In this document: positions 1 to 35,011 of the stretch, one piece after another
How the letters are laid out: every line of letters begins with the position of its first letter
Position numbering within the stretch: the stretch's first letter is position 1
IMG/VR virus record: IMGVR_UViG_3300025732_002272
Coordinates: 1 to 35,011 of that record
Reading direction: 5' to 3' (one strand)
DNA: 35,011 nt
DNA from: a virus
Position numbers and translations under genes: made by a program
The notes under the pieces: model-generated
The model's database searches: none
What the model was told of the DNA's origin: nothing
Seen by the model: only the letters and a program-made list of their open reading frames with translations

Positions 1-170
1 TATAAAATCCCTCATGACCGATCCCTTGATGGATGGAAGGGATGAACGACAGATAGTTAGGGTTTTGCCTTTCTCTTGGAGTAGTTTTACTATAAACCAG
101 GTTAAAACATTGTAAGTTTTACCGCTACGAGTTCCTCCCTGCATCACAGAAATCCTCTTGTTAGAGTTCT
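1..170. repeat. Terminal redundancy, left copy
   Basis: Bases 1-170 match 34842-35011 base for base except at positions 1, 25, 139, 160 and 166. All five differences fall at third codon positions of terL and are silent. This marks the window as a linearised circular (or circularly permuted) genome rather than one with a functional direct terminal repeat, because the repeat is inside a gene and the protein reads through it. Confidence 0.95.
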
Positions 171-207
171 GCAATACTTCAAACACTACGTTGGTGGTTA
201 CGTTCAT
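1..207 (-). CDS. terL: Terminase large subunit, N-terminal fragment
   Basis: This is the ATPase end of the DNA-packaging motor, 69 codons from the ATG at 205-207 to the window edge, where the frame stays open. It contains the Walker A loop GGTRSGKTY, which binds ATP to drive packaging into the prohead. The right end of the window carries the rest of the gene, and joining 207-1 to 34841-33912 gives an uninterrupted protein of about 378 residues. The last 170 bases here repeat the right-hand end. The ATG lies 154 bases after the stop-proximal end of the GIY-YIG/HTH gene, and a TAnnTTTG-like box lies at 241-248. Family assignment (Terminase_3-like) is from recognition of motifs. Confidence 0.93.
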   Translation of the reverse strand, partial: MNVTTNVVFEVLQNSNKRISVMQGGTRSGKTYNVLTWFIVKLLQEKGKTLTICRSSLPSIKGSVMRDFI

Positions 208-240
208 AGGAAAAAAATTAAATTTTTGGTTTGCTCAAAG

Positions 241-248
241 CAAAGCTA
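241..248 (-). promoter_or_regulatory. Possible promoter -7 box for terL
   Basis: Read on the minus strand this is TAGCTTTG, matching the Bacteroidota -7 consensus TAnnTTTG, about 34 bases before the terL ATG. No convincing -33 TTG is seen at the usual distance, so this rests on the -7 box alone. The gap also holds a 6-bp inverted repeat, GTGTCA at 304-309 with TGACAC at 324-329. Confidence 0.3.
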
Positions 249-359
249 ATCTTTTTCGTTTTATAGGAAGGTATACCCTTTTGCACATTGTAAACTGCAT
301 AATGTGTCATAAAATGCACTTTTTGACACGCTTTTGTCCCATATAAGTCAAGTTATGGA

Positions 360-836
360 CTATAAATCTATTGCTCTTATACCTAATTTAGAATTCATAG
401 CATATAAAACTTTTGATAAAGCATTGATGGTTATTCTTCCTTGTGCATCCCTTCTTTCTATATCCATAATTCCTTGTTTTGTTACACCAAGTTTTTCCCC
501 AAGTTCTTCCATACTTAAATTCTTTTCAAGTCTAGTTTGTTTGATTAATCCTATTGGACTTGTCTTTTCTTCTGTTAAGCCATACTTCCACATTAAATCT
601 TTATCCAATGCTTCAACAAATCTTTCTATCTCATCATTATAAAAAAACCATTCTCCGTTAGATGAAAGATGTTTAAAGGCATCGTGATAATTCTTTTCAT
701 CTACCTTATCCCCTTTAATTAAACCCAATACTTCTAGCTTAACAGGACTTGCATTTTGTAATTGGTATAATCTTTTTTTAAATCTGCTTGTGTACCCAAT
801 TTTAACATAATCAGATTGTTTAATAATGTAAATCAT
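360..836 (-). CDS. GIY-YIG-like (T5orf172) and HTH fusion protein
   Basis: A protein of 158 residues with two parts. Residues 1-75 look like the T5orf172/MUG113 branch of the GIY-YIG superfamily: YII near the start, then KIGYTS, a conserved arginine, a histidine-phenylalanine pair and GEWF. Residues about 97-150 are an XRE-type helix-turn-helix (MEELGEKLGVTKQGIMDIER) most like the HTH of 'mobile mystery protein A' relatives. An earlier TTG start at 854 is open, but the ATG at 836 is preferred. It lies between terS and terL on the same strand, an unusual place. Repeated half-sites around its start suggest it controls its own promoter. Whether the nuclease-like part still cuts DNA is unknown. 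It could be a homing-derived regulator or a packaging-related DNA-binding protein. Confidence 0.8.
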   Translation of the reverse strand: MIYIIKQSDYVKIGYTSRFKKRLYQLQNASPVKLEVLGLIKGDKVDEKNYHDAFKHLSSNGEWFFYNDEIERFVEALDKDLMWKYGLTEEKTSPIGLIKQTRLEKNLSMEELGEKLGVTKQGIMDIERRDAQGRITINALSKVLYAMNSKLGIRAIDL

Positions 837-908
837 AGCTTTACTTTTTAGCAAATATACGCAAAAGTAAAGTAATAACTTACAAAAAGTAAAACTATAG
901 CTTTACTT
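835..908. promoter_or_regulatory. Promoter and repeated operator-like half-sites of the GIY-YIG/HTH gene
   Basis: The 12-mer ATAGCTTTACTT occurs at 835-846, overlapping the start codon, and again at 898-909. The second copy is the right half of a near-perfect 22-bp palindrome at 887-908 (one mismatched pair). A related half, AAGTAAAGTAAT, lies at 866-877. On the minus strand TATATTTG (859-852) fits the Bacteroidota -7 box, 15 bases before the ATG. Sites flanking a promoter just upstream of an HTH gene fit autoregulation. The binding protein is inferred. Confidence 0.55.
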
Positions 909-939
909 GTCCAGTTTTTTATGTTATAAACTAGACATA

Positions 940-1008
940 TATTTCCAATTTAGGCAATATTGCATGAAAAATTAGAAAAATTCATGCAAATTAGAAATAT
1001 ACTTCTAA
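940..1008. repeat. Nested inverted repeats between terS and the GIY-YIG/HTH gene
   Basis: A perfect 9-bp inverted repeat, TTGCATGAA (960-968) and TTCATGCAA (981-989), has a 12-base A-rich loop. It is enclosed by TATTTCCAAT (940-949) and ATTAGAAATA (990-999), which pair at 9 of 10 positions. A third dyad, TTAGAA at 991-996 with TTCTAA at 1003-1008, follows. No T-run follows on the minus strand, so a terminator is unlikely. This could be an operator or a structured leader. The surrounding 837-1161 stretch otherwise holds no gene that I can support. Confidence 0.5.
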
Positions 1009-1101
1009 AAACACCAATACTCCTAAAAATGATTTACAGCCCATTTAAGACGTTCTGTGACATTTTGGATAGATAGTACTACTAATAGGTAGATAAGCCT
1101 T

Positions 1102-1143
1102 AGAATCGACTTAAAATGCGAAATATGACCATTCCTCGATTCT
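1102..1143. repeat. 8-bp inverted repeat after terS
   Basis: AGAATCGA (1102-1109) and TCGATTCT (1136-1143) are perfect inverse complements 26 bases apart, just past the terS stop on the minus strand. There is no U-tract, so the role is open: 3' mRNA stabiliser, processing site or protein-binding site. Confidence 0.4.
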
Positions 1144-1161
1144 CTCGTCATCCGCTTCGCT

Positions 1162-1683
1162 TTATTCCTCATATTCTCCTTCTTCATTTACATCTAAAAC
1201 TTGCCCTTTGTCATGGTCATAGAGTGGAATCTCAGCAATCTGGTCAGCCATACTAGCAGGAACTACCATACCGCTATCTTCTAATTGAAGATTCTCGTCA
1301 CCATCTAATTTAGGCGCATCATCTACATGGTTTGCCTTTAAGACATTGACAGTAATCTGCTTAACCACATCTCCTTCATGAGCTACCTCTTGTCTTTCGA
1401 TGTATCCTCTACGCTTACCTTTGGTTTTTAACAGAAACATAGTAGCCAAAGTATCTCCTTTGGATATTCTCTCCATCAACTTATGCTCACCGAAGTCAAG
1501 CATAATCTCTTCAGGCTCTATTTCAGCTAGTCGTCTACGGAACTCTTCGTCTGACTTAATCCAACTGCTGTAAGCAGCCCTACTAATCCCAGCAGCCTCA
1601 CAACTAATCGTGATGTTTCCGAAGTTTTCCTTGTAAGCTATGATAAAAGCTTCCTTAGTGATGTCTTTGAATTGAGCATTCAT
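1162..1683 (-). CDS. terS: Terminase small subunit
   Basis: This protein of 173 residues recognises phage DNA for packaging and hands it to the large subunit. Residues 1-60 hold a helix-turn-helix of the type in phBC6A51-like small terminases (ISCEAAGISRAAYSSWIKSD), followed by a helical region with KGKRRGYIER typical of these proteins. The last 40 residues are very acidic (ends GEYEE), a likely contact surface for TerL. It is the first gene of the leftward late block, with the divergent control region upstream. The gene is less AT-rich than its surroundings. It is separated from terL by the inserted-looking GIY-YIG/HTH gene. Confidence 0.85.
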   Translation of the reverse strand: MNAQFKDITKEAFIIAYKENFGNITISCEAAGISRAAYSSWIKSDEEFRRRLAEIEPEEIMLDFGEHKLMERISKGDTLATMFLLKTKGKRRGYIERQEVAHEGDVVKQITVNVLKANHVDDAPKLDGDENLQLEDSGMVVPASMADQIAEIPLYDHDKGQVLDVNEEGEYEE

Positions 1684-1800
1684 TATTTCTTTGGTTTAGG
1701 TTTACACTTGAACATATTATATTTTTTTATAATGCTATTGGATGAAATCAGAATTTTGAGGGGCACAAGGGGCGATCCATCTTTCCTACACGAAAAAATA

Positions 1801-1821
1801 GGGGAGGGGGTAGGGTAGGGG
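1801..1821 (+). other. G-quadruplex-type G tract
   Basis: Four G runs (4, 5, 3 and 4 bases) are separated by 1-2 base loops at 1801-1821. This is the pattern of an intramolecular G-quadruplex and is striking in such an AT-rich genome. It lies on the plus strand 118 bases before terS, on the non-template strand for rightward and the template strand for leftward transcription. A small hairpin, GGAGA/TCTCC, follows at about 1820-1835. Confidence 0.5.
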
Positions 1822-1898
1822 AGAAGCTACTCTCCTATTTAACATAATATAAATTATGAGCCATTGCCCCTATCCTATTTATGCTCTCATGCTTAGGG

Positions 1899-1906
1899 CA
1901 AAGATA
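1899..1906 (-). promoter_or_regulatory. Possible late promoter -7 box before terS
   Basis: The minus strand reads TATCTTTG, a match to TAnnTTTG, 216 bases before the terS ATG. No clear -33 box is seen. It sits beside an inverted repeat, TTGCCC (1864-1869) and GGGCAA (1896-1901). A transcript from here would carry that hairpin and the complement of the G tract in its leader. Confidence 0.3.
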
Positions 1907-1966
1907 TGTAGTTTTATGTATTGATTGTTTACTCAGTCTTATGCGGAGATTAACAAATAGCCTAAA

Positions 1967-2102
1967 ATATATCAATACAATTAAGGTATAAATATATCCA
2001 TGTATTACTCAATATTATATTATATATTATATCCTATATTATACAATATATCCTATATTATATAATATATCATATATGAATTAATATATCATATACTAAT
2101 AA
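1967..2102. repeat. Iteron array: four exact 19-bp repeats plus two degenerate copies
   Basis: Tandem units start at 2027, 2046, 2065 and 2084, with a period of exactly 19 bases and the core ATATATC(C/A)TATAT. Weaker copies of the ATATATC core start at 1967 and 1992. The array is almost pure A/T except for the C at a fixed place in each unit, so the period is not just low complexity. It lies between the two divergent gene blocks. Direct repeats of this size are typical of initiator-binding iterons at origins, or of multi-site operators. Which applies here is inferred. Confidence 0.6.
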
Positions 2103-2105
2103 GAT

Positions 2106-2148
2106 GTATACGGAAACCTTACCGAATACCTTAGTGTAATAAGTACAC
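2106..2148. promoter_or_regulatory. Two operator-like dyads next to the iterons
   Basis: GTATACGG (2106-2113) and CCGAATAC (2122-2129) form an inverted repeat, 7 of 8 pairs with an 8-base spacer. GTGTA (2134-2138) and TACAC (2144-2148) form a second, perfect dyad. They lie between the iterons and the first rightward gene, where early-promoter control sites would be expected. A weak promoter-like box, CACTTTTG, lies at 2208-2215. Confidence 0.4.
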
Positions 2149-2272
2149 ATTAATTGTTAAAGCCTTGTTAATTACTTAAATACTTTTAATTATTTTTAAT
2201 ATTATTTCACTTTTGTATTATTTAATTACTTACTTTTAATGTGCCAATATAAAACCAATTGGCTCCTTTATT

Positions 2273-2407
2273 ATGTTATATTTTACAGAAACATTGTTAC
2301 CAATTTTATTTGGTTGCTTACTTACCTACTTTGTAGGATCTTATTTCAGATTGATTTTAGAACTATTATTTAAAGACTTTAAAACAGGATTAAATGAGAA
2401 ACATTAA
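2273..2407 (+). CDS. Small membrane protein (44 aa)
   Basis: An unrecognised 44-residue ORF. Residues about 4-31 are hydrophobic (LLPILFGCLLTYFVGS, then LILELLF), giving one membrane segment, and the tail is charged (KDFKTGLNEKH). It is the first ORF of the rightward block and overlaps the next small ORF by 14 bases, which supports translation of the pair. It might act on the host membrane early in infection, but nothing in the sequence proves that. Confidence 0.5.
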   Translation: MLYFTETLLPILFGCLLTYFVGSYFRLILELLFKDFKTGLNEKH

Positions 2408-2495
2408 TTTAATTGAATTGATTGCCTTATTTTTAGGCTTCGTTCTTATTTATACCCTAATCAAAACAATTTTACAAAACAATAAAACAAAATAA
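2394..2495 (+). CDS. Small membrane protein (33 aa)
   Basis: A 33-residue ORF with a hydrophobic stretch (LIALFLGFVLIYTLI) followed by a polar, basic tail. Its ATG overlaps the end of the preceding small membrane ORF, and its stop is one base from the next ATG. This tight packing is the main argument that it is real. No family was recognised. Confidence 0.5.
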   Translation: MRNINLIELIALFLGFVLIYTLIKTILQNNKTK

Positions 2496-2496
2496 C

Positions 2497-2784
2497 ATGG
2501 AAAACAAAACAACACAACAAGAAAGAAAAACCTACAACGGATGGCACAACTATGCGACATGGAGAATTGCTTTAGAGTGGTTCGATGATTTTAACCCGCA
2601 CGAACATGAAACGGATGTTTATAACCTTTCAAGACTCCTACAAAGCTATGTTGAGGATACTTTAGAGGAAACAACAACGCAAAGCCAAATCGTTATTGAC
2701 TATGCTTTAGCCTTTACTAGCGATGTGAACTGGTACGAAATTGCGGAACACTTAATAAACGAACAAGAACAAATAAATTCATAA
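2497..2784 (+). CDS. Conserved phage protein with NGWHNYATWRI motif
   Basis: This protein has 95 residues. The N-terminal YNGWHNYATWRIALEW pattern is shared by a widespread family of small phage proteins of unknown role (a DUF7249-like family, by memory). The protein is acidic, especially in the second half, and is probably a soluble helical protein. It begins one base after the preceding small ORF and sits at the head of the early block, so early expression is likely. No function can be given. Confidence 0.7.
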   Translation: MENKTTQQERKTYNGWHNYATWRIALEWFDDFNPHEHETDVYNLSRLLQSYVEDTLEETTTQSQIVIDYALAFTSDVNWYEIAEHLINEQEQINS

Positions 2785-2805
2785 AATCATTAAAACACCA
2801 CAACA

Positions 2806-3360
2806 ATGAAAAAGATACACTTAGCAACCGAGCAAAAAAACAGCTTTAGACCTCATTTAGGATACATCCAAATAAAAGAAGGCTTTGCTTACGCTACCAA
2901 TTGCCACATATTAGTAAAAATGCCACTTAGTGAATTATTTGGAAAAGAAAGTGAACTTAATAACGAAAACTATCATTTTTACATAGATGCTAAAGAGTGG
3001 CAAAAAAACAAATTTTATAACGGATCTAGATTTATTTTAGATGGCGGAGCCTATTTAGAGGCGGTAGACCATAAGGGCAACAAGTTAGGCACTATCAAAG
3101 TAGTAAACGAAATAGACTTTAGAAATATTGGTAATTATCCCAACTGTGATAGTGTTATTTATTCAAGTGAGCAACCAACGGAGGCTTTAGATCAAATTTC
3201 TTTTAACCCATCTTTACTTTCGACACTTTGCGAGGCTATGGGAGGGGATGAAAATAGATTTATTTATTCTTTTTTTGGTAGGCTTAGGACAATACAGGTA
3301 AGAAATACTACCAATCTTTCATTTGGTATTCTTATGCCAGTGGATGTAACAAGAGACTAA
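2806..3360 (+). CDS. Possible DNA sliding-clamp-like protein
   Basis: This protein has 184 residues. The pattern resembles phage proteins with a beta-clamp (DnaN-like) fold. There is an early strand with YATNCHILVKMPL, comparable to the 'ATDGHRL' strand of clamp domains. The end has GILMPV, comparable to the clamp's final MPM/R strand. It is about half the length of bacterial DnaN, so if it is a clamp it would carry fewer domains. It is followed directly by a strong terminator-like structure. The match is by pattern only and could be wrong. Confidence 0.45.
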   Translation: MKKIHLATEQKNSFRPHLGYIQIKEGFAYATNCHILVKMPLSELFGKESELNNENYHFYIDAKEWQKNKFYNGSRFILDGGAYLEAVDHKGNKLGTIKVVNEIDFRNIGNYPNCDSVIYSSEQPTEALDQISFNPSLLSTLCEAMGGDENRFIYSFFGRLRTIQVRNTTNLSFGILMPVDVTRD

Positions 3361-3367
3361 AACCCCC

Positions 3368-3426
3368 AACCCTTGAACCTTTAGAGGTTATCTAGTTCGC
3401 TACTAGCAAGGGTTCTATTTTTTTTT
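3368..3426 (+). terminator. Three-way-junction terminator
   Basis: An outer 8-bp stem, AACCCTTG (3368-3375) with CAAGGGTT (3407-3414), encloses two hairpins. One is AACCT/AGGTT with loop TTAG (3376-3389), and the other is CTAGT/ACTAG with loop TCGCT (3392-3406). Nine T's follow at 3418-3426. The U-tract fits an intrinsic terminator after the clamp-like gene, but the branched 47-base structure is more elaborate than a terminator needs. Confidence 0.7.
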
Positions 3427-3445
3427 AACCATAAAAAGCACAAAA

Positions 3446-3613
3446 ATGATAATCGAAAAACAGCCCAACGGATCTTTGTTAATTACTGACATTATTCATA
3501 GCCAGTTTATTAAAAAAGTCTACTATTTTACCTCAATTAAGGAGGCAAAAAAAGATTTTAGAAAGCACTGCAAAGAGATTGCAAAAAATTGGCTTGAATA
3601 TTTAGCAAAATAA
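3446..3613 (+). CDS. Small hypothetical protein (55 aa)
   Basis: A 55-residue ORF starting MIIEKQPNGSLLITDIIHSQ, with a beta-rich first half and a basic helical second half (SIKEAKKDFRKHCKEIAKNW). The layout resembles small Bacteroidota phage and plasmid ORFs of the type 'ITDIIxGxxxKKxYYFxSIKEA'. It lies between two terminator-like structures, so it may be a separate short transcript. No function is known to me. Confidence 0.55.
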   Translation: MIIEKQPNGSLLITDIIHSQFIKKVYYFTSIKEAKKDFRKHCKEIAKNWLEYLAK

Positions 3614-3617
3614 GGCT

Positions 3618-3639
3618 AAATAAAGGCTTTATTTTTTTT
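3618..3639 (+). terminator. Weak AT-rich terminator-like hairpin
   Basis: AAATAA (3618-3623) and TTATTT (3629-3634) can pair around the loop AGGCT, and the T-run continues to 3639. It directly follows the 55-residue ORF. The stem is all A/T, so it would be weak. Confidence 0.35.
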
Positions 3640-3759
3640 ATTGGTATCCTTATATCAATTAAAAAAGATAGGCTAAATTTAGGGACAAAAATAGCTTTAA
3701 ATAGTATTTTTATACTGTAGTAAGCTTATTACTTTGTCATGCTTCAAAGTTTAGACATT

Positions 3760-3788
3760 AATGTTATAACATTGGTTGCATATGCAAC
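3760..3788. repeat. Two adjacent perfect 14-bp palindromes
   Basis: AATGTTATAACATT (3760-3773) and GTTGCATATGCAAC (3775-3788) are each perfect palindromes, one base apart. They lie in a 371-base stretch (3614-3984) with no gene that I can support, just before phased A-tracts. They are candidate binding sites for dimeric regulators or part of an origin. Confidence 0.5.
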
Positions 3789-3813
3789 TATTGAAACAAA
3801 ATTTCAAATAGGC

Positions 3814-3917
3814 AAAAACTCCCCAAAAACTCCACGCCAAAAACCTGCTAAAAATCCCCTAAAAATCCCACAGGCAAAAATCTTTTATGATTTCTTTAAC
3901 AAAAAACCCTATAAAAA
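3814..3917. other. Phased A-tracts, possibly curved DNA
   Basis: Runs of at least five A's begin at 3814, 3825, 3839, 3850, 3861, 3876, 3901 and 3913. Several steps are 11 bases, close to the helical repeat, and the runs are separated by C-rich linkers. Such phasing is known to bend DNA. An open frame at 3739-3927 crosses this stretch, but its composition is better explained by the repeats. Confidence 0.4.
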
Positions 3918-3984
3918 TCTTAAATAATAACAAAAAACCTTTAACTTCGTTTAAAATTATTAAATAACCACAAAAACCTTTATT

Positions 3985-4161
3985 ATGAAACACATTCAAA
4001 TTAAACAAAAATCCAGGGATCAAATTATTGATTTAAAATTACCCTTAATCGATGTAACAATTTTATACAATGCTTGTATAGATGTAATTAAAAAATATCC
4101 ATCTATGATTGGATATAGAGATGTAGCCGTTAAATTAAAGCAAATAATACAACAAAACTAA
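3985..4161 (+). CDS. Small hypothetical protein (58 aa)
   Basis: A 58-residue basic protein (MKHIQIKQKS...). The leader is A/C-rich like those of its neighbours (ACCTTTATT before the ATG), and the next gene starts 6 bases after its stop, so it is probably co-translated in a run of small genes. It has an alternating hydrophobic middle and a helical C-terminus (YRDVAVKLKQIIQQN). No family was recognised. Confidence 0.5.
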   Translation: MKHIQIKQKSRDQIIDLKLPLIDVTILYNACIDVIKKYPSMIGYRDVAVKLKQIIQQN

Positions 4162-4167
4162 AAACAC

Positions 4168-4425
4168 ATGAACCAACTTAAATTTATTAAAACAGAAAAA
4201 AGTACCATTATTAAGGATGGTCGCAAAAAGTTTGCAGAGGTTACTTACAACAAAAACCCTGATTATAAATATTGTATATGGCTAAATAGGATTTGCTTAT
4301 CAGGATACGAAACCGAGGATCTTGCTTATAATAGAGTTAATTCTTTATATCAGGAGCAATTAAATCTTATTAGTCACCTAAGAGCACAAATTAATAACCA
4401 CAAAAAACCCAACTATGTCCTTTGA
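4168..4425 (+). CDS. Hypothetical protein (85 aa)
   Basis: This protein has 85 residues. A beta-type N-terminal half (KSTIIKDGRKKFAEVTYNKNPDYKYCIWLNRICLSGYET) is followed by a helical half (AYNRVNSLYQEQLNLISHLRAQI). It overlaps the next gene by 11 bases, typical of translational coupling. Position in the early block suggests a small accessory protein. No function was recognised. Confidence 0.6.
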   Translation: MNQLKFIKTEKSTIIKDGRKKFAEVTYNKNPDYKYCIWLNRICLSGYETEDLAYNRVNSLYQEQLNLISHLRAQINNHKKPNYVL

Positions 4426-4627
4426 ATTAATCACAGCCAAGTACGACTGCCATTGTAGTTTGACTGGCACACTTATCAAGCAAGGTGATGATGTTTATTA
4501 CAACTACATCACAAAAACTTGCATCCATCCTACTTATTACGAGAATGTAATGAGTCAGATCAACACTAATGGAATGCAATCCTATTTCCAAAGACACCAA
4601 AAACTTAACAAAATACAAAAACCCTAA
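4415..4627 (+). CDS. Small cysteine-containing phage protein (70 aa)
   Basis: This protein has 70 residues. Its first part, ITAKYDCHCSLTGTLIKQGDDVYYN, resembles small phage proteins that describe a metal-binding knuckle (CxC, then a later C and H). Here CHC and the single C/H pair TCIH are the only candidate ligands, so zinc binding is possible but unproven. It overlaps the gene before it and is 2 bases from the next one. Confidence 0.55.
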   Translation: MSFELITAKYDCHCSLTGTLIKQGDDVYYNYITKTCIHPTYYENVMSQINTNGMQSYFQRHQKLNKIQKP

Positions 4628-4629
4628 TT

Positions 4630-4833
4630 ATGTCAGTAAAAATTGAATTTATCGCAGAAAAAAATCTTATCACCGACAAAGTGGTTTATTTTACCGAAAA
4701 AGATGGCTTATATGTTTCTGAAAGCATTTCCGCTAATAAGGAAACTGCTTACGAAAAGTTTTTAAACATAGCGTCTGGTATCGAAAATACACCACAAAAG
4801 GAGGTATTAGAAACCATTTATAAACTAGCCTAA
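4630..4833 (+). CDS. Small hypothetical protein (67 aa)
   Basis: This 67-residue protein, MSVKIEFIAEKNLITDKVVY..., has a short beta sheet followed by one or two helices. It is mildly acidic and lacks cysteines. Its start is preceded by an A/C-rich leader, AAAAACCCTAATT, as for other genes here. It is part of the tight early cluster. No family was recognised. Confidence 0.55.
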   Translation: MSVKIEFIAEKNLITDKVVYFTEKDGLYVSESISANKETAYEKFLNIASGIENTPQKEVLETIYKLA

Positions 4834-4895
4834 AAATTTGAATCGTGCACCCAACCCCATCACATCTAAAACAAAAAGGTCTTAAAGACTATTTT

Positions 4896-5087
4896 ATGAT
4901 TACTATTGACGCTAATAGAATCAAAAAGGATTTTGTTTATAGGGGAATGTTTATCCATTGGGATAACAAAAAGCCCTTAGACAAGTTCTACTATTGGAGA
5001 GCTTCGTATTTTACCTCTATTGAGGCTGCGATGCGATCCATTGACCGACATTATAAACTATTTAAAAAAACTAAAAATGCTGATTAG
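4896..5087 (+). CDS. Small hypothetical protein (63 aa)
   Basis: This protein has 63 residues from the ATG at 4896. The frame stays open to a GTG at 4845, which would add 17 residues and leave an 11-base gap to the gene before, so the start is uncertain. It is rich in aromatic residues (FVYRGMFIHWDNKKPLDKFYYWRA) with a helical basic end. The stop overlaps the next gene's start region. Function is unknown. Confidence 0.5.
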   Translation: MITIDANRIKKDFVYRGMFIHWDNKKPLDKFYYWRASYFTSIEAAMRSIDRHYKLFKKTKNAD

Positions 5088-5274
5088 AGATTACTTCGCT
5101 TTGTTAAAATATGGCGACTTAAAGAAAATATGTGAGGCAACTGGATTCAGCCCTTACCTAGTAAAAACTCGTCTTAAAAAACAAGATGAAGAGATGATAG
5201 AAATTGTAGAAACCTTTTACCAAAAAAAGATAGAAGAGCTTAAAAATGCCATCTATGAATACCAAGAAAATTAA
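5077..5274 (+). CDS. Small HTH-like protein (65 aa)
   Basis: This protein has 65 residues from the ATG at 5077. GDLKKICEATGFSPYLVKTRLKKQ reads like a helix-turn-helix and is followed by a long charged helix. It could be a small DNA-binding regulator, perhaps for one of the dyads in this block. It overlaps the previous gene by 11 bases and the next by 29 bases. The HTH call rests on pattern only. Confidence 0.5.
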   Translation: MLIRDYFALLKYGDLKKICEATGFSPYLVKTRLKKQDEEMIEIVETFYQKKIEELKNAIYEYQEN

Positions 5275-5629
5275 CTATTACGTTATGCCAGGACTTATGA
5301 GAGATAAAACATTCAAAACACACGATGCCGTAACACTTGTTTGCGATAGATTAGGCATAACCCACAGAGAGCTAGTTAGCCCATCTAGGAGTCGCAAGTT
5401 AGCACAAGCTAGAAACATCTGTTACGCTTTAATTAGAGAGCATTCCTTTACCACATTAGTAGAAACAGGGCAATACTTCAAGCGTGACCACACTACCGTT
5501 ATACATGGCTTAAATATGCACAATAACGATATGAAGTTACTAGATGGATATGCCGAACGCTACGAGTCTATTAAATTCGAACTTAACACAATAACCTCAA
5601 ACAAAAAAAACACCAATTATGTCAAGTGA
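5246..5629 (+). CDS. Stand-alone DnaA domain IV protein
   Basis: This 127-residue protein is essentially the C-terminal DNA-binding domain of DnaA. It has VCDRLGITHRELVSPSRSRK, the conserved KLAQARNICYALIRE helix, and the signature RDHTTVIHG, which contacts the DnaA box in bacterial DnaA. The AAA+ ATPase domain is absent, so it can bind DNA but not form the ATP-driven initiator filament. It could mark the phage origin, recruit host DnaA, or compete for host DnaA boxes. The ATGs at 5246, 5255 and 5285 are all possible; the longest is given. It overlaps both neighbouring genes slightly. Confidence 0.85.
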   Translation: MPSMNTKKINYYVMPGLMRDKTFKTHDAVTLVCDRLGITHRELVSPSRSRKLAQARNICYALIREHSFTTLVETGQYFKRDHTTVIHGLNMHNNDMKLLDGYAERYESIKFELNTITSNKKNTNYVK

Positions 5630-5825
5630 TTTTTCAAACTGGTCCGAGCAAGAACAAAGATTGTTTATTGCTAAAGTGATCCACAACATCAACTACTCAC
5701 AAAGTAGTTTAGAAATGATGCAAAGCATCGTAAACTTTTGGGATGAACACCCCATTAGACAAGCCGTATTTTTTACCAATAACTTAAAAACCCAAAACAC
5801 CTTACAGTATGGAACTTCAAACTAA
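5619..5825 (+). CDS. Small hypothetical protein (68 aa)
   Basis: A 68-residue, helical, mildly acidic protein (SNWSEQEQRLFIAKVIHNINYSQ...). It overlaps the DnaA-like gene by 11 bases and the next gene by 17 bases, so it is probably translationally coupled. Position between a DnaA-like protein and a putative DNA-annealing protein hints at a replication accessory role, but the sequence itself shows no domain. Confidence 0.55.
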   Translation: MSSDFSNWSEQEQRLFIAKVIHNINYSQSSLEMMQSIVNFWDEHPIRQAVFFTNNLKTQNTLQYGTSN

Positions 5826-6477
5826 ACCCAAATTTGATATTGTCAATGCAGAATCCATGCTTGACCTATCTAAAGATTTATCAAGATTAATTAAGGAAAA
5901 AGGATTATCCTCTAATATCCAAGGCAAACAATTCGTCAACGTTGAAGGTTGGCAATTTGCTGGGGCTTCCTTAGGACTGATGCCGATTATCACAGAAACT
6001 ACGGATATGTCCAAGGAGGATGAAATTAGATACCAAGCTAAGTGCGAAGTGCGTAACATTACCACAGGTCAGCTTATGGCAGTAGGTATCGCTTTATGCT
6101 CTAATAAGGAAAAAACCAAGCGTTATTTTGATGAGTATGCTATCCTATCTATGGCACAAACTAGAGCCATTGGTAAAGCATATAGAAACCTTTTAGCCTG
6201 GTTAATGAAAGCTGCTGGATTTGAGGCGACACCTGCTGAAGAAATGGACTTCGCTAAGGATGATACCCCTAAAAAACCCCATGTGGTTGAAGTGGTAGCC
6301 GAGGAGATTCCTATTGAAATCGACAGAACTAAATTGATTAAGGATATTACTGCGGTTACTAGGATGAAAGACTTAACCGAAATATTTTTTGCACATAAAG
6401 AGTACATCGAAAGTGATGAAGCCTTAATGATGCTTATGAAAAGTAAAAAAGATTCACTTACAAGTAAAAAGAAATAA
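5809..6477 (+). CDS. Putative DNA-annealing or recombination protein
   Basis: This protein has 222 residues. The core (residues about 40-145) has the pattern VEGWQFAGASLGLMP ... YAILSMAQTRAIGKAYR ... AAGFEATPAEEM, found in many phage proteins encoded in replication and recombination clusters. I associate it loosely with single-strand annealing (Erf/Rad52-like) proteins. The W...G..LG and AQTRA motifs are the strongest features. A charged C-terminal tail ends in a run of lysines. The following gene fits a partner of the same cluster. The exact family is not certain and no biochemical role is shown. Confidence 0.5.
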   Translation: MELQTKPKFDIVNAESMLDLSKDLSRLIKEKGLSSNIQGKQFVNVEGWQFAGASLGLMPIITETTDMSKEDEIRYQAKCEVRNITTGQLMAVGIALCSNKEKTKRYFDEYAILSMAQTRAIGKAYRNLLAWLMKAAGFEATPAEEMDFAKDDTPKKPHVVEVVAEEIPIEIDRTKLIKDITAVTRMKDLTEIFFAHKEYIESDEALMMLMKSKKDSLTSKKK

Positions 6478-6478
6478 A

Positions 6479-6943
6479 ATGAACGAATTATCATTACCAA
6501 AAATAGAATTGGCTTCCTACGAGCCTAGTAAATTTAACAATAGTGTGATTAAAAGCACTATCGTAGAACACTTTAAAGAAACAGGGGAATCCCCATTAGA
6601 AACCCTAGTAAGAATGGATGCTATCTCTCAGCTATTTGATGAGGTTAGAGCTGACCTTCGTGATTTAGTAGTTAGCGAACTTGAGAAGTATCCTCAGGGT
6701 AAAGCTGAGGTATTAGGTAGCGAGGTTTCTAAGATTGAATCAGGAGTAAAGTATATTTACGAACAGGATTATGCTTGGGATAAGCTAAATAAGGAAGTAG
6801 AAAGCCTTAAATATGCCCTTAAAGAAAGGGAAAAGATGTTAAGGTCGATTACATCACCTGTGGTTGATCCTGAAACAGGAGAAATGGTACATCCTGCTCC
6901 AAGAATATCTACGACTACATTTAAAATATCATTGAAAAAATGA
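6479..6943 (+). CDS. Coiled-coil DNA-metabolism-associated protein (154 aa)
   Basis: This protein has 154 residues. A helical N-terminal half is followed by a coiled-coil segment around residues 95-120 (DYAWDKLNKEVESLKYALKE...), and a C-terminal tail of the type TTTFKISLKK. It begins one base after the preceding gene and overlaps the next by 4 bases (ATGA). Proteins of this form often follow putative recombination genes in phages, loosely like Gp157-type proteins. The function is not established. Confidence 0.6.
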   Translation: MNELSLPKIELASYEPSKFNNSVIKSTIVEHFKETGESPLETLVRMDAISQLFDEVRADLRDLVVSELEKYPQGKAEVLGSEVSKIESGVKYIYEQDYAWDKLNKEVESLKYALKEREKMLRSITSPVVDPETGEMVHPAPRISTTTFKISLKK

Positions 6944-7230
6944 TACACCAATTAAAAAATACCATTGATGTATTAACCCCTTTAGGATATGGAAAAGCCA
7001 TCGCATGGATTGATTACGGAACTGATACAAACACCATATGGAAAGTGGTGTGTTACAAAACAGGTAGAGTGCGTAATTTTTACGATGACGACATTCTCGT
7101 GTATCCCAACTCCATGGATGGTGGGGAAATAGATGAGAATTATTTTTCTAAAAGGGATTTTCATGAAACCAATCAATCATTTATTAAAGGACTAAAAAAC
7201 CATTTTAAACCAACTGAAGATGCCAGGTGA
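6940..7230 (+). CDS. Small conserved phage protein (96 aa)
   Basis: This protein has 96 residues. The pattern VLTPLGYGKAIAWIDYG...NTIWKVVCYKTGRVRNFYDDDI resembles small phage proteins with an SH3-like or beta-barrel domain of unknown role. It overlaps the gene before (ATGA) and the gene after (11 bases). Function is unknown. Confidence 0.6.
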   Translation: MIHQLKNTIDVLTPLGYGKAIAWIDYGTDTNTIWKVVCYKTGRVRNFYDDDILVYPNSMDGGEIDENYFSKRDFHETNQSFIKGLKNHFKPTEDAR

Positions 7231-7435
7231 GATTAAAGGATTAGAAAACTCAGTACCCATAAGAATGGTATATACTGATACTAGAGAAGAAGTTATTTTT
7301 AAATCAGCAGCATTAGCTAGTCGTAAGACTAAAATATCTGCTCAGGTAATAAGAGAATCACTTAACCCATTAGCTCGTAAGAGATTCATAGTGGAAAATA
7401 GAAAGGTGGTTTTTAGGATTGCTAAAGAAGTTTAG
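7220..7435 (+). CDS. Small protein with a NUMOD1-like pattern
   Basis: This protein has 71 residues. DTREEVIFKSAALASRKTKISAQVIRESLNPL resembles the small DNA-binding modules (NUMOD1-like) found attached to homing endonucleases: a strand, then a helix-turn-helix. It lies just before the leader RNA and the HNH gene and could be a detached DNA-recognition part, but it may be unrelated. It ends two bases before the promoter -7 box of the leader RNA. Confidence 0.45.
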   Translation: MPGEIKGLENSVPIRMVYTDTREEVIFKSAALASRKTKISAQVIRESLNPLARKRFIVENRKVVFRIAKEV

Positions 7436-7443
7436 TATATTTG
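7436..7443 (+). promoter_or_regulatory. Promoter -7 box for the leader RNA and HNH gene
   Basis: TATATTTG matches the Bacteroidota TAnnTTTG element exactly and predicts a start near 7448-7450, at the first base of the first hairpin. No well-spaced -33 TTG is seen; the nearest (7419-7421) is only 14 bases away. It lies immediately after the upstream stop codon. Confidence 0.5.
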
Positions 7444-7447
7444 CTTT

Positions 7448-7530
7448 GTCATGGACGAGATGACATTTTAAAAATTTTAGCCCAAAGAGGCGTTGGTACT
7501 CGTCCTACCAGCAAATCTGAGGGCATTTTT
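7448..7530 (+). ncRNA. Structured leader RNA with predicted kissing loop
   Basis: Hairpin A is GTCAT (7448-7452), loop GGACGAG (7453-7459), ATGAC (7460-7464). Hairpin B is GTTGGTA (7492-7498), loop CTCGTCC (7499-7505), TACCAGC (7506-7512), with one G-U pair. The two 7-base loops are perfect complements, so the hairpins can join by loop-loop pairing. GCCC (7480-7483) can pair with GGGC (7521-7524), which is followed by ATTTTTATTTT, a possible weak terminator. The HNH start codon lies 12 bases further on. The region has no long ORF. It could be a riboregulator of the HNH gene or a free small RNA. Confidence 0.55.
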
Positions 7531-7535
7531 ATTTT

Positions 7536-7934
7536 ATGAGCTATAGCTTAAAACTAAAAGATCCAAGGTGGCAAAAAAAACGCCTTGAGATATTAGACAG
7601 AGATCAATTTACTTGCACAAAATGCGGAGATGATGAAACAGAATTACACGTGCATCATCATTATTATGTTTATAACAAAGAATTATGGGATTATGACGAT
7701 AATGCACTATCTACTTTGTGTACTTCATGTCATCGCATAGAAACCGAAAGAATAAATATTGTAAAAGAATATTTACGTGGTTATAGATATGATAGATTAA
7801 AACATTTATCTCATATAATTGTATGTGGAAGTTGTTTTAATGAATTAGAATTAAAAGAAATAACTAAAAAATGCACTGAAATATTAGATAGAAAAGGTAT
7901 TGAATGGGAATATATAAATGAAAATGATAAATAA
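7536..7934 (+). CDS. HNH endonuclease
   Basis: This protein has 132 residues. It has the standard HNH layout: WQKKRLEILDRDQFTCTKCG with the first CxxC zinc pair, HVHHHYYV carrying the catalytic histidines, and CTSCH with the second CxxC pair. Another C..C pair (CGSC) lies near residue 90. It is probably a free-standing homing or nicking-type endonuclease, although some HNH proteins act with terminases. It has its own leader RNA and overlaps the next gene by 17 bases. The gene and its two followers are noticeably more AT-rich than DnaB, which fits separate acquisition. Confidence 0.88.
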   Translation: MSYSLKLKDPRWQKKRLEILDRDQFTCTKCGDDETELHVHHHYYVYNKELWDYDDNALSTLCTSCHRIETERINIVKEYLRGYRYDRLKHLSHIIVCGSCFNELELKEITKKCTEILDRKGIEWEYINENDK

Positions 7935-8565
7935 AATGAATACAGGAAGAATTGAAAAACAAGAGGTTGAAGATAATTATGCCAAACTTCCTAATGATAT
8001 TTGTCAATCTAAGGATTTAACTCTTGAACAAAAAGGATTAATGGCGTTTCTTTTAAGTTTACCAAAAAACTGGGTTGTTTATAAAGATAATTTACATGAG
8101 TTATTAGGTGATAAAAAAAATAAAGTTGATTTAGCTTTTAAAGGGTTACAAAAAGCGGGTTATATTTTATCATATAAAGTAGTTAACGAAAAGGGGCATT
8201 TTAAAGGTTGGAATCATATAGTTTATGCGATTCCAGATTTTGCTAACCGACATCAAGAAAATCCGACATCGGTTTTATCCGAGATCGGGGAAACTACCCC
8301 TATACAAAGAAACAATACTGTATTAGATAATATATCTTATACAAAAAAGAAGTTTATAGCTCCTACTTTAGATGAAGTTATTTTGTATTTTAAAGAAAAT
8401 GGATATAAAGATGATGTAGCTAGAAAAGCATTTAATTTTTATAATACTGCTGATTGGCAAGATACTCAAGGTAGACAAGTTAAAAACTGGAAACAAAAGA
8501 TGATTGGAGTATGGTTTAAGGATGAAAACAAAATTTCACAACAAGTTAAAATACGAGTAAAATGA
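7918..8565 (+). CDS. Replication initiator or helicase-loader type protein
   Basis: This protein has 215 residues. Residues about 18-100 form a winged helix (LPNDICQSKDLTLEQKGLMAFLLSLP...) of the kind at the front of phage replication proteins (HTH_36/RepA-N like). A linker follows, then a C-terminal helical module, PTLDEVILYFKENGY ... FYNTADWQDTQGR, typical of DnaD-like or lambda O-like proteins placed before DnaB. The likely role is to bind the phage origin and help load the helicase. The start could be 7918, 7924 or 7936 (MNTGRIEK), the last avoiding overlap with the HNH gene. Confidence 0.75.
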   Translation: MKMINKMNTGRIEKQEVEDNYAKLPNDICQSKDLTLEQKGLMAFLLSLPKNWVVYKDNLHELLGDKKNKVDLAFKGLQKAGYILSYKVVNEKGHFKGWNHIVYAIPDFANRHQENPTSVLSEIGETTPIQRNNTVLDNISYTKKKFIAPTLDEVILYFKENGYKDDVARKAFNFYNTADWQDTQGRQVKNWKQKMIGVWFKDENKISQQVKIRVK

Positions 8566-8798
8566 CACCCAAAGAAAAAGCAGAAGAATTATTGAGTAAA
8601 TATACTTCAATTACACTAAAAGAAGTTCAACCTGGAATATTTTTAGCATTTAATCATGAATTATGTAAAAAATTTGCATTAATAGCAGTAGATGAAATGA
8701 TAAAAATGTATAATGAAATGAATGTAAATGGGTTTTTAAAACCTAATTCAGTTGGATTTATAATTAATGATGTTAAAAACGAAATAGAAAAATTATAA
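8562..8798 (+). CDS. Small conserved phage protein (78 aa)
   Basis: A 78-residue helical protein starting MTPKEKAEELLSKY, with the pattern LCKKFALIAVDEMIK. This is a common small phage protein in Bacteroidota with no known role. It overlaps the gene before by 4 bases and shares one base with the DnaB start (TAATG), so it is co-translated with the helicase. Confidence 0.65.
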   Translation: MTPKEKAEELLSKYTSITLKEVQPGIFLAFNHELCKKFALIAVDEMIKMYNEMNVNGFLKPNSVGFIINDVKNEIEKL

Positions 8799-10129
8799 TG
8801 CAAGTCATAGACCTACCTAAAAACATAGAAGTAGAAAGGAATATCCTAGGTTCACTACTGATAGACAAAAAGTCTTTATCATTGGTAATCAACTACTTAA
8901 AAGAGGATATATTTTATGACTATAAGCACCAACTGGTGTTTAGAGTTATAAAGGATATGTACGATAAGAATATTCAAATAGACTTAACTACTGTATTCCA
9001 AAGATTAGTAGATAGTAAACAAACGGATCAAGTAAACGCTTATTACTTATCTGAGTTAACTAAAGATGTGGTAACAACTGCTCACCTAAACACCCATATA
9101 GAGTTAATAATAGAATTATACAAGCGTAGAGTCTTGGTCGAGATGGGCAGGGAACTCGTGAATGGGGCGGTTGGCGGTCAGGTAGAAACCATAGACTTTA
9201 TGGCTGAGATGAGTAAAAAACTGATTCAACTCCAAGAGTATGGCAATATCTACGAAAAAATGATGGAGGATATTATTTTATCCATCAATTATTCTCGTGA
9301 TATGGCTCAAAAAGGGGATTTATTGGGCTATAACACAGGTTTTAATGAGCTAAATAATACCTTATGTGGTTGGGTTAAACCTGACCTAGTAATCGTAGCT
9401 GCAAGACCTGGAATGGGTAAGACAGCCTTTATGCTTTCTAGTATCTACCAACTAGCTTGTGTAAATAACGTTTCTACGGCTGTTTTTAGCCTTGAAATGA
9501 GCTCCGAGCAGTTAGTTGAAAGGTTAGAGTCAATCAGCTCAGAACTGCCCTTAAAATGGCTTAGAATGAATAATTTGGATGATAGCCAAAGAAAGATACT
9601 TTTAAAGACAGATGACTTGTTATTAACTTCCCCCATACATATTGAAGATATGGGCGGTATAAGTGTAACCCAACTCAGAGCCAAAGCCACCATTTTGAAA
9701 CAAAAGTATGGAATCAAGGTAATCTTTATAGACTACCTCCAACTTATGAGTGGAACAGGAAAATCAAACCAAAACAGAGAGCAAGAGGTCAGCTACATAA
9801 GTAGAAGCCTAAAAGCCCTAGCCAAAGAGTTGGAAGTGCCTATTATCGCCCTATCTCAATTATCTCGTAGGGTAGAAGAAAGGGCAGATAAGATGCCTCA
9901 ATTATCTGATTTAAGGGAATCAGGATCAATAGAACAAGACGCAGATGCGGTTATTATGCTTATGCGACCTGCTTACTATGAGATGACTGAAGCTATTGAA
10001 ATAGGAGGCAAAGAATATTCTCCAAGGGATTTAGTGGTATGTAAGGTGGAGAAGAATCGTCATGGACAAACGAAGAATATAGCATTAAGATTTTTACCTG
10101 AAACAATGAAATTTGAAGATTATGATTAA
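8798..10129 (+). CDS. dnaB: Replicative DNA helicase
   Basis: This 443-residue, full-length DnaB-family protein unwinds DNA ahead of the fork. The N-terminal helical domain (LPKNIEVERNILGSLL) is intact. The RecA-like ATPase has Walker A ARPGMGKTA, the VFSLEMSSEQL motif, Walker B IFIDYLQLM, LSQLSRRVE, and the arginine-rich LRESGSIEQDAD. It lies after the initiator-type gene, as in many phages, so loader and helicase are co-expressed. No truncation or intein is seen. Its base composition is less AT-rich than that of the three genes before it. Confidence 0.97.
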   Translation: MQVIDLPKNIEVERNILGSLLIDKKSLSLVINYLKEDIFYDYKHQLVFRVIKDMYDKNIQIDLTTVFQRLVDSKQTDQVNAYYLSELTKDVVTTAHLNTHIELIIELYKRRVLVEMGRELVNGAVGGQVETIDFMAEMSKKLIQLQEYGNIYEKMMEDIILSINYSRDMAQKGDLLGYNTGFNELNNTLCGWVKPDLVIVAARPGMGKTAFMLSSIYQLACVNNVSTAVFSLEMSSEQLVERLESISSELPLKWLRMNNLDDSQRKILLKTDDLLLTSPIHIEDMGGISVTQLRAKATILKQKYGIKVIFIDYLQLMSGTGKSNQNREQEVSYISRSLKALAKELEVPIIALSQLSRRVEERADKMPQLSDLRESGSIEQDADAVIMLMRPAYYEMTEAIEIGGKEYSPRDLVVCKVEKNRHGQTKNIALRFLPETMKFEDYD

Positions 10130-10307
10130 TGAAACCTATATACCCATACAGGATATTTTAAATAGACTAAAAACACATCCTGATTTAACTCCCCAAGACA
10201 AAAAGGAATTTGGGTATATTACCGATATGCTTAAGATGTCTAAAAAAAGAAAGGATAAGATATTTAAACCAGTTACAACAAATCAAAAAAGAAACCAAAA
10301 CAAATAA
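10122..10307 (+). CDS. Small basic hypothetical protein (61 aa)
   Basis: This protein has 61 residues from the ATG at 10122, overlapping the dnaB stop; an earlier TTG is open at 10113 but is less likely. It is helical, with a very basic tail (SKKRKDKIF ... NQKRNQNK) that would bind nucleic acid or protein surfaces. No family was recognised. Confidence 0.5.
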   Translation: MINETYIPIQDILNRLKTHPDLTPQDKKEFGYITDMLKMSKKRKDKIFKPVTTNQKRNQNK

Positions 10308-10310
10308 TTT

Positions 10311-10589
10311 ATGAAATTCCCATCACAACCTGACAATGGTTACAAATTAAAAATTGACACATACAATGAGCCTGTATTAAGATTAAATTCAGATTATCCA
10401 TTTAGTGTAACATTTAGTTGGAAAGAAAAAAAAATAAAAGTACAATTAGATAATGCTGAAGATGTACTTAAACTTGCTGAAATATTTTCAAATATGTTAA
10501 CTAACAATAATATTCCAAATACTATTACGGAAATTAATCAAACCACTAACAATGAAAGAATTGATACAGATAATGATAGAGTTTACTAG
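10311..10589 (+). CDS. Hypothetical protein (92 aa)
   Basis: This protein has 92 residues, with a beta-rich first half (FSVTFSWKEKKIKVQLD) then a helix (AEDVLKLAEIFSNML) and a polar, Asn/Thr-rich tail. It overlaps the start of a small membrane ORF by 38 bases. No family was recognised. Its place after DnaB suggests an early accessory role only. Confidence 0.5.
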   Translation: MKFPSQPDNGYKLKIDTYNEPVLRLNSDYPFSVTFSWKEKKIKVQLDNAEDVLKLAEIFSNMLTNNNIPNTITEINQTTNNERIDTDNDRVY

Positions 10590-10680
10590 ACTATTTCTAG
10601 GTGCTTTATTAAGCATATTCCTATTAGGAACATTAGCTTTAATTGCCATTGTTTTACTACTTATAAAAAAATTCAAATGA
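10552..10680 (+). CDS. Small membrane protein (42 aa)
   Basis: A 42-residue ORF, too short for most gene finders. Residues about 14-38 form one strong membrane segment (LFLGALLSIFLLGTLALIAI and on) ending in KKFK. Its stop overlaps the next ATG (ATGA), which supports translation. It could be an early host-membrane factor; the function is unknown. Confidence 0.5.
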   Translation: MKELIQIMIEFTRLFLGALLSIFLLGTLALIAIVLLLIKKFK

Positions 10681-11018
10681 AACAAGTTTATGTACAAAAC
10701 GACAGAAAAAAACCATTAGAACATGATTATGACATTATGTATAATGATGACAAAAGGATTGCATTTTATTCTAATAACCCTGTTTGGGCTGAGGATATGC
10801 AAGGAACCGTTTATGGTTTAATAAAAGAAGATGGCGACGGAGTTAAAATTAGGATTGGTACACAAGTAATGGATTTAGACTTTTGTGATTACCTAGTTCT
10901 AAAAATCTTGATAGCATCTGATTTAAACGATGAAGACTACTTTGAAATTAGGGAATCTAAAACTATTAAAAAATGGGGAAGCGAAGGGGTTACCGAAATA
11001 GACGGAAGTTTGCCATAG
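10677..11018 (+). CDS. Hypothetical protein (113 aa)
   Basis: A 113-residue acidic protein starting MKQVYVQNDRKK, with a mixed alpha/beta pattern and the segment GTVYGLIKEDGDGVKIRIGTQ suggesting a small beta barrel. It is coupled to the preceding membrane ORF and overlaps the next gene by 46 bases in another frame, an unusually long overlap for this genome. No family was recognised. Confidence 0.55.
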   Translation: MKQVYVQNDRKKPLEHDYDIMYNDDKRIAFYSNNPVWAEDMQGTVYGLIKEDGDGVKIRIGTQVMDLDFCDYLVLKILIASDLNDEDYFEIRESKTIKKWGSEGVTEIDGSLP

Positions 11019-11344
11019 AGGAAGCTAAAGCTAAAGACGGAACATATCAAGCCATTAAGTTATTCGCAAAGAATACAAAGATTATTGTAATACATCAAAC
11101 AGAAGCATTAAAGAAAAAGTATTTTTTGTTAGAGTATGAGAACAATGGTGAGCCTAGCGGTATATCTGATCCTAGAGCTGAGTTTTTTGCGTTTAATTTA
11201 GATTTAAGAGATAGAATCGTATTTATTAGAGCAGAGTTTTTAAGAGTAAAAGCAAGGAGATATTGGAGGGTAGGTGATGTTTTAGAGAAGGAAGGAATCA
11301 AATATGTTAAGATGCCAACTGAGGAACTGATACGTTGGTACTAA
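10973..11344 (+). CDS. Hypothetical protein (123 aa)
   Basis: A 123-residue basic protein. The N-terminal MGKRRGYRNRRKF is a likely nucleic-acid-binding stretch. The remainder alternates strands and helices, ending KYVKMPTEELIRWY. It shares 46 bases with the gene before it, so the true start might lie further in, although no later ATG fits well. No family was recognised. Confidence 0.5.
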   Translation: MGKRRGYRNRRKFAIEEAKAKDGTYQAIKLFAKNTKIIVIHQTEALKKKYFLLEYENNGEPSGISDPRAEFFAFNLDLRDRIVFIRAEFLRVKARRYWRVGDVLEKEGIKYVKMPTEELIRWY

Positions 11345-11378
11345 CTATATATTAAATATATTATGTAATTTTGAACTT

Positions 11379-11753
11379 ATGGCATACCACACAGCTAGTG
11401 AACTAACCAAAATAATGTTGGAGTATTTAAAGGATAATGGTAATGATGTATGGAGGAATAACAACCTTGCCGTTAGAGGTAGGTCGTTTATAGGAAGAAA
11501 AGGAGTACCTGATATTATTGGTTATAGTAAAAAGTATGGCACATTTATTGCTTGTGAAATAAAAGCTATCGGAGATAAAATATCATCAGAGCAATTAATG
11601 TTCTTAAATGAGTTAGCTTATGCAGGAGGAATAGCGATGTTATGTAAGCAGATAAGGGATGAAAGAATCATAATAAACATATTTAAAGACAATGGCGAAA
11701 GTGAAGAGTGGGAATACCACGAAAAAGAGCTTCGGAAAACGAAAAATGGGTAA
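11379..11753 (+). CDS. VRR-NUC domain nuclease
   Basis: This protein has 124 residues. GVPDIIGYSKKYGTFIACEIKA gives the PD-(D/E)xK core of VRR-NUC nucleases: the aspartate in PDI and the E-x-K in CEIKA. It is followed by SSEQLMFLNELAYAGGIAMLCK, the usual QxxFL..L...GG segment. Such phage enzymes are thought to resolve or trim replication and recombination intermediates. A TAATTTTG box at 11366-11373 could give an almost leaderless transcript, but no spaced -33 box is seen. Confidence 0.88.
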   Translation: MAYHTASELTKIMLEYLKDNGNDVWRNNNLAVRGRSFIGRKGVPDIIGYSKKYGTFIACEIKAIGDKISSEQLMFLNELAYAGGIAMLCKQIRDERIIINIFKDNGESEEWEYHEKELRKTKNG

Positions 11754-11817
11754 AGCAAAAAAGAGTTATAACAAACATTCTCCCAAGCCTAAGGATTATC
11801 GAGGGCAAGGAAGGTAA
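11746..11817 (+). CDS. Possible very small basic peptide (23 aa)
   Basis: A 23-residue ORF (MGKAKKSYNKHSPKPKDYRG...), very basic, whose ATG overlaps the VRR-NUC stop. The coupling geometry and the tight neighbours are the only support. It may be just spacer. Nothing can be said on function. Confidence 0.25.
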   Translation: MGKAKKSYNKHSPKPKDYRGQGR

Positions 11818-11839
11818 TTAATAATCAAAAATAAACAAC

Positions 11840-12091
11840 ATGGCAGCAGGTAAAGAAAAGGTTTTCTTAGGCAGATCACAGACTATGAAAACAGCGTTCG
11901 GTGAATTTAAGAAAGTTTCATTCGGACCAGACGATTTAAAAAAGATGAATGATTTTGCAGGAACTAACAATGGTTGGTGCAATATCTTAATCAAAGAAAA
12001 GAAAGGAGCTACTCCTGGTGAAGCTGGATTTTATATCGAGCTTGATACTTGGAAGGCTGATGGTAAACCAAAGGAAAAATTGCCATTCTAA
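11840..12091 (+). CDS. Small hypothetical protein (83 aa), possibly SSB-like
   Basis: This protein has 83 residues. Strands such as KKVSFGPDDLKKMNDF and GWCNILIKEKKG...GFYIELDTW suggest a compact beta fold, and the C-terminus ends KLPF, echoing the hydrophobic tip of single-strand-binding protein tails (though without the acidic run). It precedes a membrane ORF, sharing one base with it. It could be a small ssDNA-binding protein, but this is a guess. Confidence 0.45.
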   Translation: MAAGKEKVFLGRSQTMKTAFGEFKKVSFGPDDLKKMNDFAGTNNGWCNILIKEKKGATPGEAGFYIELDTWKADGKPKEKLPF

Positions 12092-12273
12092 TGAAAACTA
12101 TAAAAGATTTCACTCTAAATTTGTTAGTATTGTTGGTAGTAGTATATTTGCCTTATGCTTTTGTATTAGGTGAATTTAACCCAAACAACTGGCATTGGAT
12201 ATCAAGAGCACTATATGTGCTTACGTTAGTAGCGTTGATGACTTACGCTATTCAAGAGTATAGAAAAAAATAG
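12091..12273 (+). CDS. Small two-span membrane protein (60 aa)
   Basis: This protein has 60 residues with two hydrophobic stretches, about residues 8-27 (LNLLVLLVVVYLPYAFVLG) and 38-54 (ISRALYVLTLVALMTYA), joined by a short polar loop, and a basic end, YRKK. It is the last gene of the rightward block, 24 bases before the terminator. It is holin-like in form, but the lysis genes are in the other block, so an early host-membrane role is as likely. Confidence 0.55.
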   Translation: MKTIKDFTLNLLVLLVVVYLPYAFVLGEFNPNNWHWISRALYVLTLVALMTYAIQEYRKK

Positions 12274-12297
12274 TTTGTGTTTTGTGTTAATAGTTAT

Positions 12298-12328
12298 CCC
12301 TCACCCTTAAATAAGGTGGGGGTTTTTT
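12298..12328 (+). terminator. Intrinsic terminator of the early block
   Basis: The stem is CCCTCACC with GGTGGGGG (8 pairs, one G-U) around an AT-rich loop that can extend the pairing. It is followed by six T's at 12323-12328. It lies directly after the last rightward gene. Confidence 0.85.
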
Positions 12329-12377
12329 ATAATAAAGAAGCCCAGGTAGAAACCCAGGCTTGATTTTCCTTTATTAT
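12329..12377. repeat. Intergenic hairpin between convergent terminators
   Basis: ATAATAAAG (12329-12337) and CTTTATTAT (12369-12377) pair perfectly and enclose AAGCC/GGCTT and two copies of CCCAGG. The function is unknown. It separates the two terminators in a 213-base stretch without genes. Confidence 0.45.
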
Positions 12378-12424
12378 GCGTATGTCCTTCAAGACTCAAA
12401 GGTAATAGTTTTCATATAACTACC

Positions 12425-12456
12425 AAAAAAAACCTACTCTTTTTTAAGGAGTAGGT
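12425..12456 (-). terminator. Intrinsic terminator of the late block
   Basis: On the minus strand ACCTACTC and GAGTAGGT form a perfect 8-bp stem with a 9-base loop, followed by a run of T's (12431-12425 on the plus-strand map). It faces the early terminator and closes the leftward late transcript. Confidence 0.85.
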
Positions 12457-12486
12457 AAACCAAAAACCACCAACTATGAGAGCTTC

Positions 12487-12753
12487 TTATGATTGCCTAT
12501 TTGTCTTATCGTAAAACTTGGTAAGGATGCTTCCGTAAAGGGTAGCTTGATACCTAGCTATAAATGAATCTGAGCTCTCGTTTATATAGAAGTAGTCTTG
12601 GGATTGCATATATACAAAGCATCTATCTTCATATTCATCATCATTGGTAACAGATTCTACTAAGTGGATATTGATGTAAGAGTCTGTCTGCTCTACATTT
12701 TCTCCATACTCGTAGCTATCATCCTCTGTTAATTGAACGATGTGCATTAACAT
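12487..12753 (-). CDS. Hypothetical acidic protein (88 aa)
   Basis: This protein has 88 residues from the ATG at 12753; 12747 is a second option, and a GTG at 12762 would extend it. It is strongly acidic and aromatic (DDSYEYGENVEQTDSY, DDEYEDRCF), with an HLVESV strand. No family was recognised. It is the last gene of the late block and overlaps the small ORF upstream. An acidic surface like this could mimic DNA, but that is speculation. Confidence 0.5.
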   Translation of the reverse strand: MLMHIVQLTEDDSYEYGENVEQTDSYINIHLVESVTNDDEYEDRCFVYMQSQDYFYINESSDSFIARYQATLYGSILTKFYDKTNRQS

Positions 12754-12877
12754 CTTTAGCACTTTCTTTTATAATGATTAATCTCAGCTTCATCATCACC
12801 TCATTCAGTCGTTGTTCTAAGATTCTTTGTTCTAATTTCAAGCTTTTGATTACTTCGTCAGGGTGCTGATTGCTCAT
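12719..12877 (-). CDS. Small coiled-coil protein (52 aa)
   Basis: A 52-residue ORF, MSNQHPDEVIKSLKLEQRIL..., almost entirely one long charged helix with a coiled-coil heptad look, ending in a short basic tail. It overlaps the next gene by about 35 bases in another frame. A TAAATTTG box (12886-12879) lies only one base before the ATG, so if that promoter is used the transcript may serve the next gene instead. Moderate support only. Confidence 0.4.
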   Translation of the reverse strand: MSNQHPDEVIKSLKLEQRILEQRLNEVMMKLRLIIIKESAKDVNAHRSINRG

Positions 12878-12922
12878 ACAAATTTACATTTTAATTGTTA
12901 TAGAAATAAAAAGTGCATACCA

Positions 12923-12937
12923 TATTGATTATCAATA
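12923..12937. promoter_or_regulatory. 15-bp palindrome in the gap after the phosphoesterase gene
   Basis: TATTGATTATCAATA is a perfect palindrome around one central base. A second small dyad, ACAC/GTGT, lies at 12944-12955. They are in the 92-base gap between the metallophosphoesterase and the small coiled-coil ORF and may be an operator. Confidence 0.35.
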
Positions 12938-12969
12938 CAATACACACTTATGTGTTTACTAACTATTCT

Positions 12970-13677
12970 CTATTTTTTGGGTAGTCGAATGATTTTACTG
13001 CCTAGTGGCATTGGCACGAATATAGCAATTCTTCCGCTATCTAAAACTACTCCACAACCAAGTGTTGGTCGTTTGGGGAAAGGTTTAGAATATTCCATAG
13101 CGTAAGCGTTAATATCGATGCCACAACCTACGTTCATACCGAATATCATATCCTTATCACTTGAAGAGTATAATACTCCCCCAAAGGAGTGGATATGACC
13201 TATGACTGTAGATTGTCTACAATCCCTTGCTCTATTGATAGCACCTGCTTGTCCTGAACTTCCTGTACCATGGGTATATAAAACACCGTCTATTTCCCAT
13301 TCTAAAGCCCATTTCCAGCCTCTAGGGGCTTCCCAAGCATCTTCATAGGATTTAATAAAACGGCTCGGTAAACCGCTTGTAATAGCCTTTCTTTTGTGTA
13401 GGGCTGAATGGTTACCGATACACACCTTTACATTAGGGAAACGCTTGTACCAAACATTTAATTGTTGTAGAGCTAATTGTGCTTCTTTGGAGGCTGATTC
13501 TCCGTTAGGGTTGTGTTCGTGATAAGAGATGGCATGATTGTCCACCTCATCTCCAATGTGTATGATTTCAGAACATTGGAATTTGTTAGCTACTTCATAG
13601 CAAAAATCTAAATACCTGGGGTGACAAAAAGGAAAATGCGTGTCGCCTATTACAAGAACGTTTTTGTTTTTAGACAT
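12970..13677 (-). CDS. Calcineurin-like metallophosphoesterase
   Basis: This 235-residue enzyme has the full metal-binding set of the family: GDTHFPF (motif D-x-H), GDEVD, GNHS, and a later GHIHS. It would hydrolyse phosphodiesters or phosphomonoesters, perhaps nucleic-acid ends or nucleotides. Similar enzymes occur in many phages without a settled role. It is less AT-rich than the homing gene before it. It stands near the end of the late block, beyond lysis, so expression may be late and low. Confidence 0.9.
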   Translation of the reverse strand: MSKNKNVLVIGDTHFPFCHPRYLDFCYEVANKFQCSEIIHIGDEVDNHAISYHEHNPNGESASKEAQLALQQLNVWYKRFPNVKVCIGNHSALHKRKAITSGLPSRFIKSYEDAWEAPRGWKWALEWEIDGVLYTHGTGSSGQAGAINRARDCRQSTVIGHIHSFGGVLYSSSDKDMIFGMNVGCGIDINAYAMEYSKPFPKRPTLGCGVVLDSGRIAIFVPMPLGSKIIRLPKK

Positions 13678-13698
13678 ATGTGGGGTTGTTGGTTTTTA

Positions 13699-14262
13699 TT
13701 AAACATAAATAAATGGTGTGTTGTTTTTTCTTTCACCATTTAGCTTTTTACTTAATGTACTTTGTCGTTTACCTATTGATTTTGCTGCTTCCGAAACCGA
13801 AACATAATAAATACCTGTTTGAGTATTTAATACAATTTTTCCTTTATTTGAAAAGGTTAGTTTTTTTGTTTCTATTGCCTTTTGTATACTTTCTTTAGAA
13901 CGTTTTAAACCTGTTTGTGCTTTTGATAAACTATTAATATGTTTTTTGCTTAATTTTTTTCCTTTATTCCATGCAGTAACACCTAGTGTACCATCACCAC
14001 CTTCAGTTAAATTACATAAAGAACCATTATTTTTATCAATTCTACCATATAAAGAAATAAATTCTTTTTCTTTTTCACGAGCCTCTTCCCACCCTAAATT
14101 ATCTAAAATTATTTCGACTTCATAATTAGTTCTTGATACTATACCATTCCATATTTTATTTCTACCTTTGGTACTATTGGCTCTCCTATATCCACCAGAT
14201 CCTACACCAATATAAAATGGTTCATTTTTATCTAATCTGATATGTCTATAAACATATGCCAT
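13699..14262 (-). CDS. GIY-YIG homing endonuclease with NUMOD modules
   Basis: This protein has 187 residues. Residues 1-90 are the GIY-YIG nuclease (AYVYRHI ... FYIGVGSG, then R and the conserved E region EEAREKEKEFI, and NLTEGGDG). Residues about 95-125 are NUMOD3 repeats (WNKGKKLSKKHINSL...). Residues about 140-187 are a NUMOD1-type HTH (VSVSEAAKSIGKRQSTLSKKL). This is the layout of free-standing homing endonucleases such as the SegA type. It is inserted between the endolysin and phosphoesterase genes, is notably AT-rich, and probably cuts alleles lacking it in one of these neighbours. Confidence 0.92.
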   Translation of the reverse strand: MAYVYRHIRLDKNEPFYIGVGSGGYRRANSTKGRNKIWNGIVSRTNYEVEIILDNLGWEEAREKEKEFISLYGRIDKNNGSLCNLTEGGDGTLGVTAWNKGKKLSKKHINSLSKAQTGLKRSKESIQKAIETKKLTFSNKGKIVLNTQTGIYYVSVSEAAKSIGKRQSTLSKKLNGERKNNTPFIYV

Positions 14263-14280
14263 ATTGGTTGGATTGGTTAG

Positions 14281-14739
14281 TTATTTGAATGCTGAGTAAA
14301 CTGTTTTACCATTTACTTTTAAAGCTCTTAAAACCTGCTTTCTATTTTTACCATCATTATAAGACACATGAACCCAATCAGGGCTACTTGTATCACCCAT
14401 TTCCCATATTAATTGGTCAAACTCAAGATTATCTTTAATAAAATGGAATATTTCTACGTTGCTAGAATTAGGCATATCATCCTGGTCAATATCAGCAGCT
14501 TTTCCTTCACAATGTTGTGAGCTTAATGCTCCACCTATATAATGGTTTAATACCTTGCTTCTATATCCTGATGAAATGTTTAAAGGACCGAATTTTACTC
14601 TTATTGGTTCAAGCACTTGATTACATAAAACTGTAATGTTCATTAGATGCTCAGGAGTAGGATCATTAGATACCCCATGTCTTTTAGCGGACTCTGAACG
14701 AGTGAACTCTGCTAAACTAAAGTGAGTTGTGATTTGCAT
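14281..14739 (-). CDS. Endolysin, M15 peptidase
   Basis: This 152-residue zinc D,D/L,D-type peptidase cleaves the peptide part of peptidoglycan at lysis. It has the family motifs SSQHCEGKAADID (H and D zinc ligands) and WVHVSY (second H), with SSGYRSKVLN before them. There is no signal peptide, so it needs the holin-like neighbours to reach the wall. It overlaps the upstream membrane gene by 23 bases, forming a lysis cassette. Confidence 0.92.
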   Translation of the reverse strand: MQITTHFSLAEFTRSESAKRHGVSNDPTPEHLMNITVLCNQVLEPIRVKFGPLNISSGYRSKVLNHYIGGALSSQHCEGKAADIDQDDMPNSSNVEIFHFIKDNLEFDQLIWEMGDTSSPDWVHVSYNDGKNRKQVLRALKVNGKTVYSAFK

Positions 14740-14944
14740 TCTTTCTTTTTTTAGTTGCTTTATTTAAAAGCTTTGTCTTTACGAAATTATAGATTTGTAA
14801 TGACAACCAAATTATGGAAAGAATATTCACGATAAGTTGTGTGTAAGGACTCACTTTTACTACTTCCATAAAAGATAGCCAAGAGATAGTGGTAGACGCT
14901 ATACCTACTGAAGATAATTCAGTCGAATTTGTAATATTATGCAT
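14717..14944 (-). CDS. Putative holin or lysis membrane protein (75 aa)
   Basis: This protein has 75 residues from the ATG at 14944, whose ATGCATAA overlaps the stop of the gene before. It has one clear membrane span (QLIVNILSIIWLSLQIYNFV) with possibly a second weaker one (TTISWLSFMEVV), and a lysine-rich tail (KTKLLNKATKKRKN). Membrane placement and the endolysin directly downstream make a holin or antiholin role likely. Confidence 0.65.
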   Translation of the reverse strand: MHNITNSTELSSVGIASTTISWLSFMEVVKVSPYTQLIVNILSIIWLSLQIYNFVKTKLLNKATKKRKNANHNSL

Positions 14945-15155
14945 TAGGCTTTTTTTCAAAGATTTGATTAATTGTGGTTAAACCAAGTGCTATACCTGAA
15001 AAAGTCAATAAGCCATTAAAAGCCCATTCCTTAATATCATACTTAATAGACAAATAAGCTAAAACTACTCCATTCAATAATGAGAATAATCCTGCCACCC
15101 TTTTAGAGGAAACCTCCTTGTCATCTGAAAACATTTTCTTTACAAACTGCATCAT
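14937..15155 (-). CDS. Putative holin (72 aa)
   Basis: This protein has 72 residues with two membrane spans, RVAGLFSLLNGVVLAYLSI and FNGLLTFSGIALGLTTI, joined by a short charged turn, and the end FEKKPNA. The SSKR-AGL...FSGIALGL pattern is shared by small holin-like proteins of Bacteroidota phages. It overlaps both neighbouring genes by a few bases. With the next gene it forms a two-membrane-protein lysis set. Confidence 0.7.
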   Translation of the reverse strand: MMQFVKKMFSDDKEVSSKRVAGLFSLLNGVVLAYLSIKYDIKEWAFNGLLTFSGIALGLTTINQIFEKKPNA

Positions 15156-15742
15156 TTTCCTAACTTTAAATATACGCTACCCGAGTAGCCAACATTATAA
15201 TTTTTACTAATATCTACACTAAAGCCTATTAGAGCCTTATTTTTGGCATTTAGCATCAAGGAAGGACTTAGTACTTCCAAGCCATTAGATGGTCTAAAAT
15301 CGCCTCTAACACCCCAAAAAAGGGTATATCTAGGTTTTTCAGCGTAGAACTCTTTAGTTAGGATGGTTTTTGTGGTTATTTTGGCTTGAAACCCTCTTGA
15401 AATGATCCTATTTTGGCTGATAGTATCATCAATCACAAAGATATTAGAATCTTTCTTAATAGTGTCAGAATAAGCCTTAACCTGGTTGTAATCGGATATT
15501 ATGCGTATCGTATCGGATATATGCGCATATATCGTATCTAAAACCTTATAAGGAATAGAATCCCCCTTTTTGTACTTATTTATGTACACATTTGTGTACA
15601 AGGTATCGTGTAAGGTAATTACCTTTTTGTATTTAGATGGATCAAAAGTAGTATCTACTTGCTTGGGTTTAAGCAAAAAATATAGCCACAACACTAAAAG
15701 CATTATGGCTATGAATAAGATATTGTTCTTAACGAACGACAT
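15152..15742 (-). CDS. Membrane-anchored hypothetical protein, possible spanin
   Basis: This protein has 196 residues. Residues about 6-25 are a membrane anchor (NILFIAIMLLVLWLYFLL), after which a periplasmic part with many T and D residues (HDTLYTNVYINKYKKGDS...) runs to a strand-rich C-terminus (YTLFWGVRGDFRP ... YSGSVYLKLGK). It resembles DUF6808-type proteins, by memory. N-terminal anchor plus position beside holin and endolysin suggests an inner-membrane spanin role. It lacks the long coiled coil of lambda Rz, so this is uncertain. Confidence 0.5.
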   Translation of the reverse strand: MSFVKNNILFIAIMLLVLWLYFLLKPKQVDTTFDPSKYKKVITLHDTLYTNVYINKYKKGDSIPYKVLDTIYAHISDTIRIISDYNQVKAYSDTIKKDSNIFVIDDTISQNRIISRGFQAKITTKTILTKEFYAEKPRYTLFWGVRGDFRPSNGLEVLSPSLMLNAKNKALIGFSVDISKNYNVGYSGSVYLKLGK

Positions 15743-16129
15743 TTACAATTCTTCTTCTTCTTCTTTAACAAATGTGATACCTGTTGTCCAATCGGCTAAA
15801 AAGTTAAAGTTTTCTAACCCATTCGGATTTAACACCTCAATAGGTTTAAACTCAAACTCTTTGTTTCCTAATTCTTCAACTTGTTTGGTTAAGTTCTTAA
15901 TGCCTTCTTTAGTAAATTTATAAGAACCTTTGTCATCAAGTAATAAAACATCCTTTTCCCCTACTGCTGCATTATCAAGTCTTAATTCTTCTACTTTTGC
16001 TTGATAGTCTTCGTGATGCTTTTTTACCTTCTCATAAATTTTTAAGAGCTTTTTAGCCGTTTTTGTTTCCTGTGAGCCAATAACTGCGTTAAGGTTGGCT
16101 ACTAATTGGTTGAGTTGATTGTACTTCAT
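15743..16129 (-). CDS. Coiled-coil hypothetical protein (128 aa)
   Basis: A 128-residue protein, MKYNQLNQLVANLNAVIG, with a long charged helix (residues about 20-55), then DNAAVGEKDVLLLDDKGSYKFTKEGIKNL, a pattern common in Bacteroidota phage proteins. It ends in acidic EEEEEL. No function is known. A possible promoter box lies just upstream (16146-16153). Confidence 0.6.
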   Translation of the reverse strand: MKYNQLNQLVANLNAVIGSQETKTAKKLLKIYEKVKKHHEDYQAKVEELRLDNAAVGEKDVLLLDDKGSYKFTKEGIKNLTKQVEELGNKEFEFKPIEVLNPNGLENFNFLADWTTGITFVKEEEEEL

Positions 16130-16145
16130 ATTGGTTTATTTTATA

Positions 16146-16153
16146 CAAATATA
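16146..16153 (-). promoter_or_regulatory. Possible promoter before the lysis region
   Basis: The minus strand reads TATATTTG, an exact TAnnTTTG match, 17 bases before the coiled-coil gene. The following bases, TATAAAAT, resemble the +1 region of the two better-supported late promoters. No -33 TTG at the right distance is seen. Confidence 0.4.
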
Positions 16154-16155
16154 GG

Positions 16156-16353
16156 TTAATTGTTATAAGTTTGGTTGTAGTATTCTATTGCCCAATCTTT
16201 ACTTTTGTTTACTTTGCCTTGTAAAAAAGCATTCATTATCTGCTCTTTTTCTTTTTCAAGTTTTTCTTTTACTAATCTTATAGTTAACTCTTTATATTTA
16301 TAATCTTTAATTGATTCTAATTCTTCAATTAATTCTTGCATTGGTGTTTTCAT
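16156..16353 (-). CDS. Small helical protein (65 aa)
   Basis: A 65-residue, fully helical, charged protein starting MKTPMQELIEELE, with KEKEQIMNAFLQGK near the end. This small ORF pattern is common in Bacteroidota phages and has no known role. It lies in the space between the fibre-associated gene and the lysis genes. A TAATTTTG-like box lies at 16375-16368. Confidence 0.55.
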   Translation of the reverse strand: MKTPMQELIEELESIKDYKYKELTIRLVKEKLEKEKEQIMNAFLQGKVNKSKDWAIEYYNQTYNN

Positions 16354-16378
16354 AATATTGGTTTTGCCAAAATTAGGA

Positions 16379-16735
16379 CTATTCGCTTACAATTTCATTA
16401 ATAGGTGCATCTTTTCTTAAATCTGCTAAAATTGAATTTAATGGTTCAACACTTTCTACTACTTCAGGAACAGGAGCAACATAATCGCCTACGATTGTAA
16501 GGTTAAGTTGTTCAGCAATCCAATCCCACGCATAGCTATCTACTGTCCATTGTTGATACGCTTCGCCTGTCATTGTTAAATTACCTTGTGCTACCATTCC
16601 TAAATTCTCATCTAAAAGAGCATAGTAAAAACTAGCCGATACTCCTAATGCTACATTAATAGCATAGGCGTTTAAGATTGTTGCTTGAACTGATTGTCCG
16701 TTTATCCAACTTGTTACTGCATTGATTTGTTTCAT
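16379..16735 (-). CDS. Fibre-adjacent conserved protein (118 aa)
   Basis: This protein has 118 residues. Residues 1-70 form strands (ASFYYALLDENLGMVAQGNLTMTGEAYQQW) and then DSYAWDWIAEQLNL, a pattern that accompanies tail-fibre genes in Bacteroidota phages. The last part is Pro/Val/Glu rich. It lies directly after the big fibre gene, so a fibre-capping, assembly or decoration role is likely but not shown. Confidence 0.55.
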   Translation of the reverse strand: MKQINAVTSWINGQSVQATILNAYAINVALGVSASFYYALLDENLGMVAQGNLTMTGEAYQQWTVDSYAWDWIAEQLNLTIVGDYVAPVPEVVESVEPLNSILADLRKDAPINEIVSE

Positions 16736-16746
16736 TTTATTTTATT

Positions 16747-19700
16747 TTAAGGGGTTGAGTTATATAAATTAATATAATATTGAGTTCCATCTACTACTAT
16801 TGGTAAATATCCTGCTGCACTTGATGCTGAACCTGATTGCACAATTCCAATTTTAAATGCACCTGAACCAAATCCTGTTGGAGCGGTTTTTAAAGTTCCT
16901 TCAAATATACCATCACCTGTTACATATAATTTTGATGTTGGATTTGTTGTTCCTATACCTACATTACCTCCTGTTAAAACAATAGGCTCACTATTAGCTG
17001 ATGCTATTTCAAAGTATGCATTTTCTGCTCTTAATCTATGTTGAGAACCACTTGCTACACCATATCTATTTATATACAATGTTTTTACTGCATTTACAGA
17101 ACCTTGAATTTCCATTGCTGCTCCTGTTGCAGTTGTGGATGTTGCCGTTACACTACTTGAGAATGTAGCTGCTCCTGTGGCGTTAATTGATGCAACTGTA
17201 GTTCCTGAACTATTACCTATTACTAAAGCATTATTACCTGATGTTGAGCCACCTCTTATATATAAACCATCTCCTCCGTGAACAATACTTGTTCTATAAC
17301 CATAATCTGTTGTAGTTCCTATTAATACATTACCATTATTTTTAATAGTTAATCTATATACTCCGTTTGTATTATCATAAACATACCAACCTGCTGCTGA
17401 ACCATCAACTCCCATTTGAAATGAATTAAATCCTGTTCCTGAAGGAGTATCAAAATAATTTGCTCTGAATGTTGTTGCTGCTCCTGTACCTGTAAGTTGT
17501 AATTGATAAGCAGGACTTGTTGTGCCGATACCTACATTACCTGATGAAGTGATTAACATTGCAGGAGTAGAAAATGTAGTTCCACCATTTGTGGTTGCGG
17601 GGGTAAATTCTAATGCACTTGCTACATAATTATTTGCAGTTATTTGCCATCCTTTAGCTGATGCTGATGGGTATAAAGTTAAAATAGCAGGTGTTGTACT
17701 ATTATTACCTATTTGTACCGAGTTTGAGAATGTAGCTGCTCCTGTAGAGGCTATTGATAATTGTTTTGTTCCATTTGTAAAAAACTCTAATGGATATGGT
17801 CCACCTGAATAAATAAAAGTAGAATAAGCGGTAGCACCAAAATTTGTTCCTGCACTATTTTCTCTACCAATATATGTTGTACCACCTGAATTTTGAATAG
17901 ACATATATGCAGCACTTGTGCCTAAATTTGCAGTTGCAATAAAATTAGATGCACTTAAAGTCAACGTACTACTAAACCTTCCTGTACCATTAACATCAAG
18001 TTTGTAAGTATTATTTGTGTTACCTATTGATATGTTACCTGAAGGATTAATATATAAAGCTAAATTAGCTAATGCCGTTCCGCCTGTATAAAATTCTAAT
18101 CCTTCTCCTACATTATAATTTTGTCTAATTGCTGCTTTAAGTGTAGTACCATCTCCAAATCTAATTTGATTACCATATCCACTTGCACCATACATATCTA
18201 ATCTTGCATAAGTAGATGAGTTTAATTGTAGATAATCACTAAACCTTCCTGTACCATTAACATCTAATTTGTATCCTGCGTTAGATACTGTTCCACTTGT
18301 TAAAAGTAAATTACCATCACTAAACAATGTCATAGCTTGGGTAAAGGTTATAGCGTTACCTGCCGTTCCTGAAGGAGCGTTAAACCATTGATGTTGACCA
18401 TCTAATTGTCTATAGTAAGATGCTGCTGCTGTTTGAATATATAATGTTGATGCATCTTGGAAAATTGCATTGTGTGATAATGCAGTATTGTTTGTGCCAT
18501 TGTTCCATAAGGCACCAGTTGCACCAAATTGTAAAACTCTTGAACCTGTAAACCACGCACTCGGTGTAACTCCTAGACCTAAATTGCCTGAAGCGTCAAA
18601 ATAAGTACCATAATAACCGTCAGAAGTTCCTATTGCTAATCCGTTTTTAACACGAATAAAACCATCATTTGCTTTTGCGATATTTACATAAGCTCCTGCC
18701 GTTGTAGCAACTCCCAATCTTGTAACATTTGTACCATCGCTAACATTAAATACAGGATTTGTTGAATAAGTATATGTTACAGAAGAACCACCATCTTGAA
18801 TACTACTATTCCCTATTGCACTTGTACCTGTAAATTTAGGTAGGTAGTTTGAAGTACCTGTGCCTGTTACAGGGTTAGTTAAAGCTGCTTGATATTGTGG
18901 GATGTTTAAAGTATTTCCTACAAACGTTGCAGCGCCACTTGTTCCTGTTGTGGTTAAAGTGATTGTTCCTTGTTTATTGTTAAAAGTATTCCAATCGGTA
19001 CTTGATAAATAACCACTTGTTGATGTAGTCGCTTGACTTATTGATATTACGTTTGAAGTAATACTTAAAGGACTTGTTGCACTTGTGATTCTATTTGTAT
19101 AAGCGGTGTCCCAATTTGATTGAGATGCCGTTGTAGGTAATGAATAACCTACTGCAAAAGCTAAAGCCAATGTTCCGCTTGATGTTACAGGACTTCCAGT
19201 TACGCTAAAGCCTGTTGGTGCTGATAAAGCTACGCTAGTTACAGTTCCTACATAAGCATCCGTATATTGTGGGATATTTAATACCCCTGTTGTTGAATTA
19301 TAAGTCGCTGCTCCGCTAGTGCCTGTTGTTGTTAAACTAATGGCTGCTCTTGCTAAAGCATCGGTATATTGAGTTATCGTTGATGTTATAACCCCTGTTG
19401 TGTTGTTATAACTTATTCCTGCACCTGCTGATAAACTAGCTAAAGTAATAAAGTTTGCTCCGTTAGTTAATTGACTTGTATTAGTAGGTATCGTAATAAC
19501 CCCTGTTGTAGAGTTATAAGCACCACTACCTGCCGTAAAACTTAAAGCACCTCTTGCTCTTGCATCCGTATAATAAAGATTCGTTCCTTCCGCTATGTTG
19601 GTTGTAGTACCTGCCACTGCAGTCCACAATCCTGTTGAAGTAACGTATTGTAAAATATTTCCGTTTGAAGGACTTTGAGCAGATACGTTATGTAACTCAT

Positions 19701-20766
19701 CTAACTCATATCCATTTTGAATCTTAACCTCAACCACCCCTTGAGTAGGATGGCTTCTAACTACTATACCCACATAGACTAGATGTGCAGGAGCATATTG
19801 TTTAGTTGATGTCCAAGCACCTGCCGTAGTAGAACTTAAATATAATTGAGTTCCTGCTGCGTATGCTTGTGTGTCTAAATCTAACAATCTACCTGCTGCA
19901 ACCACATATCCGTTATTGTTATTAGTGATGTCCGCTTGAACAACACCATAAGTTTGAGCTGATGTAGCATCCGAAGTAGCTAAAGCCTTTGTTATGGTTG
20001 GTAGGTTTCCGTGTCCTCCGTTGATATAAACCACAGTTCCCTTTGTTAAAGTTGCTCCTGATTCGTTATAAACTTCCGTAACCAAGTTTTGAGCCTGACT
20101 AACAATACTAGGAAAGGTTTGTAAACTACCTGTTCCATCTATATATTGTGCTGAAGTTCCTGCACCTGTTACATTTATGCTTCCATTAGCCGTTAAAGGC
20201 GAATTAGCGACACTAAATGCACTCGGCATAGATAAACCTATACTCGTAATCAAAGTCGGAAATGTGGTCAAATTTCCAGCACCATTCACATATTGACCTG
20301 AAGTACCTGCAAAGGCAAAAGCTAAAGTTCCTGCCGTTGTTATAGGCGAACCTGTTAAACCAATGGCATTTCCTGTAATGGATGCAGCTACGCTTGTAAC
20401 TGTACCATTTTGTCCGCTAGATTTCTGCCAAGTTCCACTTCCGTATAACACCCAATCCCCTACTGCAAAAGTAACAGGACCAGCACCAAAGTTCACAGTT
20501 CCAGCAACATTGCAAATGTACATATCCCCAGCATCGCCCACACCATTGGTTAAAGTCGGAGTATTCGTAGCAGCATTCCAAGTACCTAAATAAGTTACTA
20601 CCGATGAAGGTAATTGAGATACAGGCACTTTACCACCACTATCTAGGGTTGCTACCCCATTGGCAGCACCTAAAGGAACTGAACCTAAGACTCCACTTGT
20701 ACCTGTTAATACACCTTCTAATGACCTAACTTTTGCACCACCTGTTATTTGTATTTGATTACTCAT
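16747..20766 (-). CDS. Tail fibre, putative receptor-binding protein (1339 aa)
   Basis: This 1339-residue protein, the longest in the window, is rich in G, T, S, N and A. The first part has short collagen-poor repeats (GTSGAATYNSTTGVLNIPQYTDA and variants). The second has repeated 'GNVGIGTTSP..L.V.G.G.FS' units typical of long phage fibres and Bacteroidota adhesins, with YKLDVNGTGRFS twice. The end, SSAAGYLPIVVDGTQYYINL, is not an S74 auto-chaperone. It probably trimerises and binds the host surface at the tail tip. It follows the tail-tip and tube-like genes. Internal repeats make it prone to recombination. Confidence 0.8.
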   Translation of the reverse strand: MSNQIQITGGAKVRSLEGVLTGTSGVLGSVPLGAANGVATLDSGGKVPVSQLPSSVVTYLGTWNAATNTPTLTNGVGDAGDMYICNVAGTVNFGAGPVTFAVGDWVLYGSGTWQKSSGQNGTVTSVAASITGNAIGLTGSPITTAGTLAFAFAGTSGQYVNGAGNLTTFPTLITSIGLSMPSAFSVANSPLTANGSINVTGAGTSAQYIDGTGSLQTFPSIVSQAQNLVTEVYNESGATLTKGTVVYINGGHGNLPTITKALATSDATSAQTYGVVQADITNNNNGYVVAAGRLLDLDTQAYAAGTQLYLSSTTAGAWTSTKQYAPAHLVYVGIVVRSHPTQGVVEVKIQNGYELDELHNVSAQSPSNGNILQYVTSTGLWTAVAGTTTNIAEGTNLYYTDARARGALSFTAGSGAYNSTTGVITIPTNTSQLTNGANFITLASLSAGAGISYNNTTGVITSTITQYTDALARAAISLTTTGTSGAATYNSTTGVLNIPQYTDAYVGTVTSVALSAPTGFSVTGSPVTSSGTLALAFAVGYSLPTTASQSNWDTAYTNRITSATSPLSITSNVISISQATTSTSGYLSSTDWNTFNNKQGTITLTTTGTSGAATFVGNTLNIPQYQAALTNPVTGTGTSNYLPKFTGTSAIGNSSIQDGGSSVTYTYSTNPVFNVSDGTNVTRLGVATTAGAYVNIAKANDGFIRVKNGLAIGTSDGYYGTYFDASGNLGLGVTPSAWFTGSRVLQFGATGALWNNGTNNTALSHNAIFQDASTLYIQTAAASYYRQLDGQHQWFNAPSGTAGNAITFTQAMTLFSDGNLLLTSGTVSNAGYKLDVNGTGRFSDYLQLNSSTYARLDMYGASGYGNQIRFGDGTTLKAAIRQNYNVGEGLEFYTGGTALANLALYINPSGNISIGNTNNTYKLDVNGTGRFSSTLTLSASNFIATANLGTSAAYMSIQNSGGTTYIGRENSAGTNFGATAYSTFIYSGGPYPLEFFTNGTKQLSIASTGAATFSNSVQIGNNSTTPAILTLYPSASAKGWQITANNYVASALEFTPATTNGGTTFSTPAMLITSSGNVGIGTTSPAYQLQLTGTGAATTFRANYFDTPSGTGFNSFQMGVDGSAAGWYVYDNTNGVYRLTIKNNGNVLIGTTTDYGYRTSIVHGGDGLYIRGGSTSGNNALVIGNSSGTTVASINATGAATFSSSVTATSTTATGAAMEIQGSVNAVKTLYINRYGVASGSQHRLRAENAYFEIASANSEPIVLTGGNVGIGTTNPTSKLYVTGDGIFEGTLKTAPTGFGSGAFKIGIVQSGSASSAAGYLPIVVDGTQYYINLYNSTP
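17971..18273. repeat. 36-bp direct repeat in the fibre gene
   Basis: 17971-18006 and 18238-18273 match with two mismatches and are 267 bases (89 codons) apart, so the repeat is in frame and encodes the duplicated YKLDVNGTGRFS segment. It fits duplication of a fibre module. Confidence 0.65.
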
Positions 20767-20782
20767 CTATATAAAGTTAATA

Positions 20783-21958
20783 TTATGAAAAAGTAGCTCT
20801 TACGAACTCATCAGCCTCAAGTGCTCTTGCAAAGGTAAGCACTCCTGTTAAAGAATTAAAGGTCACATCTTCACCTGTTGGTGCACCTGAAGTATTAATG
20901 GTTCTAACCTCAATACCACCTCTTGTAAGGGATATTAAAGCTTTACCAATACCACCCACAAATGTGATAGTGTATTCTCCTCCTGAAGCAATAAATGGAG
21001 CTGAAGTAACCCCTGAAGTAGATACCGCAGTACCACCATCGATAACTTGAGTTCCACTTATGCTATAAGCACCAGTTCCTTGCAAAGACAAAGAATATGT
21101 AGAAGTTCCCTCAACAGGAGCACTTAAACTTAAGGAGGTGATATTAGCTGTTCCGCTTATTATACTATATCCATAAGTTCCTGAACCATCTCCATTATCG
21201 TTATTAATAGAAAATTTTACAGCTATACTTTCTCTATTTAATTGTTTTTGCATTAAAGCTAAATAAGAATAACCCTTTAAAGCTATAAAACCATCACATG
21301 AAACCTTCCAGGTTGATATATCGTTTTTATATTGTCGAAACCATGCAGAATTAGACGATGTAACCTCTACTTGATCTGTTGTTACATCAAAAGAACAACT
21401 TGTAGATGCACCCATTGGCGTTCCTAACGCAAAACTAGATGTCACAAAAGCTGAATTATTACCTTGTGTATATAATGTAATTGTTCTACTTCCTGCTCCC
21501 AATATTATAAATTTAACTACTATTCTATCTGTAGAAGTTAAAGTAGTAGTTGGAACTGTAATATTTGTAGTATATAAAGTTGCTGAAGTAGATGTTAAAG
21601 TATGAGAATCAGAAGATGCAATAAATGTTAAAGAACTTCCATTGTATTTGTATAAAACAATAGCAAAATTTGGTCCACCTGTAACATTATCCGTAATAGA
21701 CATATAATTTTTAAACACCCATATTCCTGATGGAATTGTTGCCATGTTAGGATCGCCAATATCTGTAATAAAACAAGCTATCTCACCATCAGCACTTCTA
21801 GTAAAATTGGTTGGAGTGCCTGTTATTTGAGTTCTACTCATTTGATAATACGGAGTTCCGCTTATACTTCCTTCAGATACACCTCCATTAAAGTAATAAA
21901 TAGCATTACTTTCGTATTCATATAAAACTATATTTGTTCCATTAATTGCTGATGCCAT
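20783..21958 (-). CDS. Distal tail protein with a split tail-tube-like domain
   Basis: This protein has 391 residues. The start (INGTNIVLY) and residues about 185-300 (CSFDV ... SAWFRQYKNDISTWKVSCDGF ... ITSLSLSAP ... YSLSLQGTGAYSI) match the pattern of the major tail tube protein at 26656 (FNGTNLVV, CSLSV, W, SWSIKTDG, VESLDMTADM, ASFTGTGVL). Residues about 25-180 look like a separate inserted beta domain, and residues 305-391 are an Ig-like end. It is probably a tail-tip protein built on a tube-type ring, set between the fibre and tail-hub genes. It may hold or cap the end of the tube. Confidence 0.6.
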   Translation of the reverse strand: MASAINGTNIVLYEYESNAIYYFNGGVSEGSISGTPYYQMSRTQITGTPTNFTRSADGEIACFITDIGDPNMATIPSGIWVFKNYMSITDNVTGGPNFAIVLYKYNGSSLTFIASSDSHTLTSTSATLYTTNITVPTTTLTSTDRIVVKFIILGAGSRTITLYTQGNNSAFVTSSFALGTPMGASTSCSFDVTTDQVEVTSSNSAWFRQYKNDISTWKVSCDGFIALKGYSYLALMQKQLNRESIAVKFSINNDNGDGSGTYGYSIISGTANITSLSLSAPVEGTSTYSLSLQGTGAYSISGTQVIDGGTAVSTSGVTSAPFIASGGEYTITFVGGIGKALISLTRGGIEVRTINTSGAPTGEDVTFNSLTGVLTFARALEADEFVRATFS

Positions 21959-21972
21959 ATCTTAATTTATTA

Positions 21973-23931
21973 TTATCCTAAATATTTTATTGTTTCTACT
22001 GATTCGTTATCCGAGTCGGTTATTTCTAATAACTGCAAAGATGTTGTTTGATTGTAATATGGTTCTAATGTTAATCTATTAGCCATAAATATTTTTCCAT
22101 TATAAGATAATGAATTAGTTGAACTATCTTCTACAGTATATTTTTTATCTAAATAAACAAAATCATCTCCATTTTCAGATTCACCTAAATCTCCTTCTAG
22201 GGCTGCTAGATTTTTATTAAAAATATTTGAATATTGTCTACATAGTAAGCCCATTAAATCAGAATAAGTGCCACTTTTCCCATATCTATACCAATTTTGC
22301 AATCTAACTAAACCACTACTAAAGAAAGAACCTACGGTATTAGATACCAATAATTCAGGATAATTAGCTCCGTATGGAACATCTATTTCCTTTAATAAAG
22401 CTATATTATCTCCTAATTGTCTTTCTATTTGCAATCCTGTAAACGGAGATTGAGATTGTGTTAATCTAAGGTCATTAAATCTAAATACACTTGAATTAGA
22501 ATCTACCGCAAAAGCTATACTTACATATCCTGTAGCAATATCTGCATTATTAAAAGTATTGCTTCCAAATGGTATATCTATTGAATAAGACTGTCTTGGT
22601 CGTCTATCTGTAACAACACCAGTTGGCGGATCAGATTGTGGTATTGTTATGTATGTCGTTATAGATGTAACCCATTCTTTATTTGAGTTTAAATAATAAG
22701 TATTTGAACCCACAAACACTCTAATAATTAATTTGCATATACCTTGAATAGTATATCCTAATGTTGAATACAAGTTGTATTTAAAAGATAAAGTTCCTGT
22801 ATAATCTCCCATTTTTGGAAGATATTGCGGTGATGCTAAACTCCCTGTCATTTGAAATAATGATATATCACTTCCTGATTGTTGAAGTTTTACATCGTTA
22901 TATAAATCAAGTGGATAATCATAAACAGTTATAGAAGCCGAACCTGTTAAAGTTGATGTAAAGCCTGTTGGTGCTGTATGAATACCTGAAAAATCTTTAA
23001 ACGTTCCATTGTTAATGTAATTGTTTGCAAATTTATAATTAGATGTTAGCCTAACCCTTGAATATCCTTTTCTAATTATTTTATTTTGAGTATTGTTTAT
23101 AAAGTGAATAGCACCATTTGAATATGGTTGTATATTAACACCTGTCGTAATCGTTCCTGAGCCTGTTAATGTTGGACTTGTTCCTATAGTATATTTGGTA
23201 TAATAATTAGTAGCACCTGCCATTTCGTTAATAGCCATCATCCACCAATCTCCATTAAACTGAAACAATCTGCAACCAAAAGATTTGCATATGTTATCTA
23301 AAATAGTATAATAATCCAATCCTATAAAATCTCTTCTAAATTGATATGTTTGGCTAAATGGCTCATTATCTAAACTAATTCCTCTATCGTTCATGCCACT
23401 AGCGAAATAAGAACAACATGAGTAAAATTCAGATGTTGTTCTATATCCTAATGTATTTAAAATTAAATTAATAACATCTAGCAAACTTGTTGTTTGATTG
23501 ATATTTCCTTCAGAAGCACTATAATAGTAATATTTAAGAAACGATAGGGCATCTACACATACCAAATTAGCCACTTGAGTTCCTGTGCTATAACCAATAT
23601 TTATATAATCATTAAATAAAAATCCCTTCCATTTTATATTACTTCTATCAGTAACATTTACCAATTCTACATAATATTTTCTGTCGTTAGCATTTAATAA
23701 ATCAGGAAAGTTATTATAATCATCTTCTATGGAAACTATAAATGAAACATTTAATTGAGATGTTATAACACCTGCTGATGGTTCTTCTTCATTAGAGTTA
23801 GGAGAAAGAGATATTTTAGTGGCTTCATATGTTTTAATATCGCCAGTATAACTATCTTCGTATATTTTAACGATTAAATCTGTTTCATTACGAAGCTTCT
23901 GAGTTAGTGTATATCTTAATCCGTATGCCAT
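21973..23931 (-). CDS. Tail tip (baseplate hub-like) protein
   Basis: This protein has 652 residues. The first third has the layout of a tail-hub domain (YNNFPDLLNANDRKYYVELVN ... WKGFLFNDYINIGY ... ANLVCVDALSFLKYY). It is followed by LLDVINLILNTLG and DNICKSFGCRLFQFNGDWWMM, a pattern typical of tail-tip proteins of Bacteroidota siphoviruses. The rest is strand-rich with carbohydrate-binding-like parts. It sits directly after the tape measure gene, sharing one base with it, which is the usual hub position. It has no clear lytic domain. Confidence 0.75.
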   Translation of the reverse strand: MAYGLRYTLTQKLRNETDLIVKIYEDSYTGDIKTYEATKISLSPNSNEEEPSAGVITSQLNVSFIVSIEDDYNNFPDLLNANDRKYYVELVNVTDRSNIKWKGFLFNDYINIGYSTGTQVANLVCVDALSFLKYYYYSASEGNINQTTSLLDVINLILNTLGYRTTSEFYSCCSYFASGMNDRGISLDNEPFSQTYQFRRDFIGLDYYTILDNICKSFGCRLFQFNGDWWMMAINEMAGATNYYTKYTIGTSPTLTGSGTITTGVNIQPYSNGAIHFINNTQNKIIRKGYSRVRLTSNYKFANNYINNGTFKDFSGIHTAPTGFTSTLTGSASITVYDYPLDLYNDVKLQQSGSDISLFQMTGSLASPQYLPKMGDYTGTLSFKYNLYSTLGYTIQGICKLIIRVFVGSNTYYLNSNKEWVTSITTYITIPQSDPPTGVVTDRRPRQSYSIDIPFGSNTFNNADIATGYVSIAFAVDSNSSVFRFNDLRLTQSQSPFTGLQIERQLGDNIALLKEIDVPYGANYPELLVSNTVGSFFSSGLVRLQNWYRYGKSGTYSDLMGLLCRQYSNIFNKNLAALEGDLGESENGDDFVYLDKKYTVEDSSTNSLSYNGKIFMANRLTLEPYYNQTTSLQLLEITDSDNESVETIKYLG

Positions 23932-25946
23932 TATGCTAAACTAATGTTTTGTCCTTTAAGATTTGATGCCTTTTGTGCTCTGTTTACAGACAAAAGTAAG
24001 TCTTGTCCTCTTAATAAGAATGTTCCACCGCTTCCCCCTCCTATTAAATTTTTAAGTTTGTCTAAAGGAGCAACAACTTCAGGGTTGTTTTTAGCACCAG
24101 GATATTCACCCATTAATCCGTATGTAGGTCCGCTAATAATACCACCATCTGCAAATCTTTTTGCAGGATTGGATGATTTACCCATTGATGGACTACTTCC
24201 TGACGCACCTGTATTGCCTAGTGAATTTTTAAGAGCATAACCTGCTGCTATTGCTGCAATACCTATAACAATACCTGCTTTCCATTCACCTTTTTCAAGA
24301 GCAGCCTTTGCAGCTTTTACTAACGAAGAATACATCACAAGAGCCTTACCAATTTCTATAAGAGCATCTGCCAATATTCCTGCCAATGAATCAAAGCTTA
24401 AACTTCCTTTTGATATTAAATTTCCTAAAGTTTCTCCAACTGATTCAAACCCCTTTACTAATGTATTTTTTAATATTTCATTAATAGTAGTCGATACAGT
24501 TCCTAATCCTTCTAATTCAGACTTATATTTTTTAATTGATTCAATAATGACATTGGTTGCTTTTTCGTTTCCATTAGCAAATACCAATGCAAATTGAAGC
24601 ATTTTTATTTTTTGATTTATGTCATCTTGTTGCAAAGAAGTATTATCCTTATGTCTTTTCATCTCAATTTTTAATTGAGCATCTAGTATTTTGGTATAAT
24701 TCTTAGCATATTCTACTTGAGCATCATAAATGTCTTTGTTATATTGATCTGTTAATTGTTTTTGTCTTTGAGCACTTTGCTGTCTTATTCTTAATTTTTG
24801 ATTTTCAACACCTTGTAAAAGAGTAAGTTCTTTAAATCTGTATGTTTGATTTATATTATCTAAAACTTCTTTACTAGCTCCATTTATTTCAGCTTCTTTT
24901 AAGGCAACTCTTTTTTCTTCTTCAATCATTAATTTGCCATAATAACCAGCCAAAAACAAATTGTCTTTATAATAATCGTATTGTGCAGTAAGTTTTTCTA
25001 ATAAAGATTTGTCTACTTTTTCTTTACCTACTTTATCGCTTTTATCACCAAATGGATTTAACAAAGAAGATTTTACAGCCCCTTCATTAAGGTCTTGAAG
25101 CCTTCTTATAAATCCTTCAGTTTGTATTATCTTATTTTGTAACTTTTGTGCATCAGAATCTGTTATACCTAAAAAGTCTAATGGATGTATTTCTCTTTTT
25201 GATTTAGCTGATTCAATCTCTAAAGCATTTCTATCCTCTATAACCTGCATTTGAAGTTCTGCTATTTTTTTACCAGTAACTTCGGCTAATTGCTGAGCTC
25301 TTAATGCTTCTGTATAAAGATTTACAGAAATAATAGCTTGACCTATATTTTTTATTCTATCGGCTTCCTCTTTATTTACTTTAGATAAATCTTCTTTTAT
25401 TTCTTTTAAAGCTTTAGACCTAAGACTTTCCGCATTTGTGTAATTTGTAGCAATAGATATAAGACTTTGAAGTTTAGATATTTCTTGATTAGAATAATCT
25501 AAAGTTCCTTTTATTTCATCGTTAGTTTTTTTAATACTTTCTCTCCATGCGTCTGTTGCATTTTTCGCACCAAAAGCACCCATATCCCAAGCTGTGAAAA
25601 AAGCAATAACAGCACTACCTACAAAATAAAGTGGTCCAGCAATACCTGCAATACTTCCCATAAGAGCAGGTAAGTTATTTTGAATACCTCTAAAACCAAA
25701 TGGTAAATCTTGAATAACTAATGCCAAGTTTGTCCATTGTTGGTTGTTCTTTTTTAAAGCATCTGTAGAACTATTAAAAACTCCACTTGTGTTATTAAGA
25801 CCAGCACCAATAGACTTTATTTTGCCTGAAGTTATTTCTGCTTGTTTACCAATATCCTGAAGGGATTTTTGTACGGCATCTGATACTGCTTTGAAATCAT
25901 CGGCATTCGCCTGAATCCGAATTTTAACTATTTCTTCACTTGCCAT
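23931..25946 (-). CDS. Tail tape measure protein
   Basis: This protein has 671 residues. An N-terminal helical coat-contact region (VKIRIQANADDFKAV...) is followed by a hydrophobic stretch (PALMGSIAGIAGPLYFVGSAVIAFF) and long coiled coils (residues about 150-460). A Gly-rich, membrane-active region (IVIGIAAIAAGYALK) and a short Gly/Ser tail follow. It sets tail length and probably enters the host envelope. At about 0.15 nm per residue it predicts a tail near 100 nm. It follows the chaperone pair, as expected. Confidence 0.9.
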   Translation of the reverse strand: MASEEIVKIRIQANADDFKAVSDAVQKSLQDIGKQAEITSGKIKSIGAGLNNTSGVFNSSTDALKKNNQQWTNLALVIQDLPFGFRGIQNNLPALMGSIAGIAGPLYFVGSAVIAFFTAWDMGAFGAKNATDAWRESIKKTNDEIKGTLDYSNQEISKLQSLISIATNYTNAESLRSKALKEIKEDLSKVNKEEADRIKNIGQAIISVNLYTEALRAQQLAEVTGKKIAELQMQVIEDRNALEIESAKSKREIHPLDFLGITDSDAQKLQNKIIQTEGFIRRLQDLNEGAVKSSLLNPFGDKSDKVGKEKVDKSLLEKLTAQYDYYKDNLFLAGYYGKLMIEEEKRVALKEAEINGASKEVLDNINQTYRFKELTLLQGVENQKLRIRQQSAQRQKQLTDQYNKDIYDAQVEYAKNYTKILDAQLKIEMKRHKDNTSLQQDDINQKIKMLQFALVFANGNEKATNVIIESIKKYKSELEGLGTVSTTINEILKNTLVKGFESVGETLGNLISKGSLSFDSLAGILADALIEIGKALVMYSSLVKAAKAALEKGEWKAGIVIGIAAIAAGYALKNSLGNTGASGSSPSMGKSSNPAKRFADGGIISGPTYGLMGEYPGAKNNPEVVAPLDKLKNLIGGGSGGTFLLRGQDLLLSVNRAQKASNLKGQNISLA

Positions 25947-26232
25947 TATTTATAGGTTTAACATTTTCGTATAATTTGACAATATTTTGTAACTCTTCAT
26001 CTGTCATTACTTCTTGTTTCACAAAGTTACGAGTATCACAATCTAATTCAATAAGGTCTTTAGGACTAACGCTACTTCCTTTTGGTAATTGAATATTTAT
26101 TAGCAAAGTAGCCAACCATCTTGTTCTTACCCATTCTTGCTCTTCCTTATGCCTATACCCATACCACACAAAATCTAACTCAGCCATCGTCATATCCCAA
26201 AACAAATGGGGAAGTATTTGACACTCCCCCAT
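25936..26232 (-). CDS. Tail assembly chaperone, T-type extension
   Basis: This protein has 98 residues. The pattern MTMAELDFVWYGYRHKEEQEW resembles the T region of tail chaperones (a WxGY helix with R/E pairs). It is probably made as the end of a gpGT fusion: the frame from the gpG gene's A-run continues open into it without a stop (KKKLEWIDIEKYTMGECQ). Independent translation from the ATG at 26232 is also possible. It overlaps the tape measure gene by 11 bases. In lambda the equivalent protein guides tube assembly on the tape measure. Confidence 0.75.
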   Translation of the reverse strand: MGECQILPHLFWDMTMAELDFVWYGYRHKEEQEWVRTRWLATLLINIQLPKGSSVSPKDLIELDCDTRNFVKQEVMTDEELQNIVKLYENVKPINNGK

Positions 26233-26258
26233 CGTATATTTTTCTATATCAATCCACT

Positions 26259-26630
26259 CTAATTTTTTTTTACTTCGTCTTTTTTAGATTTCTTTGTTGG
26301 TTTCTCGTCTAATCCACTATTCATGCTTTCTCCTAGTGCCGTTAATATTGCCTGGAATTTAGGACTTGTCATTCCTCCTAAATCATCAATCCAATCACAC
26401 ACTTCCATTTCAGTAAAAGTCGGAGTAATTCCTTCTTTGTACAATGGATATTCAGCAGCAGCTCTTAATAAATTAACGATAGCATCTAGCGATCCTTCTC
26501 CACTCAAAGCAATCCCAATATCAGATGGTCCAATTTTTTGTAATTGACAGAATCTTTTAAGACTCCATGTGCAAAAACGTAATGGTATCACCTTTCCATC
26601 GGAAAGATTTAATTCAAAGTGTCCTCTCAT
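26259..26630 (-). CDS. Tail assembly chaperone, G-type
   Basis: This protein has 123 residues. The N-terminal part (FELNLSDGKVIPLRFCTWSLKRFCQL) and the following helices fit a lambda gpG-like tail chaperone of Bacteroidota phages. The C-terminus is lysine-rich (KPTKKSKKDEVKKN). Its last codons hold a run of nine A's, a slippery site for -1 frameshifting into the next frame. It lies after the tail tube gene and before the tape measure, the usual place for this pair. Confidence 0.8.
   Translation of the reverse strand: MRGHFELNLSDGKVIPLRFCTWSLKRFCQLQKIGPSDIGIALSGEGSLDAIVNLLRAAAEYPLYKEGITPTFTEMEVCDWIDDLGGMTSPKFQAILTALGESMNSGLDEKPTKKSKKDEVKKN
26263..26271 (-). other. Slippery site for -1 frameshift, gpG to gpGT
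   Basis: Nine T's on the plus strand give GTA AAA AAA AAT TAG on the minus strand in the gpG frame. An AAA AAA slip by one base leads into AAA TTA GAG TGG and then straight into the downstream 98-residue frame. Lambda-like phages use such a slip to make a fixed ratio of G and GT. Confidence 0.75.
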
Positions 26631-26655
26631 TTTGGTTTATTTTGGTTGGTTATTA

Positions 26656-27087
26656 TTAGTTAGTAGCCTGAGTCAATACTCCAGTTCCTGTGAAAGAAGC
26701 AGAATAAGTAACAGGAGCTTCCATATCGGCAGTCATATCTAAACTTTCTACAAAAGCAGAACCTGACCAATATAAATCACCTGTAATCACAGCACCACCG
26801 CTATAAGTTGTAAACTTAACAGTAACTGTAGTTCTTGCAGTTAAAGCAGTAAAGATATCGCCAACTACATATTTTGCATCAGTTGGAACGACAGTTGCTA
26901 AACCATCAGTTTTAATAGACCAAGACATTTGTCCGCCTATGTGTTGTGCCCATCCTTGACTTTCCTTGTCTGAAGCATCAGGTAAGTTAGCTTTTACGCT
27001 TAAAGAACAGTTCTTTGCGTGTGCTACTACCTCAGTTCCTACCATAACTACGAGGTTAGTACCATTAAATACACCAGTTGTTGCCAT
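26656..27087 (-). CDS. Major tail tube protein
   Basis: This 143-residue protein has the tube-protein pattern: FNGTNLVVMVGTEVV, NCSLSVKANLPDASDKE, W...SWSIKTDGL, a central strand pair, and MEAPVTYSASFTGTGVL at the end. Hexamer rings of it stack to form the tail tube. It stands between the tail terminator and the chaperones, the usual place. It shares clear pattern with part of the 391-residue distal tail protein at 20783. It is probably expressed at high level. Confidence 0.88.
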   Translation of the reverse strand: MATTGVFNGTNLVVMVGTEVVAHAKNCSLSVKANLPDASDKESQGWAQHIGGQMSWSIKTDGLATVVPTDAKYVVGDIFTALTARTTVTVKFTTYSGGAVITGDLYWSGSAFVESLDMTADMEAPVTYSASFTGTGVLTQATN

Positions 27088-27108
27088 TTTATTTTATTTT
27101 ACTTTTTT

Positions 27109-27534
27109 TTATAATTGATTTACAAAATGTTCCATTATGATAACCCTTCTAAAAACATAAGACTCGTCAACATAATCAAAAATTGCATCATTTTTGGTCA
27201 TTTTACGAGTAACAATATTAAAGTCAGGTGCTGTATTAGGGTAACTTTCCATTCCTACACCAATAATAGTTAATAAACTATTAGCATAAGTATCTACTGT
27301 TTTTTGCCCTACTTCACCTGCTTTAGATGTTGTATAAATTATGTCAAATTGGATGGTAACATTAAAGTTAAAACTTGTTTTGTCGCTATCCTCTTCAGAA
27401 GTTTGACTGCTGATTATTAAAAAAGGTGGGTTTACATCATCAGGTGCTATGGTATCATATACCCCTAATGCGTAAGAAGCTCCTGTTATCTTATCAAAAT
27501 AAGCCTTTCTTATAGCGTATCCGCAGTCCTTCAT
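27109..27534 (-). CDS. Tail terminator protein
   Basis: This protein has 141 residues. KDCGYAIRKAYFDKITG ... VYDTIAPDDVNPPFLIISSQT fits the DUF3168/gpU-like tail completion family that caps the tube and joins it to the head. The gene order (connector, head closure, gp10-like, this, tube) supports the call. A TAAATTTG box (27548-27541) lies only 6 bases before the start; it has no spaced -33 element and may be chance. Confidence 0.75.
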   Translation of the reverse strand: MKDCGYAIRKAYFDKITGASYALGVYDTIAPDDVNPPFLIISSQTSEEDSDKTSFNFNVTIQFDIIYTTSKAGEVGQKTVDTYANSLLTIIGVGMESYPNTAPDFNIVTRKMTKNDAIFDYVDESYVFRRVIIMEHFVNQL

Positions 27535-27559
27535 TTTTTACAAATTTAACGAAATATAT

Positions 27560-28006
27560 TTATATACCTATCTTTCGTATTCTATAAAGCATTTTGCCAT
27601 ATTCCTCATTAAAAGCCAAAAACATAAATGGTCTATGAGGAACACCTATTACTCTTTTTCTTCTCTTAAAAGTAGCTGCATATGATTCAAGGTCATTCAT
27701 GTTTACATTTGGGTAAACAGGTATTTGAAATTTAGTTCCTGTTCCAAATTCAACATAAGCAGCATATTTAACACCAATATTTCCTGCACTAATTGTGGCT
27801 CCTTGTCTTAAATCAAAATTTCTATGCGTTATAGAGGATCGTAATTTTCCTGTTTTTACAGGTACATATCCCTTTGCTTTTGACTGTATTTCAAGAACGG
27901 TATTGTCTATAATAGACTTGGTTTCTGACATTATTTTATCAGGAGCTTTTTGTAGTTTGCTAATCAAACTATCTAAACCTGTTATTTTAACATCAAAATT
28001 TGCCAT
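27560..28006 (-). CDS. HK97 gp10-like tail completion or neck protein
   Basis: This protein has 148 residues from the ATG at 28006; an earlier start at 28024 overlaps the gene before and is less likely. LIQSKAKGYVPVKTGKLRSSI-type wording (here EIQSKAKGYVPVKTGKLRSSI), then YAAYVEFGTGTK and HRPFMF, is the hallmark of the HK97 gp10 family. These proteins help join head and tail. Confidence 0.88.
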   Translation of the reverse strand: MANFDVKITGLDSLISKLQKAPDKIMSETKSIIDNTVLEIQSKAKGYVPVKTGKLRSSITHRNFDLRQGATISAGNIGVKYAAYVEFGTGTKFQIPVYPNVNMNDLESYAATFKRRKRVIGVPHRPFMFLAFNEEYGKMLYRIRKIGI

Positions 28007-28326
28007 TATTTTAAAGCAGAACAAGAAATTAAATAATATTGATGCTCGTCATTTTCATCTATAATAGAATTAATCATATAATTTCTTGATTTATAAGTAA
28101 TTATAAGAGCATTGGTAAATGTTTTTTGTCCTGTAAATCTAATTCTAAACAAAATGCCATCATTCAAATTATCTTTACCTGCTATATTAGTCCTACTATT
28201 TTTATCTACAACTACTTGTGCCCATGAAGTGTAATAATCAGACAAAGTATTCACGAATCCCCCTGCACCATCTGATACACCAGTCTTGCTTTTGAATGTA
28301 ATTCTTTGTCTAAATTGACTAATCAT
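28006..28326 (-). CDS. Head closure (head-tail joining) protein
   Basis: This protein has 106 residues. FRQRITFKSKTGVSDGAGGFV and W..V with ITYKSRNYMINSIID is the pattern of SPP1 gp16/HK97 gp7-type head-closure proteins. It caps the connector and gives the tail its docking surface. It shares one base with the connector gene before it. Confidence 0.85.
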   Translation of the reverse strand: MISQFRQRITFKSKTGVSDGAGGFVNTLSDYYTSWAQVVVDKNSRTNIAGKDNLNDGILFRIRFTGQKTFTNALIITYKSRNYMINSIIDENDEHQYYLISCSALK

Positions 28327-28874
28327 TATATGAAGTAGTTTATTCTTTTATATGGTTGTACAAGCTCATATGCGGTCATTTGTAGCTCGTTTAACTTGTC
28401 GTTTGGACTCTCAGATGCTCTGTAGTCATATAGGTCAGCCACAAGCTTTAAAATGGCATTGTAGATGCTATCAGGAAGTGTGGTAAAACCACAAGTATAG
28501 GTAAATCTATATTCTCTTTGAGGATAGCTTACCATATACACCTTTTTATAAACATCTCCTAAAATATAATAATCGCCATCTAATGTCAGTTCTACCCAAC
28601 TACTATTGTCGTAATATTCAACTTTTGTAATAGTATTTATAGGTGCGTAGGGTGGTTCAATAAAGAAATCTACATAGGCGACTACTTTTAAAGTTCTAGG
28701 AGAAAATGCACTTCCAGCATATTGTTCTAGTCTTTTTATTGCAGAATCTATTAGGCTTTGAATCAAAGCATCATCTTCACTAAAGTCAACCCTTAGGTAA
28801 TTCTTAGCATCTGCTAATGTGACAAGGGTTGCGGTTGGTTCAACTATTGTCGAAATATCTCTAACTATTTGCAT
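28326..28874 (-). CDS. Head-tail connector (HK97 gp6-like)
   Basis: This protein has 182 residues. LVTLADAKNYLRVDFSEDDALIQSLIDSA and LEQYAGSAF is the classic HK97 gp6-like connector pattern, followed by strands and the helix YNAILKLVADLYDYRE (here ...DYRASES). It sits under the portal ring. It is the first gene after the capsid terminator and has its own promoter at 28890-28919. Confidence 0.88.
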   Translation of the reverse strand: MQIVRDISTIVEPTATLVTLADAKNYLRVDFSEDDALIQSLIDSAIKRLEQYAGSAFSPRTLKVVAYVDFFIEPPYAPINTITKVEYYDNSSWVELTLDGDYYILGDVYKKVYMVSYPQREYRFTYTCGFTTLPDSIYNAILKLVADLYDYRASESPNDKLNELQMTAYELVQPYKRINYFI

Positions 28875-28889
28875 TATGCTTAATTTTTA

Positions 28890-28919
28890 CAAAAATACTT
28901 AAAATTTAATGTAAACAAA
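28890..28919 (-). promoter_or_regulatory. Late promoter before the connector gene
   Basis: On the minus strand TTTG (28919-28916), an 18-base spacer and TATTTTTG (28897-28890) fit the Bacteroidota promoter (-33 TTG, -7 TAnnTTTG), 15 bases before the ATG. It shares TTGTTTA, 14 bases, TAnTTTTGTAAAAAT with the portal promoter. Its -33 box lies in the T-run of the capsid terminator. Confidence 0.7.
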
Positions 28920-28944
28920 AAGGGGTAGTTTTTAGCTACCCCTT
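28917..28944 (-). terminator. Terminator after the major capsid gene
   Basis: On the minus strand AAGGGGTAG and CTACCCCTT form a perfect 9-bp stem with a 7-base loop, and the T-run TTTTTGTTT follows. This would let the abundant capsid mRNA end separately from the tail genes, with some read-through. Confidence 0.75.
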
Positions 28945-28965
28945 ATATTATAATCTAATTAAAGA

Positions 28966-30120
28966 TTAAGCAACATTGCCAAAATCTCCGTACACGAATG
29001 CACCAGAGTAGTAGATAGGGAATGCAATACGAGCTTCAACACGAACTGTGATTAAGTTCTTTGTGAAGTTATCTCCATCAAATTCAGAGAATTGAACAGA
29101 AATACCTTGATTTTGCATAATTTGAGCACCCATAGCCCAGTCACCTACTAAGAACTTATCAACCGCAATAGCTGTTGATTTGTACAAAGGAACACCAGCA
29201 ATAGACACGCTACCATCAGTTGTAACAACTGTAGAAGCTGGTAAGCTATAAGCAGCATTTGTATTCTTTGTGTTCATAATAGCAGCCCAGTCAGTAGGGT
29301 TAACTAAAATACCTGTAGCAGAATAGTTTGTATTCTCTAATTGAGCAATAGCTTGAACTAATTGTTCAACATCTACAGTAGCAGCACCAGTTGCAGCAGC
29401 AGCTACACCTGTAATACCTTGTAAATTAGGAGAAGTACCATCACCACTTAATAATTGAGCATCTTCAGCAACTAAATATTTTTCTAACAAACGAGATTGT
29501 AAGAAAGAAGTCATTGCAGGTATGTCATCTAACATTTGGCGAGAGATACGAACATAACCAGCGATGTATTGAGCAGGAGCATTAGCCATTGTGATATCAA
29601 AATCAACTTGAGCTTTAGAGCTACCTTGAGTTTGAGCTGCTGGAGCACCTTCTCCACCACTTTCATAAGGGAAAGTAAATAAACCTTGATTGATTGTACC
29701 GATTGGTAACAAGCTTCTTAAATGCACCTTACGAGAAGGTAAGCCATAAACTTGATTTGCATATTGACGAGGGATATCACCTGTTAAGTTTGTAGATTCT
29801 AACATAGTACCTACAGTCTTAGTGTCCATGATAAATCCAGCTCTTTTTTGCTCTCCACGAGCTAATTTCGCTAAACTATCTACGTTACTTTCGATAGATT
29901 CAGCAAGAGTTGCGTTGAACCCTTTTACTTGATTTTGATTCATTGTCTTACGATTGCTTTTTGCTTCTAATTTCTCGATTTCATCCTTAACAACTGAGAT
30001 TTGAGATTTTAACTCAGCGTTTTCATTTTTTAGTGCTTCGATTGATCCGTTTACACCTTCAAACTTTTCAGTTACTTCGGTTTTAACGCTTTCGAAACCA
30101 CTTTTGATTTCTTCTAACAT
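28966..30120 (-). CDS. Major capsid protein (HK97 fold)
   Basis: This protein has 384 residues from the ATG at 30120, one base after the protease stop; the frame is open further up, but that part overlaps the protease gene. Residues 1-70 are a coiled-coil delta (scaffold) domain (EEIKSGFESVKTEV...) to be removed by the protease. The rest has the HK97 look (TNLTGDIPRQYANQVYGLPSRKVHLRSLL ... INQGLFTFPYESG ... GILVNPTDWAAI). It is less AT-rich than many genes here. It is the last gene before a terminator. Confidence 0.93.
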   Translation of the reverse strand: MLEEIKSGFESVKTEVTEKFEGVNGSIEALKNENAELKSQISVVKDEIEKLEAKSNRKTMNQNQVKGFNATLAESIESNVDSLAKLARGEQKRAGFIMDTKTVGTMLESTNLTGDIPRQYANQVYGLPSRKVHLRSLLPIGTINQGLFTFPYESGGEGAPAAQTQGSSKAQVDFDITMANAPAQYIAGYVRISRQMLDDIPAMTSFLQSRLLEKYLVAEDAQLLSGDGTSPNLQGITGVAAAATGAATVDVEQLVQAIAQLENTNYSATGILVNPTDWAAIMNTKNTNAAYSLPASTVVTTDGSVSIAGVPLYKSTAIAVDKFLVGDWAMGAQIMQNQGISVQFSEFDGDNFTKNLITVRVEARIAFPIYYSGAFVYGDFGNVA

Positions 30121-30121
30121 C

Positions 30122-30853
30122 TTAATTAAAGATTTTAAATGATTGTAAATATTTGACAATTTCCATCTCAGCCTTAACATTCGGATTATCGACTTCTTCC
30201 AATGCTTTTTCAAACGGTTGTGAATGTTCGTTAATTGAATTTCCGTTTTCGATTTCAGATAGATATTGCTGTAATTGCTTGAGCCTTAACTCTAACAATT
30301 CAAATGTTGCGTCTGTAAAGTTTCCGCTTCTTAATGATTTAATCGTTTTATTGATTTCCTCGTTAATATCAGCCTTGCTTTCAGATTTAACACTTACTGT
30401 TGGAGTATTAGCATTGGCTCCCCATAATACGGATGAGCCTTCATACAATTTGATTTCTGTGATTTCATTGAACTGACCTTTGGCTTGAGCTTTAACAGTT
30501 TGAAAGCCAATAGAATGTTCTGTAATGTGACCTGCTTTGTATAATTCATACAAGTCGTTTCCTAATGTAGTATTAGGTAATTTAACTTGAGCCTTTAAGC
30601 CAAAAGCATCTTCCTGCATAGAGAATGGTTTAGCAATAGGCTTATCAGTAGAATGGTTCATTAAATGCCATACTCTGTTTTTACCTTGTGGACCATTTTC
30701 TTTTAGGGTTTTAGTAAAAGCACCTGGAGTAATAATATCACCATCGCTATCTACGTTACCAAAAGCAGAATAATAAACAGTAATGGTTCTACTGCTATCC
30801 TCCATATCTATTGGAGCTGCGTCTAAAGACTTTTTGTTATAAAAATTGCTCAT
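30122..30853 (-). CDS. Prohead maturation protease (U35/S78-like)
   Basis: This protein has 243 residues from the ATG at 30853, which lies just past the previous stop; the open frame above it overlaps the preceding gene. SAFGNVDSDGDIITPGAFTKTL, then the catalytic histidine in HLMNHSTDKPIAKP and the serine in EHSIGF, is the serine-protease core of HK97-type prohead proteases. The acidic C-terminal helices are assembly regions. It cuts the delta domain of the capsid protein next door. Confidence 0.92.
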   Translation of the reverse strand: MSNFYNKKSLDAAPIDMEDSSRTITVYYSAFGNVDSDGDIITPGAFTKTLKENGPQGKNRVWHLMNHSTDKPIAKPFSMQEDAFGLKAQVKLPNTTLGNDLYELYKAGHITEHSIGFQTVKAQAKGQFNEITEIKLYEGSSVLWGANANTPTVSVKSESKADINEEINKTIKSLRSGNFTDATFELLELRLKQLQQYLSEIENGNSINEHSQPFEKALEEVDNPNVKAEMEIVKYLQSFKIFN

Positions 30854-30863
30854 ATTTATTTTT

Positions 30864-31703
30864 TTAAGCGATATACACCGTACAGCATCGGCAGTTGCAG
30901 TTATTCCTTGCTCCACCACTTGCATCATGTGCATATTGCATTTCTATTACACCATAATCAGGGGTGTTTACTAAAAAAGGTTGGTTGACCTCTAATCTTA
31001 CACCGCCTGTGTCTGGGTTGGTTTGATTATCCAAAGCTCGATGCCAATATCTTGGTACTCCACTCTTTGTAGGATATTCAGCAGCAACCCATTGTTTCAG
31101 CAAAGGTATGTTAACTTTTTGTGCTGCCCCAATCGCACCTGTGCTTAAAGCTTGATGTGATTCCGTTCTAGCAATTAACAAACTCCTTGCGTTGTTTATT
31201 GTTCCGTCTTTCAAAAGTCCGATAGCCATTTTATTAACTTCATCATTTGAAAGATTGTGTTCCCTTCCGTATTGGATTGCGTTATTTAGTATCCTTGCAA
31301 TCTCGCTATCAGTTGTGTTTTGTATGCCGTACATTTTTGTTCCGCTATAAGCAGTCCAATATGAAAGCATAAAAGCTAACCAATCTTTAAAAATGCCGTC
31401 AAGATTAAAGTCTATCGAGTCATCTTTTTTGTATCTGTCAAAAATCTTCTCATACCTCATAGCGGTATATCCACCCACTCCTTCGTACAAAGTTCGTAAA
31501 ATATTTGAAACCTTGCCTGTGCTAAAGAATGTCTTTCGTTGATTTACTACTTGTTGTGCCCCTAATTCATGTACCAACTGTGCAGCTTTATTAAAATCAT
31601 GCTGAAGCGCCTCCTGTATTTTTGGTCGGTACTCAGTAATTGATTTCCTTGCAATTTTTTGTTGCAAGTTGAACTGTTGTGATGGGTATATGATTTTTGA
31701 CAT
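30864..31703 (-). CDS. Head morphogenesis protein (SPP1 gp7/Mu gpF-like)
   Basis: This protein has 279 residues. The end, ARTESHQALSTGAIGAAQ ... KQWVAAEYPTKSG.PRYWHRALDNQ ... NNCNCRCCTVYIA, is the minor-head-protein pattern (R-T-E, then CRC near the C-terminus). These proteins bind the portal and help assemble the prohead. It has the usual place after the portal and its start overlaps the upstream gene by one base. Confidence 0.88.
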   Translation of the reverse strand: MSKIIYPSQQFNLQQKIARKSITEYRPKIQEALQHDFNKAAQLVHELGAQQVVNQRKTFFSTGKVSNILRTLYEGVGGYTAMRYEKIFDRYKKDDSIDFNLDGIFKDWLAFMLSYWTAYSGTKMYGIQNTTDSEIARILNNAIQYGREHNLSNDEVNKMAIGLLKDGTINNARSLLIARTESHQALSTGAIGAAQKVNIPLLKQWVAAEYPTKSGVPRYWHRALDNQTNPDTGGVRLEVNQPFLVNTPDYGVIEMQYAHDASGGARNNCNCRCCTVYIA

Positions 31704-32107
31704 TAACCATTACTTTTAGCATCTATTTTCTCAAGCATTTTACCTGCTGCTGTAAACACCGCATCTAATCCTTGTTGAGCTGAACGTTGTCTAATAGCAA
31801 TCAAACCTGCTCTGTCTACATTCTTAAAATCAGAAGTAAACACATAATGGAAGTGGTCTTTAGTCTTAGGATCAGCTTGGCTGTTAATTCCTAAATGCCA
31901 TTTACCATAAGCTTCAATTCCATTAGCATCGATGTAATCATTCTCCTCTTGTGAAGTTGGATGATTCCATGTGCTTAATTTGATAACATCTCCACTAGCG
32001 ATTAATGAATTTGCATGAGCAATACCGCTTGAATTTGTCTTGTCTGTCTTTTTTTGTTCTAATTCGCTTAGGGCTTTTGCCAAAGCTTCAAATGATTTAA
32101 ATTCCAT
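31703..32107 (-). CDS. Hypothetical head-block protein (134 aa)
   Basis: This protein has 134 residues from the ATG at 32107, which overlaps the previous stop (TAATG); the longer frame above runs over that gene. It is mixed alpha/beta with GKWHLGINSQADPKTKDHFHYVFTSDF and a helical end. I do not recognise the family. It stands between the Dps-like gene and the head-morphogenesis gene, so it is probably a minor head or packaging factor. Confidence 0.55.
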   Translation of the reverse strand: MEFKSFEALAKALSELEQKKTDKTNSSGIAHANSLIASGDVIKLSTWNHPTSQEENDYIDANGIEAYGKWHLGINSQADPKTKDHFHYVFTSDFKNVDRAGLIAIRQRSAQQGLDAVFTAAGKMLEKIDAKSNG

Positions 32108-32472
32108 TAATCTAAAGTTAAAAGGTAAATTGTTTCTGCCACTAATTGTGCTACTTCGTCTATTTGGTTTTGTATCCAAGTTTCTTGATAAACCCCTGCT
32201 CTTTGAGTTTGTATGTAGTTGTATAAATCTTGGAAGTAAAGTATAACTGTGTCGCAATCTACATAATCTTTTAAGGTTTGTACAGAGTATCCTGTTGGTC
32301 TACCATACACACCGCTTGTGCTTTCTACTAAACCATCTACCAACTCTTGTACTTCGTCATAAAAGTTATTTAAGGCTTTATGACAAGCTAAATCATCAGT
32401 TTGATGATGCCATACGATGGCTTGTTGCTTAGAACTGTGTAATTGTGAGATAAACTCTACGAATGTTGCCAT
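32107..32472 (-). CDS. Ferritin/Dps-like helical protein (121 aa)
   Basis: A 121-residue, almost fully helical protein. IVWHHQTDDLACHKALNNFYDEVQELVDGLVES recalls the four-helix-bundle DUF5856/Dps-like proteins of Bacteroidota phages, with H and D/E at spacings that could bind metal. Dps proteins bind or protect DNA and store iron. Here the role may be in the head, near the portal. It overlaps the next gene by one base. It is a resemblance, not a proven match. Confidence 0.55.
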   Translation of the reverse strand: MATFVEFISQLHSSKQQAIVWHHQTDDLACHKALNNFYDEVQELVDGLVESTSGVYGRPTGYSVQTLKDYVDCDTVILYFQDLYNYIQTQRAGVYQETWIQNQIDEVAQLVAETIYLLTLD

Positions 32473-32477
32473 GATTA

Positions 32478-33875
32478 TTATTTTACTGGTGGAATATTGT
32501 AATCTCCTTGTTGTTGTGCGTTAGTTGGATCTTGAAGCATGGTAATTTCTGCAATCGGTAAATAACCAGCAGGAATATAAATCTCATCCATGGTCGGATC
32601 GTGAACTGTGTCGTAACGCATAGCAGCTCTTTTCTCGTTAGGTGTAATCCACCATGATTGAGATAAGATACCGCTTAATTCTTTCATGTCCTCTTGCAAT
32701 TCAGGGAATACTGTAATATCAAAATCGATATAGTAATCTTTACCCATTTCGTTTGCAAAGAATCTATTGAAAGCATCACGAAGCAATACTAATTCAGGAA
32801 GTACCACTTGGGTTAACATTTCCTTCTTAGCTTCCTTCATGTTGTTGTAAGTCTTATTATCAGGATCGTTAAATAACGCTGAGTTTACTCCGAATACGTT
32901 ACAAAGTTCTCTAAGTGTAATTTTCTCTGATTCTAAGATTTGTAAATCAACAGGGCTCATTCCCATATTCACCCATCCTAATTTAGCACCTGCGATTAAG
33001 ATGTTACCTGCGTTCTTAGCGATTCTGCCTTTAGTTCCGTATTGATTGTAAAAATCTTCTTTTAATTTACCAGCTTGTTCAGGTCCGAAATCATTTGATT
33101 CGTCTGCATACAAGATACCTTTCGGTCCTTGGTTCTGCAACATACCTACAGAGGTATCCTTAGCATCGTTACTACGTTGGATAGTTCTATAAGCAGCTTG
33201 TAAAGGCGATAAGCCATATAATTGTTGTGCATTCGTATTAAATAGGGGGTTGAAGTATTTTAGATGAATAACATCCTCTTTTGCTAACTTATCCCACCCA
33301 ACTAGAGTAAACTGATAGCCTTCAACCCCATTGATTGTACCATCGCTGATAATTGCGATCCATTGAGGTGGGAGTGTAACTAATTCGCTAACCTTTCCGT
33401 TTGATAATCTATTCGCCCATATGTAAGAGTTTCCTGTGATAAGTTTATAGCCAATCACATTTTCTAACAACTCGGAAAATGATTGATATTCGTTAGGTGA
33501 TTCTAAAAGTCTGTTTAGGGGAGAATCTGCAATCTCATCTACTGCTTTCACTCTGATTAATTCCGCTTTAGCCACATCAGCAAGACTTTCTACATTAGAC
33601 ATCGTTGCTTTGTATCTATTCAGTTCTTTTTTGCTTTTAATCTTGTAAACATAGAACGGAACAGTAGAAACTGTTTTAGAGATACGCTTTACTACAGAAT
33701 AAACTTCAGAGTTAAGTGTATAGTCTTGTACGAATTTCTGATAATCTAAATTAGGGTAGATTGGTCTACCACCGATAATCCCACCAAAATTTGGAAGTGG
33801 ATTGCTTGTAGCGTTCTGCGATGATGCCTTTTGACTAAAAGGGTTAATCGAAGATAATATGTCCGTTAACTTCAC
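32478..33875 (-). CDS. Portal protein (HK97-type)
   Basis: This 465-residue protein forms the twelve-subunit ring through which DNA enters. PNLDYQKFVQDYTLNSEVYSVVKRISKTVSTVPFYVY and the later NSYIWANR, VIHLKYFNP, LSPLQAAYRTIQR and FGVNSALFND fit Phage_portal (PF04860). The end is polar and disordered. The start is a GTG at 33875; no in-frame ATG lies nearby upstream. A TTG-N18-TACTTTTG promoter lies just ahead, in the 3' end of terL. Confidence 0.93.
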   Translation of the reverse strand: MKLTDILSSINPFSQKASSQNATSNPLPNFGGIIGGRPIYPNLDYQKFVQDYTLNSEVYSVVKRISKTVSTVPFYVYKIKSKKELNRYKATMSNVESLADVAKAELIRVKAVDEIADSPLNRLLESPNEYQSFSELLENVIGYKLITGNSYIWANRLSNGKVSELVTLPPQWIAIISDGTINGVEGYQFTLVGWDKLAKEDVIHLKYFNPLFNTNAQQLYGLSPLQAAYRTIQRSNDAKDTSVGMLQNQGPKGILYADESNDFGPEQAGKLKEDFYNQYGTKGRIAKNAGNILIAGAKLGWVNMGMSPVDLQILESEKITLRELCNVFGVNSALFNDPDNKTYNNMKEAKKEMLTQVVLPELVLLRDAFNRFFANEMGKDYYIDFDITVFPELQEDMKELSGILSQSWWITPNEKRAAMRYDTVHDPTMDEIYIPAGYLPIAEITMLQDPTNAQQQGDYNIPPVK

Positions 33876-33890
33876 TATATGATATTTTTA

Positions 33891-33919
33891 CAAAAGTAAC
33901 AAATTTTTAAGCTAAACAA
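33891..33919 (-). promoter_or_regulatory. Late promoter before portal
   Basis: On the minus strand TTG (33919-33917), 18 bases, then TACTTTTG (33898-33891), followed by TAAAAAT. This is a full match to the Bacteroidota promoter form with the same spacing as at the connector gene. It overlaps the last codons of terL and lies 16 bases before the portal GTG. Confidence 0.7.
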
Positions 33920-35011
33920 TCCAACCTCTCTTTGGTTTCGCATATTTTGTGTATATGGCATACCTCATGGCATCCATTAAGTGGTCACGAAACTTCACAG
34001 GTTCATCCATGGTATTGCCATCATGATCCGTTTTCCATTTGTAGTTTTTAATCTCATCTAACAAATCCAAAGATTCTGATTTGATAAATATTGGAAACGA
34101 TTTGACCTTGTTGATTCCTGCAAAAACATCTTTAATGGCAGGTTTTAGATTAAACCCAGCTTTGTTGATTTCGGCTATGGTTTTAGGTTCCGCAGCATCT
34201 GCGAATATTTCATCTCTACGAGATAACCCCATAGACTTTAATCTGTCTATAAGTAGGGATGTAGACATTTTGGTATCGTATATCAACTGCTCCACATAAA
34301 TGTCACCATCGAAGTTTTTGCATCTAACAAGGGCTGTTTGGTTGTTATAACCAAAGTCAAGTCCGTAAAACACATCTCCTCCTTCAGGAAAACTCCTTCT
34401 TCTTCTCCAATGGCTGTAAATGGTTGCTTCACTAATAGCCCTTTCCCCAAGTCCATAGACTCTCCAATATTCATGGTCGGCATCTTTTAGCCTTTCAATT
34501 TCCGCTACGATATTTTTATCTAGGAAGGGATTGTCTTTGTAGGTTGTGATGGTAAAGTCGGTATCTTCTCTAGGAATCACCTTATCGTAAATCCAAGAGT
34601 AATAATCGGAAGGGTTGTAGTCAATTACGATTTTATCCGTAGTTCTTAGGGCTAACTGCATCCAAGACTCGTAGTTGACCTCGTTTGCCTCGTTGATGAA
34701 CAAATAGTTTCTTTTACGACCTCTAATCTTCTGCGGTTGGTCGGTAGACACAAATTCCACCGTATTTCCGTTCAGAAAGTATAAATTCTCCGATTTGTTG
34801 TGCTTGTCCTCCGAATAGAGCTTATACTTGGATAAAATCTCAATAAAATCCCTCATGACCGATCCTTTGATGGATGGAAGGGATGAACGACAGATAGTTA
34901 GGGTTTTGCCTTTCTCTTGGAGTAGTTTTACTATAAACCAGGTTAAAACATTGTAAGTTTTACCGCTACGAGTTCCTCCTTGCATCACAGAAATCCTCTT
35001 ATTAGAATTCT
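33912..35011 (-). CDS. terL: Terminase large subunit, main part
   Basis: This right-hand part runs from the window edge, where the frame is open and continues at 207-171 across the junction, to the stop at 33912. It has Walker A GGTRSGKTY, Walker B YLFINEANEV, and the nuclease metal ligands (YGLDFGYNN, FADAAEPKTI, DHLMDAMRY) in the normal order. Whole length with the left piece is about 378 residues, slightly short for the family but with all motifs present. The ATPase and nuclease drive and end DNA packaging. Confidence 0.95.
   Translation of the reverse strand, partial: NSNKRISVMQGGTRSGKTYNVLTWFIVKLLQEKGKTLTICRSSLPSIKGSVMRDFIEILSKYKLYSEDKHNKSENLYFLNGNTVEFVSTDQPQKIRGRKRNYLFINEANEVNYESWMQLALRTTDKIVIDYNPSDYYSWIYDKVIPREDTDFTITTYKDNPFLDKNIVAEIERLKDADHEYWRVYGLGERAISEATIYSHWRRRRSFPEGGDVFYGLDFGYNNQTALVRCKNFDGDIYVEQLIYDTKMSTSLLIDRLKSMGLSRRDEIFADAAEPKTIAEINKAGFNLKPAIKDVFAGINKVKSFPIFIKSESLDLLDEIKNYKWKTDHDGNTMDEPVKFRDHLMDAMRYAIYTKYAKPKRGWIV
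34842..35011. repeat. Terminal redundancy, right copy
   Basis: Same stretch as 1-170, five silent differences. It should be removed when the genome is closed, giving about 34,841 bases. Confidence 0.95.

Follow-up and report, generated by a model that had tools for sequence, protein, structure and literature searches.

A predicted kissing-loop leader RNA at the head of replication operons in tailed phages of probable Bacteroidota hosts

Fully complementary hairpin loops can form a kissing helix, as the 7-nt loops of ColE1 RNAI/RNAII and TAR/TAR* do. In the Rep leaders of IncI and IncB plasmids (repZ), a loop-loop pseudoknot switches translation on, in competition with an antisense RNA. The put RNA of phage HK022 opens an early transcript with two hairpins, which to our knowledge neither kiss nor run into a U-tract and an AUG. 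Among phage genes with regulated leaders, T4 gene 32 carries an H-type pseudoknot 67 nt upstream of its AUG and is subject to translational autorepression by gp32, and inhibitory leader hairpins of I-TevI, Aeh1 mobE and T4 segB sequester the ribosome-binding site (RBS) or AUG in a simple helix (PMC3014915). Kissing loops, as well as regulated leaders of phage replication genes and homing endonucleases, are already known. In the open-access literature searched, we found nothing on the leader described here, and no leader that joins an intramolecular kissing loop to a terminator-like stem at a start codon.

The window analysed here, the whole 35,011-nucleotide stretch of the IMG/VR record IMGVR_UViG_3300025732_002272 (positions 1 to 35,011), contains such an element at 7448-7535 on the + strand. 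Hairpin 1 (7448-7464), at the predicted 5' end of the RNA, consists of the stem GTCAT (7448-7452)/ATGAC (7460-7464) and the loop GGACGAG (7453-7459). A 15-nt linker (7465-7479), here with TAAAAATTTTA, a AAAACTTATT-like motif, leads to a terminator-like stem (7480-7524) around hairpin 2, with outer GCCC (7480-7483)/GGGC (7521-7524) and inner AGA (7486-7488)/TCT (7516-7518) pairs and with the internal loops AA/GA and GGC/AAA (7489-7491 with 7513-7515). Hairpin 2 (7492-7512) has the stem GTTGGTA (7492-7498)/TACCAGC (7506-7512) and the loop CTCGTCC (7499-7505), the exact 7-base reverse complement of loop 1 and its predicted kissing partner. From the outer stem to the start codon, which lies 11 nt past it, runs the U-tract ATTTTTATTTT, arranged as A-TTTTT-A-TTTT (7525-7535). 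A preliminary description of this DNA had reported the two hairpins with perfectly complementary loops, which are evident in the sequence and recur in RNAfold, where both are present in the minimum free energy (MFE) and centroid structures (-25.3 kcal/mol, z = -2.82; 2 of 200 shuffled controls reached this stability). The same description had delimited the region as 7448-7512 and set its end 12 bases before an HNH endonuclease gene; it missed the outer stem and the U-tract, and hairpin 2 in fact ends 23 nt before the ATG at 7536. The kissing helix has a computed duplex energy of about -7 to -11 kcal/mol, and fold and covariation together indicate a pair of kissing hairpins in place of an H-type pseudoknot. 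A longer fold leaves the AUG unpaired and pairs the A-rich linker partly with the U-tract. Neither single-sequence nor consensus folds contained a mutually exclusive antiterminator fold, which protein-controlled attenuators do not require.

Relatives were collected from IMG/VR. A scan with the HNH protein and two DNA patterns yielded a first alignment in which compensatory changes were visible, and a broader pattern, with no constraint on hairpin 2 or its loop, gave 65 distinct type-A elements, one further chance match (L420) having been taken out. Divergent members were found with the covariance model R1 and a structure-based scan, and two more patterns added others. At least about 200 contigs (about 107 distinct sequences) share the architecture; at least 214 pattern instances on 209 contig stretches correspond to 113 distinct sequences, where some stretches share one contig and instance counts are approximate and mostly lower bounds. 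An automatic test recognised two hairpins with exactly complementary loops in 103 of these 113. Four of the remaining 10 are GC-rich chance matches; in L360, which failed the test, the element ends at the contig edge, and in L267, L305, L538 and L564 the loops are complementary, with a stem too short or irregular for the script. The tenth, a copy in L559 (13870-13974, - strand), has lost the promoter and 5' hairpin and kept the terminator-like part, by either natural deletion or chimeric assembly. Run over both strands of the viral loci (5.8 Mb), the structure-based scan found the family again, and the same scan of 0.98 Mb of shuffled sequence returned no matches; this null, together with pairing kept by covariation, argues that the paired architecture is not due to chance.

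Neither the window nor 11 relatives had a match above the gathering threshold in Rfam 15, the weak E-value matches being all far below the gathering score and to unrelated families only. BLASTN searches of named phages and plasmids, with the region as query, gave only short chance matches or none. A loose pattern scan of genome contigs gave chance matches in GC-rich genomes. The models R1 and R2 and a DNA pattern found no match in 395-genome draws from the phylum and class of a Cytophagales metagenome-assembled genome, or in four further genomes; these draws are samples and the model searches applied strict filters, which leaves room for prophage copies. Within the window itself, a match at 24582-24615 was rejected (inside an open reading frame and missed by the covariance model), as were weak antisense covariance-model matches, which palindromic stems explain. 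According to whole-record searches, most records carry one leader copy and a few carry two with different loop codes. Second leaders with a different kissing code occur in L350 (1947-2048), L123 (3921-4025) and L093 (6263-6367, - strand), where they precede an ABC ATPase-like protein (phrog_11143) or a NUMOD4-HNH endonuclease.

The evidence for the structure comes from covariation. The type-A alignment A1 (59 sequences) has 94.9% of its cells paired and double-sided changes at 19 of 27 pairs, with a covariation score of 0.493 against 0.044-0.101 for slid controls (32-44% paired), and none of 500 shuffles reached the observed paired fraction or covariation score. Compensatory double changes affect all 5-6 stem pairs of hairpin 1 in relatives and 6 of the 7 stem pairs of hairpin 2 in A1; in the kissing helix they affect 5 of 7 pairs in A1 and 6 of 7 in the divergent set A3 (40 sequences). 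A3 is 92.5% paired overall and 96.8% paired in the kissing helix, with a covariation score of 0.695 against at most 0.166 for slid controls; it is the fair test, as the alignment A2 mis-registers two loop-swapped subtypes and hence gives per-pair kissing counts that are too low. The outer GCCC/GGGC is invariant in A1, partly because the search pattern demanded those four pairs, and reads GGGC/GCCC, GGGA/TCCC, GGCTC/GAGCC or AGGCT/AGCCT in divergent types. Since the aligned sequences are related and their changes not independent, the number of loop codes is sturdier evidence than the change counts: an automatic listing gave 16 distinct, exactly complementary codes among 103 distinct elements, and L564 contributes a seventeenth (CTCTAAC/GTTAGAG). 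Loops 1 and 2 are fully swapped between two subtypes (ATGCGAC/GTCGCAT versus GTCGCAT/ATGCGAC), and one subgroup has 6-nt loops (CCGTAC/GTACGG). One stem-2 pair is UG on the + strand in 54 of the 59 A1 sequences, and such G-U wobbles, legal only in RNA of that strand, favour a + strand RNA over DNA or antisense. The preliminary description had stated that compensatory changes across the two stems and the two loops would support the element; A1, A3 and the loop codes show such changes, and the leader covaries as an intramolecular kissing-loop RNA with a predicted contact of the RNAI/RNAII type should. From these comparisons it is nearly certain that the kissing-loop structure of the leader is real and under selection. 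Outside the consensus stems, the linker motif AAAACTTATT (window 7469-7479) is nearly invariant in most types; the U-tract could be its pairing partner, or it could be a binding site for a protein or the ribosome. At one position of the internal loop GGC/AAA (7489-7491/7513-7515), G..A changes jointly to T..T in relatives, a hint that the two bases form a non-canonical pair and that a ligand or protein may bind there.

A Bacteroidota -7 promoter box, TATATTTG (TAnnTTTG), lies at 7436-7443 on the + strand, and since the G of this box sits at -5 in F. johnsoniae (PMC6847099), the predicted +1 is 7448, the first base of stem 1, where the preliminary description had also placed the start. The box is present in all 63 type-A elements with script-resolved kissing loops, 2-5 nt before stem 1 in 53 cases and 9 nt before it in 10, and the linker measures 12-17 nt in relatives; the transcript should, on this evidence, begin at stem 1 or within a few bases. 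Three homing-endonuclease-like leaders, L492 (7408-7515), L560 (9693-9799, - strand) and L564 (13012-13118, - strand), have no obvious TAnnTTTG box and an apparently extended stem 1, and their kissing loops are still complementary.

At the 3' end, all 65 type-A relatives have 6-7 T among the 8 bases past the stem, and their terminator-like hairpin averages -18.0 kcal/mol. A GC-rich stem followed directly by a U-tract, ahead of the first gene of an operon, is the arrangement of an attenuator, and the 3' end of the leader resembles the phage's own terminator GGGGGTTTTTTATAA near 12303-12333. A simple terminator scan made no call at the leader U-tract, and the outer stem is broken by internal loops, unlike a textbook terminator. 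The start context is reversed: the 65 leaders average 1.6 A and 9.5 T in 15 nt, whereas nearly all other gene starts in the window are A-rich and T-poor, and initiation in F. johnsoniae is promoted by A at -3, -6, -12 and -13 and by low structure (PMC6847099). An ATG opens a reading frame 9-13 nt past the stem in all 65 type-A elements, whatever the gene (in later, non-type-A types the ATG was part of the search pattern). For a pure attenuator this fixed start-codon distance would be unnecessary, which suggests a role in translation too; the outer stem and U-tract point to a terminator-like gate over simple RBS sequestration.

The genes behind the leader are diverse. In the window, the start codon belongs to an HNH endonuclease gene (7536-7934, + strand; PHROG HNH families, best 4.4e-13), followed on the same strand by a DnaD-like/replication initiation protein (7918-8565; PHROG matches, 92% identity to a protein of L323) and, in the same operon, by the DnaB replicative helicase (8798-10129; Pfam DnaB_C, 4.1e-87). 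Elsewhere, leaders precede Lin1244-like replication initiators, HTH_36/DnaD-like initiators, helicase loaders, a DNA methyltransferase, homing endonucleases (HNH, GIY-YIG-like, NUMOD4/NUMOD3) and an ABC ATPase-like protein. Wherever dnaB was found (53 of 53 instances), it shares the strand of the element and begins 626-1459 nt downstream; in another 95 instances no dnaB was seen, at least some of these being truncated stretches. In L323, the replication protein directly follows the leader without an HNH gene, from which it follows that the HNH gene was inserted here, or lost in L323, between leader and initiator; an exact-string check of the L323 junction gave no match, and the arrangement rests on the reading-frame survey and the 92% identity. 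The leader accordingly heads a replication operon (dnaB behind an initiator or helicase loader gene) and is not an HNH leader as such. The diversity of downstream genes rules out a single HNH-specific role, and no endonuclease-specific helix sequestering RBS or AUG was found, the leader being common to non-endonuclease genes. From the preliminary description of a kissing-loop leader of an HNH gene, the kissing-loop leader starting at a promoter stands, and the HNH link becomes secondary because, in phages that lack this HNH gene, the leader stands directly before unrelated replication initiators, before helicase loaders and before a DNA methyltransferase.

Upstream genes, in the window (7220-7435) and in relatives, are as variable as downstream ones: a small unassigned reading frame and, by eye, C-5 methylase-like, SSB-like and HTH-like ends. 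Amid this variation the leader stays conserved, at a junction prone to recombination. GC skew turns from negative to positive at 5500-6300, within co-directional genes about 1.5 kb upstream of the leader, possibly an origin region or a recombination boundary. The contig ends (1-170 and 34843-35011) form a 169-base direct repeat with 97.6% identity; the genome is probably near complete despite this imperfect repeat. The portal protein is closest to those of Cellulophaga phages (about 35% identity), and promoter type, start context and portal protein indicate that the host probably belongs to the Bacteroidota.

Our comparisons support a cis-acting 5' leader RNA in a family of Bacteroidota tailed phages, with a promoter near stem 1, a predicted loop-loop helix of 6-7 bp and a GC-rich outer stem with a U-tract behind it; termination, repression and a trigger are what we infer for its function. 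We favour, with a probability of about 0.5, a default-off gate in which attenuation and start-region occlusion would be combined and tertiary-locked by the loop-loop helix. The U-tract after the stem, the reversed start context and the pairing between linker and U-tract are what favour it. RNA polymerase leaving the promoter would transcribe the leader, and the 5' hairpin would form first; hairpin 1 would then capture the emerging loop of hairpin 2 and so lock the outer stem, and the polymerase would terminate at the U-tract. Transcripts that read through would be poorly translated, with a stable structure and a U-tract, partly paired to the linker, in the ribosome landing zone. For the gate to open, something would have to release the outer stem or the kissing helix; this trigger is probably a product of the phage or a state of infection that acts at the conserved internal loops. 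The genes behind the leader, such as replication initiators and homing endonucleases, may be costly when expressed early or in excess. We suggest only tentatively that termination and start-codon access are controlled at one site by a phage-specific class of kissing-loop RNA with a freely evolving code, a proposal we consider rather doubtful; if true, two leaders in one genome would stay independent, and in the strongest form of the proposal the leader would be a tertiary-structured ribosome-recruiting element in place of the normal Bacteroidota start signal.

Several other readings have to be weighed. Complementarity inherited without structural selection is practically untenable, refuted by the covariation: at least 16 codes are all complementary, and the loops are fully swapped between subtypes. 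The leader could instead activate translation, the kissing fold and U-tract positioning the ribosome on the downstream AUG in an IRES-like or standby-site-like manner in place of the A-rich Bacteroidota start signal. An AUG 9-13 nt past the stem ahead of unrelated genes, a start context anomalous for this phage and a U-tract that could bind bS1 are consistent with this reading. Yet stable structure at about -11 and the absence of A at -3/-12 count against initiation in F. johnsoniae (PMC6847099), the spacing between stem and AUG differs by several nucleotides, and termination accounts for a U-tract directly past a GC stem, so that we regard activation as unlikely. A hair less probable, by analogy with HK022 put, is a leader that binds its own RNA polymerase and makes it resist downstream terminators in the replication operon. 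A two-hairpin RNA at the extreme 5' end of a phage operon, present in single copy in most records and carrying conserved unpaired motifs (AAAACTTATT and the internal loops) that could contact a protein, would suit antitermination; a fold running directly into a U-tract and start codon is not known to be part of the put design, and single homing-endonuclease genes stand behind divergent copies.

An RNA that begins in a stem capped by the kissing fold might also be a 5' stabiliser that blocks 5'-end-dependent decay of the replication mRNA. The box-to-stem spacing, which sets +1 at stem 1 or within a few nucleotides, fits this function, which leaves the outer stem, U-tract and fixed AUG distance unexplained; moreover, the 9-nt class starts several nucleotides upstream and L492 and L560 lack the promoter box, and we hold stabilisation to be improbable. 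We give still less credence to a stand-alone, trans-acting small RNA with its own promoter and terminator, despite the promoter, the RNA length of about 85 nt and the terminator-like end. The start codon follows the U-tract so closely that there is no room for a second promoter, and the downstream gene therefore depends on read-through from the leader or from further upstream; freely varying loops imply no conserved trans target, and the two copies in L350, L123 and L093 carry different codes. A replication-origin element (primer RNA or structured origin) beside the initiator gene seems very improbable, slightly more so than the small RNA: the usual single copy per genome, always near dnaB where seen, and the GC-skew sign change near 5.5-6.3 kb inside a co-directional gene block are compatible with an origin, but extra copies sit before homing endonucleases and the G-U pairs indicate + strand RNA.

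Whatever its function, this is a structured RNA class without an Rfam entry that recurs in metagenomic phage contigs and heads DNA-replication genes. Bacteroidota have unusual promoters and non-Shine-Dalgarno starts, and little is known of RNA-based regulation in their phages. With so many loop codes occurring naturally, compensatory mutants are already at hand, and the codes may provide a set of orthogonal switches in a phylum for which genetic tools are scarce.

Compared with described systems, the leader shares complementary 7-nt loops with ColE1 RNAI/RNAII and TAR/TAR* (6-nt loops occur as well), but unlike RNAI/RNAII it has both hairpins in cis with a terminator-like stem, and no antisense RNA was seen. 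IncI/IncB repZ and other plasmid Rep leaders likewise have loop-loop pairing ahead of a replication initiator, although neither translation activation by a pseudoknot nor a competing antisense RNA was seen here and a search with the leader region gave no plasmid match. Like attenuators and terminator-type riboswitches, it combines a conserved structured part with a terminator-like stem in a 5' leader ahead of the first gene; it differs in that the outer stem encloses a kissing hairpin and no alternative antiterminator fold was found. T4 gene 32 is similar in combining a phage replication gene, a tertiary-structured 5' leader and an AU-rich start region after it, without the kissing hairpins or the GC stem and U-tract. 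The leaders of I-TevI, mobE and segB are likewise structured, precede phage homing endonucleases and are off by default, as proposed here, whereas our leader is a conserved kissing-loop module common to replication genes, with a promoter at its 5' end. With HK022 put it shares two hairpins at the start of a phage transcript; in contrast to put, its hairpins are predicted to kiss and lead into a U-tract and an AUG.
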